DNA from: Constantimarinum furrinae
GTDB taxonomy: Bacteria > Bacteroidota > Bacteroidia > Flavobacteriales > Flavobacteriaceae
DNA length: 64,000 bases
Assembly (NCBI RefSeq): GCF_014295415.1
Contig: NZ_CP052909.1
Location: 62,001-126,000, forward strand
Reading direction: 5' to 3'
The position numbers were made by a program, and so were the translations under genes. Shown here in pieces: positions 1 to 64,000 of the stretch; positions within the stretch are counted from its first letter, which is position 1, and each line of letters opens with the position of its first letter. The notes beneath the pieces are model-generated. The model was not told the origin of the DNA. It saw nothing but the letters and a program-made list of their open reading frames with translations, and made no database searches.

Positions 1-850
1 CAATTTCCTCGCGATCTGTTGCTCTCAAGAAACGCTCCATAGAATCGTCGTATCCAAACGTTGAAGTTGTCGCACCAATTTCGGCTCCCATATTACAGAT
101 AGTTCCTTTTCCTGTACATGACAAATTCTTGGCACCGGGTCCGAAATATTCAACTATTGCCCCTGTTCCGCCTTTTACCGTTAGAATTCCGGCCACTTTT
201 AAAATAACATCTTTAGAAGCCGTCCAACCGCTAAGCTCTCCGGTTAATTTAACTCCAATGAGTTTCGGGAATTTAAGTTCCCACGCCATTCCTGCCATTA
301 CATCAACGGCATCTGCCCCTCCTACACCAATAGCTACCATTCCTAATCCGCCGGCATTTACCGTATGTGAATCGGTACCAATCATCATTCCGCCCGGAAA
401 AGCATAATTTTCGAGTACTACCTGATGAATTATTCCCGCTCCGGGTTTCCAGAAGCCAATTCCGTATTTATTTGAAACCGACTCTAGAAAATTAAACACT
501 TCATTACTGGTTTCATTTGCCCGCTTTAAGTCGGCGGCTGCTCCTTGTTTTGCTTGAATCAAGTGATCACAATGCGTGGTAGTTGGCACGGCAACCTTTG
601 CTTTACCGGCCTGCATAAACTGTAATAGCGCCATTTGAGCCGTAGCATCCTGTAACGCAATTCTGTCGGGAGCAAATTCAACATAGTCCTTTCCTCTTGT
701 GTATGCTTCGGTAGGTGTTCCATCCCAAAGATGACTGTATAATATTTTTTCTGCAAGAGTTAAAGGCTTCCCCACGATCTCCCGTGCTTTATCTACACGT
801 TCGGCCATTTGAGAATACACTTGCTTGATCATGTTAATGTCGAATGCCAT
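1..850 (-). CDS. Aconitate hydratase, N-terminal part (gene runs off the left edge)
   Basis: Translating the reverse strand from the ATG at 850 gives 283 residues that read as the start of a TCA-cycle aconitase, which interconverts citrate and isocitrate through a 4Fe-4S cluster. Visible family landmarks are an N-terminal [19 protein letters not shown] segment, a [11 protein letters not shown]-like stretch, [27 protein letters not shown] and [18 protein letters not shown]. The style resembles the mitochondrial-type enzyme rather than E. coli AcnB (inference from memory). The cluster-binding cysteines and the swivel domain lie outside the window, so integrity cannot be judged. The gene stands alone at this end. 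Confidence 0.93.
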
Positions 851-879
851 AGTTTTATTTTTTGTGTTAGAAAGGATTG

Positions 880-887
880 CAAAACTA
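880..887 (-). promoter_or_regulatory. Candidate -7 box for the aconitase gene
   Basis: The reverse strand reads TAGTTTTG, an exact match to the Bacteroidota -7 consensus TAnnTTTG, 30 bases upstream of the aconitase ATG. A good TTG box at the usual 19-20 base distance is not visible; the nearest lies about 28 bases away, so the call is weak. Confidence 0.35.
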
Positions 888-1014
888 CAAAAATTTATAA
901 TAATTTAAAAATACTCAACAAAATAAGCCTGTTTATGATTATTTTTTATTAAATATTAAATTTTATTGCGAATATTTATCAATCAGTCAATATCTGATAG
1001 AGATAATTACGAAA

Positions 1015-2160
1015 TTAATAATTCATTTTTTTGCTTCTTCGGAAAAATGGTCTGTCACGGATATCCATCATCGGCTTCTCATAAATCCTAAACAATATAT
1101 AGGATAATAATATAGTAATTACAATATAGGCCACAGAATAAATCAATCTTTGGGTAAACTCAAATTCTTCAATAGGTGCTATATGCCGCATTAATTGCAG
1201 GACGATCGAATAATGCAATAAATACATAGAATACGAAATGAGACTTATATAGGTAATAGGGATCGCAATTGTTTTTGAAGCCTCCTTAATCCCGGCCAAC
1301 CACGGTAGCAGAAAAGCAATACTTATAGAAACCAATGGAAGATACAATACGTTCCAAAAGAATGGATAAGTTTCTATTCTCACATTAAACAAGGGTACGA
1401 TGGCATGTAACACCAAAAATAAAACAATTCCCAATCTTAAGAATATCATTTTATTTTTCACCCAGATCTCAGTATAAACCAAAGAAATATAGGCGGCTAG
1501 TATTCCATAAGCTATGGCATCGATCCTATACAATGTTACGGCTTTTAAATGGCGGTTCCACATGGTCATACTAAGATTGCTTGTCCATTCATTATAGATG
1601 AGCTTGGTTCCGAAGAAAAACAAAATAATAAACAGGGTGACCCAAAGAAACAGTTTTCGTCTGGAAACCTTCAGAGGCAGTAAAAACAGTAAATACAATA
1701 AGAACGGCGTGAGTATATAGGCAAATTCCTCAATGGGTAAACTCCAAGATTCAGTAAAAAACACCGGCATTTTGTAGCTTGCATTCTGAAGAAAGAAAAA
1801 ATATCTTCCTATAGTTTCGGGCAGCTCCCTCCCTATCCATAAGACAATCAATATGTTTATAACGAGTACCAAATAGTAGTTTGGCAATGTTCTAAACCAT
1901 CGTCTCACTAAAAAATATCGGAATTCCGATAGCAAGAAGTCCTTATCGGTATAGATTCTGAATAAAATTCGTCCGATTAAAAAACCACTAAGTACAAAGA
2001 AAATTTCCACCCCCATCACACCCATTAACTCAATGATGCTTACCAAGGGCCCTTCAGCATCGGGAAAATTCCATAGAGCGTGCGAAAAAACCACACAAAG
2101 TATGGCAACGGTGCGCATTAGGTCCAGCCCAAAGATTCGGTTGTTTAAGTCTATCTTCAA
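1015..2160 (-). CDS. Acyltransferase 3 family membrane protein
   Basis: A 381-residue multi-pass membrane protein of the acyltransferase-3 (OafA/YrhL) family, which transfers acetyl or other acyl groups to surface sugars or lipids. Near the N-terminus it has GLDLMRTVAILCVVFSHALW, containing the family's invariant histidine after the first helix, followed by an EIFFVLSGFLIG segment and about ten hydrophobic helices. The start is TTG at 2160; the in-frame stop just upstream and the need for the LDLMR segment favour it over the internal ATG at codon 15. The substrate cannot be told from sequence. It is separate from the MoxR operon by about 65 bases and may be its own unit. Confidence 0.85.
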   Translation of the reverse strand: MKIDLNNRIFGLDLMRTVAILCVVFSHALWNFPDAEGPLVSIIELMGVMGVEIFFVLSGFLIGRILFRIYTDKDFLLSEFRYFLVRRWFRTLPNYYLVLVINILIVLWIGRELPETIGRYFFFLQNASYKMPVFFTESWSLPIEEFAYILTPFLLYLLFLLPLKVSRRKLFLWVTLFIILFFFGTKLIYNEWTSNLSMTMWNRHLKAVTLYRIDAIAYGILAAYISLVYTEIWVKNKMIFLRLGIVLFLVLHAIVPLFNVRIETYPFFWNVLYLPLVSISIAFLLPWLAGIKEASKTIAIPITYISLISYSMYLLHYSIVLQLMRHIAPIEEFEFTQRLIYSVAYIVITILLSYILFRIYEKPMMDIRDRPFFRRSKKMNY

Positions 2161-2226
2161 ATCATTTAAATCGCGAAGATGAAGTTACTAAATCTGAAGG
2201 GAACCTTGTAAATTAAATCTGATGAA

Positions 2227-2433
2227 TCAAGTTTTTTTGAAATATTGCAGAATAAATATCACAATTAGAATGGCACATGCAATTAATGCGATAAATGTTC
2301 CAATAGCCAACAAATTTGGTGCGTTAACAGGACCAAGAGCCCAATGGAGTATTTTGAAAGTGGTTCCCGATAACATGAACATAAAGCCAATGAGAAAGAG
2401 TATAATGGGAATTAAGAAAGGTCGAAGTTTCAC
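2227..2433 (-). CDS. Small GldL-like two-helix membrane protein
   Basis: A 68-residue protein with two hydrophobic helices (about 6-26 and 41-63) joined by FKILHWALGPVN. The FKIxHWxG... loop followed by LLxIG and a second helix resembles the N-terminal membrane part of the T9SS/gliding motor protein GldL, but the long cytoplasmic GldL tail is absent. The start is GTG (2431-2433), overlapping the TAG stop of the upstream MoxR gene by one base, so translation is probably coupled. Function is unknown; the resemblance is short and could reflect a general Bacteroidota small-membrane-protein family. Confidence 0.7.
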   Translation of the reverse strand: MKLRPFLIPIILFLIGFMFMLSGTTFKILHWALGPVNAPNLLAIGTFIALIACAILIVIFILQYFKKT

Positions 2434-3386
2434 TAATAGAGGCTTGTAATTATTTCCTCAATACTGAGTCCTTCAGCTTCCGCCTTATAATTTTTAATGA
2501 GACGATGACGGAGGATTCCTATTGCAACTTTTTGAACGTCGGCAATATCGGGTGAGAACTTACCGTGAAGTGCTGCATGTGCCTTCGCTCCTAAAATTAA
2601 ATTTTGTGAAGCTCTGGGCCCGGCACCCCAGTCTACATAATTACGAATAATTTCGGGGGCTGCCTGACTCTTGGGACGGGTTTTTCCAACCAAAGTTACG
2701 GCATATTCAACGACGTTATCTGCTACCGGTATCTTTCGGATGAGTTTTTGATAGCTAATGATCTCTTCCGAAGTAAACAACGGATCTACTGCAGCCACCT
2801 CACCGGTAGTGGTGGTCTTCACGACTTCAACTTCTTCTGAAAAAGAAGGATAATCCAGGTTAATAGCGAACATAAATCGGTCTAACTGTGCTTCAGGCAA
2901 CGGATAGGTACCCTCTTGTTCTATGGGGTTTTGAGTAGCCAATACAAAATACGGAAGGTCGAGTTTGTAGTGATTTCCCGCTATGGTTACTGCACGCTCC
3001 TGCATGGCTTCTAAAAGGGCTGCCTGTGTTTTTGGAGGGGTACGATTAATCTCATCGGCTAGGATGATGTTCGCAAAAATTGGTCCTTTTATGAATTTGA
3101 ATTCTCTGTTCTGATCCAGTATCTCCGATCCTAAAATATCACTAGGCATAAGATCTGGCGTAAATTGTATTCTTTTAAATTTGAGTCCGAGCGCTTCAGC
3201 CACCGTATTTACCAATAACGTTTTGGCTAGTCCGGGAACTCCAATTAGCAGTGCGTGTCCGCCAGAAAAAATAGAAAGCAAAACCTGCTCAACAACATCA
3301 TCCTGTCCTACAATTACCTTCTTTATTTCCTGTCTAAGGGTGTTATATTTTAAAACGAGTTGTTCTACTGCTGCAACGTCTGACAT
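2433..3386 (-). CDS. MoxR-family AAA+ ATPase
   Basis: A 317-residue AAA+ ATPase of the MoxR group, usually a chaperone for assembly or metal loading of partner proteins. It has Walker A GVPGLAKT (about residue 52-59), Walker B and the following helix as ILADEINRTPPKTQAALLEAMQE, sensor-1 VLATQNPIEQEGTYPLPEAQLDRF, and the C-terminal lid domain. Length is normal. It follows three SurA-like genes and precedes the GldL-like gene with a one-base overlap. The usual DUF58/VWA partners of MoxR are not next to it here, so its client may be an envelope protein folded by the same operon (inference). Confidence 0.93.
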   Translation of the reverse strand: MSDVAAVEQLVLKYNTLRQEIKKVIVGQDDVVEQVLLSIFSGGHALLIGVPGLAKTLLVNTVAEALGLKFKRIQFTPDLMPSDILGSEILDQNREFKFIKGPIFANIILADEINRTPPKTQAALLEAMQERAVTIAGNHYKLDLPYFVLATQNPIEQEGTYPLPEAQLDRFMFAINLDYPSFSEEVEVVKTTTTGEVAAVDPLFTSEEIISYQKLIRKIPVADNVVEYAVTLVGKTRPKSQAAPEIIRNYVDWGAGPRASQNLILGAKAHAALHGKFSPDIADVQKVAIGILRHRLIKNYKAEAEGLSIEEIITSLY

Positions 3387-3396
3387 AGTGATGTTG

Positions 3397-4866
3397 TTAT
3401 TGTTTTACCCAATTACTAGAGAATTCACAATCCTTGTAATCTTCATTAACGTGAACGTATGTCTCCTTTATCTTTTTATCCTGCCATTTTTCGATAGCCC
3501 TAATCTTTTTCTCCTTTAGGGCAAGCTCCTGTATCTTTTCATAATCCTTTACATAGTCTGCAGGATGCTCATCATATCTATTTACCACAGTCAGAATCTT
3601 AAAAACACTTTTTCCTGTATAATCCCTGTCGGTGTAAACCTTCGAAACTTCACCTTTTTTGAGGTTATAGACCTGCGCACCGAGTGTAGGATCCATCTTT
3701 GTAAGATCGAATTTAGTATCTCCGGTCACCGGATTTACCAATTTACCCCCATTGTTTCTGGTTTCTTTTTCATCGGAATATGTTTTAGCCGCATCTTCAA
3801 AGGAAATATTCCCATCCACAATCTGCTGACGAATGGTCTCAACTTTACTTTTGGCTTCATCGATAGTACTTTGAGAAACCTGGGGGAACAAAATAATATG
3901 TCTTACATCAACTTCTTGTCCACGAATCTTATCTACATAGAGTATATGCCAGCCAAACGAAGTTTCAAAGGGTTCGCTTACCTCACCCTCCAATAACGAA
4001 AAGGCCATGTCCTTAAATTCCTTAGCGTAGGGAGAATTTCTTTTAATACCAGGGATGAGACCTCCTTTACTGGCACTTCCATCCTTAGAATAGAGTACGG
4101 CACGGGTTGCAAAGCTTGCTCCTCCTTCAACCACTTCGGCCCTGATCTCATTAAGCCTGTCGATTACTTCCTGTTCTGCTTTCTTTGTCACCTGTGGTTC
4201 GATCACAATTTGTGATACTTCAACTTCGGCACCAAAAATTGGGCGTTCATCTTCGGGTATCTTATAAAAGAACTCACGAACCTCTTCCGGAGTAATTTCT
4301 ACCTCTTCGGTAATTTTTTGTTGCATTTCGGTAGCCAACGCCAAGGTTTTATTTACTTCAAATAGCTGCTGTCTCAATTCGGAAATACTCTCCTTGCGGT
4401 AGTATTCGGCAACTTTTTCTTCACTACCCAATTCACTTACCATATACTGAATTTGCTGATCAATACGTCCATTGATCTCTGCATCGGGAACGAGTAAACT
4501 GTCTAGTTTTGCGTGATGCGCATAGAGTTTATCCTCCATTAATTTTCCGAGCATCTGGCAACGGGAAATTTCATCGATCGCAACTCCCTGTTCTTTTAAC
4601 TCAATATAACTTAGATCGATATCAAACTCAACAATGACATATTCACCGATCACAGAAGCTACCCCTTCGGCCTTAAATCTTTTAAATGGCTTAATCGTAT
4701 CCTTAGCTACCGATGTATCAACAGAAAAAGATGAATTATTTTCTTTTGCAACACCAGCACTATCTACCGTAACCACATTTTGAGCAGTTATAGAATGTAT
4801 TGAGAGGAAAAAGATCAGAAAACTATTGAGGAGTGTAAATTTCAAACTTTTTATTTTTAATTGCAT
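3397..4866 (-). CDS. SurA-like periplasmic peptidyl-prolyl isomerase with two parvulin domains
   Basis: A 489-residue exported protein. The signal peptide ends near IHSITAQ. An N-terminal SurA-type helical region (about 75-190) is followed by two parvulin domains, one around VSQIVIEPQ...PFETSFGWHILYV and one starting at VDVRHIILFPQ with SDEKETRNNGGKL. Such proteins escort outer-membrane proteins through the periplasm. The start was taken at the ATG at 4866; a TTG at 4887 only adds seven residues ahead of the signal peptide. The 5' end overlaps the upstream lipoprotein gene by 44 bases. It belongs to the operon starting near 7638. Confidence 0.88.
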   Translation of the reverse strand: MQLKIKSLKFTLLNSFLIFFLSIHSITAQNVVTVDSAGVAKENNSSFSVDTSVAKDTIKPFKRFKAEGVASVIGEYVIVEFDIDLSYIELKEQGVAIDEISRCQMLGKLMEDKLYAHHAKLDSLLVPDAEINGRIDQQIQYMVSELGSEEKVAEYYRKESISELRQQLFEVNKTLALATEMQQKITEEVEITPEEVREFFYKIPEDERPIFGAEVEVSQIVIEPQVTKKAEQEVIDRLNEIRAEVVEGGASFATRAVLYSKDGSASKGGLIPGIKRNSPYAKEFKDMAFSLLEGEVSEPFETSFGWHILYVDKIRGQEVDVRHIILFPQVSQSTIDEAKSKVETIRQQIVDGNISFEDAAKTYSDEKETRNNGGKLVNPVTGDTKFDLTKMDPTLGAQVYNLKKGEVSKVYTDRDYTGKSVFKILTVVNRYDEHPADYVKDYEKIQELALKEKKIRAIEKWQDKKIKETYVHVNEDYKDCEFSSNWVKQ

Positions 4867-5677
4867 CTTTTGTAATATCTGTTTCAAGTTTCTTTATAAG
4901 TTCCAGCTTTCTTTTATTGAGAATGATTTGCTCGATGGTAGGTTTCACAAACGAAAGCGGCGCAATATCATTGGGCTTTATAATATCTTCAATTTTCACC
5001 AAATATACTCCTAATGAGTCTTGTATCTGTGCAAAATTTGATTTTTTTAACACTTTATCTTCTTCTACGGCCAGAGCAGGCAGGGCCTCAAAAACAGTCT
5101 CCTTTTTAACCCAAATGGAATCGTTTAAGTTGAGCGCTTTAAACTGAATGCTTGTGGCAAGTAAATCCTGTTTATCCTCTTCATTAAATCGATTCAGTTT
5201 TTCTCGCGTAGCTGACAGATCAGAATAATTCTCCGGAAGATGAATATAACGCAACTTTAAAAGCTCATTGTTAAGTTTAAAATTATCTTTATACAATTCG
5301 TAATAATTCTGAAGTTCATCCTCTGAAACCGTTGTATCCAGTTGTTTTAGCACGATCGCATTTTTATAAGCTTCAGTATACAAGTCATTTTTGTATTCAC
5401 TTACCAACTTATCATAGGAATCCAGCTTTTGCTGTGAGAGATTGATCTTTGCCTGATCAATAAGCAACTGTTGAGTTGCCCAACGATTAATAAAATTGTT
5501 TACAATAAGGATACTGTCTTCCGCGGAAGTATTTTGAGATATTAAATCCCGAATGTCCTTTTCATACAAATAACTATCATTTACCCGGGCAACAGGCACC
5601 TGCTCGGCTTCCTGCTTAAAATAATCGCACGAGACCAAAAATAACAACCCGAATATGGTGAGAAATAGCTTTGTCAT
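4823..5677 (-). CDS. SurA-like lipoprotein lacking a clear parvulin core
   Basis: A 284-residue lipoprotein (lipobox LFLVSC, Cys17). The N-terminal part ARVNDSYLYEKDIRDLI is typical of the SurA/PpiC chaperone fold. The middle region ELLKLRYIHLPENYSDL begins like a parvulin domain, but the FGWHI and GG-rich motifs of an active isomerase are not visible. It may act as a membrane-tethered holdase rather than an isomerase (inference). The ATG overlaps the stop of the preceding parvulin gene by one base (TAATG), and its own 3' end overlaps the next parvulin gene, so all three are likely made together. Confidence 0.8.
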   Translation of the reverse strand: MTKLFLTIFGLLFLVSCDYFKQEAEQVPVARVNDSYLYEKDIRDLISQNTSAEDSILIVNNFINRWATQQLLIDQAKINLSQQKLDSYDKLVSEYKNDLYTEAYKNAIVLKQLDTTVSEDELQNYYELYKDNFKLNNELLKLRYIHLPENYSDLSATREKLNRFNEEDKQDLLATSIQFKALNLNDSIWVKKETVFEALPALAVEEDKVLKKSNFAQIQDSLGVYLVKIEDIIKPNDIAPLSFVKPTIEQIILNKRKLELIKKLETDITKDAIKNKKFEIYTPQ

Positions 5678-7638
5678 TAAGATTCCAATTCCTTTTTTAT
5701 TTTTTTAAGAGTTTTAGTATTGACCTCAACATTATATTTTTTACGAAGTGATTCGATCCATTGTTCTTCGAGAAATCTCTGATAATCACTCATTACTTTT
5801 CCTTTCACTTCATCAAGTGTTTTAGGACCGGCAGCTTTGATCTCACTAACCTTTATTACCACAAAGGACCCGTTGGACTCATAAATTGGTGAGACCCCTT
5901 TAACCGCAGTAAAATCTGAAGGCAATAATCGATCTCCTTCTTCGAACGTACCTTTTGTTCCAATGATCTTTACTTCGTCATCGGTATTCATCGACGCTTT
6001 AATTTCTTCCATGGTTTTACCGGCTTCAAGCATTTCTTGTACCGTTTTCGCCAATTGCCGATCCACCACCGAAATGATCTCTGCATTTACCCTTTGTTTC
6101 CAGAGATATGAGGACTCATTCTGTTTAAAATAGTTTTCTAAACCTGTAGTATCTTCTTTTGCCAAATTCCACACCTTGTCCTCCATTAACTCGAAAATAA
6201 GAAGACCATAACGATACTCACTAATGATTGCGGCGTACTCTTCATTTTCTTCTTCAAGCTTCTTCCTGAAATATTTTTTCAATTCTTCCGTCTCAAAATC
6301 ATTATACAGTTCACTGATCATCATTGATTTCAATCGGGTATTTCGCATTCGCCCCTGTTCTCTTTCAATGTATGCGGCGAACTCGCTAAACATCACGTCA
6401 TGGTCGCCAATAGTGAAGATCACTTTATCGGCCTTGGTTGGGAATGAGGCAGGCTTCCATTTTTTCGTTAATATTGAATCGGTGACATAATCATTAAAAA
6501 ATCCTGAAAACGGAGCACCGTTCTCAAAACCATACCTGGCTTTAATTTTTTCATTAATCGCATTGGTTACGATCTTTGTGCGGTTCTCATCCTGCACACG
6601 CTTTTCCAGTTTTTCCCGCTCATCTTCAATCGATGGTATAGGGTGTATTTCGTCTAACCTAATAATATGCCATCCGAACTTAGATTGGATAGGTTCGGAT
6701 ATTTCACCGACCCTTTTCAGTTTAAACGCCGCATCTTCAAATTTTTTGGCGCTTACACCACCACGTCCAAATTTGCGTAACTTTCCATTATTTTTAACCG
6801 ATCCTTTATCTTCCGAATATTGTTTTACCAAACTTTCAAACGACTCTCCCTGTTGCAGCATCGTGTAAATTTCATCTATACGCTGCTTAGGGTCGAAAGT
6901 ACGACTGGCATCTTCCTTATCTGCGATCATTATATGGGAGACCGAAATATCCTCTCCTTTTTTATATCGGTCTAAAACCTTTATGATGTGATAACCAAAC
7001 TGGGTTCTTACGATTTCTGAGATCTCTCCCACTTTGGTATTGTACGCCATGCTTTCAAAGGGATAAACCATTTGAAAGGCAGAAAATTTCCCTAAATAAC
7101 CACCGGTGTTCTTTCCGCTGTTTTCTTCGGAATACGTATTAGCGAGCTCGGTAAAATCTTCTCCAGCAATGGCCTTTTCCCGAACCATTTTAATTTTATT
7201 GTAAGCCACTAAGGTATCCTGTGGCAGGTCATCATACTTGGAAAAAACCAAAATATGAGCTGCTTCTATTACTTCAAGACTTCTTTCATAAGCCTCCTTA
7301 ACTAATTCGTCGGTCACTCTCGATTCGAAAAGGTAGTTTCGGGAAAGTTGTTCTTGATACTTGGAAAATTCACTTTTATAGGTTCGATTTTTATCAAGCT
7401 CTTCGGCATAGGCCTCGGCAATTTTAAGCTGATAATCTATAAAGAGGTCTAAATATCCGTCTACGCTTTTTTGAGATTCGTCCTGAACCAATTCAAGATT
7501 CTTTTTATATACTCTTTTAAAATCGGACGCATAGATCTCTTTACCGTCTATGGTTAAAAGCACATCTTTGTTTTTCTGAGCCTGAGTATTTACAATGTTT
7601 CCAAGAAAAACAATAAGCAACAGAATAATTTTATTCAT
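5677..7638 (-). CDS. Large SurA-like peptidyl-prolyl isomerase
   Basis: A 653-residue exported chaperone/isomerase. After the signal peptide (ending near NIVNTQAQ) comes a short SurA-like helical region, then two well-kept parvulin domains: EAAHILVFSKYDD to QFGYHIIKVLD, and VSHIMIADKED to SKFGWHIIRLDE. A long helical segment and a third, poorly kept parvulin-like region end the protein. The ATG at 7638 was chosen because a start further upstream (7686) would lie above the predicted promoter at 7675-7704. First gene of the operon that continues into the lipoprotein, second parvulin, MoxR and GldL-like genes. Confidence 0.9.
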   Translation of the reverse strand: MNKIILLLIVFLGNIVNTQAQKNKDVLLTIDGKEIYASDFKRVYKKNLELVQDESQKSVDGYLDLFIDYQLKIAEAYAEELDKNRTYKSEFSKYQEQLSRNYLFESRVTDELVKEAYERSLEVIEAAHILVFSKYDDLPQDTLVAYNKIKMVREKAIAGEDFTELANTYSEENSGKNTGGYLGKFSAFQMVYPFESMAYNTKVGEISEIVRTQFGYHIIKVLDRYKKGEDISVSHIMIADKEDASRTFDPKQRIDEIYTMLQQGESFESLVKQYSEDKGSVKNNGKLRKFGRGGVSAKKFEDAAFKLKRVGEISEPIQSKFGWHIIRLDEIHPIPSIEDEREKLEKRVQDENRTKIVTNAINEKIKARYGFENGAPFSGFFNDYVTDSILTKKWKPASFPTKADKVIFTIGDHDVMFSEFAAYIEREQGRMRNTRLKSMMISELYNDFETEELKKYFRKKLEEENEEYAAIISEYRYGLLIFELMEDKVWNLAKEDTTGLENYFKQNESSYLWKQRVNAEIISVVDRQLAKTVQEMLEAGKTMEEIKASMNTDDEVKIIGTKGTFEEGDRLLPSDFTAVKGVSPIYESNGSFVVIKVSEIKAAGPKTLDEVKGKVMSDYQRFLEEQWIESLRKKYNVEVNTKTLKKIKKELES

Positions 7639-7674
7639 TTCAATCAGATTAGATAATTTAGTATTGAAGTGTGG

Positions 7675-7704
7675 CAAAAATAACAAAAAGCAATGGTTTC
7701 ACAA
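7675..7704 (-). promoter_or_regulatory. Promoter of the SurA-like/MoxR operon
   Basis: On the reverse strand TTG (7704-7702) is followed after 19 bases by TATTTTTG (7682-7675), matching the Bacteroidota TTG-N19-TAnnTTTG pattern. Transcription would begin some 30 bases upstream of the ATG at 7638. Confidence 0.6.
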
Positions 7705-7806
7705 GTTAGATACTGAAACGTTTTTGCGCCAATAATAGTGTGGTAGAGCCGCATAAATTGAAGCAAAAAATATGTAACTTGCTTCTTTAATAAAACTCGT
7801 TATATC

Positions 7807-8265
7807 ATGAAATATACTACCGAGATAATTATTGATCTGCCTCGGGAAGAGGTAATCACAAAATTGGACAATGCCGAAAATATGAAACACTGGCAAAAGG
7901 GTCTAGTAAACTACGAATTTTTAGATGGTACTCCGGGTCAGGAAGGCGCTAAAATGAAACTTGAATACCAAATGGGGAAAAGGAATGTGGAACTGATAGA
8001 AACCATTATTAAGCGAAATTTACCCGCCGAATTTCACGCAACTTATGACACCAAAGGGGTGCATAACATTCAGCTGAACTATTTTCACGATATTGATGGA
8101 AAAAGCACCAAATGGGTAAGTGAAAGCGAATTTCAATTTGACAGTCTGGGAATGAAAATGATGGGATGGCTAATGCCGGGAGCCTTTAAGAAACAGTCCA
8201 TGAAATACGCAATAGATTTTAAAAATTTTGCTGAAAAAGGAACTTCAGTCGCTATTGATCAATGA
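7807..8265 (+). CDS. SRPBCC-family protein
   Basis: A 152-residue soluble protein with the START/SRPBCC (helix-grip) layout: an initial strand MKYTTEIIIDLP, the short helix REEVITKLDNAENMKHWQKG, then alternating strands ending in a long C-terminal helix. Family members bind hydrophobic ligands in a deep pocket; the ligand here is unknown. It is followed by, and overlaps by four bases (ATGA), a small His-rich gene, so the two are probably coexpressed. Confidence 0.75.
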   Translation: MKYTTEIIIDLPREEVITKLDNAENMKHWQKGLVNYEFLDGTPGQEGAKMKLEYQMGKRNVELIETIIKRNLPAEFHATYDTKGVHNIQLNYFHDIDGKSTKWVSESEFQFDSLGMKMMGWLMPGAFKKQSMKYAIDFKNFAEKGTSVAIDQ

Positions 8266-8501
8266 GTGACCGGGTAAAACTAATATGGGACTTTAGAGGA
8301 CCAAATGCAGGGCCTATTGCTTCGCATCATTGTATTCATCTCAATGAATTTGCCGTTTCAGAAAACATTCAAGATTCAATTATTGATGTAGAAGTTGTGC
8401 ACGACACACATCACATTGCTTATATGGTAGTAAACGAAGATCTGGTAACCGATCTCAGGAGGCGTTTAAAACCCAACAGAGGACAGCATTATAAAGAATG
8501 A
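8262..8501 (+). CDS. Small histidine-rich conserved-looking hypothetical protein
   Basis: A 79-residue protein whose function I do not recognise. It has no signal peptide or membrane helix. Two histidine-rich spots, ASHHCIHLNEF and VVHDTHHIAYM, are separated by about 25 residues, which could form a metal site (inference). The predicted pattern is strand-rich with a short C-terminal helix. The start overlaps the SRPBCC stop as ATGA. It ends one base before the convergent PD40 gene. Confidence 0.7.
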   Translation: MSDRVKLIWDFRGPNAGPIASHHCIHLNEFAVSENIQDSIIDVEVVHDTHHIAYMVVNEDLVTDLRRRLKPNRGQHYKE

Positions 8502-8502
8502 A

Positions 8503-9426
8503 TTATTTCTTAAGAGGTAGGCTGATCTTATAAATACGACTCTGACCGTTCTCATATTTATTCAGCTCGTTTATTAGCTCTGTAAGTGTAGGTTTTATTT
8601 CGACAGCACTTCGGTTACTTGTGAAGTACAAGATGTTATTCTTTTCATCATAATATGGGCAATAATCCAAAAAGCGGCTATTGACCAAGGGTCCTAAATT
8701 AACCGCCGGCGTCCACTCGGCGCCTTCCTTAAAACTTATATAGAGATCGCCTCCACCCTCTCCATCCTCTCGGTTATACCCGCTAAAAAGCAAAAAAGAT
8801 TCGTTGGATGAAATAAAAGAATTAAATTCATATCCTTCTGTATTAATGGCATCTGTCATTCGTGTTGGTTTGGCGTATTTATCCCCAAGCCACTTGGAGA
8901 AAAAAATATCATCCTTGGATGATTCAGCTAAAACATCACCGGTAAAATATAGATTTCCATTGGCCGATACCGCCGGATAAAATTCATTTTTAGACGTGTT
9001 CACAGGCGCTCCCGGATTGATTGGTACACTCCACTCACTTTTTAAGTCTTTCCTATTCACATACCAGATATCGAAATCTGCCTTGGGCTCGGTTCCCTCT
9101 AAGGGTCGATTTGAAGCAAAGTATAAACGCAATCCGTCCGGTGACAAATAGGGCTCAAGATCCTTAAAAGCACCTGAAAAGGGTAATATGCCAACGGCTT
9201 TCCAGGTATCGGATTCCTTTTTTAACTCAATTAACACAGACAGTGAACCTGAAAAATCCAATGCAGTAATATACGCTTCATCTCCGGTTTCCGACATGGT
9301 AAAATCGCGAACATTCGGAAACTGAGAAATTAGTTGCGGTGCAAAAGCCGTGGCACTTTCTTCTATATTCTGTGCGAATACCGATAGCGACATAACACAA
9401 AAAAGTAAAAGGAATCTAAACGTCAT
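8503..9426 (-). CDS. Exported PD40 (TolB-like) beta-propeller protein
   Basis: A 307-residue exported protein (signal peptide to FCVMSLSVFAQ). It consists of WD40-like PD40 blades, seen in YLSPDGLRLYFASNRP, FYPAVSANGNLYFTGD and CPYYDEKNNILYFTSNR. Such propellers act as periplasmic or outer-membrane interaction platforms, often fused to OmpA domains; no OmpA domain is present here. The ATG at 9426 was preferred because it starts directly at the signal peptide. The gene converges with the small His-rich gene with one base between stops. Confidence 0.78.
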   Translation of the reverse strand: MTFRFLLLFCVMSLSVFAQNIEESATAFAPQLISQFPNVRDFTMSETGDEAYITALDFSGSLSVLIELKKESDTWKAVGILPFSGAFKDLEPYLSPDGLRLYFASNRPLEGTEPKADFDIWYVNRKDLKSEWSVPINPGAPVNTSKNEFYPAVSANGNLYFTGDVLAESSKDDIFFSKWLGDKYAKPTRMTDAINTEGYEFNSFISSNESFLLFSGYNREDGEGGGDLYISFKEGAEWTPAVNLGPLVNSRFLDYCPYYDEKNNILYFTSNRSAVEIKPTLTELINELNKYENGQSRIYKISLPLKK

Positions 9427-9520
9427 GTTGAATTGTTTTAAACTTAAATTTAGCACAATGCTAAAAAAGTCACAACAGGAGTACGTCGGCTTTTATAAAT
9501 GAAGAGTATTTCAGCTATAG

Positions 9521-10993
9521 CTATCGTGAATAATTTGGAGCTTCTTTGGTTATCGTTACATCGTGAGGATGGCTTTCGTGAATTCCCGATGCGGTGATCT
9601 TAACAAATTTGCCCGTTTCTTTAAGGGTTTCAATATCCTTTGCCCCACAGTAACCCATTCCGGCACGAAGTCCGCCAATAAACTGAGTCATACTTTCTAC
9701 CAGGTCTCCTTTGTAAGGAACTCTTCCCACGATCCCTTCAGGAACCAGTTTTTTAATATCATCCTCCACATCCTGAAAGTAGCGATCCTTTGATCCCTGT
9801 TTCATTGCTTCCACAGAGCCCATGCCCCGATAGGATTTAAACTTTCTCCCTTCATAGATAATCGTTTCTCCGGGAGATTCTTTGGTTCCAGCTAACAATG
9901 AACCTAGCATTACACAGTCGGCTCCGGCGGCAATCGCTTTCGGAATATCGCCGGTATACCGTATTCCACCATCTGCAATCACAGGTACTCCTGTTCCTTT
10001 TATTGCAGCGGCCACTTCGAGTACTGCTGAAAACTGAGGAAAACCTACCCCAGCTACCACTCTGGTGGTGCAAATAGATCCGGGGCCAATTCCTACTTTA
10101 ACAGCATCTGCACCGGCATCGACCAAGTATTTGGCAGCATCGCCGGTTGCTATATTTCCGACAATAACTTCCAAATCCGGAAACTTCTTTTTCACTTCCT
10201 TTAATACCATGACCACGCCTTTGGTATGCCCATGTGCAGTATCAATGATCACAGCATCTACCTGAGCATTTACCAAAGCTTCGGCTCTGTCTACGGCATC
10301 TCCTGTTACCCCTAGGGCTGCGGCTACACGAAGTCGGCCATACTCATCTTTGTTGGCGATTGGTTTTTGAGTAAGTTTTGTAATATCTCGAAATGTGATA
10401 AGACCTAAGAGTTGGCCATTGTCATCGACCACAGGTAGTTTTTCAATTTTATTCTTCTGAAGAATGATCTCCGCATCTTTTAGGGAAGTACCTTTGCTCA
10501 CAGTTACCAGATTCTCTGAAGTCATCACTTCGCTCAGCTTACGCTCATAGTTTTTTTCAAAACGAAGATCTCTATTGGTCACGATCCCTATTAACTTGCC
10601 GGCATCATCGGTAATGGGAATTCCACCAATACTGTATTCACGCATAGTGTTTTGGGCATCACCCACCGTGGCATCCTGCTTTAAGGTCACAGGATCCTGT
10701 ATCATTCCACTCTCTGCTCTTTTTACTTTTCTCACCTCAGCAGCCTGCTGTTCTATTGTCATGTTCTTATGCAAAACGCCTATTCCGCCTTCTCGGGCAA
10801 TTGCAATAGCCATAGCGCTTTCTGTAACCGTATCCATGGCTGCTGAAACTATGGGCACATTAAGTGTAATGTTGCGGGAAAATTGAGTTTTAATAGAAAC
10901 TTCTCTTGGTAATACTTCTGAATAAGCAGGCACTAATAGTACATCGTCGTAAGTAAGGCCTTCTCCAAGAATTTTATCATTATGTGCAGTCAT
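9521..10993 (-). CDS. guaB: IMP dehydrogenase
   Basis: A 490-residue enzyme converting IMP to XMP with NAD+, the committed step of guanine nucleotide synthesis. The barrel begins with [20 protein letters not shown]; two CBS domains (about 95-210) are inserted; the catalytic loop is [15 protein letters not shown] with Cys308; the substrate loop reads [15 protein letters not shown] and the flap carries [10 protein letters not shown]. Length and motif order are standard, and the gene looks intact. It is monocistronic: it has its own candidate -7 box and is followed by an unrelated gene on the same strand. Confidence 0.98.
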
Positions 10994-11050
10994 GGCAATT
11001 AAATTTTAAAGCCGGAAGAACCGGAAAGCTGGTTAGCATTTAATTGCGTG

Positions 11051-11058
11051 CAAATGTA
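11051..11058 (-). promoter_or_regulatory. Candidate -7 box for guaB
   Basis: The reverse strand reads TACATTTG, an exact TAnnTTTG match, about 58 bases upstream of the guaB ATG. No TTG box is found 19-20 bases further upstream, so support is partial. Confidence 0.4.
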
Positions 11059-11075
11059 CTACAATTAGTTGGGTT

Positions 11076-11564
11076 TTATTGCTTTTTTGTCAACTGAAAT
11101 AAAACTGCGCCTGCACCCAACACATATACCGCAGTCATAAGGCTACCCGAGATCACCACCACATATTTCATCCAGGATATCCCTTTCCACATCAAATAAA
11201 TACCTCCAAATGTGAGTATGATCGAGAAAAACGGTTCGATCATCAAAAATGATTTAAGCTTTACCGGAAGAGACGTAATCGCTACCAAGCCCCCTAGCAA
11301 GAAAAAAATAAAGGAAATCGATAATATATGCGTGTGAAGTATAGTGAGCATTTCACGCTCTCCTTTTTCAAACTTCATCACCGCTACATTTTCGATTTCC
11401 TCATTTCCCAAATAATTCTGTTCAATACCATCCGGTCTTACGGAATCGGTCTGTCTAACAAATAACAAGCCAGTAAAATACCCGACACTTAATACGATCA
11501 CAAAAGCAGCAATAAAAGCTTTTATATAACCGGGAAAGGTATGTATCAGACCATGGATTTGCAT
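11076..11564 (-). CDS. Four-helix membrane protein with paired histidines, partner of the FMN-binding protein
   Basis: A 162-residue integral membrane protein that I do not recognise. Predicted helices are at about 14-36, 72-96, 105-126 and 133-157. A loop of about 35 residues separates helices 1 and 2, and His4 and His8 precede helix 1. Helix 2 begins with LTILHTHILS, an HxH pair (His77, His79) at the membrane face that could bind haem or metal (inference). Its ATG overlaps the stop of the upstream FMN-binding gene by one base (TAATG), arguing for a joint function in electron transfer across or along the membrane. Confidence 0.75.
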   Translation of the reverse strand: MQIHGLIHTFPGYIKAFIAAFVIVLSVGYFTGLLFVRQTDSVRPDGIEQNYLGNEEIENVAVMKFEKGEREMLTILHTHILSISFIFFLLGGLVAITSLPVKLKSFLMIEPFFSIILTFGGIYLMWKGISWMKYVVVISGSLMTAVYVLGAGAVLFQLTKKQ

Positions 11565-12094
11565 TATAACTGGTTTAAGGATTGCAGTACGCCAATACTT
11601 TTTAAAAGATCATTCACAGCTTTCGTCATAGAACGTACCGAAATAGTTGCTCCGCTTATAGGAATGATATCTTTATTGTAAACCAGTTCACCTGATGAAT
11701 CAGATTTTCCATTAAATTGTTGCAACCAGCGTTTGCTGCCAATTTCACCCCCGTATTCTTCCCTGTAAATAAGTACCTTGCTTTTGGTAATTATAAATTG
11801 AGTATCGAACAACACCAAATAATCAAACGTAGCTGTCTTACTTGGGGCATTTCCAATATACCCATAGCCAAGATGCATTCCGTTTGAAGAGATCTTAAAC
11901 AAATTACCGTTTCCAAATTCTGAGGGTGTCAAAGCATTTGCTTCAGCGGAGATCGTTATAGCCTCCTTTGTAAAATCTGAGATATCGTAGAATTTTTCAA
12001 TCTCTTTATCTGCTTTTTTTACAAGCTTTTCGGGCACAATATACCCTGTGCATAGAAACAGGATCGCGGTAACAGATAAAAGAAATTTAGTCAT
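11564..12094 (-). CDS. Exported FMN-binding-domain protein (RnfG/NqrC-like domain)
   Basis: A 176-residue protein with an N-terminal signal or anchor helix (4-20) and a single FMN-binding domain. Diagnostic features are YREEYGGEIGSKRWLQQFNGK (about 111-130) and the SGATIS motif (147-152), followed by the helix RSMTKAVNDLLK. In RnfG and NqrC the threonine of a D-x-x-S-G-A-T motif carries covalent FMN added by ApbE. Here the aspartate is at -5 rather than -3 (DIIPISGAT), so covalent flavinylation is uncertain. It is translationally coupled to the four-helix membrane protein gene. Confidence 0.8.
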   Translation of the reverse strand: MTKFLLSVTAILFLCTGYIVPEKLVKKADKEIEKFYDISDFTKEAITISAEANALTPSEFGNGNLFKISSNGMHLGYGYIGNAPSKTATFDYLVLFDTQFIITKSKVLIYREEYGGEIGSKRWLQQFNGKSDSSGELVYNKDIIPISGATISVRSMTKAVNDLLKSIGVLQSLNQL

Positions 12095-12098
12095 GGTG

Positions 12099-12106
12099 CA
12101 AAGGTA
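12099..12106 (-). promoter_or_regulatory. Candidate -7 box very close to the FMN-binding gene
   Basis: The reverse strand reads TACCTTTG, an exact TAnnTTTG match ending 4 bases before the ATG at 12094. If used, the transcript would start at or within a few bases of the start codon, i.e. be nearly leaderless. No clear upstream TTG box is present. Confidence 0.35.
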
Positions 12107-12135
12107 TTTAAATTAAGCATAATGTATTTGGGTTT

Positions 12136-13311
12136 TTAGAACCAAACTCCTATTCCAAAGTTTAAACGATCATCTACATCACCTCCCTCTACATTGTTAT
12201 CTCTAAACTGATAATCACCTTTTATCACTACTCCGGGAGCAATATGATAAGACAATCCGGTGGTTATATCGTTTCGATCGTAAGCATTGTTCTGTGCCAG
12301 TCCGCCCGCAGTATCGGCATGGGTGTTGTAATTTTCATATCGGGCAAATACGAATAATCTTTGTTTTGCCGACAACGGAAGAAGATTATAGGCCGCTTCG
12401 GCATAGTATCCCATTAAGGCACTTCCAAGATCCTGACCCGTTAGAGCATTATAGTCTTCAGTATCTGTAAGGGATGCATAGATAAATTGTCCTCTAGCGG
12501 TAAATCTTTGAAAGGCGTATCGCACATCGAATCCAACCATGCTTATTCCTACATTAGCGCCTTCAAGCTCCTCAACTTCATCTTCGGCTTGGGTCTTTCC
12601 GAAGTAACCTGCCAACCCTAAACGCAAACCGGGGATTCCGTAGTAATCGAGCTTTGTAGAAAACGTAGGACTGTCTACCGTAGATTTGATCCCTTTTTGA
12701 CGTCCGCCTCTTAGTCCGCTGCTTCCTCCAATGAATCCGCTTGCTCCGCCTTCACCGTCACTAACGGTCGACTTAAAGCCATTAAAAATATATGCCTGAT
12801 AGCTTAAAGAAGCATCGGCAAACCTTCCGTTTACACCAACCCCAATTTCACGCCAGGTGGTTGGGACAATGGCACTGTCTACTCCCGGACGTTCTACACC
12901 GTTAAATGTAGTGGGTTCGTGATATTCGTTTACAATTCCCATGGGAACAAGCATAAGACCTCCTCTAAGGTTCACATTATCGGTCAATGCATAATTTACA
13001 AATGCCTGTTCTACAAAAACTTCTTCTACATGTTCAATTTCTATTTCGGTAACAAATTGGGTCTTATCATTAAATTTATATCCCAACAGAAGAACCAGAC
13101 GCTGAACATCCAGCTCGCCGTTATCTCCTTCAGGTTGGTTATAGGTGACCTCACCATACGCTCCAATTGTCACTGCATTTCCATTGCTGGAAGCAAGAAT
13201 TCTCTGAGCTGCATTTTGTTGTAATTGAGGATTTGTCGTTATAGAATCGTTTGCAGTTTGAGCGTAGGCCAGTGACGCAAATAACACAAATAAGATGGGT
13301 AGTTTTTTCAT
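12136..13311 (-). CDS. Outer-membrane porin, phosphate-selective porin O/P-like
   Basis: A 391-residue exported beta-barrel (signal peptide ending at LAYAQ). The chain is rich in alternating strands and ends in aromatic FGIGVWF, the usual C-terminal signal for outer-membrane insertion. Recognisable stretches are GAYGEVTYNQPEGDNGELDV, VTEIEIEHVEEVFVEQAFVN and VPMGIVNEYHEPTTFNGVER, typical of the Bacteroidota OprO/OprP-like porin group. Whether it is anion- or phosphate-selective cannot be judged. It has its own strong promoter match at 13357-13387 and lies between FMN-binding and haem-binding genes, which suggests a link to respiration or ion uptake. Confidence 0.85.
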   Translation of the reverse strand: MKKLPILFVLFASLAYAQTANDSITTNPQLQQNAAQRILASSNGNAVTIGAYGEVTYNQPEGDNGELDVQRLVLLLGYKFNDKTQFVTEIEIEHVEEVFVEQAFVNYALTDNVNLRGGLMLVPMGIVNEYHEPTTFNGVERPGVDSAIVPTTWREIGVGVNGRFADASLSYQAYIFNGFKSTVSDGEGGASGFIGGSSGLRGGRQKGIKSTVDSPTFSTKLDYYGIPGLRLGLAGYFGKTQAEDEVEELEGANVGISMVGFDVRYAFQRFTARGQFIYASLTDTEDYNALTGQDLGSALMGYYAEAAYNLLPLSAKQRLFVFARYENYNTHADTAGGLAQNNAYDRNDITTGLSYHIAPGVVIKGDYQFRDNNVEGGDVDDRLNFGIGVWF

Positions 13312-13356
13312 TTAACTTTATTTAGACTGAATATAAATAGATTTATTTTTCAGCCG

Positions 13357-13387
13357 CAAAAGTAAAATTGAAAATACATTCTCACAA
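13357..13387 (-). promoter_or_regulatory. Promoter of the porin gene
   Basis: On the reverse strand TTG (13387-13385) is followed after 20 bases by TACTTTTG (13364-13357), an almost ideal Bacteroidota sigma-A promoter. The leader to the ATG would be about 40 bases. Confidence 0.62.
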
Positions 13388-13447
13388 GTTTATTTAGAAT
13401 AAATTTAAATAAAATCGGAAGGATTTTTCTATCGTTTTGATTCTGTA

Positions 13448-13924
13448 TTAATTAGACGAAATAATCAGTTCTTTTTTGTATTGAAGTCGGGCCACAGTCG
13501 CCCATTGTAGTAACAACTTCTTTTCATCTTCAGAGAGATTTCCGTGAAGCCAAGTATAGGAATCAAGTGGCATTTCGCCCTTCTCTACCATTTCAATCAC
13601 TTCCTCCAGCTTATGATCTTTCTTCTTAGCAGAATATGTCCCCCATTCTGAAACATTAAAATCACCCTTTCCATGCTTTATATGATCCTCTAACCAGAAA
13701 GAGATGGGTGCGATCTCGGCATACCAGGGATACTGCGTCTGGTTACTGTGACAGTCATAGCAGTTTTCTTTGAGCACCGATGCCAGATGTGCGGAAGGTT
13801 TGGTTTCCTTTTCAAAAGCCATTACACTTTCATAGCCTCCGTTGTTCTTTTCCGGACGAAAGAACTGAATTACGATCAAAGCTGCCAAAGCCAGAATAAA
13901 GAACCATTTTAAAACCTTCTTCAT
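13448..13924 (-). CDS. Haem-binding domain protein (single CxxCH)
   Basis: A 158-residue protein with an N-terminal membrane anchor (about 5-22) and the Haem_bd domain. The c-type haem site is CYDCHSN (Cys55, Cys58, His59), followed by the family's conserved TQYPWYAEIAPISFWLEDHI, which may supply the distal ligand region. A W-T/G-Y pattern and LLLQWA close the domain. It probably carries electrons in the periplasm. Its start is 3 bases after the stop of the 5'-nucleotidase gene, so the two are cotranscribed. Confidence 0.88.
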   Translation of the reverse strand: MKKVLKWFFILALAALIVIQFFRPEKNNGGYESVMAFEKETKPSAHLASVLKENCYDCHSNQTQYPWYAEIAPISFWLEDHIKHGKGDFNVSEWGTYSAKKKDHKLEEVIEMVEKGEMPLDSYTWLHGNLSEDEKKLLLQWATVARLQYKKELIISSN

Positions 13925-13927
13925 AAT

Positions 13928-15466
13928 TTATTTCTTTAGGGATTTTAAATATAAAATTACAGCTTTTCTAATATCATACGCCGTTTCATTTTCTTTTGGA
14001 TGATACACTTCAATCACACCGGGATGCGATTCGGTTAAAAAGGGAATATCGTAACCCAACATTAAAAAATCACTGGTGGCTATAGTGTACGTCTTCTCGT
14101 CATCAATTTGTTCATCTTTGATCATCCATTTTCCATTTGCGCTGTTCACGTTGATCAAATAGCGCTGTAAATATGCACCATTCCCTCTTTTTTCCTTCCC
14201 GTAATCCAGAACTTCGTTTAATAAAGACCCTTTCATTTTAACTCTTACAATACTTCCTCCAAACGGCAGCACCCTGAAAATATCCATAGTACTTATATCT
14301 CCTTCCAGCATATCGTCTACTCTGAAGGACCCTGAATTCACTATAACCGCGTCCATGTCATTATTATAAGCATAGGACATTCCTCTGGTTATGATCCCTC
14401 CTAAGTTGGTTTGTGTTGAACGATTTGCGCTATCGGTTCCATCTAGCGGGGGAACGGCGCGGTATATAATCTCATTGGGATTATCAATTACCTGCTTGAT
14501 CTGGGCATCAAGGACCGAATTCCATTTGTCCACGATAGCTTTAACCGACGGTTTAGATGGTGTTGTATCATCAATAGGCATCAAGTGGGAGTCTATATTT
14601 AATTGCTTCGTATGCACATTATAGGTTAGGGTATGAATATATACGGTCTTAGCGTTGGCATCTGCCTTAGCAATTACGCCGCCGTTGTTAGTAACCAGCA
14701 TATTGTTATGCTCATGTCCTCCCATTATCAAAGGCAAATTTGGAAGATATTTCAGAAGTTCTTTATCCTGATCTATGGTTAAATGTGTAAATCCAATAGT
14801 AATATCAGATTGATCCTTCAGTATTTCATTGGCTTCGACGGCTGTAGTATAAATATCACCGTACAACACATAATCCCTGGGGTTTGAAGGTACCGTGACA
14901 CTAATAAAACCTACCGTAACCTCAGTCCCATCTTTATCACGAATCACTCTTTTATAAGTACGAGGAATAGGAATATTTCCAACGTCCCGTTGAATGGAGA
15001 ATGGCTTGTTGCCGTCCTCCTGTACCTGTAAGACATTTGCAGAAACCCAGGTAAAATTCGATTCATTAAGACGTTCTTGTAACGCTTCTTCCGATATATC
15101 GAACTCGTGGTTTCCAAAAGTAACCAGATCGAAGTTCATCGCATTCATGACTTCTATCATTTGTCTTCCCGCGATCCGCTCACCTTGGAGTTTAATGGTT
15201 CCCAATAACGACGGGTTTAAAAAATCTCCCGCCATAAATAAGAAGGTGTTTGGGTTTACTTTTGCCACCGAATCCCTTACGTGGGCAACACGTGCCATAC
15301 CTCCATATTGACCCCCGCTTAATGGGGCGATTTCATAAACATCATTGAGTTGTATGAATTTAAAGGTAATGAGACCGTCATCCCCGGTTTCAGTTACAGG
15401 CGTTCGAGTCGATGAACATCCAAAAAGGAAAACTGATATCAAAAAACTTAGGATAAACTGCTTCAT
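13928..15466 (-). CDS. UshA-like metallophosphatase / 5'-nucleotidase lipoprotein
   Basis: A 512-residue lipoprotein (lipobox FLFGC, Cys17) with an N-terminal calcineurin-like phosphatase domain and a C-terminal 5'-nucleotidase substrate domain. Metal-site motifs are MAGDFLNPS, FGNHEFD and MGGHEHNN. The first motif reads LNDVYE instead of the usual NDxHG, so the first histidine ligand is replaced by Tyr, as in a known side branch of the family. The C-terminal domain shows IVNSGSFRVDD and LPFGGSIVRVKM. It would release phosphate and nucleosides outside the inner membrane. The ATG at 15466 lies one base after the HMG-CoA lyase stop codon. Confidence 0.9.
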   Translation of the reverse strand: MKQFILSFLISVFLFGCSSTRTPVTETGDDGLITFKFIQLNDVYEIAPLSGGQYGGMARVAHVRDSVAKVNPNTFLFMAGDFLNPSLLGTIKLQGERIAGRQMIEVMNAMNFDLVTFGNHEFDISEEALQERLNESNFTWVSANVLQVQEDGNKPFSIQRDVGNIPIPRTYKRVIRDKDGTEVTVGFISVTVPSNPRDYVLYGDIYTTAVEANEILKDQSDITIGFTHLTIDQDKELLKYLPNLPLIMGGHEHNNMLVTNNGGVIAKADANAKTVYIHTLTYNVHTKQLNIDSHLMPIDDTTPSKPSVKAIVDKWNSVLDAQIKQVIDNPNEIIYRAVPPLDGTDSANRSTQTNLGGIITRGMSYAYNNDMDAVIVNSGSFRVDDMLEGDISTMDIFRVLPFGGSIVRVKMKGSLLNEVLDYGKEKRGNGAYLQRYLINVNSANGKWMIKDEQIDDEKTYTIATSDFLMLGYDIPFLTESHPGVIEVYHPKENETAYDIRKAVILYLKSLKK

Positions 15467-15467
15467 A

Positions 15468-16331
15468 TTAATGATATTTCGTAAATATTTTAGTGGCTTC
15501 GTTATGGGCGCTTTCAAAAGGCATGGGACTTATATTACAGTCAACTTTCGCAGCAGTAAAATAACTGAGCATTTTTTCGGTAGGCATATTTCCGGTTAAT
15601 TCGTCTTTTGCCATGGGACAGCCGCCAAACCCCTGTATGGCTCCGTCAAATCTTCGGCAACCGGAAGTAAATGCTGCATCTATCTTTTCATGCCAGCTGG
15701 TTGGTGTAGTATGTAAATGAGCCCCGAATTCGATGTTTGGATACTTCGGAATTAAATTAGAATACAAATACGTTATGATCTCGGGCGTTGAAGTGCCGAC
15801 CGTATCGCTAAGCGAGAGTATCTTAACTCCCATACCTGAAAGTTTTTCGGTCCAATCTGCCACTATATCCACATTCCATGGATCACCGTATGGATTACCA
15901 AAGCCCATGGATAAGTAAGCGACTACTTCTTTTCCATTTTTTGTGGAAAGGGAAAGGATCTCTTTGAGTATCTCAATGGATTGTGCAATAGTTTTGTGTG
16001 TATTGCGCATCTGAAAATTCTCGGAAATTGAAAATGGATAGCCCAGATATTGTATCTCAGGATGCGTAACTGCTGCCTCTGCACCGCGAACATTCGCTAC
16101 GATCGCCAATAATTTGCTTTCGGTTGCGGAAAGATCCAGTTTTGAGAGCACCTCTGCCGTATCCTGCATTTGAGGAATTGCCTTGGGTGAAACAAAGCTT
16201 CCAAAATCGATGGTATCGAAACCACAGCGCAATAGCGATTGAATATATTGCACTTTGCTTTCGGTTGGAATCCAATCCTTTATGCCTTGCATGGCGTCGC
16301 GCGGACACTCTATGATCTTCACTTTTTGCAT
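15468..16331 (-). CDS. mvaB: Hydroxymethylglutaryl-CoA lyase
   Basis: A 287-residue TIM-barrel lyase that splits HMG-CoA into acetoacetate and acetyl-CoA at the end of leucine breakdown. It opens with VKIIECPRDAMQGI, the place of the catalytic Arg-Asp pair (family usually ECxRDG), has FGSFVSPKAIPQMQD, the metal-binding HLHTTP and the family signature GGCPMAKDELTGNMPTE with the active cysteine. Length matches bacterial HMG-CoA lyases (about 285-300). The ECPRDAMQG variant of the first motif (Ala-Met for Gly) is a small departure. It heads the short run that continues into the 5'-nucleotidase and haem-binding genes. Confidence 0.9.
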   Translation of the reverse strand: MQKVKIIECPRDAMQGIKDWIPTESKVQYIQSLLRCGFDTIDFGSFVSPKAIPQMQDTAEVLSKLDLSATESKLLAIVANVRGAEAAVTHPEIQYLGYPFSISENFQMRNTHKTIAQSIEILKEILSLSTKNGKEVVAYLSMGFGNPYGDPWNVDIVADWTEKLSGMGVKILSLSDTVGTSTPEIITYLYSNLIPKYPNIEFGAHLHTTPTSWHEKIDAAFTSGCRRFDGAIQGFGGCPMAKDELTGNMPTEKMLSYFTAAKVDCNISPMPFESAHNEATKIFTKYH

Positions 16332-16379
16332 TCCTGTAAATATACTACTATTAGCAAGAAATTCAGAAGAGAAAAGAAT

Positions 16380-17027
16380 TCAGGAAAACCAGTTTTCGGG
16401 AATTAGAATATAAACTGCTATTCCTAAGAATACTACGATCTGGAGCCATTTTAAGAAAGCCCCTATTCTCTTATACTTCAGAATAAATTTAGAAATACTT
16501 CCGGCTAATAGTGCGATACTGCTAAAAGTTAGGAATGAAACGATCATAAAGGTAATTCCCAGTATATAAAACTGTATCACGGTATTGTTTGTGGTGCTTT
16601 CCGGATCTTCCCATAAAAAAGCGGGAAAAAATGCCAAAAAAAAGATCATCACTTTCGGATTAACCAAGTTCATGATCACCCCTTGTTTAAACAGTGCCAG
16701 ATTTGATTTTTTGGGTGCGTTATCTAACAGAGAAACTGAAGCATCGCTCTTGTATACACTATAAGCGAGGTACATTAAATACAAGGCACCCAGTATTTTT
16801 ATTCCCAGATAGAGGGCTTCGGAAGTGGTAATGATCAATGAGAGTCCGAAGGCAAGAAAGGTGGTATGAACAATACATCCACTAATTAATCCGGCCGTAG
16901 TCGCAATTCCACTTTTGGTTCCGTTTACAAGAGACTGAGTAAGTACGTAAATATTATCGGGTCCGGGGGAAATAGCCAATGCCAGCGTGGCAATCGAGAA
17001 AGAAATTAAATTTTCGACCATGCCCAT
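16380..17027 (-). CDS. LysE/RhtB-family exporter
   Basis: A 215-residue inner-membrane protein with six predicted helices and the LysE/RhtB signature near the N-terminus, ALAISPGPDNIYVLTQSL, followed by GTKSGIATTAGLISG. The family exports amino acids or related small molecules; the substrate is not predictable. The ATG abuts the pyrD stop (TAAATG), so it is cotranscribed with pyrD, a pairing without an obvious functional link. Confidence 0.9.
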   Translation of the reverse strand: MGMVENLISFSIATLALAISPGPDNIYVLTQSLVNGTKSGIATTAGLISGCIVHTTFLAFGLSLIITTSEALYLGIKILGALYLMYLAYSVYKSDASVSLLDNAPKKSNLALFKQGVIMNLVNPKVMIFFLAFFPAFLWEDPESTTNNTVIQFYILGITFMIVSFLTFSSIALLAGSISKFILKYKRIGAFLKWLQIVVFLGIAVYILIPENWFS

Positions 17028-18041
17028 TTACCTTTCCAGTATTGCCTTATTAATTTTTTTGACAAGACCCGGGCCTTCATAAATAAATCCGGTATACAAC
17101 TGCACCAAACTCGCACCTGCATCAATTTTTTCAAGCGCATCTTCGGCAGTATGTATCCCGCCAACGCCGATAATGGGGAATGCCCTATTACTGTTTTCTG
17201 AAAGAAATCGGATCACTTCGGTAGAGCGTTCAGTTAATGGTTTTCCGCTTAATCCTCCCGTCTCTTCCTTATGTTCTGAAGAAATTCCTTCCCTCGAAAT
17301 AGTGGTATTTGTAGCGATCACTCCATCAATTTTCGTTTCTGAAACGATATCGATTATATCCAGCAACTGTTCATTTGTTAGATCTGGGGCTATTTTTAAG
17401 AGTATGGGTTTTGGTTTATCTTTCTTGGCGTTTTCAGATTTTAGGGTTTTTAATAACTGTGTTAATGGTGCTTTATCCTGAAGTGCTCTTAAATTGGGTG
17501 TGTTTGGAGAACTTACATTTACTACAAAATAATCTACATGATCGAACAAGCTGTTAAAACAGATCACATAATCTTTCACGGCATCTTCATTAGGAGTCAC
17601 CTTATTTTTTCCGATATTTCCTCCAACCAGTACTCCCTTATTCTTTTTTAGACGAGTCACAGCCGCATCCACTCCTCCATTGTTAAATCCCATCCTGTTG
17701 ATCAATGCCGAATCTTCCCGAAGTCGGAATAATCTTTTCTTCGGATTTCCGGATTGTGGTTTAGGTGTAAGAGTTCCAATTTCTATAAATCCGAATCCAA
17801 AATCGGAAAGTTCCCGGTACAATTTGGCATCTTTATCAAATCCAGCCGCCAGACCCACCGGATTCTTAAAAGTGAGTCCGAATAGTTGTCGCTCCAGTTT
17901 GGGATCTTCCTTCACATAAATACTTCTGAATATTCCACCAAAACCCAGACTGCTCAACATTTTTATCATTGAAAAAGTAAAGTGATGAATGCTTTCGGGG
18001 TCAAAAAGAAAAAACAAGGGTCGGATAATTGCTTTGTACAT
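17028..18041 (-). CDS. pyrD: Quinone-dependent dihydroorotate dehydrogenase
   Basis: A 337-residue class 2 enzyme that oxidises dihydroorotate to orotate in pyrimidine synthesis, passing electrons to membrane quinone. The N-terminal helical extension [15 protein letters not shown] is the quinone-tunnel membrane-association segment of class 2 enzymes. FMN and substrate motifs include [37 protein letters not shown] (catalytic serine), [18 protein letters not shown] and PIIGVGGI. Length is standard. It is divergent from pepT. Confidence 0.97.
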
Positions 18042-18060
18042 ACCAGATTACAATGAGATG

Positions 18061-18068
18061 CAAAAATA
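18061..18068 (-). promoter_or_regulatory. Candidate -7 box for pyrD
   Basis: The reverse strand reads TATTTTTG, an exact TAnnTTTG match 19 bases upstream of the pyrD ATG. No TTG box at the proper spacing is seen. Confidence 0.4.
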
Positions 18069-18083
18069 GTATTAAAGTATGTA

Positions 18084-18111
18084 TTTGTTAAATCGATAAT
18101 GTTTTAATTTG
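18084..18111 (+). promoter_or_regulatory. Candidate promoter of pepT
   Basis: TTTG (18084-18087) and TTAATTTG (18104-18111, one mismatch to TAnnTTTG) lie 16 bases apart, 18 bases upstream of the pepT ATG. The spacing is a little short, so the call is moderate. Confidence 0.35.
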
Positions 18112-18129
18112 CAACGAAATTCATAAAGT

Positions 18130-19368
18130 ATGATCGACAAACAACACCTCATCAACCGATTTATAAGCTATGTTACCGTGGATACCGAAAGTGACCCGGA
18201 AAGTGAAACCACCCCCAGTACTGCCAAACAATGGGATCTTGCCAATGCCCTGGCTCAGGAATTAAAGGACATCGGACTTACAGAAGTCAGTATAGATGAA
18301 AACGCCTATATCATGGCAACATTACCAGCCAACGTAGATCATGAGGTTCCGGTTATTGGTTTTGTTTCACATTTCGACACTTCCCCAGATTTTACAGGGG
18401 CTAACGTAAAACCCCGGATCGTAGAAAATTACGACGGAAAAGATATCGTGTTAAACGAAGCTGAAAACATAGTGCTGTCTCCCGATTATTTTGAAGATCT
18501 GTTGCTTTACAAAGGAAAGACATTGATCACTACCGACGGAACGACCCTACTAGGTGCAGATGACAAAGCGGGAATTGCAGAAATAGTGTCGGCTATGGAG
18601 TACTTAGTGAATCACCCTGAGATCAAACATGGAAAGATTCGTGTTGGTTTCACGCCCGATGAGGAAATTGGTCGTGGTGCTCATAAATTTGATGTTGAAA
18701 AATTTGGCGCGGATTGGGCATACACTATGGACGGGAGTCAGATAGGCGAACTTGAATATGAAAATTTTAATGCCGCAGGAGCTGTAGTTACCGTAAAAGG
18801 AAAGATCGTTCATCCGGGCTATGCCAAAGGAAAAATGGTGAACAGTATGTACATTGCTACCGATTATATCAATTCCCTGCCCCGAATGGAAACTCCGGAG
18901 CACACAGAAGGCAGAGAAGGTTTTTTCCATTTGCACACTATTAAAGGTGAGGTAGATTCAACAAAACTACAGTATATAATACGCGATCACGACAGAGAGC
19001 ATTTTGAAGCCAGAAAGGAAATGATGCAACAATTGGCAGACGAACTCAATGCTCAGTATGAAAAAGAGGTTATTTCAGTAGAAATAAAAGATCAGTATTA
19101 TAACATGCGAGAAAAAATTGAACCTGTAATGCACATCGTCGAGCTCGCCGAAAAAGCCATGAAAAAAGCAGGTATAGAACCGTTGATAAAGCCAATTAGA
19201 GGTGGCACCGATGGTTCTCAACTCAGTTTTAAAGGACTGCCGTGTCCTAATATCTTCGCAGGGGGCCATAATTTTCACGGTCGATTCGAATATGTTCCGG
19301 TAGAAAGCATGCAAAAGGCGATTGAGGTCATTGTCAATATTGCTCAACTTGCAGCTACGAAGAAATAA
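18130..19368 (+). CDS. pepT: Peptidase T (tripeptidase)
   Basis: A 412-residue M20-family zinc aminopeptidase that removes the N-terminal residue from tripeptides in the cytoplasm. Metal and catalytic motifs are [11 protein letters not shown] (first His and Asp), [14 protein letters not shown] (bridging Asp), [11 protein letters not shown] (catalytic Glu pair), [11 protein letters not shown] and [14 protein letters not shown] (last His). [10 protein letters not shown] marks the dimerisation/substrate loop. Length equals the E. coli enzyme within a few residues. Intact and monocistronic, ended by a strong hairpin. Confidence 0.97.
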
Positions 19369-19392
19369 TCAGCTAACATTAACGCACAAAAA

Positions 19393-19420
19393 AACCTTCA
19401 GCAAAACTGAAGGTTCTTTT
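19393..19420. terminator. Bidirectional terminator between pepT and yajC
   Basis: AACCTTCAG (19393-19401) and CTGAAGGTT (19407-19415) form a perfect 9-bp stem with a 5-base loop. It is followed by CTTTTGTTTTG on the top strand, and preceded by an A-run that becomes a T-run on the bottom strand, so it can serve both convergent genes. Confidence 0.85.
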
Positions 19421-19439
19421 GTTTTGTTTGTCCAACAAC

Positions 19440-19730
19440 TTATTTTTTCTTTTCAGAAACAGGTGCGTTAAGTTTGTTACTCATCTCCATAGAAATGGCA
19501 GAACGCTCAAACTTCATTTTTCCGGCTCCGGATTCAATAATGCAGGTTCCATCATCATTAAGATCGAGAATTTTACCATGCATTCCGCTTTTAGTGATCA
19601 CTTTATCACCGCGTTTTAACTCCTGAGCAAACTTCTTCTCCTGCTTTTGCTTTTTCATTTGAGGGCGGATCATAAAAAGATACACCACGAGAAACATTAA
19701 AATAAGAAGAATAAAGCTTTGTTGTTCCAT
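19440..19730 (-). CDS. yajC: Preprotein translocase accessory subunit YajC
   Basis: A 96-residue protein with one N-terminal membrane helix (about 5-23, ending VYLFMIRPQMKKQKQ) and a small cytoplasmic domain containing LKRGDKVITKSGMHGKI, the YajC signature. It associates with SecDF and the Sec translocon. It follows nusB and the DUF1573 lipoprotein gene in an order I associate with other Flavobacteria (from memory). Confidence 0.95.
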   Translation of the reverse strand: MEQQSFILLILMFLVVYLFMIRPQMKKQKQEKKFAQELKRGDKVITKSGMHGKILDLNDDGTCIIESGAGKMKFERSAISMEMSNKLNAPVSEKKK

Positions 19731-19763
19731 AGAAAGAAACTAAGAATTGTTGATTAACGTTTA

Positions 19764-20249
19764 TTAATTACCGCTTGCTTGAATGGTAGAAGTCCCTGCA
19801 GCACCTTCTGGAGCATTTACAAAAGCTTTAATTTTAAGAGTTTCTTTACCCGCTTCTGTATTTGCAGTAATCGTTACAGTTTTACTAACCTGGTTTTTAC
19901 CACTACCGTTGAATTTCACAAGCAACTCTCCTTCTTCTCCCGGAGCAACAGGTGCTTTTGTATATTCAGGAACGGTACAACCACAGCTACTTTTTGCATC
20001 AACGATCACCAAAGGAGCATTTCCTGTATTGGTAAACTTAAAGATGTGTTCAACAGCAGTCCCTTGATCGATAGTTCCGAAATCAAATTCTGTTTCAGCA
20101 AAGGTCATCACCGGATAATCTCCAGCCTTAGCATCACGGTCTGCAGCAGCTGCAACATTTTCTTCATTCACCTTGTCGGCAGCATTGTCTTTACAAGAAG
20201 TGAAAATAAAAGCAGAAAGAACTGCTAAAATTAAAATTGATTTTTTCAT
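19764..20249 (-). CDS. DUF1573 lipoprotein
   Basis: A 161-residue lipoprotein (FIFTSC, Cys19) with a low-complexity charged linker and a DUF1573 immunoglobulin-like domain. Typical features are AETEFDFGTIDQGTAVEHIFKFTN, the CGCTVPEYTKAPVAPGEEG segment with the Cys-Gly-Cys pair, and a NQVSKTVTITANT strand. Function is unknown; the domain resembles the ASH/MSP-like Ig folds. It sits between nusB and yajC. Confidence 0.9.
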   Translation of the reverse strand: MKKSILILAVLSAFIFTSCKDNAADKVNEENVAAAADRDAKAGDYPVMTFAETEFDFGTIDQGTAVEHIFKFTNTGNAPLVIVDAKSSCGCTVPEYTKAPVAPGEEGELLVKFNGSGKNQVSKTVTITANTEAGKETLKIKAFVNAPEGAAGTSTIQASGN

Positions 20250-20303
20250 AGTATTAAAATTATTATGTTTTAAAGCGTGGCTAAAGTAATTATTTTTTTG
20301 CTT

Positions 20304-21248
20304 TTATTTAAGTCCGCGCCCGATTTTATTCAATTTATCCCCCTCCTGGAACTCTTTTACCAATTTATCTAGTATTCCATTGATAAACAGACTGCTTTTA
20401 GGAGTTGAGTATTCTTTAGAAATTTCGAGGTATTCATTTATGGTTGCCCGAACAGGGATCGAAGGAAAATGCTTAAACTCGGCGATCCCCATCTTTAAAA
20501 TGATCATATCGATTTCTGCAATTCTATCCTTATCCCAATTTGGGGTTTTTCCCTCTATTTCTTTTGCCAGTTGCTCGTCTTTAAGCACAACCTTTCTAAA
20601 AAGCTCTATCACATAAGTTCGGTCTTCCTCATTTTTGTATAGATCGGGTATTAAAGTTGTTACAGCATTCTTAGGTGACAGCCCTTGCAACATTTTTACA
20701 ATGGCCGTATTTACAATCGGAAAATCATCCAGCCAAGTCAATCTTCTATCTTCAAGGTAATCATAAAGTTTTTCGTTGGGTGCAATGACCTGCTTGTAAA
20801 GCTTTATTACAAATTCCTTGTCTTCTGCAAAGGTGGTGTCCGGTTTCTGAAGGTATTCGATGTACCAATCTTTTTTTCGAAGTTCTTTAAACAGTATGGC
20901 GACATACTCATTATCGTCCTTCCAGTAATTGAGCTTTTTATTTTTTATTATTTCTGAAAGGGTTTTATTTTCTGAAATAAGGGCGATCACCTTATTATTT
21001 AAAAATGTACGGGACGGATTTTTTTCCTCGGTCGTGGCGAGGTGTTTTTGTTGAGATTTCAAAAGATACGACTCGGCCTGATCCCGGGTAGCTATTAACA
21101 ACTGAAGTAAAAGCACATAAAGATCGTGCATTTGATCTATACTATACCATAAGAATTTTTCTTGTTTATCGAGGTCTCTGTGGTCGGTCTGATTAAAAGC
21201 GTAGATAGATTGTAACACCTTAACCCTAATATGTCTTCTTGTAAGCAT
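20304..21248 (-). CDS. nusB: Transcription antitermination protein NusB, long Bacteroidota form
   Basis: A 314-residue protein. The start region LTRRHIRVKVLQSIYAF and the C-terminal part (about 195-305), including NWDKDRIAEIDMIILKMGIAEF and VRATINEYLEISKEYS, are the NusB RNA-binding helical fold. About 130 residues in the middle are a helical insertion absent from the 140-residue E. coli protein, which I recall as usual in Bacteroidota. It joins the boxA antitermination complex on rRNA transcripts. The ATG at 21248 fits the family N-terminus, whereas an earlier start adds nine unrelated residues. A hairpin lies directly upstream. Confidence 0.9.
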   Translation of the reverse strand: MLTRRHIRVKVLQSIYAFNQTDHRDLDKQEKFLWYSIDQMHDLYVLLLQLLIATRDQAESYLLKSQQKHLATTEEKNPSRTFLNNKVIALISENKTLSEIIKNKKLNYWKDDNEYVAILFKELRKKDWYIEYLQKPDTTFAEDKEFVIKLYKQVIAPNEKLYDYLEDRRLTWLDDFPIVNTAIVKMLQGLSPKNAVTTLIPDLYKNEEDRTYVIELFRKVVLKDEQLAKEIEGKTPNWDKDRIAEIDMIILKMGIAEFKHFPSIPVRATINEYLEISKEYSTPKSSLFINGILDKLVKEFQEGDKLNKIGRGLK

Positions 21249-21276
21249 AGTTGTAAAAGAACTGTTATAAATCACA

Positions 21277-21303
21277 AACGCACAGGGAAACTCACTGTGC
21301 GTT
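21277..21303 (-). promoter_or_regulatory. Perfect 9-bp hairpin upstream of nusB
   Basis: AACGCACAG (21277-21285) and CTGTGCGTT (21295-21303) pair perfectly around a 9-base loop. It may end the upstream amino-acid dehydrogenase transcript (weak T-run follows on the reverse strand) or form the 5' end of the nusB mRNA, since a -7 box is directly upstream. Confidence 0.6.
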
Positions 21304-21304
21304 G

Positions 21305-21312
21305 CAAATATA
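21305..21312 (-). promoter_or_regulatory. Candidate -7 box for nusB
   Basis: The reverse strand reads TATATTTG, an exact TAnnTTTG match, immediately upstream of the hairpin at 21277-21303. A matching TTG box is not evident in the AT-rich sequence upstream. Confidence 0.4.
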
Positions 21313-21329
21313 CTATTAAAATGTCGAAA

Positions 21330-22427
21330 TTATTTTTCTTTTTTTCTACTATCGATACGCGCCTGAGCAACATCAAAAGCTGCTTGATGCGTTGTGATCC
21401 CGTTAGTTTCGGCATTGTTAAGGATCTCAAGCGTTGTATTGAAAATATTTTCTGTTTTTCGAATGATCTCTTGTTTTCCGTAATTTTCCAATTCGGCATA
21501 AACATTAATGATCCCACCTGCGTTGATTAGGAAATCCGGTGCGTAAACAATTCCTTTTTCCCGTAACATCAGACCGTGCTTCAATTCGTCTGCCAACTGA
21601 TTGTTCGCCGCTCCGGCGATCACTTTTGCCTTTAACTGGTGAATGGTCGAATCGTTTACCGTTGCGCCTAAAGCACAGGGAGCGTAAATATCCATATCCT
21701 CTGCATAGAGATTATTACCTCCGTAGATCTCCACACTGTACTTATCTCGTACTTCCTCCAAGCGCTCCTGATTGATATCGGCGATATATACCTTGGCTCC
21801 TTCATTAGAAAGGTTTTCTACTAAAGCCTCTCCCACATTTCCGATTCCCTGTACATAAACCACCTTGTTTTCAAGATCACTACTCCCAAAGGTATACTTT
21901 GCAGCAGCCTTCATTCCCATAAACACACCATAAGCCGTTATTGGCGAAGGATTCCCGGCTCCTCCTATTGATTCAGAAATTCCGGTGACATAAGGAGTCA
22001 CAGTGCGAACCAGATCCATGTCTGACGTTTCCATTCCCACATCTTCAGCAGTAATATACTTTCCGTTCAAAGAATGAACAAACTCACCAAAACGCAACAT
22101 CAGTTCTGGAGTTTTCTGTGTCTTTGCATCTCCAAGGATCACTGCCTTTCCACCTCCAAGGTTTAAGCCTGTAATAGCACTCTTAAACGTCATCCCTCTG
22201 GACAGACGCAATACATCATTTAAAGCATCCCATTCGTTCTTATACTGCCACATTCTGGTTCCGCCTAAAGCCGGTCCCAAAACCGTATTATGTATTCCAA
22301 TTATTGCTTTTAATCCTGTATCTTTGTCGTTGCAAAAAACGATCTGCTCGTGATTGTCAAAAGAATTCTGCCCAAAAACAGGGTCTAATTTGTGAAGCTC
22401 ATTTTTGTTCACTACTTCAGTCACCAT
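21330..22427 (-). CDS. Glu/Leu/Phe/Val-type amino-acid dehydrogenase
   Basis: A 365-residue NAD-dependent dehydrogenase deaminating branched-chain or aromatic amino acids. The substrate domain has LGPALGGTRMWQYKNEWDAL, FKSAITGLNLGGGKAVILGD (catalytic lysine region) and YITAEDVGMETSDMDLV. The Rossmann domain has VYVQGIGNVGEALVENL. Length and motif order match leucine/valine dehydrogenases more than glutamate dehydrogenases (about 450 residues), but exact specificity is not decidable. It could pair with the nearby HMG-CoA lyase in leucine breakdown. Its promoter is the best Bacteroidota match in this part of the window. Confidence 0.92.
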   Translation of the reverse strand: MVTEVVNKNELHKLDPVFGQNSFDNHEQIVFCNDKDTGLKAIIGIHNTVLGPALGGTRMWQYKNEWDALNDVLRLSRGMTFKSAITGLNLGGGKAVILGDAKTQKTPELMLRFGEFVHSLNGKYITAEDVGMETSDMDLVRTVTPYVTGISESIGGAGNPSPITAYGVFMGMKAAAKYTFGSSDLENKVVYVQGIGNVGEALVENLSNEGAKVYIADINQERLEEVRDKYSVEIYGGNNLYAEDMDIYAPCALGATVNDSTIHQLKAKVIAGAANNQLADELKHGLMLREKGIVYAPDFLINAGGIINVYAELENYGKQEIIRKTENIFNTTLEILNNAETNGITTHQAAFDVAQARIDSRKKEK

Positions 22428-22465
22428 AGTATTCTTAATTTTATATATCCTCTAAAAAGGACGTG

Positions 22466-22497
22466 CAAAAGTAGTAGTTTGATAGTAAAGCCACAAA
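22466..22497 (-). promoter_or_regulatory. Promoter of the amino-acid dehydrogenase gene
   Basis: On the reverse strand TTTG (22497-22494) is followed after 20 bases by TACTTTTG (22473-22466), a near-consensus Bacteroidota promoter, about 38 bases before the ATG at 22427. Confidence 0.65.
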
Positions 22498-22545
22498 GAA
22501 ATAGTTGTTAAAATAAGAATTTGTTAATAAAACGTATTGCCCTAA

Positions 22546-24303
22546 ATGAAAGAACTTCAATTCGTCAATAAGTACTTTGTTAAATACAAAGGGAGATTGA
22601 TGCTGGGACTAATAATTACAATAGTTGCAAGAGTATTTGCCCTACTAACGCCAAAGTTTATTGGAGACTCGGTAGGTGTTGTCGAAAAATACATTAGCGG
22701 TGATATCACAGATCTTGCCCTTGTTAAATCTGAATTGCTTACCAATATTTTACTCATCATTGGAACCACTTTACTGGCTGCTTTCTTTACCTTTTTGATG
22801 CGACAAACCTTTATTGTCGTTTCGCGCTATATTGAATTCGATCTAAAGAATGAGATCTTTCAGCAATACGAACGCCTGTCGCTTAGTTTTTACAAATCCA
22901 ACCGCACCGGGGATCTAATGAGCCGTATTAGTGAAGACGTTTCAAAAGTGAGAATGTATGTAGGTCCCGCCTTAATGTACAGCGTGACAACCATTACGCT
23001 GTTTATTGTGGTAATTAGTTATATGTTCTACAAGGCTCCCGAACTAACGTTGTATGCAATCGCTCCGCTTCCTGTACTGTCGGTTGCGGTGTATCGCCTT
23101 AGCGTGGCCATTCACAAACGGAGTACCATAGTACAGGTTTATCTCTCGAAATTAACCACGTTTACGCAGGAAAGTTTCAGCGGTATTTCAGTGATTAAGG
23201 CCTATGGCATCGAACCCAGGACCAACGCCGATTTTGTGGAGCTTTCCGAAGGTAGTAAAGACAAGAACATAGATCTGGTAAAAGTGCAGGCTTTATTTTT
23301 CCCTTTAATGGTACTGCTTATTGGTCTAAGTAATATCATGGTCATTTATATAGGCGGAAATCAGTTTATGAACGGCGAGATCGAAGATCTGGGAACTATT
23401 GTTGAATTTCTAATCTATGTAAATATGCTTACCTGGCCGGTCGCTATAGTGGGCTGGGTTACTTCCATAGTACAACAAGCAGAGGCTTCTCAAAAAAGGA
23501 TCAATGAGTTCCTAAAGGAAAAACCTACTATTATCAATACGGTAAGTGAAGTCACCCCTATATCAGGAAATATAAGATTCAACAACCTCAGCTATACCTA
23601 TCCCGACACCAACATTACCGCCTTAAAAAATGTTAGTTTCTCGGTAAACAGTGGCGAAACGCTTGCGATAATTGGAAATACCGGCTCCGGAAAATCGACC
23701 ATCCTCGAACTTATAGGCAGATTGTATGATGTGGAGCACGGACAATTACTAATTGACGAAACCCCTATTTCCGAATTAAACCTGAACAGCCTTAGAGGAA
23801 GCATAGGATATGTTCCTCAAGACGCCTTCCTATTCAGCGATACCATAGGAAACAATATCAGATTCGGGAAAGATGACGCCACCGAAATGGAAATACGAGA
23901 AGCAGCCAAAAATGCTGCAGTGCATCAGAATATTGTAGGTTTTAGTAAGGGATACGACACGATTCTCGGTGAACGCGGAATTACCCTCAGCGGCGGACAG
24001 AAACAGCGGGTATCTATTGCCAGAGCGATCATTAAGGATCCGCAAATACTGCTGTTCGACGATTGTCTTTCGGCGGTGGATACCGAAACGGAAGAGGAGA
24101 TCCTTCAAAACTTACACAGAATTTCAAAAAATAAGACGACCATTGTAGTGAGTCACAGGGTTTCTTCAGCAAAGAATGCCGATAAAATCATCGTACTGGA
24201 AGAAGGACAGATCATCCAGCAGGGAACACATAACGAGCTTGTAAATAGCGATGGATACTACAAAGAACTGTATGCCAAACAGCTTTTAGAAAAAGAAATG
24301 TAA
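22546..24303 (+). CDS. ABC exporter, fused membrane and ATPase domains
   Basis: A 585-residue type IV ABC half-transporter: six membrane helices (about 15-310), then a nucleotide-binding domain with Walker A GNTGSGKST, Q-loop YVPQDAFLFSDT, signature LSGGQKQRVSIARA and switch VSHRVSSA. Walker B reads ILLFDDCLSAVD: the catalytic glutamate is Asp, as in degenerate sites of heterodimeric exporters such as the MdlA/MdlB type. No partner half-transporter is adjacent, so it either pairs with a protein encoded elsewhere or works as a homodimer with altered hydrolysis. The substrate (drug, lipid or other) is unknown. Confidence 0.93.
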   Translation: MKELQFVNKYFVKYKGRLMLGLIITIVARVFALLTPKFIGDSVGVVEKYISGDITDLALVKSELLTNILLIIGTTLLAAFFTFLMRQTFIVVSRYIEFDLKNEIFQQYERLSLSFYKSNRTGDLMSRISEDVSKVRMYVGPALMYSVTTITLFIVVISYMFYKAPELTLYAIAPLPVLSVAVYRLSVAIHKRSTIVQVYLSKLTTFTQESFSGISVIKAYGIEPRTNADFVELSEGSKDKNIDLVKVQALFFPLMVLLIGLSNIMVIYIGGNQFMNGEIEDLGTIVEFLIYVNMLTWPVAIVGWVTSIVQQAEASQKRINEFLKEKPTIINTVSEVTPISGNIRFNNLSYTYPDTNITALKNVSFSVNSGETLAIIGNTGSGKSTILELIGRLYDVEHGQLLIDETPISELNLNSLRGSIGYVPQDAFLFSDTIGNNIRFGKDDATEMEIREAAKNAAVHQNIVGFSKGYDTILGERGITLSGGQKQRVSIARAIIKDPQILLFDDCLSAVDTETEEEILQNLHRISKNKTTIVVSHRVSSAKNADKIIVLEEGQIIQQGTHNELVNSDGYYKELYAKQLLEKEM

Positions 24304-24368
24304 CTTATAGTTGCCTTATTTGTATTTTTTTTAGATTTTTGGCACAACGAAAACCAAACTTTACAACT

Positions 24369-24758
24369 ATGAGTGAGCAGTACGCAATGGAGAAAGAAGA
24401 AATATTTTCAAAAGTGATGCGTGCCGGAAGACGCACCTATTTTTTTGATGTAAGAGCGACCAAGGCAGGAGATTATTATCTAACCATTACCGAGAGCAAA
24501 AAATTCACCAACGACGATGGTTCTTACCATTACAAAAAGCACAAGATCTATTTATACAAAGAAGATTTCTCCGAATTTCAGGAGAATGTGAATGAAATGA
24601 TCCAGTATATCATCGACGAAAAAGGTGAGGAAGTGATTAGCGAACGTCACCAAAAAGACTACAAAAGAGAGGAAGCAGACGCAGAGCCTAAGCAAACTAC
24701 AAGTGCTGAGCAACCTTCTACTTCCGATTTTACCGATATCGATTTTGAAGATATATAA
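24369..24758 (+). CDS. PUR-family (DUF3276) nucleic-acid-binding protein
   Basis: A 129-residue protein with a single PUR repeat: EIFSKVMRAGRRTYFFDVRA, AGDYYLTITESKKF and the helix FSEFQENVNEMIQYI, then an acidic low-complexity tail with GEEVISERHQKDY and FTDIDFEDI. PUR-alpha-like proteins of Bacteroidota and spirochaetes bind single-stranded DNA or RNA and are proposed regulators. The true ATG is at 24369; a TTG ten codons earlier lacks family support. A strong terminator follows. Confidence 0.92.
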   Translation: MSEQYAMEKEEIFSKVMRAGRRTYFFDVRATKAGDYYLTITESKKFTNDDGSYHYKKHKIYLYKEDFSEFQENVNEMIQYIIDEKGEEVISERHQKDYKREEADAEPKQTTSAEQPSTSDFTDIDFEDI

Positions 24759-24783
24759 AAAGCCTCGAGCGTTAAAAATTTTG

Positions 24784-24813
24784 AAACCGTTACAACTTCG
24801 TGACGGTTTTTTT
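24784..24813 (+). terminator. Terminator after the PUR-family gene
   Basis: AAACCGTTAC (24784-24793) pairs with GTGACGGTTT (24800-24809), with one G-T pair and a 6-base loop, followed by a run of seven T. A classical intrinsic terminator. Confidence 0.85.
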
Positions 24814-24826
24814 ATATTTAGCCTTT

Positions 24827-25003
24827 GGGTGTTACCCTTTTTCGCTTCCCTTTGGAAGCTACAGAGCGTCTGGTCTGCCTAACGGCAGAGGCAAGATAAC
24901 GGCAGTTGCTTCCTCCACGACTCCCTTTTGGAGTATAGAAGGAGCACTCCAACAACACCTGAATAAGTTCGCCATAGCTTCAAGTACAGCTACGACGGGT
25001 CCC
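24827..25003. other. Hairpin-dense non-coding element upstream of the M14 peptidase gene
   Basis: About 180 bases that are clearly richer in G+C than the flanks and packed with short perfect stems: GGGT/ACCC (24827-24837), GCTTCC/GGAAGC with loop CTTT (24844-24859), TCTGCC/GGCAGA with loop TAAC (24874-24889), ACTCC/GGAGT with loop CTTTT (24920-24934), TTGGAGT/ACTCCAA (24928-24952, incompatible with the previous stem), and TAGCT/AGCTA (24975-24992). TAACGGCAG occurs twice (24880-24888, 24897-24905). A short open frame here has no recognisable protein. Candidate structured RNA or small mobile repeat remnant; identity unknown. Confidence 0.5.
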
Positions 25004-25041
25004 TAACGCAATAATTTAATCAACTATTCAGCAACTAACAC

Positions 25042-27558
25042 ATGAAAAAACTACGTTACCTACCTATCTTATTATGCTTCTTTTTAAGTACTGCACAAAC
25101 TAACGAATTAGATCTTACGTATTATCTTCCATCCGATGTTACTTATAATCCTTCTATCCCAACACCTAAATCGGTGATTGGTCATGAAGTAGGTGAATGG
25201 CACATCACGCACGATAAACTCGCTCATTATATGACCGTATTAGCAGAAGTGAGTGACCGGATTTCGATCGAGAACAGAGGAACAACTTTTGAAGGACGGC
25301 CTCTGCTACTGCTCACCATAACGGCCCCTGCCAATCACAACAATATCGCACAGATCAAAAAAGATCATCTGGCGCTTTCCGATTTAAATTCTGGCTCTCT
25401 TAACACCGCTAATATGCCCGCAGTGGTGTATCAAGGTTTCTCAATACACGGAAACGAACCCAGTGGATCTAATGCAGCACTGGCTGTTGCCTATTATCTG
25501 GCGGCGGCTCAAGGCCCAAAAATAGAGGAACTTTTAAACAATACGGTGATTCTTTTTGATCCCTCTTTAAATCCGGACGGCCTACAACGTTTTTCTTATT
25601 GGGCGAATGTTCACAAGAGCATTAATATAAACCCCGACCCCAACGACCGGGAATACGACGAGGTTTGGCCCGGGGGTCGTACAAATCATTATTGGTTCGA
25701 TATGAATCGCGACTGGTTGCCTGTTCAATTACCTGAAAGCAGAGCACGGATAGCGACTTTCCACGAATGGCGTCCTAATATCCTTACCGATCATCACGAA
25801 ATGGGAACCAATTCCAGTTTCTTTTTTCAACCGGGAATTCCGTCGAGAACTCATCCTTTGACCCCGCAAAAAAACCAGGACCTTACTGCAGCGATCGGTA
25901 AATTTCATGCCAGGGCATTCGACAAATTGGGGAGCTTTTATTATTCCGAAGAAAATTTTGACGACTTCTACTACGGAAAGGGATCTACCTTCCCCGATAT
26001 AAACGGAAGTATTGGGATACTCTTTGAACAGGCTTCATCACGGGGTCACGCTCAGGAGAGTGATAACGGGGTGCTCACTTTTCCATTTACCGTGCGCAAT
26101 CAATTTACCGCAGCGCTCTCCACTCTGGAAGCAGCCGTGAGCATGCGAAAGGAATTGCTGGATTATCAGCGTGAATTTTTTAATAATGCCCGAAGCGAGG
26201 CTACCGGAAAAGCCATTGTGTTTGGGGATTCAAAAGATGCTGCTAAAGCGTATCATCTGGCCGAAATACTAGATCGTCATCAGATAAAATTCCACGAATT
26301 AAAAGCAGATTTTGAGTCAAACGGAAAAACCTATAAAAAAGGGTATAGCTATGTGGTGCCTATGAATCAGAAAAATTCCAGACTCATTACGGCCATGTTC
26401 GAAAAGCGAATCACCTTTACAGACAGTCTCTTCTACGACATCAGTGCCTGGTCTTTCCCACTGGCATTTAATCTGGATTATAACGAGAATGTCGCAATGA
26501 ACAATGCAGGTGAACTCATTAGCGATCTTAAAATGAAAATGCCTGCAGCTCCGGTTAGATCTAACTATGCTTATCTCATGGAGTGGCACGAATATTATTC
26601 CCCTAAAGCGCTCAATATGATCCTAAAGGAAGGTCTACGGGCTAAAGTAGGGATGACTCCGTTTACTTTAGAAAACAACAAATACGATTACGGAACAATA
26701 CTTATTCCGGTTCAAAACCAAAAATTGCAGGGGGCAGCATTAGCCGAATTTCTCGCAAAGGTAAGTTCCGAAACTAAAGTTACGATCACCGGAGTATCTA
26801 CCGGACTTGCTCAGGGAAATGACCTGGGAAGTAATATGTTTAGAGCCGTAGAACTTCCAAAAGTAGCAATGATAGTTGGCGAAGGTATCAATCCTTCCGA
26901 CGCAGGAGAAATATGGCATTTGTTCGATACCCGCTACGATATGCAGATCACAAAACTGGATACCCGTAACTTTAATTGGAGGGATCTTAGCAGATATACC
27001 GATATCATACTACCCGCTAGTTGGGGAAATGCTCTGGATAAAGATGATGCCGAAAAATTAAAGACCTGGGTAAAAGACGGAGGTACGCTTATCGGGTATC
27101 GAAATGCCGGCCGATGGCTTAACAGCAACGAATTCCTTAAAATGAAATTTAAGTCGGTAAAGGATACCGCCACCAATATTTCATTCGAACAGCGAGGAGA
27201 TTACTTTGGTGCTCAGGTTATAGGTGGGGCAATTTTTGAAGCCGAACTAGACCGCTCACATCCCATCGCCTTTGGCTACAAGAACAGCAAACTGCCTATG
27301 TTCAGAAATACAACCATTTTTGTTGAAGCAGACGACAACAGTTATAACAATCCTATAAAATATACCAATAATCCCTTAATGAGCGGTTATATTTCCAAAC
27401 CCAACCTGAAAGAACTTGGAGGAACGGTACCGTTTAAGACAAGTGGTATGGGGCGCGGACAAGTAATCTATTTTACCGATAACACCAATTTCAGAGCCTT
27501 TTGGTACGGAACCAACAAATTGCTTATGAACGCCATTTTCTTTGGAGATGAGATGTAG
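25042..27558 (+). CDS. Exported M14-family zinc carboxypeptidase
   Basis: An 838-residue exported peptidase (signal peptide ending near LSTAQ). The M14 catalytic domain spans about 45-370: zinc ligands in FSIHGNEPSGSNAAL (H..E) and in LTDHHEMGTN (His), and the general-base glutamate region GSIGILFEQASSRG. The C-terminal part includes a ThuA/glutamine-amidotransferase-like Rossmann domain (IVGEGINPSDAGEIWHLFD, KLKTWVKDGGTLIGY) without an obvious nucleophile. Architecture and length match large flavobacterial M14 enzymes. It likely trims peptides in the periplasm. No T9SS tail is present. Confidence 0.92.
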   Translation: MKKLRYLPILLCFFLSTAQTNELDLTYYLPSDVTYNPSIPTPKSVIGHEVGEWHITHDKLAHYMTVLAEVSDRISIENRGTTFEGRPLLLLTITAPANHNNIAQIKKDHLALSDLNSGSLNTANMPAVVYQGFSIHGNEPSGSNAALAVAYYLAAAQGPKIEELLNNTVILFDPSLNPDGLQRFSYWANVHKSININPDPNDREYDEVWPGGRTNHYWFDMNRDWLPVQLPESRARIATFHEWRPNILTDHHEMGTNSSFFFQPGIPSRTHPLTPQKNQDLTAAIGKFHARAFDKLGSFYYSEENFDDFYYGKGSTFPDINGSIGILFEQASSRGHAQESDNGVLTFPFTVRNQFTAALSTLEAAVSMRKELLDYQREFFNNARSEATGKAIVFGDSKDAAKAYHLAEILDRHQIKFHELKADFESNGKTYKKGYSYVVPMNQKNSRLITAMFEKRITFTDSLFYDISAWSFPLAFNLDYNENVAMNNAGELISDLKMKMPAAPVRSNYAYLMEWHEYYSPKALNMILKEGLRAKVGMTPFTLENNKYDYGTILIPVQNQKLQGAALAEFLAKVSSETKVTITGVSTGLAQGNDLGSNMFRAVELPKVAMIVGEGINPSDAGEIWHLFDTRYDMQITKLDTRNFNWRDLSRYTDIILPASWGNALDKDDAEKLKTWVKDGGTLIGYRNAGRWLNSNEFLKMKFKSVKDTATNISFEQRGDYFGAQVIGGAIFEAELDRSHPIAFGYKNSKLPMFRNTTIFVEADDNSYNNPIKYTNNPLMSGYISKPNLKELGGTVPFKTSGMGRGQVIYFTDNTNFRAFWYGTNKLLMNAIFFGDEM

Positions 27559-27615
27559 AATGAGTAGGGCTGGTATTTAGATTTTTAAAAGACATTAGGA
27601 TGTAAGCTAAAACAC

Positions 27616-27623
27616 TATCTTTG
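27616..27623 (+). promoter_or_regulatory. Candidate -7 box for the SulP transporter gene
   Basis: TATCTTTG is an exact TAnnTTTG match 20 bases upstream of the ATG at 27644. A partial upstream element TTAG lies 17 bases before it (27595-27598). Confidence 0.45.
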
Positions 27624-27643
27624 CCGCTTTTTTAAGGAAAGAT

Positions 27644-29260
27644 ATGTTACAAAAAACCATAAAGAATTTTACACAAAATCCTAAAAATGATATTCTCTCG
27701 GGATTAACCGTGGCACTCGCCCTGGTTCCCGAAGCTGTAGCCTTTGCATTTGTCGCAGGTATTGATCCGTTGGTAGGGCTTTACGGTGCTTTTATGATGG
27801 GAATCGTCACTTCATTGTTTGGCGGTCGGCCGGGAATGATCTCGGGAGCTACAGGCGCTATGGCAGTTGTTATGGTGCACATGATCCAGAAAGGCAACGA
27901 GGTAGGAGATGCCATGGCCACTCCTATTGATAATCTCGGATTGCAATGGCTGTTTATTACGCTGCTTATTGTTGGATTGATTCAAATTTCGGCCGGAGTA
28001 CTTCGGTTAGGAAAATTTGTAAGACTTATCCCCCATCCCGTTATGATGGGGTTTGTAAACGGACTCGCCATTGTGATCTTTCTATCACAATTGGGTCTCT
28101 TTAAAGAAAATGTGAACGGAACCCAGCAATTTATGCAAGGTAGCGAGCTTTGGTTCATGTTGGGGTTGGTATTTTTGACCATGGCTATAATGTTTGGTCT
28201 ACCGAAGCTGACAAAAAAAATACCTGCAGCCCTGGTCGCGATCATTGTTGTTGCTTGTATTACGATCTTTGGAGGAATTGATGTAAGTACGGTAGGATCA
28301 TTTATACGTGATGGCGGTGGTGAAGGATTACAAGGTACCTTACCTACTTTTCAGGATCAGATCTTCGGACTCTTTTACACCCTCAATGGACATTGGGACC
28401 TCATACTGTCCACCGCATTTTTACTTGCCGCCGTGGGATTAATAGAATCCCTTATGACTTTGAATTTAATTGATGAAATGACCGAAACCCGCGGAAGTGG
28501 AAACCGCGAATGTGTGGCGCAGGGAGGTGCCAATATCTTAAATGGATTCTTTGGTGGAATGGGCGGCTGTGCAATGATAGGACAATCGATCATTAACGTA
28601 AACTCGGGTGGTCGAGGACGACTTTCCGGTGCTGTAGCAGCTATTGCGCTACTCTGTTTTATACTATTTGGGGCACCACTTATTGAACAGATCCCCATTG
28701 CGGCATTAGTGGGTGTAATGTTTATGGTCGTAATTGGTACTTTTGCATGGAGTAGTTTCAGAATTTTAAATAAAATACCGCTGCCGGATGCGATCGTATT
28801 AATCTCGGTATCTGCTATTACGGTTTGGCAGGATCTTGCCATCGCAGTGATCGTTGGAGTGATCATGTCGGCCTTGGTTTTTGCGTGGAAAAATGCAACT
28901 ATGATCCGGGCTCGAAAGCACCTTAAAGATGATGGCACCAAGGTATATGAGATCTGGGGACCTTTGTTCTTTGGATCTACTCAAGCGTTTAATAAGAAAT
29001 TCGATTTTGCTACAGACCCGGAAAAGATCGAGATCGATTTTATAGAATCGAAAGTTAGTGATCACAGTGGTGTAGAAGCCTTACGGAATATTGCCAACAA
29101 ATATATAGACGGTGGAAAACAGATAAAGCTTACACATTTAAGTCCGGATTGTAAAACCCTGCTCCTTAAATGGAATCCTGAGTTCTCCACAATAATTGAA
29201 GACTCCATCGACGATCCTCGCTACTATGTAGTGACCGATATTATGGATAGTGAAGTTTAG
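27644..29260 (+). CDS. SulP-family anion transporter with STAS domain
   Basis: A 538-residue inner-membrane transporter. The SulP start is DILSGLTVALALVPEAVAFAFVAG, followed by LYGAFMMGIVTSLFGG, ISGATGAMAVVMV, HPVMMGFVNGLAIVIFLSQL and GCAMIGQSIINVNSGGRGRLSG; about 12-14 helices span 1-425. A C-terminal cytoplasmic STAS domain (about 440-530) contains FIESKVSDHSGVEALRNI, the position where anti-sigma-antagonist relatives are phosphorylated. SulP proteins move sulfate, bicarbonate or similar anions, often with Na+ or H+; the substrate here is not settled. Confidence 0.93.
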   Translation: MLQKTIKNFTQNPKNDILSGLTVALALVPEAVAFAFVAGIDPLVGLYGAFMMGIVTSLFGGRPGMISGATGAMAVVMVHMIQKGNEVGDAMATPIDNLGLQWLFITLLIVGLIQISAGVLRLGKFVRLIPHPVMMGFVNGLAIVIFLSQLGLFKENVNGTQQFMQGSELWFMLGLVFLTMAIMFGLPKLTKKIPAALVAIIVVACITIFGGIDVSTVGSFIRDGGGEGLQGTLPTFQDQIFGLFYTLNGHWDLILSTAFLLAAVGLIESLMTLNLIDEMTETRGSGNRECVAQGGANILNGFFGGMGGCAMIGQSIINVNSGGRGRLSGAVAAIALLCFILFGAPLIEQIPIAALVGVMFMVVIGTFAWSSFRILNKIPLPDAIVLISVSAITVWQDLAIAVIVGVIMSALVFAWKNATMIRARKHLKDDGTKVYEIWGPLFFGSTQAFNKKFDFATDPEKIEIDFIESKVSDHSGVEALRNIANKYIDGGKQIKLTHLSPDCKTLLLKWNPEFSTIIEDSIDDPRYYVVTDIMDSEV

Positions 29261-29388
29261 ACAATTTCACCCACTAATCGCTGTATTATATTCTGATTTT
29301 CAATATATTACACTCTATATTAAATATTTCTTAAAATCAATTTTAAAAGCATTTATTGATTACATTCGCTGTCCTTAAATTTATAAGA

Positions 29389-31269
29389 ATGAAACAGTTA
29401 AATCGCCTAACAATATGTATTGCACTGCTCTTTTGTGTACAGGTGATTTCTGCCCAATCTGATAGTATTATCAATGCTGAAAATCCTTCAGATTCTCTGA
29501 TAATTCAAAATAACACTAATAAATTACGACTGCTTGAAGCGCAACGAATAAGTGATTCGTTAAAAAAAGTTGAACTTCAGAACCAGATAGACGCATTAAA
29601 ATCTACCGATGAAAATAAAAGGGTCGCTCTTCAGGAAGAATTAAAACAATTAAATTTACAGGAGGCACGACTTCTGGAACAACGTAAGCTTCAGATAGAA
29701 GCGCTAAAAAAGAACACTAAAGGGCATCCGGTTATGGGCTTTTTTGGAGATACATTGTTCTTAATTCATAATAAGTTAGGAAGCTTTTCTCCCAAGGAAC
29801 GAGCAGATGCTATTGGAAGGCGTATTAAAAACCTACCTCAAAATCTGGGCTTTAATAAGGATTCACTTAAAATAGTCGAAGCAGAAACCACTTTTGATAT
29901 TCTGTACGAAGAGTTGATCATTTTAAGTGTCTCCGATAGTGACGGTCTATGGAATGACAAGACGCCTTTTGAGCTCGCCAAGGACTATAAAAGCACCATC
30001 GGGGAAGCCGTAGAACGCTATCGTGCCGAAACCAACATCTTCACCATTCTTAAAGGTATTGGTCTGGCAATATTGGTGATCGTTATCATCGGGTTCTTAA
30101 TTAAGTATATTATTCGGTTTTTCAGATGGTCCGCCATTAGAATTCAACAACAGGAAAACAAAAAAATAAAAGGTATACAGTTTAAGAACTATACGCTGTT
30201 CGATGCTAAAAGTCAGGTAAATGCCCTACTCATCGTCAATAAGATCCTTAAATGGTTTACCGTATTGTTAGCCATCTATATTGCCCTTCCTGTTTTATTC
30301 GGACTTTTCCCATGGACAGAGAACTTTGCAGATACATTGTTTGGGTATATTCTGAATCCTGTAAAGAAAATACTTCTGGCGCTTTGGAATTATTTACCCG
30401 ATCTGTTTACTATACTGGTTATTATTTTCGTTTTTCGCTACGTTTTGAAAGCCATTCGCTTTCTCAAAAATGAGATTGCCAAAGGAAAATTGCAGATAAA
30501 CGGGTTTTATCCCGATTGGGCAAACCCAACCTATCAAATTGTAAGAGTATTGATCATTGCGTTTATGATCGTGGTGATCTTCCCTTACCTTCCGGGAAGT
30601 GATTCTCCTATTTTTCAGGGAATTTCTGTGTTTCTTGGATTTTTATTTACCTTCGGAAGTGCCGGCTCACTTTCAAATCTAATCGCCGGACTCGTACTTA
30701 CCTATATGCGTTTGTTCAGGATTGGAGATCGCGTTAAGATAGGTGAAGTTACAGGCGACGTTATTGAAAAATCATCTTTAGTGACAAGGGTTCGAACCAT
30801 CAAGAACGAGATCATTTCAATTCCCAACTCTACGGTGATGAACAGCCATACCATCAACTATAGCAGTGATGCACCCGAAAAAGGATTGATCATTCATACC
30901 ACGGTTACCATTGGGTACGACGTCCCCTGGAAGGATATGTATCAGGCACTAATTGATGCCGCCTTACGCACCGAATTAGTGCTAAAGGAGCCACAACCCT
31001 TTGTATTACAAACTAGTCTGGAGGACTTTTATGTGGCCTATCAGATTAACGCTTATATCAGAGAAGCCAACAAGCAGGCCGTGATCTATTCGAATTTACA
31101 CCAGAACATTCAGGATGTTTGTAATGAAAGAGGTATTGAGATCCTGTCGCCTCACTATCGTGCGGCCCGTGACGGAAATACCAGTACGATCCCTTCAGAG
31201 TATCTGCCTGAAGATTATGAAGCTCCGGGTTTTAATGTACATACCACACAGAAAAAAGATAAAAAGTAA
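29389..31269 (+). CDS. Large MscS-family mechanosensitive channel
   Basis: A 626-residue protein. After a signal peptide (ending VISAQ), residues about 45-110 form a predicted coiled coil, followed by a periplasmic region and four membrane helices (about 220-240, 283-303, 335-355, 385-405) and the pore helix. The MscS core is LGFLFTFGSAGSLSNLIAGL plus YMRLFRIGDRVKIGEVTGDV and the beta domain IISIPNSTVMNS. It relieves turgor on hypo-osmotic shock. The ATG at 29389 starts directly at the signal peptide. Confidence 0.92.
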   Translation: MKQLNRLTICIALLFCVQVISAQSDSIINAENPSDSLIIQNNTNKLRLLEAQRISDSLKKVELQNQIDALKSTDENKRVALQEELKQLNLQEARLLEQRKLQIEALKKNTKGHPVMGFFGDTLFLIHNKLGSFSPKERADAIGRRIKNLPQNLGFNKDSLKIVEAETTFDILYEELIILSVSDSDGLWNDKTPFELAKDYKSTIGEAVERYRAETNIFTILKGIGLAILVIVIIGFLIKYIIRFFRWSAIRIQQQENKKIKGIQFKNYTLFDAKSQVNALLIVNKILKWFTVLLAIYIALPVLFGLFPWTENFADTLFGYILNPVKKILLALWNYLPDLFTILVIIFVFRYVLKAIRFLKNEIAKGKLQINGFYPDWANPTYQIVRVLIIAFMIVVIFPYLPGSDSPIFQGISVFLGFLFTFGSAGSLSNLIAGLVLTYMRLFRIGDRVKIGEVTGDVIEKSSLVTRVRTIKNEIISIPNSTVMNSHTINYSSDAPEKGLIIHTTVTIGYDVPWKDMYQALIDAALRTELVLKEPQPFVLQTSLEDFYVAYQINAYIREANKQAVIYSNLHQNIQDVCNERGIEILSPHYRAARDGNTSTIPSEYLPEDYEAPGFNVHTTQKKDKK

Positions 31270-31373
31270 GCAGTTGACCTTCAGCTTATCTTAATGAGCA
31301 AGCTATAAACTTTAATTCAAACTGTAACACTTCGGTATTTTAATGCTCTTTAAAGAAACCAATAAAACGCATT

Positions 31374-32264
31374 ATGAAATACTTTTTCCTGTCATTTATA
31401 GTATTCACTCTAACAGGGTGTTCAGAAAAAAAAGCTGAAGTACACAATTCAACAACCGAATCTACTTCGGCAGAAAGGCAACAATTAATTGAGGCTCCCT
31501 CCTCGTTCTTTCCGGAAGAAAAAGCTAAAGTTCTGGTGGTGGGAACCTTCCACATGAACTATCCCGGGCTGGACGCCCATAAAACAACCCCCGAGGATCA
31601 GATCGATGTATTAAAAGAACCGAAGAAAAGTGAGATCGACGAACTTGTAGCCTACATCAAAAAGTTTAATCCCACCAAAATAGCGTTAGAAGCCAATCCA
31701 AACTGGGAAACTATGGAAAAATACCGAAAGTATCGGGAAGGAGAGTTTGGGGAAGAACGTGACGAAAGGTTTCAATTGGGAATGCGCATTGCTATGGAGC
31801 TTGATCTTGACACCCTATATGCCGTTAACAGCTATTCCTTAAAAAGGGATATGTATGTACAGGACAGCGTCGCACTGGAAAAATTAGTGGGAAATATAGA
31901 CTGGAAGCGAGAAGATCGGTATTGGGACTATGTGCAAAACTGGTTTGATTATGAAGATAAACTTCCCTCTAGAGTAAATCTACTCGATTATTTTAAGCAT
32001 ATGAATTCACGAGAGTCCCATAATTATGGGTACGGATTGTATTTACTGGGAAATTTTAAATCTGAAAACAATCAGGGAGCCGATAATTTGTCTATTTGGT
32101 GGTATAATCGAAATCTTAGGATCTTTAGAAATATTCAGGGAATTACTGAAAGCCCTGAAGACCGTATACTCGTAATCATGGGCAACGGTCATGCCGCTAT
32201 CTTACGACAATTGTTTGAAACTTCTCCGGAATACGAATTTGTGGAATTCGATAGTTTAGATTAA
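31374..32264 (+). CDS. DUF5694 lipoprotein
   Basis: A 296-residue lipoprotein (FTLTGC, Cys16) with a Ser/Thr-rich linker and a domain starting KVLVVGTFHMNYPGLDAHKT, followed by IDELVAYIKKFNPTKIALEANP and, near the C-terminus, RILVIMGNGHAAILRQLFE. The GTFH, E-A/NP and GxGH landmarks recall the TraB/GumN/PrgY fold, proposed as metalloproteases, to which DUF5694 appears related (inference). Function unknown. Expected location is the periplasmic face of a membrane. A strong terminator follows. Confidence 0.85.
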   Translation: MKYFFLSFIVFTLTGCSEKKAEVHNSTTESTSAERQQLIEAPSSFFPEEKAKVLVVGTFHMNYPGLDAHKTTPEDQIDVLKEPKKSEIDELVAYIKKFNPTKIALEANPNWETMEKYRKYREGEFGEERDERFQLGMRIAMELDLDTLYAVNSYSLKRDMYVQDSVALEKLVGNIDWKREDRYWDYVQNWFDYEDKLPSRVNLLDYFKHMNSRESHNYGYGLYLLGNFKSENNQGADNLSIWWYNRNLRIFRNIQGITESPEDRILVIMGNGHAAILRQLFETSPEYEFVEFDSLD

Positions 32265-32284
32265 AATGAAATAGCAGTATCAAA

Positions 32285-32318
32285 AAAAGGTCCTTCAAGA
32301 ATTCTGAAGGACCTTTTT
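32285..32318. terminator. Bidirectional terminator between the DUF5694 and LVIVD genes
   Basis: AAAAGGTCCTTCA (32285-32297) and TGAAGGACCTTTT (32305-32317) form a 13-bp stem with a 7-base loop, flanked by an A-run on one side and a T-run on the other, so it can end both convergent transcripts. Confidence 0.88.
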
Positions 32319-32338
32319 AATATAAATCAATATAAATG

Positions 32339-33571
32339 TTATTGAACGATCAGTTTTTTAGCCGGAGAATCATTTACCTGAACAAAGTAAACACCACTGC
32401 TTAATGAAGTAGTGTCGATCTCGACTTCCGAAGTTGATGAGAAATCTTTTAAATTCAGTATTTCCTGTCCAAACATCGAATACACTCTAACGGATTCAAT
32501 AGCGGTATTTGGCGTGTTTATTTTTACCCCAGAATCTGCGGGGTTCGGATACATTGAAAATTCAATAGCCGTATTATCTCCTACCGATAATTGATCGAAT
32601 CCGAAAATATAAACCCCCGAGCTATCATTGATATAAATATTACCCGTCGCCGAAGAGGGATACACACCAAAAGCTCCCGAAAAACCTTCGCCCGTAGCGC
32701 TATTCGTATCAAACGAATCGGACAAGACCAATTGTGAAGGGTCACTTATATCGAAGATCTTTAACCCAGCGGTGTAATACGACGTATAGGCGAAATCATC
32801 GATCACGTATAAATTATGCGGAGTTGCGGTACCATCTGCAACCTCATCCACTTTTACCGGATTTGATATATCACTAATGTCCCATACGGTGATGTCTGCC
32901 TGGGGATGATTTCCAAGTTCATCACAGATATAAACATAATTGCCATCGGTTGAAAAATCGCCCTGATGATGATACGTAATATCCGGATCGGTAATGGAAC
33001 CCAGAAGAATAGGATTAGCCGGATCGGTAACATCGTAAAGAAATGTGCCCGAAAAACCATGGCAATCGATCATCATATTACCTCGTACCGTTACGTCGTG
33101 ACCTTCAGACCCTACAGTAGTTAATAAATTTGGGTTGGTTGGGTCTGCATTCAAATCATAAATGCGTACTCCCGGAGATGAAGTGTATAAATACCCCCTG
33201 TCATCGATAAAAAAGTTATGAGCCGATGGGAAGGTTGCAACTTCAACAGCGTTTGTAGGATCACTAATGTCTACGATAGAAGCATCACCACCTCCACCTG
33301 TCGCGCAGTATACATAATTTTCCCACACTTTTACGTCAAATCCGGGAACCGAGGTTAAATGTTCAACCTGAACCGGATTGGTAGGATCGGTTACATCGAT
33401 AATGGACATACCACTTCCGCCAATTACAGCATAGACATTTCCATTATTGGGATCTATATATTCCCATACATCGGTACCTGAATTTCCTGTAGTAAGTGAG
33501 CCTTTCAGTGTAATTTGTGCTACAGAAAGTATAGGTATCAAAAAGAAGAGGCATAGGTAGTATTTTTTCAT
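32339..33571 (-). CDS. T9SS-secreted LVIVD-repeat protein
   Basis: A 410-residue exported protein (signal peptide to ILSVAQ) built of LVIVD-type propeller repeats such as GMSIIDVTDPTNPVQVEHL, DASIVDISDPTNAVEVATF and GLKIFDISDPSQLVL. The last about 75 residues are a type A T9SS sorting domain: FSMYPNPADSGVKINTPN, a SVRVYSMFGQEI strand and SLSSGVYFVQVNDSPAKKLI at the C-terminus. It is expected to cross the outer membrane by the type IX system and be released or attached to the cell surface. Substrate or partner unknown; LVIVD repeats are usually adhesive or scaffold-like. Confidence 0.93.
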   Translation of the reverse strand: MKKYYLCLFFLIPILSVAQITLKGSLTTGNSGTDVWEYIDPNNGNVYAVIGGSGMSIIDVTDPTNPVQVEHLTSVPGFDVKVWENYVYCATGGGGDASIVDISDPTNAVEVATFPSAHNFFIDDRGYLYTSSPGVRIYDLNADPTNPNLLTTVGSEGHDVTVRGNMMIDCHGFSGTFLYDVTDPANPILLGSITDPDITYHHQGDFSTDGNYVYICDELGNHPQADITVWDISDISNPVKVDEVADGTATPHNLYVIDDFAYTSYYTAGLKIFDISDPSQLVLSDSFDTNSATGEGFSGAFGVYPSSATGNIYINDSSGVYIFGFDQLSVGDNTAIEFSMYPNPADSGVKINTPNTAIESVRVYSMFGQEILNLKDFSSTSEVEIDTTSLSSGVYFVQVNDSPAKKLIVQ

Positions 33572-33600
33572 AGTGCTTTAGTTTTTTTGTGCGAATATCC

Positions 33601-33608
33601 CAAATATA
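33601..33608 (-). promoter_or_regulatory. Candidate -7 box for the LVIVD gene
   Basis: The reverse strand reads TATATTTG, an exact TAnnTTTG match about 30 bases upstream of the ATG. No TTG box is seen at the usual spacing. Confidence 0.42.
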
Positions 33609-33750
33609 CCACTTAATTGAGAAACCATCTGTGTTAGTTAAAAACTGCTTTCAAATTTTTGTGGACTTTTACAGGTAAATCAAAAATTCTCTAAGAAATT
33701 TATCGCGGTTTTTATTTCAGCATTCGCCTTAAAATCCATAAAATTGCACC

Positions 33751-35199
33751 ATGCTATTCAATTCTATTGATTTCGCAATATTTCTGCCAATTGTCTTTGT
33801 ACTGTACTGGTTTATTTTTCAAAGAAATCTAAAATTGCAGAACTTACTTATCGTCATTGCGAGTTATGTCTTTTATGGCTGGTGGGATTGGCGGTTTTTG
33901 TCTTTGATTCTTTTTAGTACGCTGGTTGATTACTTTGTCGGACTAAGTCTGGGAAAAGAAGAACGCAACGGCAGGCGAAAGCTGTTATTATGGATTTCAA
34001 TTTGTGTTAATTTAGGATTTTTAGGCTTTTTTAAATACTACAATTTCTTTGTAGAGAATTTTACAGTAGCCTATAGTTTTTTTGGCAATCCTATTAAAGC
34101 CGATCTACTCCATATCATTTTGCCTGTAGGTATAAGTTTTTACACTTTTCAAACTCTGAGTTATACCATAGATGTTTACAGGCGAAAACTCACACCTACC
34201 AAAGATTTTATCTCATTTGCAGCATTTGTTAGCTTTTTTCCTCAATTGGTGGCAGGTCCCATAGAGAGAGCAACAAATTTATTGCCACAGTTTTACAAAA
34301 AACGCACTTTTAATTACGATCTGGCAGCAGACGGGATGCGACAGATCTTATGGGGCTTAGTTATGAAGATGGTTATTGCCGATAACTGTGCCTATTTCGT
34401 AAATATAATTTTTGAAAATTCAGAACACTACAATGGGAGCACGCTTTTTTTAGGAGGTGTATTATTTGCTTTTCAAATTTATGGAGACTTTGCCGGTTAC
34501 AGTAATATCGCTATTGGTACCTCGAAATTATTCGGCTTTAACCTAATGCAAAACTTTGCCTTTCCCTATTTTTCCAGAGATATCGCCGAGTTCTGGCGGC
34601 GTTGGCATATTTCACTTTCTACTTGGTTTAGGGATTATTTATATATTCCTCTTGGAGGAAGCCGGGGTTCTACCGGATTTCAGATTCGCAATATTTTTAT
34701 CATTTTTATAGTAAGTGGTTTTTGGCACGGAGCCAATTGGACCTTTATTGTCTGGGGTGCTTTAAATGCGGTTTACTTCTTACCCCTACTCCTGTTAAAG
34801 CGAAACAGAAATCATCTCGATATCGTCGCAAAAGGCAGATACTTGCCGGATTGGCGTTCGGTAGTGTCTATTGGTCTCACTTTTTTTATAACTGTGATCG
34901 CCTGGGTGTTCTTTAGAGCAGAAAATATAGGGCACGCCTTTGCTTACATTTCAGGTATTTTTTCTGAAAGCCTTTTCGACCTTCCGGACATCCGAAATTT
35001 CCACCAGTTTGTACTCATCTTAGTTCTCATTTCGTTTTTTATAGCAGCCGAATGGTTTGGAAGGGAAGGAAAATTTGCGACAGATGGTTTAAAATCGAAA
35101 CCCAGATTAGTTCGGTGGGGAAGTTATATGTTTTTGGTATTTCTAATTGGAATGTATATGCAAACTGAAGAAACTCCGTTTATCTATTTTCAGTTTTAA
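33751..35199 (+). CDS. MBOAT-family O-acyltransferase (AlgI-like), stand-alone copy
   Basis: A 482-residue membrane protein with 10-12 helices. MBOAT hallmarks are ASYVFYGWWDWRFLSLIL, LPVGISFYTFQTLSYTIDVY, PQLVAGPIERA, EFWRRWHISLSTWFRDYLYI and SGFWHGANWTF with the putative catalytic His326. AlgI-like proteins pass acyl groups to a periplasmic transferase for modification of exopolysaccharide. The next gene, two bases downstream, encodes an SGNH-like protein that is the natural partner. It is a close paralogue of the MBOAT at 58383-59837. Confidence 0.94.
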   Translation: MLFNSIDFAIFLPIVFVLYWFIFQRNLKLQNLLIVIASYVFYGWWDWRFLSLILFSTLVDYFVGLSLGKEERNGRRKLLLWISICVNLGFLGFFKYYNFFVENFTVAYSFFGNPIKADLLHIILPVGISFYTFQTLSYTIDVYRRKLTPTKDFISFAAFVSFFPQLVAGPIERATNLLPQFYKKRTFNYDLAADGMRQILWGLVMKMVIADNCAYFVNIIFENSEHYNGSTLFLGGVLFAFQIYGDFAGYSNIAIGTSKLFGFNLMQNFAFPYFSRDIAEFWRRWHISLSTWFRDYLYIPLGGSRGSTGFQIRNIFIIFIVSGFWHGANWTFIVWGALNAVYFLPLLLLKRNRNHLDIVAKGRYLPDWRSVVSIGLTFFITVIAWVFFRAENIGHAFAYISGIFSESLFDLPDIRNFHQFVLILVLISFFIAAEWFGREGKFATDGLKSKPRLVRWGSYMFLVFLIGMYMQTEETPFIYFQF

Positions 35200-35200
35200 T

Positions 35201-36130
35201 ATGAAAAAGTTTTTAGTCAATATCGCTGTTTTCATTCCATTAAGTGTTATCGCTTATTTGTTTCTACTCATTTTTTGGGGAGAAATCGTACCAGACAAAT
35301 ACAGAATTAATCTAATCTATAAAAGCCCCGGTTATGGGCATACATTCAGCCGGATGAAAGAAGCCAAAGAAGCGCCTCTCACCAAGGTATTATTCCTAGG
35401 GTCTTCTCAGGCATATCGAGGGTTCGACGTGCGATATATGTTTCAGGAAGAAAAAATATTCGGGTTTAATCTGGGGAGTAGTGCTCAAAGTCCGATACAA
35501 ACAAAAATGCTTGTGAACAGATATCTTGACAGCCTTTCTCCAAAATTGGTGATCATGGAGGTTGCTCCTACGATCTTTGGAAGAGACGGCGTTGAATCTT
35601 CGTTGGATCTCATGGCCAATGATGTCAACGATAAGGAAACATTAAAAATGGCGTTAAAAACCAATCATCTTAAAACCTATCACACAATGATCTATGCGTT
35701 TTACAGAGATTGGTTTGGACGAAATGAAAAGAAGGTAGAAAAGATGCTTAAGGGTGAAGATCGCTACCGGAAAAACGGTTATGTAGAAAAGAAGATGAGT
35801 TATTACAAGCATACCAATCGATATGAAAGAGAAGTGGAATTTTCTGAAAAACAGGTTGAAGCATTTAACGATATACTTGCGAAGCTAAGGAACAGTAAGG
35901 TTCCTTATATTTTAGTACAAGCACCGGTAACAAAAGGATTGTACAATGCATTCACCAACATGGAAGAATACGAAGAATTTATAAAGAAAAAGGGGCCTTA
36001 TTACGATTTTAATAAATTTATGAATCTCAACGATTCTTTACATTTTTACGACGCGGTACATCTAAACCAACGCGGTGTGGAGCTCTTTAATCGAAAATTG
36101 ATGGATACGCTTCGACTAAATGAACTTTAG
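35201..36130 (+). CDS. SGNH-hydrolase-like protein paired with MBOAT
   Basis: A 309-residue protein with one N-terminal membrane helix (about 5-27) and an extracytoplasmic SGNH-like domain. Block I is KVLFLGSSQAYRGFD (Ser nucleophile in GSS), and block V is HFYDAVHLNQRG with the Asp and His of the triad. By analogy with AlgX/AlgJ and PatB it would place the acyl group delivered by the MBOAT onto a polysaccharide. The ATG at 35201 follows the MBOAT stop by one base, so the two are coupled. Confidence 0.82.
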   Translation: MKKFLVNIAVFIPLSVIAYLFLLIFWGEIVPDKYRINLIYKSPGYGHTFSRMKEAKEAPLTKVLFLGSSQAYRGFDVRYMFQEEKIFGFNLGSSAQSPIQTKMLVNRYLDSLSPKLVIMEVAPTIFGRDGVESSLDLMANDVNDKETLKMALKTNHLKTYHTMIYAFYRDWFGRNEKKVEKMLKGEDRYRKNGYVEKKMSYYKHTNRYEREVEFSEKQVEAFNDILAKLRNSKVPYILVQAPVTKGLYNAFTNMEEYEEFIKKKGPYYDFNKFMNLNDSLHFYDAVHLNQRGVELFNRKLMDTLRLNEL

Positions 36131-36183
36131 TATCCTGTAATTCAACTTTTTGGATATTTATATTTTGTATCTTTCCCTTTATT

Positions 36184-37245
36184 ATGGGTCAATTTACAAA
36201 ACTTAGTATACTGTTTTTGTTTATAAGTTGTGTTTTGGGATGTCAAAACGATACAAAAGAACCTCACTCAAACGCAGTAGTTACTCCTTCCGAAGTAAAA
36301 AAAACACCCGACAATACCTTATTTATCGGCTCCGACTTTCTGTTGGATGATCAACATTCTTATATAGGTTTTAAGATAAAATACTTCGGATTCAGTCCGG
36401 TACGTGGACGTTTCGATCGTTTTAACGGAATCGTTTTTTATGACCCCGAAAATATTGATGCCACAACAATGAACGCGATTATTTGGGTGAATTCGATCAA
36501 TACGGGTAATGAAACCCGCGACGCAGATCTAATCACCGAAACTGCCTGGTTTAATGAGGCAGAATATCCATTTATTACATTTCAATCTAAGTCGGCTACG
36601 GAAAATCCTGACGGTTCATTTATCCTAAACGGTATCCTTTCACTTAACGGAATTACTAAGGAAATAGCCATTCCATTCGATAAACCAACTGCTGTGAGCA
36701 GGGATTGGGCCTTTAATGAGCAGGTGGACTATTCGGCAAGATTTACTTTAAAGCGTAAGGATTTCGAAGTTCACGGGGGTGATTTTTGGGACAGCATCAT
36801 GGAAAACGGACTTACTCAGCTTTCAGATGAAGTTGAAATTGAACTGGACCTGCATACTCGACGAGCAGATTATAAGAAAAGATATGCGGATCTGGAGGAG
36901 GAAAATGTAAGGAAAATTGTTTTGGATACAATTAAATCTGAAGGGATCGCAGCGGGTATTTCGTACATTGACTTCATAGGAAATACGCCCGATTCGCCCT
37001 TCACCGTGGGTGCCTTTTCGACCATCAGCAATACGCTTATTTCTTGGGACATGTACGCTGAAGCACGATCGATAATTGAAAAAGCGCTGCAATGGTATCC
37101 GGAAAGTGCGTCCCTTTACAATCAATTGGGCGTAGTGCACTTAAAACTTGGATCAAAGGAAGAAGCACGAAAGAATTTTGAAAAGGCGGCAAAATTTGAA
37201 CCTGATAATGCGAAAAGTGCGGCCTATCTCGATCTTTTCTTCTAA
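36184..37245 (+). CDS. YceI-domain lipoprotein with C-terminal TPR
   Basis: A 353-residue lipoprotein (CVLGC, Cys20). Residues about 50-225 are a YceI-like lipocalin-type barrel: DDQHSYIGFKIKYFGFSPVR, GRFDRFNGIVF, RDADLITETAWFNEAEYPF and SFILNGILSLNGITKEI, which in relatives binds isoprenoids. The C-terminal about 100 residues are helical and end with one clear TPR, YPESASLYNQLGVVHLKLGS followed by EEARKNFEKAAKFEPDN. The YceI-TPR join is uncommon. It ends nine bases from the convergent CsaA gene. Confidence 0.88.
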   Translation: MGQFTKLSILFLFISCVLGCQNDTKEPHSNAVVTPSEVKKTPDNTLFIGSDFLLDDQHSYIGFKIKYFGFSPVRGRFDRFNGIVFYDPENIDATTMNAIIWVNSINTGNETRDADLITETAWFNEAEYPFITFQSKSATENPDGSFILNGILSLNGITKEIAIPFDKPTAVSRDWAFNEQVDYSARFTLKRKDFEVHGGDFWDSIMENGLTQLSDEVEIELDLHTRRADYKKRYADLEEENVRKIVLDTIKSEGIAAGISYIDFIGNTPDSPFTVGAFSTISNTLISWDMYAEARSIIEKALQWYPESASLYNQLGVVHLKLGSKEEARKNFEKAAKFEPDNAKSAAYLDLFF

Positions 37246-37254
37246 ACTAATCCC

Positions 37255-37593
37255 TCAGGAAATTCTTAGTCCGTTGTCCACATCTTTCCCCGGCTCGAGT
37301 AAGGTAACTTCCTTTCCGTTCACGGCTCCCAGTACCAGACATTCACTCATAAAAGGACCTATTTGTTTTACAGGAAAATTAACCACGGCAACGATCTGTT
37401 TTCCTAACAATTCTTCTTTAGCGTATCGCACGGTTATCTGAGCTGATGTCTTTTTTACACCCAGATCCTTACCAAAATCGATTCGCAGCTTGTAGGAGGG
37501 GTTGTAGGCTTCGGGGAAATCCATAACTTCAATGATAGTCCCTACCCGCATTTCTACCTTTTCGAAATCGGACCAGCTAAGAAGATCCTTCAT
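37255..37593 (-). CDS. csaA: CsaA-type tRNA-binding OB-fold protein
   Basis: A 112-residue single-domain protein of the EMAP-II/Trbp111 type. Key stretches are FEKVEMRVGTIIEVMDFPEA, SYKLRIDFGKDLGVKKTSAQ, LLGKQIVAVVNFPVKQIG and the C-terminal LLEPGKDVDNGLRI. CsaA proteins bind tRNA and have been proposed as export chaperones. The ATG at 37593 fits the family N-terminus exactly; an earlier start would add 22 unrelated residues. It overlaps the upstream small gene by 17 bases. Confidence 0.92.
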   Translation of the reverse strand: MKDLLSWSDFEKVEMRVGTIIEVMDFPEAYNPSYKLRIDFGKDLGVKKTSAQITVRYAKEELLGKQIVAVVNFPVKQIGPFMSECLVLGAVNGKEVTLLEPGKDVDNGLRIS

Positions 37594-37894
37594 GACGGAT
37601 TTTAAGTTTTTCAAGCATTTCCGGGGCGACATTTCCATTGTCGGCACTGTAATTATCAACTAATAAGCCTTTGGTACCATCCTTAGTTTCTATGACGTAC
37701 AAAATTGAATTATCATCCGGATTAGACATTCCTTCAAAGCGATAATATTTAATCACATCACAATCCCCGGCCTGCCATTTGCTCTTTAAAGAACGTGAAG
37801 CCAATCCCTCTTCAGCCAGATTAAAATCTGCTGTATATCCTTCAGCAACCAGAGCATTTATTGCTACCGACAACGATTCATATGAATTTTCCAT
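37577..37894 (-). CDS. Small conserved-looking protein of unknown function
   Basis: A 105-residue soluble protein with an initial helix (SYESLSVAINALVAEGYTAD) and a compact alpha/beta body including CDVIKYYRFEGMSNPDD and YVIETKDGTKGLLVDNYSAD. I recall relatives in Bacteroidota databases labelled phosphoribosylpyrophosphate synthetase, but none of that enzyme's motifs are present, so the label should not be carried over. Overlap of its 3' end with csaA implies coexpression. Confidence 0.72.
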   Translation of the reverse strand: MENSYESLSVAINALVAEGYTADFNLAEEGLASRSLKSKWQAGDCDVIKYYRFEGMSNPDDNSILYVIETKDGTKGLLVDNYSADNGNVAPEMLEKLKIRHEGSS

Positions 37895-38010
37895 AGTTTT
37901 TCTATTTCTTATAAAGTTACAGGAGATAATAGAGTTTCACAAATCTTTATAAAATCTTTAATAGTTGTAACTTTAGAGATGAATGTACAACTAATAGACT
38001 AAAAGATTTT

Positions 38011-38568
38011 ATGGCACTTACCCCTTCAAATATGCTCCCTTTAGGTACCGTTGCTCCTAATTTTCAACTTATTGATACCATTACCTCAAAACCGGTTTCT
38101 TTGCAGGCCGTTCGAGGAGAAAAAGGGACCGTTGTCATGTTCTTATGCAACCATTGTCCGTTTGTAAAGCACGTAAATGAAGAAATCGTCCGAATTGCAA
38201 ACGACTATAGGGTAACCGGCTTCGGCTTTGTAGCCATAAGCAGTAATGATATTGAAAAGTACCCACAGGACGGACCGCAGGAAATGTGGAAAACCGCAAG
38301 AAAGCACAACTATTCGTTTCCTTATCTGTTCGATGAGAGTCAGGAAGTTGCCAAAGCCTATGATGCGGCTTGTACTCCCGATTTCTATCTTTTCGATCAT
38401 GATCTCAAACTCATCTACCGCGGACAATTAGACAATTCCCGTCCGGGAAATAAGATACCTGTTAATGGTCGTGATCTTCGAGAGGCCTTGGATAATGTAT
38501 TAAACAACAGTCCTCAGCGTAAAGATCAAAAGCCCAGTATAGGGTGTAATATTAAGTGGAGGGAATAG
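38011..38568 (+). CDS. Thioredoxin-fold (AhpC/TSA-like) protein
   Basis: A 185-residue soluble protein with a peroxiredoxin-like thioredoxin fold: GTVAPNFQLIDTITSKPVSL, then GTVVMFLCNHCPFVKHVNEE with a CNHC motif, and the cis-proline region DAACTPDFYLFDHD followed by LIYRGQLDNSRPG. It belongs to the thioredoxin-family proteins with the CNHCPFV motif, probably a thiol reductase or peroxidase in the cytoplasm. No signal peptide is seen. Monocistronic; divergent from the csaA pair. Confidence 0.9.
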   Translation: MALTPSNMLPLGTVAPNFQLIDTITSKPVSLQAVRGEKGTVVMFLCNHCPFVKHVNEEIVRIANDYRVTGFGFVAISSNDIEKYPQDGPQEMWKTARKHNYSFPYLFDESQEVAKAYDAACTPDFYLFDHDLKLIYRGQLDNSRPGNKIPVNGRDLREALDNVLNNSPQRKDQKPSIGCNIKWRE

Positions 38569-38596
38569 GAGCTTTAAATATGGATTGAGGGTACAA

Positions 38597-38684
38597 GATT
38601 CGAGATTCAGGACAAACTTGAGTTTTATCCTTCAGGCTATAGAATTTCAGGTCTTATAACTAATTCTGCACTAATTCCTAATTC
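38597..38684. repeat. Degenerate 7-bp-period intergenic repeats
   Basis: GATTCGA-GATTCAG (38597-38610) and three CTAATTC units (38660-38666, 38671-38677, 38678-38684) lie between the thioredoxin-like gene and the stop of the YfiT-like gene. The ten-base word GCACTAATTC also occurs in the heptamer-repeat gap near 48930. Confidence 0.55.
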
Positions 38685-38687
38685 CTG

Positions 38688-39224
38688 TTAAACCCATCCT
38701 TTGCGTTTCAGTAAATTTTCAATGTGCGCATAGTGATGATTGCTGTGCCAGGCGTAGATCCCAACCGTTTCCCCTAATGTAACATTATTAGTTTTTTCCG
38801 GATGTACGTATTCTTTCTGAAATTCAACATAGGAAAGTCCCTTCAGTAAAAAAACCAATTTTGCATGTAAGGCTTCCAAAGCTTTTAAAGAGAGCTCAAT
38901 AGGTGCCATTTTATAATCGAAGAGCATTGCCCATTCTTTTTCGTTATAAGCTTTTATTAAAGGCGTGGCTTCTGTCAATGCCCATTTAAAGCGAATATAA
39001 CTGTGATGATGACTGTCATAGATATGATGAATAACCTGCTTTACAGTCCATCCACCATCCCTGTAGGGTGTATTTAATTGTTCTTCGGAAAGAGAAACCA
39101 CCAGATTAGACAATCGATTCGGAAAATGTTCAAGTATCGAGATCCAGGCTTCCAGCTTTTCATGGGTAATATTTGAAGGGCAATCGAATTTGCCAATAGG
39201 GTATTTCAGCTTTTCTATATCCAT
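38688..39224 (-). CDS. YfiT-type DinB-fold protein (bacillithiol transferase-like)
   Basis: A 178-residue four-helix-bundle protein of the DinB/YfiT family. It starts with LKYPIGKFDCPSNITHEKLE, and has TPYRDGGWTVKQVIHHIYDS followed by HHHSYIRFKWALTEATP. The C-terminal helix carries YAWHSNHHYAHIENLLKR. The histidines (HxxxDS-H and H-NHH) form the expected metal site. Relatives transfer bacillithiol or act as metal-dependent hydrolases; Flavobacteria are known to make bacillithiol in some lineages. Monocistronic. Confidence 0.88.
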   Translation of the reverse strand: MDIEKLKYPIGKFDCPSNITHEKLEAWISILEHFPNRLSNLVVSLSEEQLNTPYRDGGWTVKQVIHHIYDSHHHSYIRFKWALTEATPLIKAYNEKEWAMLFDYKMAPIELSLKALEALHAKLVFLLKGLSYVEFQKEYVHPEKTNNVTLGETVGIYAWHSNHHYAHIENLLKRKGWV

Positions 39225-39238
39225 GTTCTAAAAATACA

Positions 39239-39264
39239 AAACGCCCCGATGATTCGGAGCGTTT
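39239..39264 (-). terminator. Terminator downstream of the cyclophilin-FKBP gene
   Basis: AAACGCCCCGA (39239-39249) pairs with TCGGAGCGTTT (39254-39264), one mismatch, 4-base loop. On the reverse strand a TTTGTATTTT stretch follows. T-rich sequence on the other side makes it possibly bidirectional. Confidence 0.78.
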
Positions 39265-39305
39265 ATTTTTATAATTCTAAACGTTTTTCTAGGGGATAAG
39301 GAAGA

Positions 39306-40238
39306 TTATTTTACCTCCATCAATTCCACATCAAAAACTAAAGTAGCATTTGGAGGAATTACCCCTCCTGCACCTCGTTCTCCATAAGCCAAATGCGACG
39401 GAATTACAAAACGGGCCTTGTCACCTACTTTTAGCAATTGTATACCTTCATCCCAACCGGCAATTACGTTCCCCATTCCAACCGGAAATTTAATGGGCTC
39501 TCCTCTTTTATAAGAGTTATCGAATTCGGCACCATCGGGAAACATTCCTTTATAATGTACTCCAACAGTCTGTCCGGCTTCCGGGCTCACCCCATCGCCT
39601 TTTTGAATGATCTGATACCTCAATCCGCTTTCAGTTTCTTCAAAACCTTCCGAAATAGACGTGAGTAAATCTTCATTTGCTTTTTTAGCCGCTGCTTCAC
39701 GCTCTGCTTTGGCTCCATTAAATTGTCTGAAGTTTTCTACAGCGTTCCAAGATTCGGCTTCTTTACCTTCTCTAATTATTTCAACAGTTTGCATGGTATC
39801 TCCCTGTGCAATACTGTCTACCACATCCTGACCTTCAATGACGTGACCAAATACCGTATGATTGTTATCAAGCCATGGCGTTGGTACATGAGTGATAAAA
39901 AACTGGCTTCCATTGGTTCCCGGACCTGCATTTGCCATGGAGAGTACTCCCGGTCTGTCGTGTCTTAATTCGGCATGAAATTCGTCATCAAACTTATATC
40001 CCGGACCCCCTGCTCCGGTTCCTGCCGGGTCTCCGCCCTGTACCATAAAATCCGGAATTACTCGGTGAAATGACAATCCGTTGTAGTAGGGTGTGCCTTG
40101 GGGTTTGGCTTCATTTTCAAGATCACCTTCAGCCAGTGCCACAAAATTCCCCACTGTTCCCGGAGTTTTATCGTGCGTTAGCTTTATGAGTATCTCACCC
40201 TTTTCTGTTGTGAATTTTGCATAAATTCCTTCTTGCAT
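39306..40238 (-). CDS. Fused cyclophilin-FKBP peptidyl-prolyl isomerase
   Basis: A 310-residue soluble protein joining two unrelated isomerase folds. Residues about 1-160 are a cyclophilin with the catalytic [35 protein letters not shown] (tryptophan of the cyclosporin site kept). A helical linker (about 165-200) leads to an FKBP domain (about 205-310) with [39 protein letters not shown] and [10 protein letters not shown], all FK506-site aromatics present. Both domains look active. No signal peptide, so cytoplasmic. Followed by its own terminator. Confidence 0.93.
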
Positions 40239-40330
40239 ACCTGTATTTTTTTAAATAAGCGGCAAAGGTACAGTTTCCTGCTAAAAAAGAAGAAGAATGT
40301 CTAGATTTTAGTGTAGTAGAGTGACAATGC

Positions 40331-42523
40331 TTAGTTGGCCACTTCGCTAATAAACTTAATACGATACAATCGCAACTCTTCAAGATCGTACTCTCCGTCG
40401 AACTCGTCCATTGCATCTTCTATCCGGTCGGTTTGCGCTTCCAAAAAATATTCGTGGATCTCTTCCTGCTGATCCTCATCCAGTATATCTTCGATCCAGT
40501 AGTCAATGTTTAATTTTGTACCGCTGTAGACTATAGCTTCCATTTCCTTTATAAAATCACTCATGTCCAGACCTTTCGCATCGGCAATGTCGGTAAGGGG
40601 TAATTTGCGATCCACACTCTGAATGATATAAAGTTTTAGTGCACTGTTGGTACCGGTAGATTTCACCACAAAATCATCGGGACGGATAATATCATTCTCT
40701 TCAACGTAATCATTTATTAATTTTACGAACGGAGCTCCATATTTTTTTGCCTTGCCCTCGCCTACACCGTGAACATTAGAAAGTTCTTCAATGGAAATGG
40801 GATATTTTAAGGCCATATCCTCTAAGGATGGATCCTGAAAGATCACAAACGGAGGGAGGTCCATTTTGTCTGCAACCTTTTTTCGTTCGGCCTTTAATAA
40901 CTTAAAGAGGTTTTCATCGGCAGTTGCTCCTCCCTTTTGAGCTACTACGATAGTATCGTCAACCTCGTCGTTGTATTGATGGTCTTCGGTCATCATAAAC
41001 GAATGCGGAGTTTTCATAAAGTCTCTACCACGTTTGGTAAGCTTTACCACCCCATAGCTTTCAATATCCTTTTTTATAAAACCTGCCACCAACAATTGTC
41101 TTAGTAATGCCATCCAATAACTGCTCTCTTTATCGGCACCGGCACCAAAAAATTCCTGGGTATCGGTTCGATGCGATTTAATCATGGCATTCACTTTCCC
41201 AACCAGCACATGAACAACTTCTTTCGATTTGTACTGCTCATTGGTCTTTTTAATCACATTTAAAAGGGTTTCGGCATCTTCTTTGGCTTCATGTTGCTTC
41301 TTCGGATAACGCATATTATCATCCATGTCCCCGCCTTCACCTGTTTCATTGTCAAATTCTTCACCAAAATAATGAAGAATGAATTTTCTTCTCGAAATTG
41401 AGGTTTCGGCAAAAGCAACCACCTCTTGTAATAAGGCATGTCCAATTTCCTGCTCGGCCACAGGTTTTCCGCTCATGAATTTTTCAAGCTTTTCGATGTC
41501 CTTATAGCCATAGAATGCCAAACAATGTCCTTCACCACCATCTCTGCCCGCCCTGCCGGTTTCCTGATAGTAACTTTCTATACTCTTCGGAATATCATTA
41601 TGGATCACAAACCTCACATCGGGCTTGTCAATTCCCATTCCGAAGGCAATCGTAGCCACCACGACGTCGGCATCTTCCATCAAAAACATATCCTGATGTT
41701 TTACCCGGGTCTTGGCATCGAGACCTGCGTGATAGGGAACGGCTTTAATTCCGTTTACCTGAAGCGTTTGCGCCAGTTCTTCAACCCGCTTGCGACTCAA
41801 GCAGTAGATAATTCCGCTTTTACCTTCATGCTGCTTCACAAAGCGAATGATATCACTATCAACGTTCTTGGTCTTGGGTCGAATCTCATAGTACAGATTA
41901 GGCCGGTTAAAGGAAGCCTTAAAAGTGTTTGCATCCTGAATTCCGAGATTCTTTAAAATATCTTCCTGAACCTTAGGCGTGGCAGTTGCCGTAAGGCCTA
42001 TAATTGGAATATCATCACCAATCCTTTTAATGATCGATTTTAGGTTTCGATATTCCGGACGAAAATCATGCCCCCACTCACTTATACAATGCGCTTCATC
42101 TATCGCTACAAATGAAATTTGTACCGATTTCAGGAATTCTACATTTTCTTCCTTGGTAAGCGATTCGGGTGCAACGTATAAAAGTTTGGTAATTCCGTTG
42201 GTGATATCACTTTTTACCTGTTTCACTTCGGTCTTATTTAGAGAAGAATTAAGCACATGGGCAATACCGTCATCCGAAGAAAGAGCGCGTAAAGCGTCCA
42301 CCTGATTTTTCATAAGGGCGATCAAAGGAGAAACGACAATGGCGGTACCATCGTTGATCAAAGCCGGTAATTGATAGCAAAGGGACTTCCCACCGCCGGT
42401 AGGCATGATAACAAAAGTATTCTCATTGGCAAGAACACTTTTTATTACTTCTAACTGAAGTCCTTTAAATTTGGTAAATCCAAAAAATTTCTTGAGTGCT
42501 GCGTATATATCGATCTCCGTCAC
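40331..42523 (-). CDS. recQ: RecQ-family DNA helicase without zinc-binding cysteines
   Basis: A 730-residue 3'-5' helicase: Walker A MPTGGGKSLCYQLP, DEAH box AIDEAHCISEWGHDFRPEY, motif III GLTATATPKVQ, motif V ATIAFGMGIDKPDVR and motif VI YYQETGRAGRDG. RQC and HRDC regions follow (HRDC at about 560-640, IEELSNVHGVGEGKAKKYG). The zinc subdomain (about 370-405) has SISRRKFILHYFGEEF but all four usual cysteines are missing. The start is GTG at 42523; no ATG exists before the helicase core. It acts in DNA recombination and repair. Confidence 0.95.
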   Translation of the reverse strand: MTEIDIYAALKKFFGFTKFKGLQLEVIKSVLANENTFVIMPTGGGKSLCYQLPALINDGTAIVVSPLIALMKNQVDALRALSSDDGIAHVLNSSLNKTEVKQVKSDITNGITKLLYVAPESLTKEENVEFLKSVQISFVAIDEAHCISEWGHDFRPEYRNLKSIIKRIGDDIPIIGLTATATPKVQEDILKNLGIQDANTFKASFNRPNLYYEIRPKTKNVDSDIIRFVKQHEGKSGIIYCLSRKRVEELAQTLQVNGIKAVPYHAGLDAKTRVKHQDMFLMEDADVVVATIAFGMGIDKPDVRFVIHNDIPKSIESYYQETGRAGRDGGEGHCLAFYGYKDIEKLEKFMSGKPVAEQEIGHALLQEVVAFAETSISRRKFILHYFGEEFDNETGEGGDMDDNMRYPKKQHEAKEDAETLLNVIKKTNEQYKSKEVVHVLVGKVNAMIKSHRTDTQEFFGAGADKESSYWMALLRQLLVAGFIKKDIESYGVVKLTKRGRDFMKTPHSFMMTEDHQYNDEVDDTIVVAQKGGATADENLFKLLKAERKKVADKMDLPPFVIFQDPSLEDMALKYPISIEELSNVHGVGEGKAKKYGAPFVKLINDYVEENDIIRPDDFVVKSTGTNSALKLYIIQSVDRKLPLTDIADAKGLDMSDFIKEMEAIVYSGTKLNIDYWIEDILDEDQQEEIHEYFLEAQTDRIEDAMDEFDGEYDLEELRLYRIKFISEVAN

Positions 42524-42562
42524 GCTGCTTTAAAATTTAAGTTTATGTTGATCAGGTTTTGT

Positions 42563-42676
42563 CAATTATAATTGGTTAAACAGGGGAACAATTGTAATTT
42601 CGCAACCTTTATGGTAAAACTGTATCTACTACATAGATACAACGAACGAAAAATATTGATCAGTGCCGTGTTCGTT
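42563..42676. promoter_or_regulatory. Palindromes in the recQ-kdsD divergent region
   Basis: Three inverted repeats sit in the 206-base gap: the perfect palindrome CAATTATAATTG (42563-42574), a hairpin TGTATCTA-N5-TAGATACA (42621-42641), and AACGAAC (42641-42647) with GTTCGTT (42670-42676). They could be operators or mRNA leader structures. No exact TAnnTTTG box with a TTG partner stands out here. Confidence 0.45.
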
Positions 42677-42729
42677 ATCTAAATATAGTAATTTCTGAAT
42701 CAGTTACAAACTAATAAAAGCGTAAAATT

Positions 42730-43695
42730 TTGAATCAACAATCCCGTATAATTTCTGTTGCTAAGCAAACGATCGAAACTGAAAGTAAAGCCATTCTCTA
42801 TTTGTCTGAACTGGTTACTGAAGAATTCGCCGATGCTGTGAATTATATTTATAATTCTGAAGGCCGGGTGATCGTTACCGGAATTGGAAAAAGCGCTAAT
42901 ATCGCCACAAAAATAGTAGCTACCTTAAATTCAACAGGGACTCCGGCAATTTTCATGCATGCTGCCGATGCCATTCATGGTGATCTGGGAACAATTCAGC
43001 AAAGGGATATCGTGATCTGTATCTCAAAAAGTGGCAATACTCCCGAAATTAAAGTACTGGTTCCCCTTATAAAAGCCATTGGAAATAAACTTGTCGCCAT
43101 TACTTCCAATAAAGAATCATTTTTAGGACAACAAGCCGATTTTGTCCTTCATGCCTATGTGGAAAAGGAAGCCTGTCCTAATAATCTCGCCCCAACGACC
43201 AGTACCACGGCACAATTGGTTATTGGTGATGCCCTGGCCATGTGTTTGCTTGATCTACGCGGATTCTCATCCCGGGATTTTGCAAAATTCCATCCGGGTG
43301 GTTCATTGGGGAAAAAATTATACCTTCGTGTAAGTGATCTTACCTCCTTAAATGAAAAACCCATGGTTCACCCCAATACCGATGTAAAAAAGGTAATCGT
43401 GGAAATTTCTGAAAAAATGCTTGGAGTTACTGCTGTTGTTGAAGACAATCAGGTAGTTGGGATCATCACAGACGGGGACCTTCGTAGAATGTTAACCAAA
43501 GTGGATAATATTGCCGGCCTTACTGCCAAAGATATCATGTCGAAGAACCCGAAAAAGATCAATAACGATGCAATGGCAATTGAGGCTATGGAATTAATGG
43601 ATAAGCACGGTATCACTCAGATCCTCGCGGAAGAGGATGGGGCATATTGTGGTGTGGTTCATATCCATAACCTTACCAAAGAAGGTATTATTTAA
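42730..43695 (+). CDS. kdsD: Arabinose-5-phosphate isomerase (KdsD/KpsF)
   Basis: A 321-residue enzyme converting ribulose 5-phosphate to arabinose 5-phosphate for Kdo, the LPS inner-core sugar. The SIS domain (about 35-180) has IVTGIGKSANIATKIVATLNSTGTP region motifs, HGDLGTIQQRD, and CISKSGNTPEIK; GGSLGKKL precedes two CBS domains (about 205-320). The start is TTG at 42730: an in-frame TAA lies five codons earlier and no ATG occurs before the core. The stop overlaps the tatC ATG by one base. Confidence 0.95.
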   Translation: MNQQSRIISVAKQTIETESKAILYLSELVTEEFADAVNYIYNSEGRVIVTGIGKSANIATKIVATLNSTGTPAIFMHAADAIHGDLGTIQQRDIVICISKSGNTPEIKVLVPLIKAIGNKLVAITSNKESFLGQQADFVLHAYVEKEACPNNLAPTTSTTAQLVIGDALAMCLLDLRGFSSRDFAKFHPGGSLGKKLYLRVSDLTSLNEKPMVHPNTDVKKVIVEISEKMLGVTAVVEDNQVVGIITDGDLRRMLTKVDNIAGLTAKDIMSKNPKKINNDAMAIEAMELMDKHGITQILAEEDGAYCGVVHIHNLTKEGII

Positions 43696-44540
43696 TGTCG
43701 CCCAAAAAAAAGAAATCCCCCGAAAAAGAAATGTCCTTTCTGGATCACCTTGAAGAACTAAGGTGGCATTTAATTCGCTCTACAATTGCCGTTGTAGTTT
43801 TAGGGGGCATCGCGTTCCTGGCAAAGGACTTTATTTTTGACGTATTGATATTCGGTCCAAAAAAAGCCGATTTCCCAACCTACAAACTCTTGTGTAAATC
43901 GGCTCGCTATTTGGGTTTCGATAGTTTTTGCTTTACCGAATTACCGTTCAGGGTACAAAGCCGAACCATGGCCGGACAGTTTTCGGCACATATCTGGACT
44001 TCGATTACCGCCGGATTTATAGTGGCCTTTCCATACGTTCTCTACGAGTTCTGGAAGTTTGTGAGTCCGGGATTACATAGAAATGAACGTTCCGGTGCAC
44101 GCGGATTCATAATCGTCGCGTCACTTTTATTTTTCACAGGGGTATTGTTCGGTTATTATGTGGTTACCCCGCTTTCAATGAACTTTCTTGGCAGCTACCA
44201 GGTGAGCGACCAGGTGTTTAACGATTTTGATCTTAGCAGCTATATAGGCTTGGTTAGAGCCTGTGCGTTATCCTCCGGACTCATCTTCGAATTGCCAATC
44301 GTTATTTATTTCCTTACCAAGATTGGAGTGGTCACGCCGCAGATACTTCGCAAATACCGAAAATTCGCTTTGGTGATCGTTCTAATAATTTCGGCTATCA
44401 TTACGCCTCCCGATATCGCGAGTCAGGTGATCGTAGCAATCCCGGTGATCATTCTATACGAAGTGAGTATATTTATATCGAAAGCAGTAGTCAGAAAACA
44501 AAACAAGCGCGCTAGAACTCATGGCAAACAATCCAATTGA
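43695..44540 (+). CDS. tatC: Twin-arginine translocase subunit TatC
   Basis: A 281-residue inner-membrane protein with six helices, the signal-peptide-binding core of the Tat pathway. The N-terminus has MSFLDHLEELRWHLIRS with the conserved Glu; PLSMNFL, the helix SSGLIFELPIVIYFL and IISAIITPPDIASQ follow. The first periplasmic loop carries an insertion with two cysteines (LLCKSARYLGFDSFCFTELP), longer than in E. coli. Translationally coupled to kdsD at its 5' end; its 3' end overlaps the CMD-family gene by 20 bases. Confidence 0.96.
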   Translation: MSPKKKKSPEKEMSFLDHLEELRWHLIRSTIAVVVLGGIAFLAKDFIFDVLIFGPKKADFPTYKLLCKSARYLGFDSFCFTELPFRVQSRTMAGQFSAHIWTSITAGFIVAFPYVLYEFWKFVSPGLHRNERSGARGFIIVASLLFFTGVLFGYYVVTPLSMNFLGSYQVSDQVFNDFDLSSYIGLVRACALSSGLIFELPIVIYFLTKIGVVTPQILRKYRKFALVIVLIISAIITPPDIASQVIVAIPVIILYEVSIFISKAVVRKQNKRARTHGKQSN

Positions 44541-44874
44541 AGAATTTAACGCTTATCGGTCTAAAATGAACGAAAAGCTGTTGGCAGATAATAATAAGAT
44601 CATAAAAAGGATCTTCAATCTTGATACTAACGCCTTTAGTGAAGGGGTGCTTCCGAAGAAAACCAAAGAACTGCTGGGTTTAGGAAATTCTTTGGTACTG
44701 CGATGCGACGATTGCGTGCGATACCATCTGGAAGAATGCTACAAACTCAACATTTCTAAAGAAGAAGTGGTAGAAGCGATGAGTGTTTCTTTACTTATTG
44801 GTGGAACGATCGTCATCCCACACCTGCGAAGAGCCTTTGAATATTGGGAAGCACTGGAGGAAACCAAAAATTAA
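44521..44874 (+). CDS. Carboxymuconolactone decarboxylase family (AhpD-like) protein
   Basis: A 117-residue helical protein of the CMD/AhpD family. The redox or proton-relay motif is [17 protein letters not shown] (CxxC with His three residues after the second Cys), then [21 protein letters not shown]. Enzymatic role cannot be pinned down; such proteins range from decarboxylases to alkylhydroperoxidase partners. It lies inside the kdsD-tatC-lptB gene run and overlaps tatC by 20 bases. Confidence 0.9.
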
Positions 44875-44933
44875 ATAGTACTTTTATAGTCCCGATTGGC
44901 AAGGATATTGCGAGCACTCAACGAAAATACCAT

Positions 44934-45674
44934 ATGAAGCTAAAAGCCGAAAATCTTATAAAATCCTATAAAGGCCGTAAGGTCGTAAAAGGCATCACCG
45001 TTGAAGTGAACCAGGGTGAGATCGTCGGACTTTTAGGTCCTAACGGAGCAGGTAAAACCACCTCGTTTTATATGATCGTAGGATTAATTAAACCTAACGG
45101 CGGACAAATTTTCCTTGAAGGCACCAACATTACCAAATACCCGATGTATAAAAGAGCGCAGCACGGCATAGGGTATCTGGCACAGGAAGCTTCGGTGTTT
45201 CGAAAACTGAGTGTAGAAGATAATATCTTAAGCGTGCTTCAGCTTACTAAGCTGTCTAAAAAGGAGCAAAACAGTAAAATGGAATCGCTTATAGAAGAGT
45301 TTGGGCTCGGTCATATCCGTAAAAACCGTGGAGATCTTTTAAGTGGTGGAGAGCGAAGACGTACCGAGATCGCACGTGCCCTGGCAACCGACCCACACTT
45401 TATTCTTCTGGACGAACCCTTTGCCGGAGTAGATCCGGTGGCCGTGGAGGACATTCAGCGCATCGTGGCGCAATTAAAGGAAAAGAACATCGGTATTCTC
45501 ATTACAGACCACAACGTACAGGAAACGCTGGCTATTACAGACCGTACCTATTTGATGTTCGAAGGAAGTATCTTAAAACACGGAATTCCGGAAGAACTTG
45601 CCGACGACGAAATGGTTCGCAAAGTGTATCTGGGTCAGAATTTCGAATTGCGCAAAAAGAAACTATTTACGTAA
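44934..45674 (+). CDS. lptB: LPS export ABC transporter ATPase LptB
   Basis: A 246-residue ATPase that powers extraction of LPS from the inner membrane with LptFG. Motifs: [16 protein letters not shown] (Walker A), [18 protein letters not shown] (Q-loop and helix), [16 protein letters not shown] (signature), [15 protein letters not shown] (Walker B) and [12 protein letters not shown] (switch). The ATG at 44934 matches the LptB N-terminus [18 protein letters not shown]. Grouping with kdsD fits LPS synthesis and export. The 3' end overlaps convergent pssA by eight bases. Confidence 0.96.
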
Positions 45675-46428
45675 TTCTTTCAGGTGTTCTTTCTTTCCAA
45701 AGTAGTGACAATACGATATACAGTAAAATTATCACCGGAATAGCTATATACTGAAGTAGAAGAATAGCAATTATACACAGTGCTAAAAACACATACCGTT
45801 TTACGTTGCTTTTAAAATCCCAACTCTTAAATTTTAAGCCGAACAATTTGATCTCTGAATTCAGTAAAAAACAACTCAGAATCGTTAGACCAAGTAAAAA
45901 CCATTTGTTTAGGAGAACACTTTCTGCTTCAAGGCTATACTGAAAATGCAGTATTAACGGGATGCTCAGGATAAGCATGGCATTGGCGGGAGTGGGTAAC
46001 CCTATAAAGCTAGTCGTCTGACGCGTATCAACATTAAACTTTGCCAAACGATAAGCGGAAGCTACTGCGATAAGAAGACCTACCAAAGGCCAATAACTAA
46101 ACTGTCCGGCACTCCATAACATAGTTTCAGATTCTTCTATAGAAAATGTAAATGGTAAACCCAGCGTCGCTTCCGAAAACAATTGCACCATAACGACAGC
46201 CGGTGCAAGTCCGCTGGTGATCACATCGGCCAGTGAATCGAATTGCAATCCGATTTCGCTCTGTGCCTTCAGTAATCTGGCGGCCAGACCATCAAAAAAA
46301 TCGAAGAATATTCCGAAGAAAACAAAAAAAGCAGCCGTAACAAGATCGCCCGAAACGGCAAAGAGAATAGCAACACATCCACACAATAAATTAAGGGAAG
46401 TGATGATGTTAGGTATCTGTTTTATCAT
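45667..46428 (-). CDS. pssA: CDP-diacylglycerol-serine O-phosphatidyltransferase
   Basis: A 253-residue membrane enzyme making phosphatidylserine, precursor of phosphatidylethanolamine. It has about eight helices and the CDP-alcohol phosphotransferase motif [20 protein letters not shown] followed by LAD, which fits D-G-x2-A-R-x8-G-x3-D-x3-D exactly. N-terminal [17 protein letters not shown] is typical of the membrane-bound (type II, Bacillus-like) enzyme. Convergent with lptB. Confidence 0.95.
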
Positions 46429-46527
46429 ATTAATTGATCAGCAGTGTAAAAATAGCAAACTATTTGCGTCTAAAGCCATATATACACAATATGTGCTTAA
46501 AATTATAGTTTAGTATTCTGTAAAATA

Positions 46528-47622
46528 GTGAGATATTTGCTGAAAATTATTAGCTTGAAGAAGAACGTTTTTTTCGTTTTACTTATCGTTTCAATATCAG
46601 TATCTGCACAAACTGTTCGTAAATATTCCAACGAATTTATGAACATAGGTGTGGATGCCGCTGCTTTTGGGATGGCTAATGCTGTTGTCGCTTCTACCAA
46701 TGATGTTAATTCCGGTTACTGGAATCCGGCGGGACTCGTAAATCTGGAGGATAAACAACTTTCTTTAATGCACGCCTCCTATTTTGCCAATATTGCCAAT
46801 TACGATTATGCCGGCTTTGCCATGCCGCTGGACGACAGAAGCGCAGTCGGACTCTCGGTAATTCGCTTTGGAGTGGACGACATCTTGAATACCACCCAAC
46901 TTATCGACGAACAGGGGAATATCGATTACAACCGTATTAGTTTATTTTCTACGGCCGATTACGGGATCACCTTTTCATATGCCCGGAAGTTACCGCTCGA
47001 CGGCCTTAACTTTGGGATGAACGCCAAGGTAATTCGACGAGTTATTGGTGATTTTGCATCGTCCTGGGGGTTTGGTCTCGACGCCGCCATTCAGTTTGAA
47101 ACCGGAGAATGGAAATTTGGAATAATGGCCAGAGATATTACCACGACTTTTAATGCCTGGTCTATTGATGAAGAGCAATTCGCTACTATTTCGGGAGCTG
47201 TGGAAGGACAGAATCAGGAATTGCCTGAAACAACCGAGATCACCATCCCTAAATTGCAGATTGGGGCAGCCCGGAATTTTGTCTTTCATTACGATTTTGA
47301 GTTACTTGCCGAAGTTGATCTCAACTTCAGATTTGCAGAGACCAACGATATAATTTCTACGTCATTTACCAGTATTGACCCAGCACTGGGGCTACAGTTT
47401 GGCTATATCGATATGATCTTTGTTCGCGCCGGACTGGGAAATTTTCAAAATATTAAGCAATTGGATGGAAGTGAGTCGGTTGGATTTCAACCCAATATAG
47501 GTGTTGGCTTTAAGTACAAAGGCATTCAGGTTGACTATGCACTTACCGATATTGGCGATCAAAGTGCCGCCTTGTATTCTAATGTTTTTTCCGTTACTTT
47601 GGATTGGAGTATTTTCAGGTAA
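46528..47622 (+). CDS. PorV/PorQ-family outer-membrane protein (PorV2-like)
   Basis: A 364-residue exported beta-barrel related to PorV, the T9SS shuttle and lipid-signal receptor. After the signal peptide (ending VSAQ) come YSNEFMNIGVDAAAFGMANA and STNDVNSGYWNPAGLVNLED, the family's N-terminal signature, and the barrel ends in FSVTLDWSIFR. Related to FadL-type barrels. The start is GTG at 46528; a TTG nine codons later is possible. The gene may serve the sorting of proteins like the LVIVD protein at 32339 (inference). Confidence 0.88.
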   Translation: MRYLLKIISLKKNVFFVLLIVSISVSAQTVRKYSNEFMNIGVDAAAFGMANAVVASTNDVNSGYWNPAGLVNLEDKQLSLMHASYFANIANYDYAGFAMPLDDRSAVGLSVIRFGVDDILNTTQLIDEQGNIDYNRISLFSTADYGITFSYARKLPLDGLNFGMNAKVIRRVIGDFASSWGFGLDAAIQFETGEWKFGIMARDITTTFNAWSIDEEQFATISGAVEGQNQELPETTEITIPKLQIGAARNFVFHYDFELLAEVDLNFRFAETNDIISTSFTSIDPALGLQFGYIDMIFVRAGLGNFQNIKQLDGSESVGFQPNIGVGFKYKGIQVDYALTDIGDQSAALYSNVFSVTLDWSIFR

Positions 47623-47661
47623 ATACTTATTTTTAGTCCCTGAATTCTGAACCCTTTTTCT

Positions 47662-48867
47662 ATGATAAAAAAGTTAGTAGTTCTTCTGGTATTCTTCCTG
47701 AACTTTTCGGCATTCCCACAAATTTTTACCCTTTCAGAAGAATCTGAAATAAGCATCCTTACCATCGGTCCCGGAGACAATCTGTACGATAAATTCGGAC
47801 ATAGTGCCTTCAGAGTAAAAGATTTTGCCAAAGGCACAGATATAGTCTTCAATTATGGTGTTTATGACTTCGACACCCCAAACTTTTATACCAAATTCGC
47901 TCAGGGAAAATTGAACTACAGGCTGGCTGTAAGTCCATACCGCCCCTTTATTCAAAACTATATTGCGCAGGATCGCTGGGTTGAGGAAGCAGAACTCGAG
48001 TTGACCTATGCCGAGAAAGTAGCGATCTTTACATATTTGCAGAATAATGCGCTGCCTGAAAATCAATATTATCTCTACGATTTTTTCTATGACAATTGTG
48101 CGACCAAGATCCGTGATGTTTTGGTAGAAGTTTTGAGGGATAAGATTAAATACAATAGTAAGTTTATCGATAAGGAGTATACCTTTAGGGAATTGATCCA
48201 AAAGAATGTACAGGCCAACAGCTGGGGAAGTCTGGGAATGGATGTTGCCATTGGTGCGGTGGTCGATAGAGAAGCCACACCGTGGGAATATCAGTTTCTT
48301 CCCGAATATGTTCAAAAAGCAGCTGCAACGGCTACCATCACTCATTTGGGAGAAAGTCAGCCGCTTGTTAAGAATTTACAGACCATCCATCGCGTGCAGG
48401 GAGAACGGGACAGTTCGGGGTTTTTTATGAGTCCGTTGTTCGTTTTTGGAATACTCGGTCTCATTATTATGTACATCACATACCGAGATTATAAGCAAAA
48501 AACCAGAAGCCGTTATCTGGATGGCACAATTTTCTTTATTACCGGTTTAATAGGCGTCTTTCTATGTTTGTTGTGGTTTGCTACCGACCACACCTCTACC
48601 GCGAACAATTATAATCTGTTATGGGCCTTTCCGCTTAGCCTGTTCTTTTTTACCCTTATCAGTAAACGCGAACCTAAGAAATGGTTAGGCCGCTATGTTT
48701 TTTTATTGCCTCTAATGCTAATAGTATTGATCACACACTGGGTAAGCGGAGTGCAGGTATATGCCATAGGTCTTATTCCTTTGCTTGTTGCGCTTTTTAT
48801 TCGCTATACCTATGTTTTCTCATTTCTAAAGAAACAGCAGGCGCAGGTGGCAGGGATTAACGAGTAG
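47662..48867 (+). CDS. DUF4105 protein with C-terminal membrane helices
   Basis: A 401-residue exported membrane protein. After the signal peptide (to FSAFPQ) the DUF4105 domain (about 25-260) starts with LTIGPGDNLYDKFGHSAFRV and contains DFFYDNCATKIRDVL. About five hydrophobic helices close the protein (270-395). The FGHxAxR and NCATxxR signatures suggest a papain-like/NlpC-type enzymatic core (inference). Function unknown. It lies 39 bases after the PorV-like gene, so the two could share a transcript. Confidence 0.85.
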   Translation: MIKKLVVLLVFFLNFSAFPQIFTLSEESEISILTIGPGDNLYDKFGHSAFRVKDFAKGTDIVFNYGVYDFDTPNFYTKFAQGKLNYRLAVSPYRPFIQNYIAQDRWVEEAELELTYAEKVAIFTYLQNNALPENQYYLYDFFYDNCATKIRDVLVEVLRDKIKYNSKFIDKEYTFRELIQKNVQANSWGSLGMDVAIGAVVDREATPWEYQFLPEYVQKAAATATITHLGESQPLVKNLQTIHRVQGERDSSGFFMSPLFVFGILGLIIMYITYRDYKQKTRSRYLDGTIFFITGLIGVFLCLLWFATDHTSTANNYNLLWAFPLSLFFFTLISKREPKKWLGRYVFLLPLMLIVLITHWVSGVQVYAIGLIPLLVALFIRYTYVFSFLKKQQAQVAGINE

Positions 48868-48880
48868 TGATTAGGATTAG

Positions 48881-48915
48881 TGGTTAGTGGTTAGTGGTTA
48901 GTGGTTAGTGGTTAG
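48881..48915. repeat. Five tandem copies of TGGTTAG
   Basis: TGGTTAG is repeated five times without interruption between the DUF4105 gene and the polysaccharide operon. A preceding GATTAGGATTAG stretch looks like degenerate copies of the same unit. Confidence 0.9.
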
Positions 48916-48944
48916 TGAAAAAGTAAGCACTAATTCTCGCACCG

Positions 48945-49000
48945 TACTCCTGACTCCAGACTCCCAACACCTGACTCCAGACTCCCGACTCCCGACTCCT
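48945..49000. repeat. Eight degenerate tandem heptamers of GACTCCN type
   Basis: Units of 7 bases run TACTCCT, GACTCCA, GACTCCC, AACACCT, GACTCCA, GACTCCC, GACTCCC, GACTCCT, ending at the stop of the sugar-transferase gene. Both repeats in this gap share a 7-base period although the unit sequences differ. Confidence 0.85.
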
Positions 49001-50393
49001 ACTGTCCCCTAAAGAAAATTATGGTACTCAGTGTTTTTATCACAATACTGATATCGAGAAAAAGACTTCTTCGTTTAATATAGTAAAGGTCGTATTGTAG
49101 TTTTTCCAGCGTATCCTCATGAGAGGTACCGTAATTGGCATTCACCTGTGCCCATCCTGTTACCCCGGGTTTCACCAGATGTCGTACTTCATAAAAAGGG
49201 ATCTTTTCTGAAAGTTCTTTCACAAATACCGGTCGTTCGGGACGTGGACCAATCACACTCATATCGCCCTTTATCACATTGATAAATTGTGGGATCTCAT
49301 CAAAACGCGAACGTCTTAAAAACCTGCCGAATTTTGTGACGCGGGTATCCCTCTTTTCGGCATATTGTGCTCCGTCCTTTTCGGCGTCGGTCACCATACT
49401 TCTCAGTTTATATATTCTGAAATGTTTTCCGTTCTTTCCCACCCGAATCTGAGTATAGAACAAAGGACCCCGATTGGCAAAAATATTACCTATCAATATG
49501 ATGGGGAAGATGATCATTCCGAAGAGCAATCCCAGAGCTGAGAACAGGAGATCCAATATCCTGTGGAAGAATAGATATAATTTATTCTGATTAGACCGGC
49601 TAAAAGGGAAATACCGGTAAAAATCCTTATCAACATGCTGAACCGGAACCCTGCGTGTGATCTCTTCATACACCTGAGTATATTCTCTTATGGCCACCCC
49701 ATTTTCCAATAATGATATCAACTGATTATAGAGAGAAACCGTCATACCGTCACTGTGTGGCGTAGCAACCACAATTTCAGAAATAGATCGTTCAGAAACA
49801 GTATTAGCCACATTATCAAGGCTGAATTCTTGAAGTTCCTTTTGATCGTAACCCACATACGCGGAAGATCCGGTATTGATAAAACCAACTACCTTATAAT
49901 TGGGATCCGATTTCTGCAAGGAGGAAATAATGATATCCACATCGTCGGCATTTGCAACCAGCATCACTTTTTTAAAAAAGCGCGGAGCAGAAATTAAAAC
50001 AATATATGCATAGCGCCATACAAATAGCGCCAGGTTAACAGAAATATAAAAATAGATGATCTGTAAACGGTTGGCGGGAAGTTCGGGAGTAAAAAATGGT
50101 GTTAAGAGATAAAATAATACCGTGACTGAGGAAGTAAGAATAATATTCTGCACCACCACTTCAAACTTGCTGGCTTTTTGCAGGTTGTACAATTCAAAAA
50201 TGGTAGCGAATATGGTGAGGTAAATCCCGAGTACGATAGACCACACCCAGTGATCTTTATTGATCTTGAAGTAGTCGAAATTAAAAACGATCCCAACTAA
50301 ATACAGCAGCGCCAATACACTTGCGATATCAAAAAGCCGCAACAGGACTTTCCGTTCGGAAATATCAAAATGAATATTCGACTTCTGAGACAT
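48999..50393 (-). CDS. Polyprenyl-phosphate sugar transferase (WcaJ/WbaP-like)
   Basis: A 464-residue membrane protein that begins repeat-unit synthesis by linking a sugar phosphate to undecaprenyl phosphate. Residues about 15-125 form four to five helices, about 140-260 a Rossmann-like (CoA-binding-like) domain, and the C-terminal half the catalytic domain: NRGPLFYTQIRVGKNGKHF, IYKLRSMVTDAE, LRRSRFDEIPQFINVIKGDM, VIGPRPERPVF and VKPGVTGWAQVN. Last gene of the leftward polysaccharide operon; the sugar may be glucose or another hexose. Its stop lies inside the heptamer repeats. Confidence 0.95.
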   Translation of the reverse strand: MSQKSNIHFDISERKVLLRLFDIASVLALLYLVGIVFNFDYFKINKDHWVWSIVLGIYLTIFATIFELYNLQKASKFEVVVQNIILTSSVTVLFYLLTPFFTPELPANRLQIIYFYISVNLALFVWRYAYIVLISAPRFFKKVMLVANADDVDIIISSLQKSDPNYKVVGFINTGSSAYVGYDQKELQEFSLDNVANTVSERSISEIVVATPHSDGMTVSLYNQLISLLENGVAIREYTQVYEEITRRVPVQHVDKDFYRYFPFSRSNQNKLYLFFHRILDLLFSALGLLFGMIIFPIILIGNIFANRGPLFYTQIRVGKNGKHFRIYKLRSMVTDAEKDGAQYAEKRDTRVTKFGRFLRRSRFDEIPQFINVIKGDMSVIGPRPERPVFVKELSEKIPFYEVRHLVKPGVTGWAQVNANYGTSHEDTLEKLQYDLYYIKRRSLFLDISIVIKTLSTIIFFRGQ

Positions 50394-50427
50394 TGGTTAA
50401 GTTTAGCGCTATAAAAGTAGTAATTAT

Positions 50428-51447
50428 TTAAGCGTCTAACAGTTGAAACCATTTTAGTTTCACTTTCTCCCAATCAAATTCTTCAACTTTCTTACGAGCG
50501 TTTACTGAAATTGTTTGAGCCAAGGGTGGATCATTTACGATCTTCTTAATCGCGATTATAAACTCTGAAGAGTCATTTGGGGCTACCAAAATTCCCTCTT
50601 CCCCATCTTCGATTAAATACGGAACTCCACCTACTTTGGTGGAGATCACAGGTAATCCCAGCGCCATTGCTTCTATCACACTTACCGGGGTATTGTCGAA
50701 ATTGGTAGTATTGATGAACACATCGTATTCTCTAGAAAGGCGTATCCAGTCTTCTTTTGATAGCTTTCCGGTAAAGCGAACAGGTAATTTTTTTGCTTCA
50801 GAAATCGTTTTGCATCGGGCCAATGAACCGTCTTTTTCGGGTCCAACCATACACAATTCGGCATGAATCCCTTCAGAAATTAGCGATTCCAGTACAGTAA
50901 GAGCCAAGTCTGGGTTATAAATTTCGGCAAACGACCGCACCCATAATAATCGCGGACGACATTCCTTGCGAAGAAAAAAAGGATAATTTTCGATTGCAAT
51001 TGTATTTGGAATATAGGTAACATTAGAGAATCCCTGCTTTGTGAATGCATTCAATAAATAAGCCGAAGGGGCGACATTGGTTTTAGCGCCCCCAAACAGT
51101 TTCATACTATGAATTTTACTCTTAACCAATCGGTTAGGGAGATCACCGCCTCTTAAAATAGGAATATAGGGAATTCGCAGTAAACGACACAGATTACCAA
51201 CTGCCACGGCAAAGTAAAAATTCTGAGTGCTGTAGGTATCAATTAATACTGCCGAAGACTTCGTTCCGTACCGCAACACCGCATACAACATATCAAATAA
51301 CCGCAGGATTTTATTCTTTTTTGAGGAAGCAGTATAAACCTGATACCCCTCCTTTTCAAGAAAAGCCCCAAGTGTCTCAATAGAAGTGACCGTAACCCCC
51401 TTTTTTGACAACTTATTCCCTATGTAGAGCAGGCTTTTTCTTTGCAT
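50428..51447 (-). CDS. GT4-type glycosyltransferase
   Basis: A 339-residue GT-B glycosyltransferase. The acceptor half starts KSLLYIGNKLSKKGVTVTSI, and the donor half has PRLLWVRSFAEIYNPDLAL, FTGKLSKEDWIRLSREYDVF and the GT4 EX7E region SVIEAMALGLPVISTKVGGV. The ATG at 51447 is used (a TTG two codons earlier is less likely). The 5' end overlaps the upstream polymerase gene by 35 bases. It probably adds one sugar of the surface polysaccharide repeat; donor and acceptor unknown. Confidence 0.9.
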   Translation of the reverse strand: MQRKSLLYIGNKLSKKGVTVTSIETLGAFLEKEGYQVYTASSKKNKILRLFDMLYAVLRYGTKSSAVLIDTYSTQNFYFAVAVGNLCRLLRIPYIPILRGGDLPNRLVKSKIHSMKLFGGAKTNVAPSAYLLNAFTKQGFSNVTYIPNTIAIENYPFFLRKECRPRLLWVRSFAEIYNPDLALTVLESLISEGIHAELCMVGPEKDGSLARCKTISEAKKLPVRFTGKLSKEDWIRLSREYDVFINTTNFDNTPVSVIEAMALGLPVISTKVGGVPYLIEDGEEGILVAPNDSSEFIIAIKKIVNDPPLAQTISVNARKKVEEFDWEKVKLKWFQLLDA

Positions 51448-52771
51448 ATACAATTGAAATTAATGCCAGACCATAGATAAATGCGGGTGCAGCAATCCGC
51501 ATGGACGAGTGATTGATCGTTAGTAGCCAAAATATAAAGAATGAAAATAAATATACGTTCGATCTGTTCCTCATCCTAAAAACGATAGGGGTAAGCACCA
51601 ATACGACTAAGGATAGTAACCCGAAGATGCCATGTTCCGAAAGTATGCGGCTTACTTCATTATGGGTGGCCGAAAGCCGTCCTGTTTGTTCTAACCGATA
51701 TTCCTTGATCTTTCCTACTCCAATTCCGGTAAAAGGTCGTTCATAGAACGCCTCCAACTCACTGTCAATAAGTTCGGCCCTTCCTGTTGTAATATCCTCT
51801 TTTACCCGTCCCGCGGCATCCTGATTGGAATACCTTTTATCGATCAACCCCAGGGTTGAAAATGAAGTAAACAACCAGGTTACCAGAACAACGCTGCCTA
51901 TCGCTATTACTTTTGGAACCAGTGTGGCTTTATGTTTTAGATCGGCACTGTAAAAGAACACTATAAAAAACACTATCCCGCAAATAGCCGCTGTAATTAC
52001 TCCTCCTCTTGAAAAAGTTACAATAGCGCGGTAACTAACTAATGCGAGCAGTGTAAGATCAATTATATTTACCAGCCGACTTTTTATAATAAACAATCGT
52101 GAGAATAGTATGAACATTCCAAGGCCGAGGATGGTAGCCACTTGATTGGGTCCATAACCCCCCGAAGCCTCGAAGTTAGACTGAGTTCCGGAAAGTACAT
52201 CTCTGATGTTCGGTGTATAGAAATATAAAAAGGCAGTCATGGCAATGATAGGCAACAAGGCCGCCAGCAGTATATGTTGCAGTCGTTCCGGAGACATGCG
52301 CCGGTTGTAACAATACATGGCCGATATAGCCAGACATAAGGGTCCGCTTAAATTAAAACTGATCGCATTAATAAAATTGGATTCGTAATTTAAATTGATT
52401 GCGGAGAAAAGTATACCGGGAACGAGAAAAATAACAAAAAAGGCATAAGGCCACGAGGTTCGCTTAAAACCCTTAAAAAACATCCCCAATACCAGAAAAC
52501 CTATTACTGCATATTTGGCGAATTCGTAAGATATCCCCACGCCACCGGTCATACGTGAAAACACCTCAAAGCCTGTTACATAGGCAGCAGCCAATAATAC
52601 CTCATCGTTTCTGTTTCCGGCATTAAATATTCTGAAAATAAAATAGACGATAATGCCCAGCAAAATAAATTTTGCCGTTCCAACAGCGACAAATACCACC
52701 AACCCCATCACAATATGAATAAGGATCAATTGTAAGTAGGTTACTTTTTTTATGGCCGTGATTCTCTTCAA
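51413..52771 (-). CDS. O-antigen polymerase/ligase-like membrane protein (Wzy_C)
   Basis: A 452-residue protein with 11-12 membrane helices and a large periplasmic loop before the last helices. The Wzy_C/WaaL landmark is RPFTGIGVGKIKEY followed by ATHNEVSRILSEHGIFGL, containing the key histidine. It either polymerises repeat units (Wzy) or ligates them; its place in a capsule-like operon favours polymerase (inference). The start is TTG at 52771, overlapping the previous gene's TGA as TTGA; an internal ATG at about codon 22 would cut into helix 1. Confidence 0.85.
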   Translation of the reverse strand: MKRITAIKKVTYLQLILIHIVMGLVVFVAVGTAKFILLGIIVYFIFRIFNAGNRNDEVLLAAAYVTGFEVFSRMTGGVGISYEFAKYAVIGFLVLGMFFKGFKRTSWPYAFFVIFLVPGILFSAINLNYESNFINAISFNLSGPLCLAISAMYCYNRRMSPERLQHILLAALLPIIAMTAFLYFYTPNIRDVLSGTQSNFEASGGYGPNQVATILGLGMFILFSRLFIIKSRLVNIIDLTLLALVSYRAIVTFSRGGVITAAICGIVFFIVFFYSADLKHKATLVPKVIAIGSVVLVTWLFTSFSTLGLIDKRYSNQDAAGRVKEDITTGRAELIDSELEAFYERPFTGIGVGKIKEYRLEQTGRLSATHNEVSRILSEHGIFGLLSLVVLVLTPIVFRMRNRSNVYLFSFFIFWLLTINHSSMRIAAPAFIYGLALISIVYAKKKPALHRE

Positions 52772-53820
52772 TTCTTGTAAATTTTCAAAAGTTCGGGCAA
52801 AACTCCTTCCAGCGAATAATGTTTTTTAATATGGGCAGTATATAAGCCGGCTTGCTGAATCCGCCATGTCCTGTCCTCAATGGCTATTCTCAGTGCAGTG
52901 GTCAATGCTTCTTCATTATTGCTTTCCACTACAGCTCCAAATGTACTAATAACTTCCCGGCAATACCCCACGTTGGTAGCAATTGGATATAATCCTGCCA
53001 TGCCGTACTCTAATAATGACATAGGCAATCCTTCACTGGACGAAGACAATACTCCAATAGTTGCCTGTTGTAATTGGGGTTGTACCGCCGAAATACTTCC
53101 TTCGATGGTCACAGCTGCAGAGAGCCTGTGTTCTTTAATAAAATTTTTTAAGCCTTCGGAATAGTTATCATTAAAATCCTTTCCGATAAGCTGCAGTTTC
53201 CAATCGGGATGCGCTTCATGTATTCTTCTGAATGCTTTAAGCAACAGCATATGATTTTTAGGGTCGCGTAGATTGGCCAGACAACAAATGATGTTACTAC
53301 GGGTTTGAACCTCTTCCGGTTCCCCTTCGAACACAATAAAATTTGGGATATAAATCACTTCTTTTGTAGCCAGATTGGTTTCGCACCACCGTTTTAGATC
53401 AGGATTAACTACGACTATTTTACTGAAAAACTTCGAGCACCAATAGAGTGCTTTATGATCCGATCCTTTGGTATGGATCCGGTTGCCATGATGTTCGTGC
53501 CAAATTAGCTGAATTTTAGGGTAAATGAGCTTCAGTAATGTTGCAAAAAAATAAGAAGTGGTATGCGCCTGTACGATATCAATCTTATTGGCTTTTACGA
53601 ATCGTTTAAGACGAAAAAGGGCAGAATAATCCAGCGTTCGCTTTTTCTTTAGAAATAAGTACCCCACTTTATCCTTTAATGCCCCTTTCAGCAACCCTTC
53701 AGCCCGGGTAGTGCATAAAAACGAAGCTTCCAAAGGATCACACAAACTATTGGCATAAGTAACAGCAATACGTTCGGCTCCTCCGGGTTCCAGTGAATCT
53801 ATAAGCTGAAGGACTTTCAT
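52768..53820 (-). CDS. GT4-type glycosyltransferase
   Basis: A 350-residue GT-B enzyme with the GT4 N-terminal KVLQLIDSLEPGGAERIAV (glycine-rich acceptor loop), then ADSYF-like VQAHTTSYFFATLL and HEHHGNRIH. The donor half has LANLRDPKNHMLLLKAF and SSSSEGLPMSLLEYGMAGLYPI with the EGxxxxxLE signature. Its ATG overlaps the preceding GT stop by four bases (ATGA). It is one of three GT4 genes in a row and adds a sugar to the lipid-linked repeat unit. Confidence 0.92.
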   Translation of the reverse strand: MKVLQLIDSLEPGGAERIAVTYANSLCDPLEASFLCTTRAEGLLKGALKDKVGYLFLKKKRTLDYSALFRLKRFVKANKIDIVQAHTTSYFFATLLKLIYPKIQLIWHEHHGNRIHTKGSDHKALYWCSKFFSKIVVVNPDLKRWCETNLATKEVIYIPNFIVFEGEPEEVQTRSNIICCLANLRDPKNHMLLLKAFRRIHEAHPDWKLQLIGKDFNDNYSEGLKNFIKEHRLSAAVTIEGSISAVQPQLQQATIGVLSSSSEGLPMSLLEYGMAGLYPIATNVGYCREVISTFGAVVESNNEEALTTALRIAIEDRTWRIQQAGLYTAHIKKHYSLEGVLPELLKIYKN

Positions 53821-54932
53821 TTCAGCAATTTAGTAATTTCCGCTTCAAATTGATCTAACGTATACTGTTGTGACCACTCCTGTCCTTTTTTTGACATACT
53901 AGTGAGTTTTTCTTTGTTTCTTATGAGCGACTGTAAACGCTCCAGATCTATTTCGATCCTATTGTCAAGTAACATTCCCCGTTCTCCGTGTTCCAACATC
54001 CAGGGAACACATGAAATCCTCGTGACCACCGGAATAACACCCCAGAACATGGCTTCTGCCACAACCTTGGGCCATCCTTCCGATCTGGAAGGTAAAATCA
54101 AAAAGTGGCTGTCTTGGTATGCCTGTTCTATCCTTTCTGCCGACTCGTTACCATGTAAGGCAACTACCTCCTTTAATCCGTGCATTTCTATATAAGTCTC
54201 AAGCTTATGCCGCTCTGCTCCCTCACCATAGAGATCAAGACGGCAACTGAATCCGTGTTCATTAAGCTGTTCAATAAGTTCCACCGCATATAGTGGCTGT
54301 TTTCCCGGAGCAAGACTGCCTACAAATAAAAAATTAAGTTCTCCGGTATAATCACGTTTTCGATGCGTGGCTATTTTAAGTTTTGGATACGTGGCGGTAA
54401 AAAACGATCTTATATTCTTTGACTGTCCGGGCCAGGCCCCATAGACCAACACCTTTATATTCCTGCTTAAAAAAGTATTAGATAATAACCATTTCTGAAG
54501 TCGGTAACTCCAAGGTTGTTTCGATTTGGGGTCCCAGTTTCCGGCGTATTTGGCAGTCTTGGGTTTCTTCGGAAAAAGTATTTGAATAAAACATCCCAGC
54601 AGTCCGATATTTCCCGGGCATCGCAAATGAATATGATCTGACTTTAGCATCGCCCTTAATATCTGAAATTTTATATACGGAATAAACACGATCGCCTGTA
54701 TAGCCTCAAAAAATGAAGTAAATGAAATTGCCGGTACGGGATATACGGTTATGGTGCTATGGGAATAGGCAAGATGAATCTTGGATATTTCAGCTTTGGA
54801 AACGGGAGCTACCACAATGATTTCATCCACATGCTTCCCCCAAATATTCATTTCCCTCACATACGGTCCGTAGGCAAACCAGGAAGAATCCTTAATGATG
54901 TGCGGCGTATGTGTGATAATGGAAAAGGTCAT
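53817..54932 (-). CDS. GT4-type glycosyltransferase
   Basis: A 371-residue GT-B enzyme. Acceptor domain landmarks are FSIITHTPHIIKDSSWFAYG and DHIHLRCPGNIGLLG; the donor domain begins NFLFVGSLAPGKQPLYAVEL and has FLILPSRSEGWPKVVAEAMF with the GT4 glutamate pair. The RCPGN stretch recalls galactose- or fucose-adding GT4 enzymes, but specificity is not assignable. ATGA overlap with the upstream GT gene points to coupled translation. Confidence 0.9.
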   Translation of the reverse strand: MTFSIITHTPHIIKDSSWFAYGPYVREMNIWGKHVDEIIVVAPVSKAEISKIHLAYSHSTITVYPVPAISFTSFFEAIQAIVFIPYIKFQILRAMLKSDHIHLRCPGNIGLLGCFIQILFPKKPKTAKYAGNWDPKSKQPWSYRLQKWLLSNTFLSRNIKVLVYGAWPGQSKNIRSFFTATYPKLKIATHRKRDYTGELNFLFVGSLAPGKQPLYAVELIEQLNEHGFSCRLDLYGEGAERHKLETYIEMHGLKEVVALHGNESAERIEQAYQDSHFLILPSRSEGWPKVVAEAMFWGVIPVVTRISCVPWMLEHGERGMLLDNRIEIDLERLQSLIRNKEKLTSMSKKGQEWSQQYTLDQFEAEITKLLK

Positions 54933-56056
54933 GTAAGAAGGCTTTGATAGAATTTCAGGTTCTTTTCCAGTATGGTGTTCTTGTTGTACTTCGCCAGCAC
55001 CTGTTGTCGCGCGGTTTCCCCTATTTCTTCAAGCGCCTCAGGATTATCCAGACACCAAAGTATCTTTTGGGCTATGTCTTCAGGTTTATACACATCACAT
55101 AAAAATCCGGTTTTCCCATGATCGATGGTCTCGGGTCCCGGACCGTATTCCGAAAAGATCACCGCTTTTTTCAACAGCATCGCTTCCAGTGTGACCAATC
55201 CCTGAGTTTCCATATGTGAAGGAAATACACAAAGGGCTGCTTCGGCATATCGTTTGTTGAGTTCTTCTCTGGGAATACTTCCGTGGAAGGTCACATTTTC
55301 CAGATAAGTTTCGTCATACCGGTGTTTTAGCATTTCAATATAAGAGCGTCCATCGGGAAAAAACCAATCTCTTCCAAAAATATCGAGATGTTTTTCGGGG
55401 TAGCGTTCTCGCACTATTTTAAAGGCTTCAATAAGTTCTCTCACTCCCTTTTTCTCACAAACCGTTCCTGCAAAAAGTATACGGTCGCAGTCCACCTTGA
55501 CATTAGGTTCCTCGAGATCTGTATCTATGGGATAATTGATCACCGCCACGGGTTTACCGTGATAGCTTAAATATTTAGCGGTATGCTCCTTGACATAATT
55601 AGAGACGGCTATAAATCCGTCGGCTTTATTAAAGGATCGCTTTTCCAGCAGTCCCTTTCGCCAGTTGATCCCACGTTTTTCAGCTTCTGCAAAGAAATGA
55701 TGCCCTCCGTGCAAACGGATTACCTTTTTGGCCGGATGCTTTCTGGAAATGATCCCGAGTCCGAGTTCAGCCGACTCAATGATATCGATCTTATGATCGG
55801 CTTCAATTTCCTTTAAGCGTTTATTGATCACCAGAGCGTTGTACATAAAGTTGGGAACATTACTCGTATTCTTTTTCAACCTTATAAGCTGCACGCCTTT
55901 ATCGTCCAGTAGTTCTTCTTGATCGCTCTTTCCGACTCCTAATATAAGCACCTGGTGACCGTTTTCGGCAAGGGTCCTGCCAAAGGTTTGTAAAAAAGTA
56001 CCCGCACCTCCGGGTGACCATAAGGGATATTCGTGTGAAAGAAAGACTATATGCAT
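54929..56056 (-). CDS. GT4-type glycosyltransferase
   Basis: A 375-residue GT-B enzyme with the classical start HIVFLSHEYPLWSPGGAGTF, the nucleotide domain DRILFAGTVCEKKGVRELIE and LCVFPSHMETQGLVTLEAML, where the usual EG is TQG before the second Glu. RLHGGHHFFAEAEKRG lies in the acceptor half. It overlaps the next GT by four bases and abuts the upstream unplaced gene (stop TAA immediately before its ATG). Confidence 0.92.
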   Translation of the reverse strand: MHIVFLSHEYPLWSPGGAGTFLQTFGRTLAENGHQVLILGVGKSDQEELLDDKGVQLIRLKKNTSNVPNFMYNALVINKRLKEIEADHKIDIIESAELGLGIISRKHPAKKVIRLHGGHHFFAEAEKRGINWRKGLLEKRSFNKADGFIAVSNYVKEHTAKYLSYHGKPVAVINYPIDTDLEEPNVKVDCDRILFAGTVCEKKGVRELIEAFKIVRERYPEKHLDIFGRDWFFPDGRSYIEMLKHRYDETYLENVTFHGSIPREELNKRYAEAALCVFPSHMETQGLVTLEAMLLKKAVIFSEYGPGPETIDHGKTGFLCDVYKPEDIAQKILWCLDNPEALEEIGETARQQVLAKYNKNTILEKNLKFYQSLLT

Positions 56057-57418
56057 TTACCTAAGCGCTTTACGTATTTTTTCTGAAGCCGTTTCGGGAT
56101 ATTCTGCAACGATCTTAAACCATTCATTTATTCTCCCACTGTTGTCGTTCATTGCGTGTTTTAAGACCTCTGGAATCTCCGATCTATCGTTGAACCAATA
56201 TACAGAATTTTGATCCGGCATACTTCGGAAATGCTGATAGTTATAAATAGTTTTTACACTCCAGTTGGGATCCGGAACATGATCGTAATTGATATAAACA
56301 CAGGGTTTCTGAAACATTCCGAAGTCGAATGCCATAGTAGATCCAACATTGATCACCACGTCGGCATACCGTGCCAGGCTCACCAAAAGTTTTACATCAT
56401 CCATAGTTGGATAAACGGCTGTCCATTTCTTGGAGTTAAAATTCCATAGAGGCGGCATGGAGATAATAAGTGACGGAAATTTCTCTAGTACCCAATCGTA
56501 GCGGTTTGAAAGATCCACCGGACATCTTCTGAATACGATCTGTGTATCCTTATCCAATCCCGAGCGTGCAATTGCTTCAGCCAGATCATTCAAATAATGC
56601 GGATCATAGGGAGACGTGCGAATATCATCCCCCGAAAAGCAGATAATCTTTTTATCGGGATTAAGATGGTAAGTGCTGTAAAAATCTTCCTTAGCAATGA
56701 TGTTCTTTGGCTCATAGTAGAACTCGAACTGCGGAGTACCTGTAACTTCAATGGCTTCTGATGAAATCTCCGGATAGAACTGTTGCAGTTCCTTTTTCAT
56801 ATACTGTGACCAGACCAGATAGGAATCTGCGCGCAGTGCCAGACGGGCCTTTGGAATATTATCCCACGAATAGATCACAGTGGAGGTTGGGATTCCCAAA
56901 TCACGTGCCGCGGCAAAAACTCCAGGAGCTTTTAAAGCCCTTTGATGCGTACAAAACAATACATCGGGATTTTCCTTTTTGAGTATGGCCGTTATTTTGG
57001 AGTAAAACGGATTTTTACGAACTGCCCCGTCGTATTTAGATTCGAGTTTTAAGATTTGATCGTACGTTTTAATTCTGGCTGAAGCCAGCGTTACCATGCG
57101 ATAAAACAGTTTTAACTTCGCGCTTTTATGCTCTCTTTTCCAGAATTTAAGTATGGTAGGGTTTGAAACTTTACGGGCGTTGTATTTAAGTCGGGAGAGA
57201 TGAATAAGTTCTCTCAGGAATTTTTCCCTAATGCTCTCTTTATAGGCCGGCAACTCTAATGATCCTTCAATAGAAATTGAACTTTCGATCTGCGATAATG
57301 TATCGGCATCAAAATTATGAAACAGCGATACAGAGACATCGTTTCCTTCAAAAACGTTAGAATACAAATAATTCTTTATCCCTACCCCGTCGGGTACTAA
57401 CACCAGAATTCGTTTCAC
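56057..57418 (-). CDS. Unplaced GT-B-like protein in the nonulosonate locus
   Basis: A 453-residue protein I cannot assign to a family. It starts KRILVLVPDGVGIKNYL, has a long helical basic segment (about 80-130), then Rossmann-like elements PDVLFCTHQRALKAPGVF, TSTVIYSWDNIPKARLALRA and KIICFSGDDIR. Near the end comes YADVVINVGSTMAFDFGMFQ and KPCVYINYD, reminiscent of donor-site loops in GT-B enzymes such as glycerophosphotransferases and sialyl- or Kdo-transferases. The GTG at 57418 overlaps the upstream stop as GTGA and fits the fold start better than a TTG at 57445. A transferase of an unusual sugar is the best guess. Confidence 0.7.
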   Translation of the reverse strand: MKRILVLVPDGVGIKNYLYSNVFEGNDVSVSLFHNFDADTLSQIESSISIEGSLELPAYKESIREKFLRELIHLSRLKYNARKVSNPTILKFWKREHKSAKLKLFYRMVTLASARIKTYDQILKLESKYDGAVRKNPFYSKITAILKKENPDVLFCTHQRALKAPGVFAAARDLGIPTSTVIYSWDNIPKARLALRADSYLVWSQYMKKELQQFYPEISSEAIEVTGTPQFEFYYEPKNIIAKEDFYSTYHLNPDKKIICFSGDDIRTSPYDPHYLNDLAEAIARSGLDKDTQIVFRRCPVDLSNRYDWVLEKFPSLIISMPPLWNFNSKKWTAVYPTMDDVKLLVSLARYADVVINVGSTMAFDFGMFQKPCVYINYDHVPDPNWSVKTIYNYQHFRSMPDQNSVYWFNDRSEIPEVLKHAMNDNSGRINEWFKIVAEYPETASEKIRKALR

Positions 57419-58377
57419 TCTTTTGTTTTTTGTTGCATGATCCAATTGATAGTATCGGCTACCCTGGTTGAAAGTATGGTAGCCCCTTTTTTATTCAGAT
57501 GGTTAAAGTTGTAAAAATAGTCGGTACTGTAATTTAAACTGTCCTTTGTGTAATCCAGAAAATAAATATTGTCATTCGATGCTGCTAAATTACTGTATTT
57601 CAATTTCATTTTCGGCAACAGGTCGCCTTCAAACTCCTGCAATTTGTAGTATTCGGGGCTCCAAACCAGAAATAGTGTGGTTTTAGTTTTATTTATTTCT
57701 GAAATGATACTGAGAAAATCTTCATACCCGGGTTCAAAATCCTGGTCAAACACATCGGGATACTCATTTTTAAAGGCTTCAAAACTATTATCCCATGTAT
57801 CGGTACTTCCAATATAGCCTTTATACCCCCTCATCTTGCGTTCAAAATTGAAAAAATGTGATCCCAGTCCCATAAAAAACTCGTCTCTGTAGCCTCTATA
57901 TTTATAAACAGGAAGTATTGCTTCCCACACTATATTATCGTCATACTTCGACATAATTTTTAGCGCTTCAAGAGAGTAATAGTAAGGAAAGTATTTTTCC
58001 TTCTGAAGCAATTTTCTCTCCTGCGACATGGAAAGTATGTCGACATTTTGAATGATAAACTCAGGTTCCTTATTATTCGCAAGATAGTTTTTCACTTTTA
58101 GTAGTTGAAAACCATAAGGAGCGCCATCAGCTCCAAGATTATATGCAGATCTATTCAGTTTACGCTCAAACACAGCAGGATCGAAATGCTTTAAAGCCCG
58201 TGAGGAGCCAAAGATCACTATATCGCTGTTTATCTTTCCGTTAGTGACCGACGACCACTCATAATAAACCGGGCTGTAATTATTCCTCAATCCGAAGTCG
58301 GCAATAAGCTGCAGTCCCCATAAAAAAACATAGAGTGCTGCAAGAAAATAAAAAAAACGTTTCAGAAATTTTTTCAT
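57415..58377 (-). CDS. SGNH-hydrolase-like protein paired with the second MBOAT
   Basis: A 320-residue protein with an N-terminal membrane helix (about 7-27) and an extracytoplasmic SGNH-like domain. Block I is DIVIFGSSRALKHFDP (Ser in GSS). The C-terminal block reads FYNFNHLNKKG, where the triad aspartate (DxxH) is Asn, unlike the copy at 35201-36130. It likely works with the MBOAT gene five bases upstream to O-acylate the polysaccharide, perhaps as an acceptor-binding partner if hydrolysis-type chemistry is weakened (inference). Confidence 0.78.
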   Translation of the reverse strand: MKKFLKRFFYFLAALYVFLWGLQLIADFGLRNNYSPVYYEWSSVTNGKINSDIVIFGSSRALKHFDPAVFERKLNRSAYNLGADGAPYGFQLLKVKNYLANNKEPEFIIQNVDILSMSQERKLLQKEKYFPYYYSLEALKIMSKYDDNIVWEAILPVYKYRGYRDEFFMGLGSHFFNFERKMRGYKGYIGSTDTWDNSFEAFKNEYPDVFDQDFEPGYEDFLSIISEINKTKTTLFLVWSPEYYKLQEFEGDLLPKMKLKYSNLAASNDNIYFLDYTKDSLNYSTDYFYNFNHLNKKGATILSTRVADTINWIMQQKTKE

Positions 58378-58382
58378 AAAAA

Positions 58383-59837
58383 TTAAAACTGAAAGTAGAT
58401 AAAGCTGGTGGCTTCGTTATTAAAGCTTAAAATTATAAATAGCATTAAAACAAAATACATAGCATAGCGTAAAACCGATCGTTGCTGTAAAAACTGTCCC
58501 ACAAATTGTTCCCGTTCTCGACTAAACCATTCAATGATCATAAAGAAAATCAGCAGCAAAAACAATGGTTTTATATTAATTAAATAGGTGGTCTTTGTGG
58601 AAAGGGAGGTATAATCTTCAGAAATGACTATAGACCGAATATAATCAAACGCATGTGTAATGGAATCTGCTCTGAAAAATATCCAGGCAAATGTGACCAT
58701 CGCAAAGGTTCCCAAAATAGCCAGGGCTTCTTTAAAGTGAGGAAAAATACGGTCTTCGGCCACTGCATTCAAGTATTTTCTATTCCTTCCGAAGAATAAT
58801 AAAGGAATAAAAAACAAGGCATGTAGACCACCCCAGGCTATAAACGTCCAGTTGGCGCCATGCCAGAATCCGCTTACTACAAAAATGATAAGCACATTGC
58901 GTAGTTGCTGGTATGTATTACCTCGCGAACCACCCAGAGGGATATACAGATAATCGCGAAACCAGGTAGAAAGTGAAATATGCCAACGTCTCCAGAATTC
59001 ACCAATATTCCGGGAAAAGTAAGGGTATCTGAAGTTCGTCATTAAATTAAATCCGAACAATCGTGCTGTTCCAATAGCAATATCACTATAGCCCGAAAAA
59101 TCTCCATAGATCTGTACAGCAAACAATACAGCTCCCAACACCAGCACCGGACTGGAATACTCGGAGTAGTTGAGGAAAATATCATCTACATAAGGAGCGC
59201 AGTTATCGGCTATAACCACTTTTTTAAAGAGTCCGTATAGGATCATTCGCATACCGGTAACTCCCTGATCGTATGTGAAACTTCGATCTTTAAAGAATTG
59301 CGGAAGCAGGTTTGAAGCCCGCTCGATAGGTCCGGCTACCAGCTGTGGAAAGAAAGAGACGAAAGCGGCAAATGCAATAAAATTTCGGGTCGGTTGCAAC
59401 TTATTTCTATACACATCTATCGAATAACTCAAAGTCTGAAACGTATAAAAAGAAATTCCTACAGGTAAGATAATGTTAAGTGTAGTTGCGTTCATTGGAA
59501 TTCCCACAGCACCCCAGGCATCGATCCAACTCTCTACAAAGAAATTATAATACTTAAAAACGCCCAGCAAACCGAGATTAACCAGCAAACTAATTACCAA
59601 CAATCCCTTCCTCACTCCTTTTTTTTCTGAAGCACCCAGTTTTAAACCCACCGCATAATCTACCAGCGTACTGAACAGGATAAGCGAAAGAAATCTCCAG
59701 TCCCACCAACCGTAGAACACATAACTGGCAATGAGCAAAAGCACATTTTGTGCTTTAATGGATCGTTTAAATACAAACCAATACAAACAGAATACGACCG
59801 GCAGGAAAATGAAGAATTCGAATGAATTGAATAGCAT
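58383..59837 (-). CDS. MBOAT-family O-acyltransferase, polysaccharide-operon copy
   Basis: A 484-residue membrane protein closely similar along its length to the MBOAT at 33751-35199 (shared ASYVFYGWWDWRFLSLIL, PQLVAGPIERA, EFWRRWHISLSTWFRDYLYI, SGFWHGANWTF with the catalytic His about 327). It should accept acyl groups from the cytoplasm and pass them to the SGNH partner encoded next. Placement directly after neuA-like suggests O-acetylation of the polymer, possibly of the nonulosonate, as sialic acids are often O-acetylated (inference). Confidence 0.94.
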   Translation of the reverse strand: MLFNSFEFFIFLPVVFCLYWFVFKRSIKAQNVLLLIASYVFYGWWDWRFLSLILFSTLVDYAVGLKLGASEKKGVRKGLLVISLLVNLGLLGVFKYYNFFVESWIDAWGAVGIPMNATTLNIILPVGISFYTFQTLSYSIDVYRNKLQPTRNFIAFAAFVSFFPQLVAGPIERASNLLPQFFKDRSFTYDQGVTGMRMILYGLFKKVVIADNCAPYVDDIFLNYSEYSSPVLVLGAVLFAVQIYGDFSGYSDIAIGTARLFGFNLMTNFRYPYFSRNIGEFWRRWHISLSTWFRDYLYIPLGGSRGNTYQQLRNVLIIFVVSGFWHGANWTFIAWGGLHALFFIPLLFFGRNRKYLNAVAEDRIFPHFKEALAILGTFAMVTFAWIFFRADSITHAFDYIRSIVISEDYTSLSTKTTYLINIKPLFLLLIFFMIIEWFSREREQFVGQFLQQRSVLRYAMYFVLMLFIILSFNNEATSFIYFQF

Positions 59838-59847
59838 AAATAGCAGG

Positions 59848-60543
59848 TTATTTCAAGGATGTGGCAATTTTTTCAGCCCATATCCAATCTTCTTCTGTAT
59901 CGATATTCACATGAGTATCCGGGTTCAATTGGATAGACGAAATGCTTTTTCCGAAGAACGAATTATCTTCTAGCAGCACCGAAGTCTTTGTAATATAGAT
60001 AGCTCCGTCCCGTATATAAGCAGGAGGTAGATCCTGTCTTCGTTTTATAATTGAACTTGCTCCGGTTGCCAGTTGCAAGCTATTGTCTTTATTACGTTCA
60101 AATACCCAATGCGGATTGTATTGATGGGGCACTTCCTGTACCGAAATAAGTGAATCGGTTTTGGCCGAAATAAATGCTGAAACCGCCGCATCGATGTCGG
60201 ATGCAGTCCTAAATGGCGTAGTTACCTGAAGCAGACAAACGGCATCATATTCACTGCCCTGTGCCGAAAGTTCTTTTAATGCGTGTTGAACTACTTCCAA
60301 TGATCCCGAATGATCTTCAGCCAAATGTGTAGGACGGATAAAAGGTACTTCGACCCCGGCATTTTCGGCCATGTTTCGCAGGGTTTCGTCTTCCGAAGAA
60401 AAAACTACACGGTCTAAGGAATTTGCGGCTAAAGCAGCTTCTATTGTGTACAATAAAAGCGGTTTTCCGGCCAGCTCCTTTCGGTTCTTATCGGGAATTC
60501 CCTTGCTCCCTGCCCGTGCCGGTATTAGACCTAGGATCTTCAT
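59848..60543 (-). CDS. neuA: CMP-nonulosonate cytidylyltransferase (NeuA-like)
   Basis: A 231-residue cytosolic enzyme that activates a nonulosonic acid with CTP. The nucleotide-binding start ILGLIPARAGSKGIPDKN with KELAGKPLL is the family signature; VCLLQVTTPFRTASDIDAAV and the C-terminal NPDTHVNIDTEEDW are also typical. It could act on N-acetylneuraminate or legionaminate-type sugars. Its ATG overlaps the neuC-like stop by one base (TAATG). Confidence 0.92.
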   Translation of the reverse strand: MKILGLIPARAGSKGIPDKNRKELAGKPLLLYTIEAALAANSLDRVVFSSEDETLRNMAENAGVEVPFIRPTHLAEDHSGSLEVVQHALKELSAQGSEYDAVCLLQVTTPFRTASDIDAAVSAFISAKTDSLISVQEVPHQYNPHWVFERNKDNSLQLATGASSIIKRRQDLPPAYIRDGAIYITKTSVLLEDNSFFGKSISSIQLNPDTHVNIDTEEDWIWAEKIATSLK

Positions 60544-61703
60544 TAATACGTAATCGTTTTATGAAATCGCAATTCGATATTTGCAATGATATCGGCTATT
60601 TTCTTACCGCTCTTTCCCGCTCCGTAGATCTCGCTTCGCTCATTCCTGGGAGTATCAAGTTGTTGCTCAATAGCCTTCTTAATTAAGTCGCTATCGTAGG
60701 GAACATCAATCACGTTGGTTCCGCGAAGACGTCGATTTTGTCGTGTTCCGATGTTTACCACCGGTACCCCCATAAACGAACATTCTCGTATGCCCACGCT
60801 GCTGTTGCCTATTAAGCATTTGCTGTTGATGAGCAGTTTTAAAAAATCGAAGGGCTCCATATTCTTAAAGAATCGGATATGCTTTGGGTTGTGTTCTTCT
60901 CTGTACGAGCGAATCGCATTAGAGGTACCGTCTGCTCCGGCGTCTACATTGGGCCAGAACCAAAACGTAGGGATCTGCAATGCATCGATCACCGTAAGTG
61001 TTTTTTGGACATCTCGCTTCGCTTCATCGTATTCGGTGGTTACGGGATGCTGCATCACCACGAGATAATCCTGATCTGCAGAAAATGTACCACCTACGCC
61101 ACCATATTTTTCAATAGGATCGAAATCGAGTTTCGGGTTTCTAACGATCTCTGCGGCAAGGTCTATGGACGGACAGCCGGTATTAAATACATAATCTTCA
61201 TCTTCCCCCATTTTAATCACCCGTTCTCGGGCATCTTCCGAAGTCACAAAATGTAGATCCGCCAGCTTGGTATTCGCATGTCGCACCTTTTCATCAATAT
61301 TTCCGGTTACCTCTCCCCCTTGTAAATGAATTAAAGGAATATTCTGATATGCCGCAGCAATGGAAGTGGCGATGGTTTCAAATCGATCGGCTATGGTAAG
61401 TACGGCATCGGGTTGCAGGTTATAAAACACATTGGCCAGCTCCATAACACCCAGCCCGGTGGTCTTTGCCATGGCCGTCTTATTTTCTCCTTCGAGCACG
61501 ATAAACACCTTTTCGTTAATGGTAAATCCGTCGCGTTCAATAAAATTTACAGCCGTACCGTAACGATCCAGCAAGGCCGAACCCGCAACCACCAATTGTA
61601 ATTCCAATGCCGGATGGTCTTTTATGGCCTGTAATGCCGTTTTCACCCTACTATATGAGGGTCTGGCGGTAATTACGGCACATATTTTTCTTTTTTTAGT
61701 CAT
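60543..61703 (-). CDS. neuC: Hydrolysing UDP-sugar 2-epimerase (NeuC-like)
   Basis: A 386-residue GT-B-fold enzyme that hydrolyses and epimerises UDP-GlcNAc to ManNAc, or a diNAc analogue in legionaminate synthesis. Landmarks: ICAVITARPSYSRVKTALQ, VLTIADRFETIATSIAAAYQ, PLIHLQGGEVTGNIDEKVRH, VVMQHPVTTEYDEAKRD and CLIGNSSVGIRECSFMGVP. The hydrolysing subfamily is indicated by HLQGGE..GNIDE. It overlaps neuB-like by eight bases. Which nonulosonate is made would depend on genes not seen here. Confidence 0.92.
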   Translation of the reverse strand: MTKKRKICAVITARPSYSRVKTALQAIKDHPALELQLVVAGSALLDRYGTAVNFIERDGFTINEKVFIVLEGENKTAMAKTTGLGVMELANVFYNLQPDAVLTIADRFETIATSIAAAYQNIPLIHLQGGEVTGNIDEKVRHANTKLADLHFVTSEDARERVIKMGEDEDYVFNTGCPSIDLAAEIVRNPKLDFDPIEKYGGVGGTFSADQDYLVVMQHPVTTEYDEAKRDVQKTLTVIDALQIPTFWFWPNVDAGADGTSNAIRSYREEHNPKHIRFFKNMEPFDFLKLLINSKCLIGNSSVGIRECSFMGVPVVNIGTRQNRRLRGTNVIDVPYDSDLIKKAIEQQLDTPRNERSEIYGAGKSGKKIADIIANIELRFHKTITY

Positions 61704-62700
61704 TGAGGTCGATTGCGTCTTCAGTTAAAAAATCCCATTGATCGAGTCCCATTTTTAAGGGTTTACCAATCACTTCTGTATATTTTGCGGCGTCAATACC
61801 ATAGCCTTTCGGTTTTTTAGCTTCCAGGTCGCCAAACTCGAGGATATGTCCCTGTGGTAGTTTCTTGTTAACAGCCAAAGACTTTTCAAAGATCTGTTTG
61901 AGTTGCGTATAGGCCGAATTATCCGCTTTATCTACAGGATTCCGAAGTGCTGTATATATGTCATTTGCACCCTCCACCAATGATTTGGTCTCGTCTATGG
62001 TAAGCGAGGATGACACATCTGGGCCAAACATATTTCGGTTAAAAACCACATGAAATTCCAGAATTTCCGCCCCTAATGCGACGGCTGCAATACCTGTAGC
62101 TACCTTCGCCGAATGATCGGAAAAGCCAACAGGTACTCCGTATCGTTCCTTTAATTGTTGGATCACATTCAATCCGTAATTTTCGGGCTGGGTCGGATAG
62201 TCGGTAGTACACTGTAAAATGCTGAAGGTGGCGCTGTGCTGCTTCAGAAAGTCTGCGGTTTTATCCAATTCGTCGAACGAACTCATCCCGCTGGATATAA
62301 TGATGGGCTTTCCGGTGGCGATCACATTTTTCAGTAATAAGAAATTATTCACTTCCCCACTACCTATTTTATATTGTTCCACGCCTGCTTTCTCGAGTAC
62401 ATCTACCGCGGCGTTGCTAAACGGACTGCTCATAAAGATAAGGCCTGCTTCTTTGCAATGCTTCCCAATACCAACCCATTGTTCTGGAGTAAATTCCATT
62501 CGTTTCCAATAATCGTAGCGTGTTTCGTCCTGCTGAGAAAATTTTATCCGAAAAGGCTCATGTACACTGCTTTCGGCTTCGGCAATATGAGTCTGAAATT
62601 TTATGGCATTCACCCCGGTTGCCGCCACAGCATCGATATATGCGTGTAGCATTCCTAAACTTCCGTCGTGGGCCTGGCCAATTTCAGCGATAGTGAACAT
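61696..62700 (-). CDS. neuB: Nonulosonic acid synthase (NeuB-like)
   Basis: A 334-residue enzyme condensing a ManNAc-type sugar with phosphoenolpyruvate. The barrel starts FTIAEIGQAHDGSLGMLHAY and has GVNAIKFQTHIAEAESSV, YKIGSGEVNNFLLL, SILQCTTDYPTQPENYGLNV and VGFSDHSAKVATGIAAVALG. The C-terminal SAF/antifreeze-like domain (about 275-334) is present, EFGDLEAKKPKGYGIDAAKY. It heads the neuB-neuC-neuA run. Legionaminate or pseudaminate synthase activity is possible, though NeuC next door fits sialate or legionaminate. Confidence 0.92.
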   Translation of the reverse strand: MFTIAEIGQAHDGSLGMLHAYIDAVAATGVNAIKFQTHIAEAESSVHEPFRIKFSQQDETRYDYWKRMEFTPEQWVGIGKHCKEAGLIFMSSPFSNAAVDVLEKAGVEQYKIGSGEVNNFLLLKNVIATGKPIIISSGMSSFDELDKTADFLKQHSATFSILQCTTDYPTQPENYGLNVIQQLKERYGVPVGFSDHSAKVATGIAAVALGAEILEFHVVFNRNMFGPDVSSSLTIDETKSLVEGANDIYTALRNPVDKADNSAYTQLKQIFEKSLAVNKKLPQGHILEFGDLEAKKPKGYGIDAAKYTEVIGKPLKMGLDQWDFLTEDAIDLND

Positions 62701-62703
62701 ATT

Positions 62704-63834
62704 TTACACCATATTTTTTTTAGCTTCCGCTATTTTGTGATTCATTTTAGCGCACCAGTCGTCAAGATCGTATAATTTTTCGAACTCGGGTCTGTAAAAC
62801 GGATTTTGATAGTTGTTTGCCACATATTCATGCATACTTTCTTTGATCACCCTTACCCATTCATCAATAAAATTAGGATTCTCAATGAGCTTTCCATAGT
62901 CCCCATTGGCAAGTACTTCCTTCACTCCGCCCTGGTCTGATGCAATACAGTAGCAACCGCACTTAAGCGCCTCAGCGAGGACAATTCCGAAGCCTTCCTT
63001 ACACAAGGTAGAAAACAGATAAAAATCGGATACCTGATAATATTGTGGTAAAGTAGCATTAGGCACACGACCCACAACCGTAACCCCGTCGAGATCGACT
63101 TCGGTGTTGGTCCCAACGATCAGCAATTGCATTTCAGCGGCATTTCCGGAATAGACACGTTTCCAAACATCGAGGATAATGTGTAAACCCTTTTTAGGAC
63201 GATCCTGAGAGCACCACAGGAAAACCAGTTTTGCTTTAATGCCCAGCGCATCCTTTAAACTAGTTTTTTCTTCGGAAGGGATGGTATGAAATAATTTGCT
63301 ATCGGTAGTATTGTGCATCACGCCGGCCCGCATCGTCAACTCGTAATAATACGATTTGTATAATTGATACGACATTTGAGTGAGGAAGAACATTTCGTCT
63401 ATTCCGCCTAAAAATGACTCCGCACGCTCGTCCTTGTACAAAACGTCAAACCCCTGAAAGTAGTACTGTATATAAAAATCCTTACGATCGTAATGCGTTT
63501 CCAGATGGGTATTCAAGGGTGCGATCAAGCCCGAATGATCGATAATGTGTATGATGTATTTTTGATTAGGCTCGAGTACGGCATCCAACGCTTTAAAATA
63601 ATGGGCAAAGCGGTTTTTCTTATCGAGTCTGTTTTTAATGGCTTCCGGAAAATTCGTTGGCTTGATGTACGAATAGGTAACCCCTTCTGCTTTTTCATCA
63701 TCCTCGGGACATACTATAAAATCGAAGTTGTGCAGTGAATTCCGAAGGTAATAATTATACATATTGGTCCAACTGGCTATACGGTTGAGAGGCATAGGGT
63801 ATTGACACAACAGAATGGTCTTTATCTCGCTCAT
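62704..63834 (-). CDS. GT4-type glycosyltransferase
   Basis: A 376-residue GT-B enzyme. N-terminal ILLCQYPMPLNRIASWTNMY is an unusual acceptor region; the donor half is standard GT4: KLVFLWCSQDRPKKGLHIIL, VTVVGRVPNATLPQYYQVSD and LCKEGFGIVLAEALKCGCYC with the EGFGIVLAE signature. It precedes neuB by three bases and follows a gene that leaves the window. Donor and acceptor unknown. Confidence 0.9.
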   Translation of the reverse strand: MSEIKTILLCQYPMPLNRIASWTNMYNYYLRNSLHNFDFIVCPEDDEKAEGVTYSYIKPTNFPEAIKNRLDKKNRFAHYFKALDAVLEPNQKYIIHIIDHSGLIAPLNTHLETHYDRKDFYIQYYFQGFDVLYKDERAESFLGGIDEMFFLTQMSYQLYKSYYYELTMRAGVMHNTTDSKLFHTIPSEEKTSLKDALGIKAKLVFLWCSQDRPKKGLHIILDVWKRVYSGNAAEMQLLIVGTNTEVDLDGVTVVGRVPNATLPQYYQVSDFYLFSTLCKEGFGIVLAEALKCGCYCIASDQGGVKEVLANGDYGKLIENPNFIDEWVRVIKESMHEYVANNYQNPFYRPEFEKLYDLDDWCAKMNHKIAEAKKNMV

Positions 63835-63835
63835 A

Positions 63836-64000
63836 CTAGTAGTTGGGATCTTTCATTCCTAAAGCACTAAAATACCATCTTTTTACAAAACCAACACGAA
63901 TGAAGAGCTTATAGATAAGTTTTCCTATAAACTGCTGTTGCTTAGAAATTCCCTTAACTTCATCCTTCAATTGGTCGTTTATGGTATTTTTTTCTGAAGG
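63836..64000 (-). CDS. C-terminal 54 residues of an unidentified protein (cut by the right edge)
   Basis: The reverse strand is open from the edge down to a TAG at 63836-63838, one base before the next ATG. The tail is basic and partly helical, with QQFIGKLIYKLFIRVGFV and ending RWYFSALGMKDPNY. The spacing shows it belongs to the same operon. Too short to identify; a glycosyltransferase or other polysaccharide enzyme is likely from context only. Confidence 0.65.
   Translation of the reverse strand, partial: PSEKNTINDQLKDEVKGISKQQQFIGKLIYKLFIRVGFVKRWYFSALGMKDPNY

Follow-up and report, generated by a model that had tools for sequence, protein, structure and literature searches.

A folded intergenic element before an M14 peptidase gene of Constantimarinum furrinae as a probable diverged member of a dispersed Flavo-1-like repeat family

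We consider it fairly probable that the hairpin-rich segment before the M14 peptidase gene in the window (the whole stretch of 64,000 nucleotides analysed here) belongs, in diverged form, to a large family of folded repeats. These REP-like repeats are dispersed between genes in Flavobacteriaceae and in other families of the phylum, and the Flavo-1 RNA motif would be one outer-stem variant of them. The original prediction had offered a structured RNA, a switch-like leader of the peptidase gene or a remnant of a small mobile repeat. Taken as a whole it stood in part: homologous copies, covariation and kinship with Flavo-1 were found, but a switch dedicated to the peptidase gene was not supported.

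The element in the window and its copies in the same genome

The segment is a real GC-rich non-coding block with an excess of short perfect stems. The contrast in composition that had been noted is genuine, the G+C fraction being 0.52 in the element versus 0.37 upstream and 0.32 downstream. The whole element occupies positions 24824..25009 of the forward strand (TTT-GGGTGTTACCC ... CCCTAACGC), as delimited by homology to two copies in the same genome (L197 and L002) and by ends that match the family consensus. This is slightly beyond the extent initially proposed (24827-25003), as the element reaches CCCTAACGC at 25001-25009. Its neighbours on the same strand are a DUF3276 gene (24339..24758; Pfam PF11680, E 1.2e-52) and a gene for an M14 family zinc carboxypeptidase (25042..27558; Pfam PF00246, E 3.3e-21). 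A terminator-like hairpin with a T run, visible in the sequence, follows the DUF3276 gene on the forward strand (24784..24816) and lies outside the element. It ends at about 24816, 10 bases before the element, in agreement with the proposed start just after a terminator. For a 68-aa open frame that crosses the element (24800-25006) the Pfam search gave no match.

The short perfect stems with CTTT/CTTTT and TAAC loops were also recovered. Seven distinct stems of 5-7 bp are present within 24844-24992, all given here on the forward strand. The first (24844-24859, 6 bp, CTTT loop) is the hairpin GCTTCC-CTTT-GGAAGC, which lies inside the P2 arm of the family fold described below and has a homologous hairpin in L002. 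An extra hairpin, TCTGCC-TAAC-GGCAGA (24874..24889, 6 bp, TAAC loop), is found at the same place in that copy. Two stems of 5 bp each follow at 24876-24893 and 24913-24933. The next two, at 24920-24934 (5 bp, CTTTT loop) and 24928-24952 (7 bp), have GGAGT in common and are mutually exclusive, as had been described. The last (24975-24992, 5 bp) pairs TAGCT with AGCTA. The 9-base direct repeat, TAACGGCAG, is indeed present at 24880-24888 and 24897-24905. Stems of at least 5 bp amount to nine entries including loop variants, versus a mean of 1.9 in dinucleotide shuffles, and 2 of 500 shuffles reach nine; the three stems of at least 6 bp are equalled in 23 of 500. The folding energy of the element is not unusual either as RNA (z -1.13; 27 of 200 shuffles equally good) or as DNA (z -1.27; 21 of 200).

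Homologous copies, which the original prediction had named as a check, were found in the same genome. A nucleotide search revealed a second place at 1507469 (L002; 81 percent identity over 42 bases, E 3.5e-4), which begins with the same kind of start, GGGCGTTNCCC. The window copy was then compared by local alignment with 19 copies, including two (L092 and L109) that stand before the M14 gene in other genomes. The highest scores belong to L197 (G000:13425-13598), with 74 versus a shuffle maximum of 49, and to L002 (G000:1507469), with 73 versus 47; none of 500 shuffles reached either score. L198 scored 44, a value reached in 1 of 500 shuffles, and weaker similarity was seen for L200, L192, L205 and L191 (3 to 9 of 500), while L092 and L109 do not stand out. 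The shared modules follow the same pattern: the extra 5' hairpin is common to the window copy and L002, and the extra 3' hairpin to the window copy, L197 and L198.

The covariance model of the family (R1) recovers L197 (E 9.6e-4) and L198 (E 0.0019); L002 is absent from the list of its matches. It gives no match at 24827-25009, either with default filters (E up to 1) or unfiltered (E up to 10), so the membership of the window copy rests on the chain through the copies in its own genome. When the window segment was searched in 299 genomes of the bacterial family, the matches outside its own genome were limited to three genomes and 22 to 24 bases in length, and none was element-like. The loose pattern GGGYGTTNCCC with one mismatch allowed showed no enrichment over control in the own genome. 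By this chain of sequence similarity the window copy appears to be a diverged and elaborated member of a wider Flavo-1-like family.

Family fold, covariation and relation to Flavo-1

The exact pattern TTTGGGCGTTNCCC is present in 117 of 298 genomes of the bacterial family, in up to 43 copies (genome G264), and the reversed pattern used as a control occurs 0 to 2 times per strand in any genome. A typical copy reads GGGCGTTACCC, a short loop, GGGTCGGGCTTTC, a hairpin and CAATCCCTAACGC. The fold, as named from 35 copies (alignment A1), consists of P1 (GCGTTA/TAACGC), a P2 hairpin (CCC/GGG), P3 (GGG/CCC), P4 of two to three pairs and a variable terminal hairpin. P1, P2 and P3 form a three-way junction, and the second arm carries a conserved imperfect loop, CTTTC/CAAT. 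In the window the 5' strand of P1 is GTGTTA (24829..24834), at the family position of GCGTTA, and the 3' strand is TAACGC (25004..25009), also at its family position, both on the forward strand; they pair by five Watson-Crick pairs and one T.G. The ends of the window copy, GGGYGTTNCCC (24827-24837) and CCCTAACGC, thus pair as P1 of the family. Between them, again on the forward strand, lie an inner arm of the type AGTYGCTTCC..GGAGCNCTCCAACA (24905..24958, from the alignment to L197), which holds the two alternative stems, and the extra 3' hairpin module with TAGCT/AGCTA (24959..25000).

Compensatory changes, the other sign that had been looked for, are strong in the family, with no shuffle among 500 reaching the covariation score in any of three alignments. 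In A1 the score is 0.167 versus 0.058 for shuffles, and 5 of 15 pairs changed on both sides. The corresponding numbers are 12 of 15 pairs in A2 (84 distinct rows) and 11 of 15 in A3 (72 distinct rows), both of which were fitted to the model and so lean towards the structure; slid controls were far lower. Within the own genome P1 also varies in a compensated way, appearing as GCGTTA/TAACGC, GCAAT/ATTGC, GCATT/AATGC, GCGTG/CACGC and GCAAAA/TTTTGC. When folded without constraint, L045 and L078 adopted the family structure, which L070, L080 and L188 did not. R1 has 18 matches in the own genome with E up to 10, of which 17 have E<0.05; at least one, L204, looks spurious by eye. Across the phylum (E up to 0.001, strict filters) 14 of 99 genomes have matches: 8 of 9 in the own family, 1 of 2 in the same order, 4 of 13 in the same class and 1 of 75 among the others.

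The Flavo-1 RNA motif (Rfam RF01705) comes from Weinberg et al. 2010 (PMC2864571, available in excerpt). Since 2010 it has been a probable RNA without a function, and in the excerpted text of PMC9723704 RNA-seq gave no clue. The hint that the Flavo-1 model should be consulted proved right in that Flavo-1 is a relative, sharing the core and exceeding its cut-off, on the opposite strand, in 3 of the 19 three-way loci of canonical form, but not in that the window copy matches the model. The Rfam search returned no match in the window, Flavo-1 included, and Flavo-1 gave none up to E 10 in 24750-25060, and the window copy does not reach the gathering score of 42 bits. Of the 298 genomes, 209 have a Flavo-1 match at E up to 1 and 175 one over the cut-off, the latter being the case for 0 of 14 control genomes. 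Flavo-1 and the three-way copies occur in the same lineage and have the same core, CTWTCC-NN-..-hairpin-..-N'N'-TNCWAT. They differ in that the best Flavo-1 matches surround this core with the outer stem AGC..CCYG/CRGG-GCT and are without the P2 hairpin, and in that the model lies on the opposite strand and misses most three-way types as well as the window copy. Because its best matches combine another outer stem with the same core, Flavo-1 as modelled appears to be one variant of a wider family.

A search of the literature by motif letters yielded nothing relevant-looking among the titles listed, and the excerpts of two papers from a search on REP-like repeats in flavobacteria (PMC12306157 and PMC3733652) do not mention the motif. 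Two papers name Flavo-1 together with flavobacteria, and four name RF01705. Placing Flavo-1 in a larger family would turn a vague motif into a testable object. What is added to it is a second kind of outer stem, covariation that is almost entirely Watson-Crick, sites common to several genera and exchanged inner hairpins. A model of the family could serve the annotation of many intergenic loci in flavobacteria.

Genomic positions and the peptidase site

The element stands behind a terminator-like hairpin and ahead of a start codon, and reads the same way as the gene, which would suit a riboswitch or leader that serves the M14 peptidase alone. The hairpin with its T run is also found behind the DUF3276 gene in relatives, where it is followed by a TATNTTTA motif that we take to be a possible promoter; for this reason the window element is probably part of the 5' leader of the M14 transcript. 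Of 80 relatives picked by their M14 protein, 72 have a recognisable DUF3276 gene ahead of the M14 gene, mostly at a spacing of 64 to 130 bases. An element stands at this site in two of these 72 (L092 and L109) and is absent from 70, although the R1 search used here could miss elaborated copies like that of the window. Inspection by eye of eight more spacers, each over 130 bases long, did not reveal the family core. Moreover, the two elements differ from the window copy in inner type, and other copies of the family adjoin many unrelated genes. The rarity of the element among relatives that keep the gene pair argues against a dedicated leader, and we regard this explanation, which the original prediction had put forward as a switch, as very improbable. 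In most relatives the element is required by neither the DUF3276 gene nor the M14 gene. In a tree of M14 proteins (31 rows) the three carriers are not one clade: the presence of the element needs two changes, and 0 percent of 200 bootstrap trees have one change. More than one gain, or losses, would therefore be needed.

Elsewhere many copies start no more than about 25 bases from a stop codon, and a number of sites are common to different genera. Among copies chosen independently from different genera, homologous genes on both flanks were found for L040/L214, L045/L281, L049/L065, L052/L191 and L060/L062, for the group L199/L242/L243/L291 and, weakly, for L201/L240. Copies with the AGC stem add four further groups and one pair. 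Genes recognised at shared sites include ftsY, tetR, nfu together with a pyridine nucleotide-disulphide oxidoreductase gene, znuA, an hgmA-like gene and the gene for SAICAR synthetase. By eye, the own-genome copy L002 precedes the same TetR gene as L049. We also observed, by eye, a Flavo-1-type element between sufD-like and sufS-like genes, which we take to be sufD and sufS, in eight genera (L169, L175, L176, L297, L301, L304, L311 and L314); shared flanks were confirmed for L169, L175, L176 and L304.

At a shared site the inner part of the element is not always the same. Six element sites were compared in a collinear stretch of two genomes of one genus (G044 and G264). Three of them have agreeing flanks but another inner hairpin type, one has the same type with another loop, one is identical and one is degenerate in G044. 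In three other, closer genus pairs the inner type is kept at 6 of 6 sites, and across genera the same site has a different inner type in L040/L214, L052/L191 and L199/L242. Non-allelic gene conversion through the common arms may be the simplest account of this exchange.

As a separate observation, some copies (L079, L207 13581-13729 and L214 6100-6252) have another repeat, of the TCATTGCGAGG kind, within their terminal loop. Repeats of this kind are common in bacteria.

Nature of the folded strand and means of dispersal

If the element acted as RNA, it would belong to the sense strand of untranslated or intercistronic mRNA, for example as a processing site or a stabiliser of the 3' end, and its orientation would be the reverse of that of the Flavo-1 model. 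The copies with the AGC stem fit such a role, as most of them follow a stop codon in sense orientation, with a co-directional upstream gene in 36 of 41 cases (a count that includes L312, of the three-way kind, and several entries for the same locus in different genera). Positions common to several genera suggest selection. Three-way copies, however, have no clear orientation: the upstream gene is co-directional in 49 of 81 (63 + 20 copies, two without a call omitted). Co-directional three-way copies have 11 G.T and 6 A.C pairs and reversed ones 2 and 5, a weak leaning to the sense strand. Against an RNA stands the pairing over all 156 rows, where 12 well-aligned pair positions (three poorly paired ones excluded beforehand) comprise 1609 Watson-Crick cells, 18 G.T, 26 A.C and 33 of other kinds. 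In the 35 AGC-stem copies P3 has no departure from Watson-Crick pairing in its 140 cells, a figure somewhat favoured by a collection pattern that asked for stem parts. Its third pair is CG in 16, TA in 15, GC in 3 and AT in 1, and P4 in AGC-stem copies has 62 Watson-Crick, 0 G.T, 2 A.C and 6 other cells. By contrast, 149 pairs from seven tRNAs at those loci show 9 G.T and 0 A.C, in a control that is small and favours G.T by its method. According to the excerpted text of PMC9723704, Flavo-1 matches in Flavobacterium psychrophilum are found alike in sense and in antisense to transcribed regions, and many fall outside any such region. The same excerpt describes, ahead of ftsY, a conserved structured 5' element; a shared site of our family is also upstream of ftsY and might correspond to it. 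The RNA explanation, all told, seems possible but doubtful to us.

Taken together, the pairing and the published RNA-seq are more in favour of pairing at the level of DNA than of RNA. A bolder proposal, citing the nearly pure Watson-Crick covariation and the lack of strand preference over all copies, is that the Flavo-1 'sRNA' is a slice of a Bacteroidota-wide intergenic family with DNA-level pairing, fixed gene positions, cassette-like inner hairpins and a factor other than Y1 that handles the single strand. We advance it tentatively, and in its entirety it is rather unlikely.

REP elements and BIMEs are short folded intergenic repeats with many copies, often just behind stop codons, and with variable loops. 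The family is alike in all these respects; it differs in its larger size (80-200 nt) and three-way junction and in having neither an established GTAG/CGTC tag nor an association with Y1 (RAYT) transposases. Genes for the latter (PF01797) number 0 in the own genome and occur in 11 of 29 element-rich versus 11 of 37 Flavo-1-free genomes (the Flavo-1-free list being partly inferred by subtraction), and we therefore rejected a REP mobilised by Y1/RAYT. We think that the family most likely consists of structured, REP-like intergenic repeats that are maintained as a folded strand. As with REP elements, this single strand may be recognised by some factor of the cell, though no protein partner was found. 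Inner hairpins would be swapped between copies of one genome by the gene conversion outlined above, and the element would be retained in the stretch that follows a stop codon. Its place in the window is behind the DUF3276 terminator and before the peptidase gene.

The suggested remnant of a small mobile repeat may apply in so far as the repeat is dispersed, but many positions are old and shared between genera. A related explanation is a non-autonomous MITE-like or REP-like element, moved by some transposase or recombinase, with the window copy as an old insertion. Dispersal, inner types that recur almost unchanged at several G264 loci, different outer stems around one core and a possible repeated gain at the M14 site would all be expected of it. 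Losses also fit the M14 tree, however, and the comparison of G044 with G264 revealed no clean empty site or insertion with target duplication. One canonical copy had no match in plasmid or phage records, nor did the window copy in plasmid records. With many sites common to several genera and no association with Y1, we judge present or past mobility of this kind to be somewhat unlikely. Two specific candidates were also discarded: the one presence/absence case (A52368-52717, 349 nt) is not a clean insertion and takes in some 270 additional bases, and an autonomous version was sought between paired copies, where the L216 pair encloses apparent respiratory-operon genes (by eye) and no transposase.

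An integron attC-like recombination site would likewise be a folded palindrome with conserved imperfections and a variable tip, and attC-like palindromes lie just 3' of several copies in other genomes. The ends of attC, however, are 5' RYYYAAC and 3' GTTRRRY. In the copies examined the end boxes of the family have the opposite order of GTT and AAC, so this identity was rejected and we give it hardly any credence. The palindromes were seen in G044 and G264 copies (L208 18948, L216, L224, L077 and L078), in which TAACGC is followed by a conserved tail and then by TTTAACG..CATTGTTG.

Finally, some copies occur as inverted pairs 110 to 1100 bases apart (L058 1198-1511, L247 2083-2539 and L246 1432-2704) and recall paired REPs. 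In L216 (10538-11919) two oppositely oriented copies are located among what appear by eye to be accessory genes of a cytochrome oxidase operon (ccoG and others).
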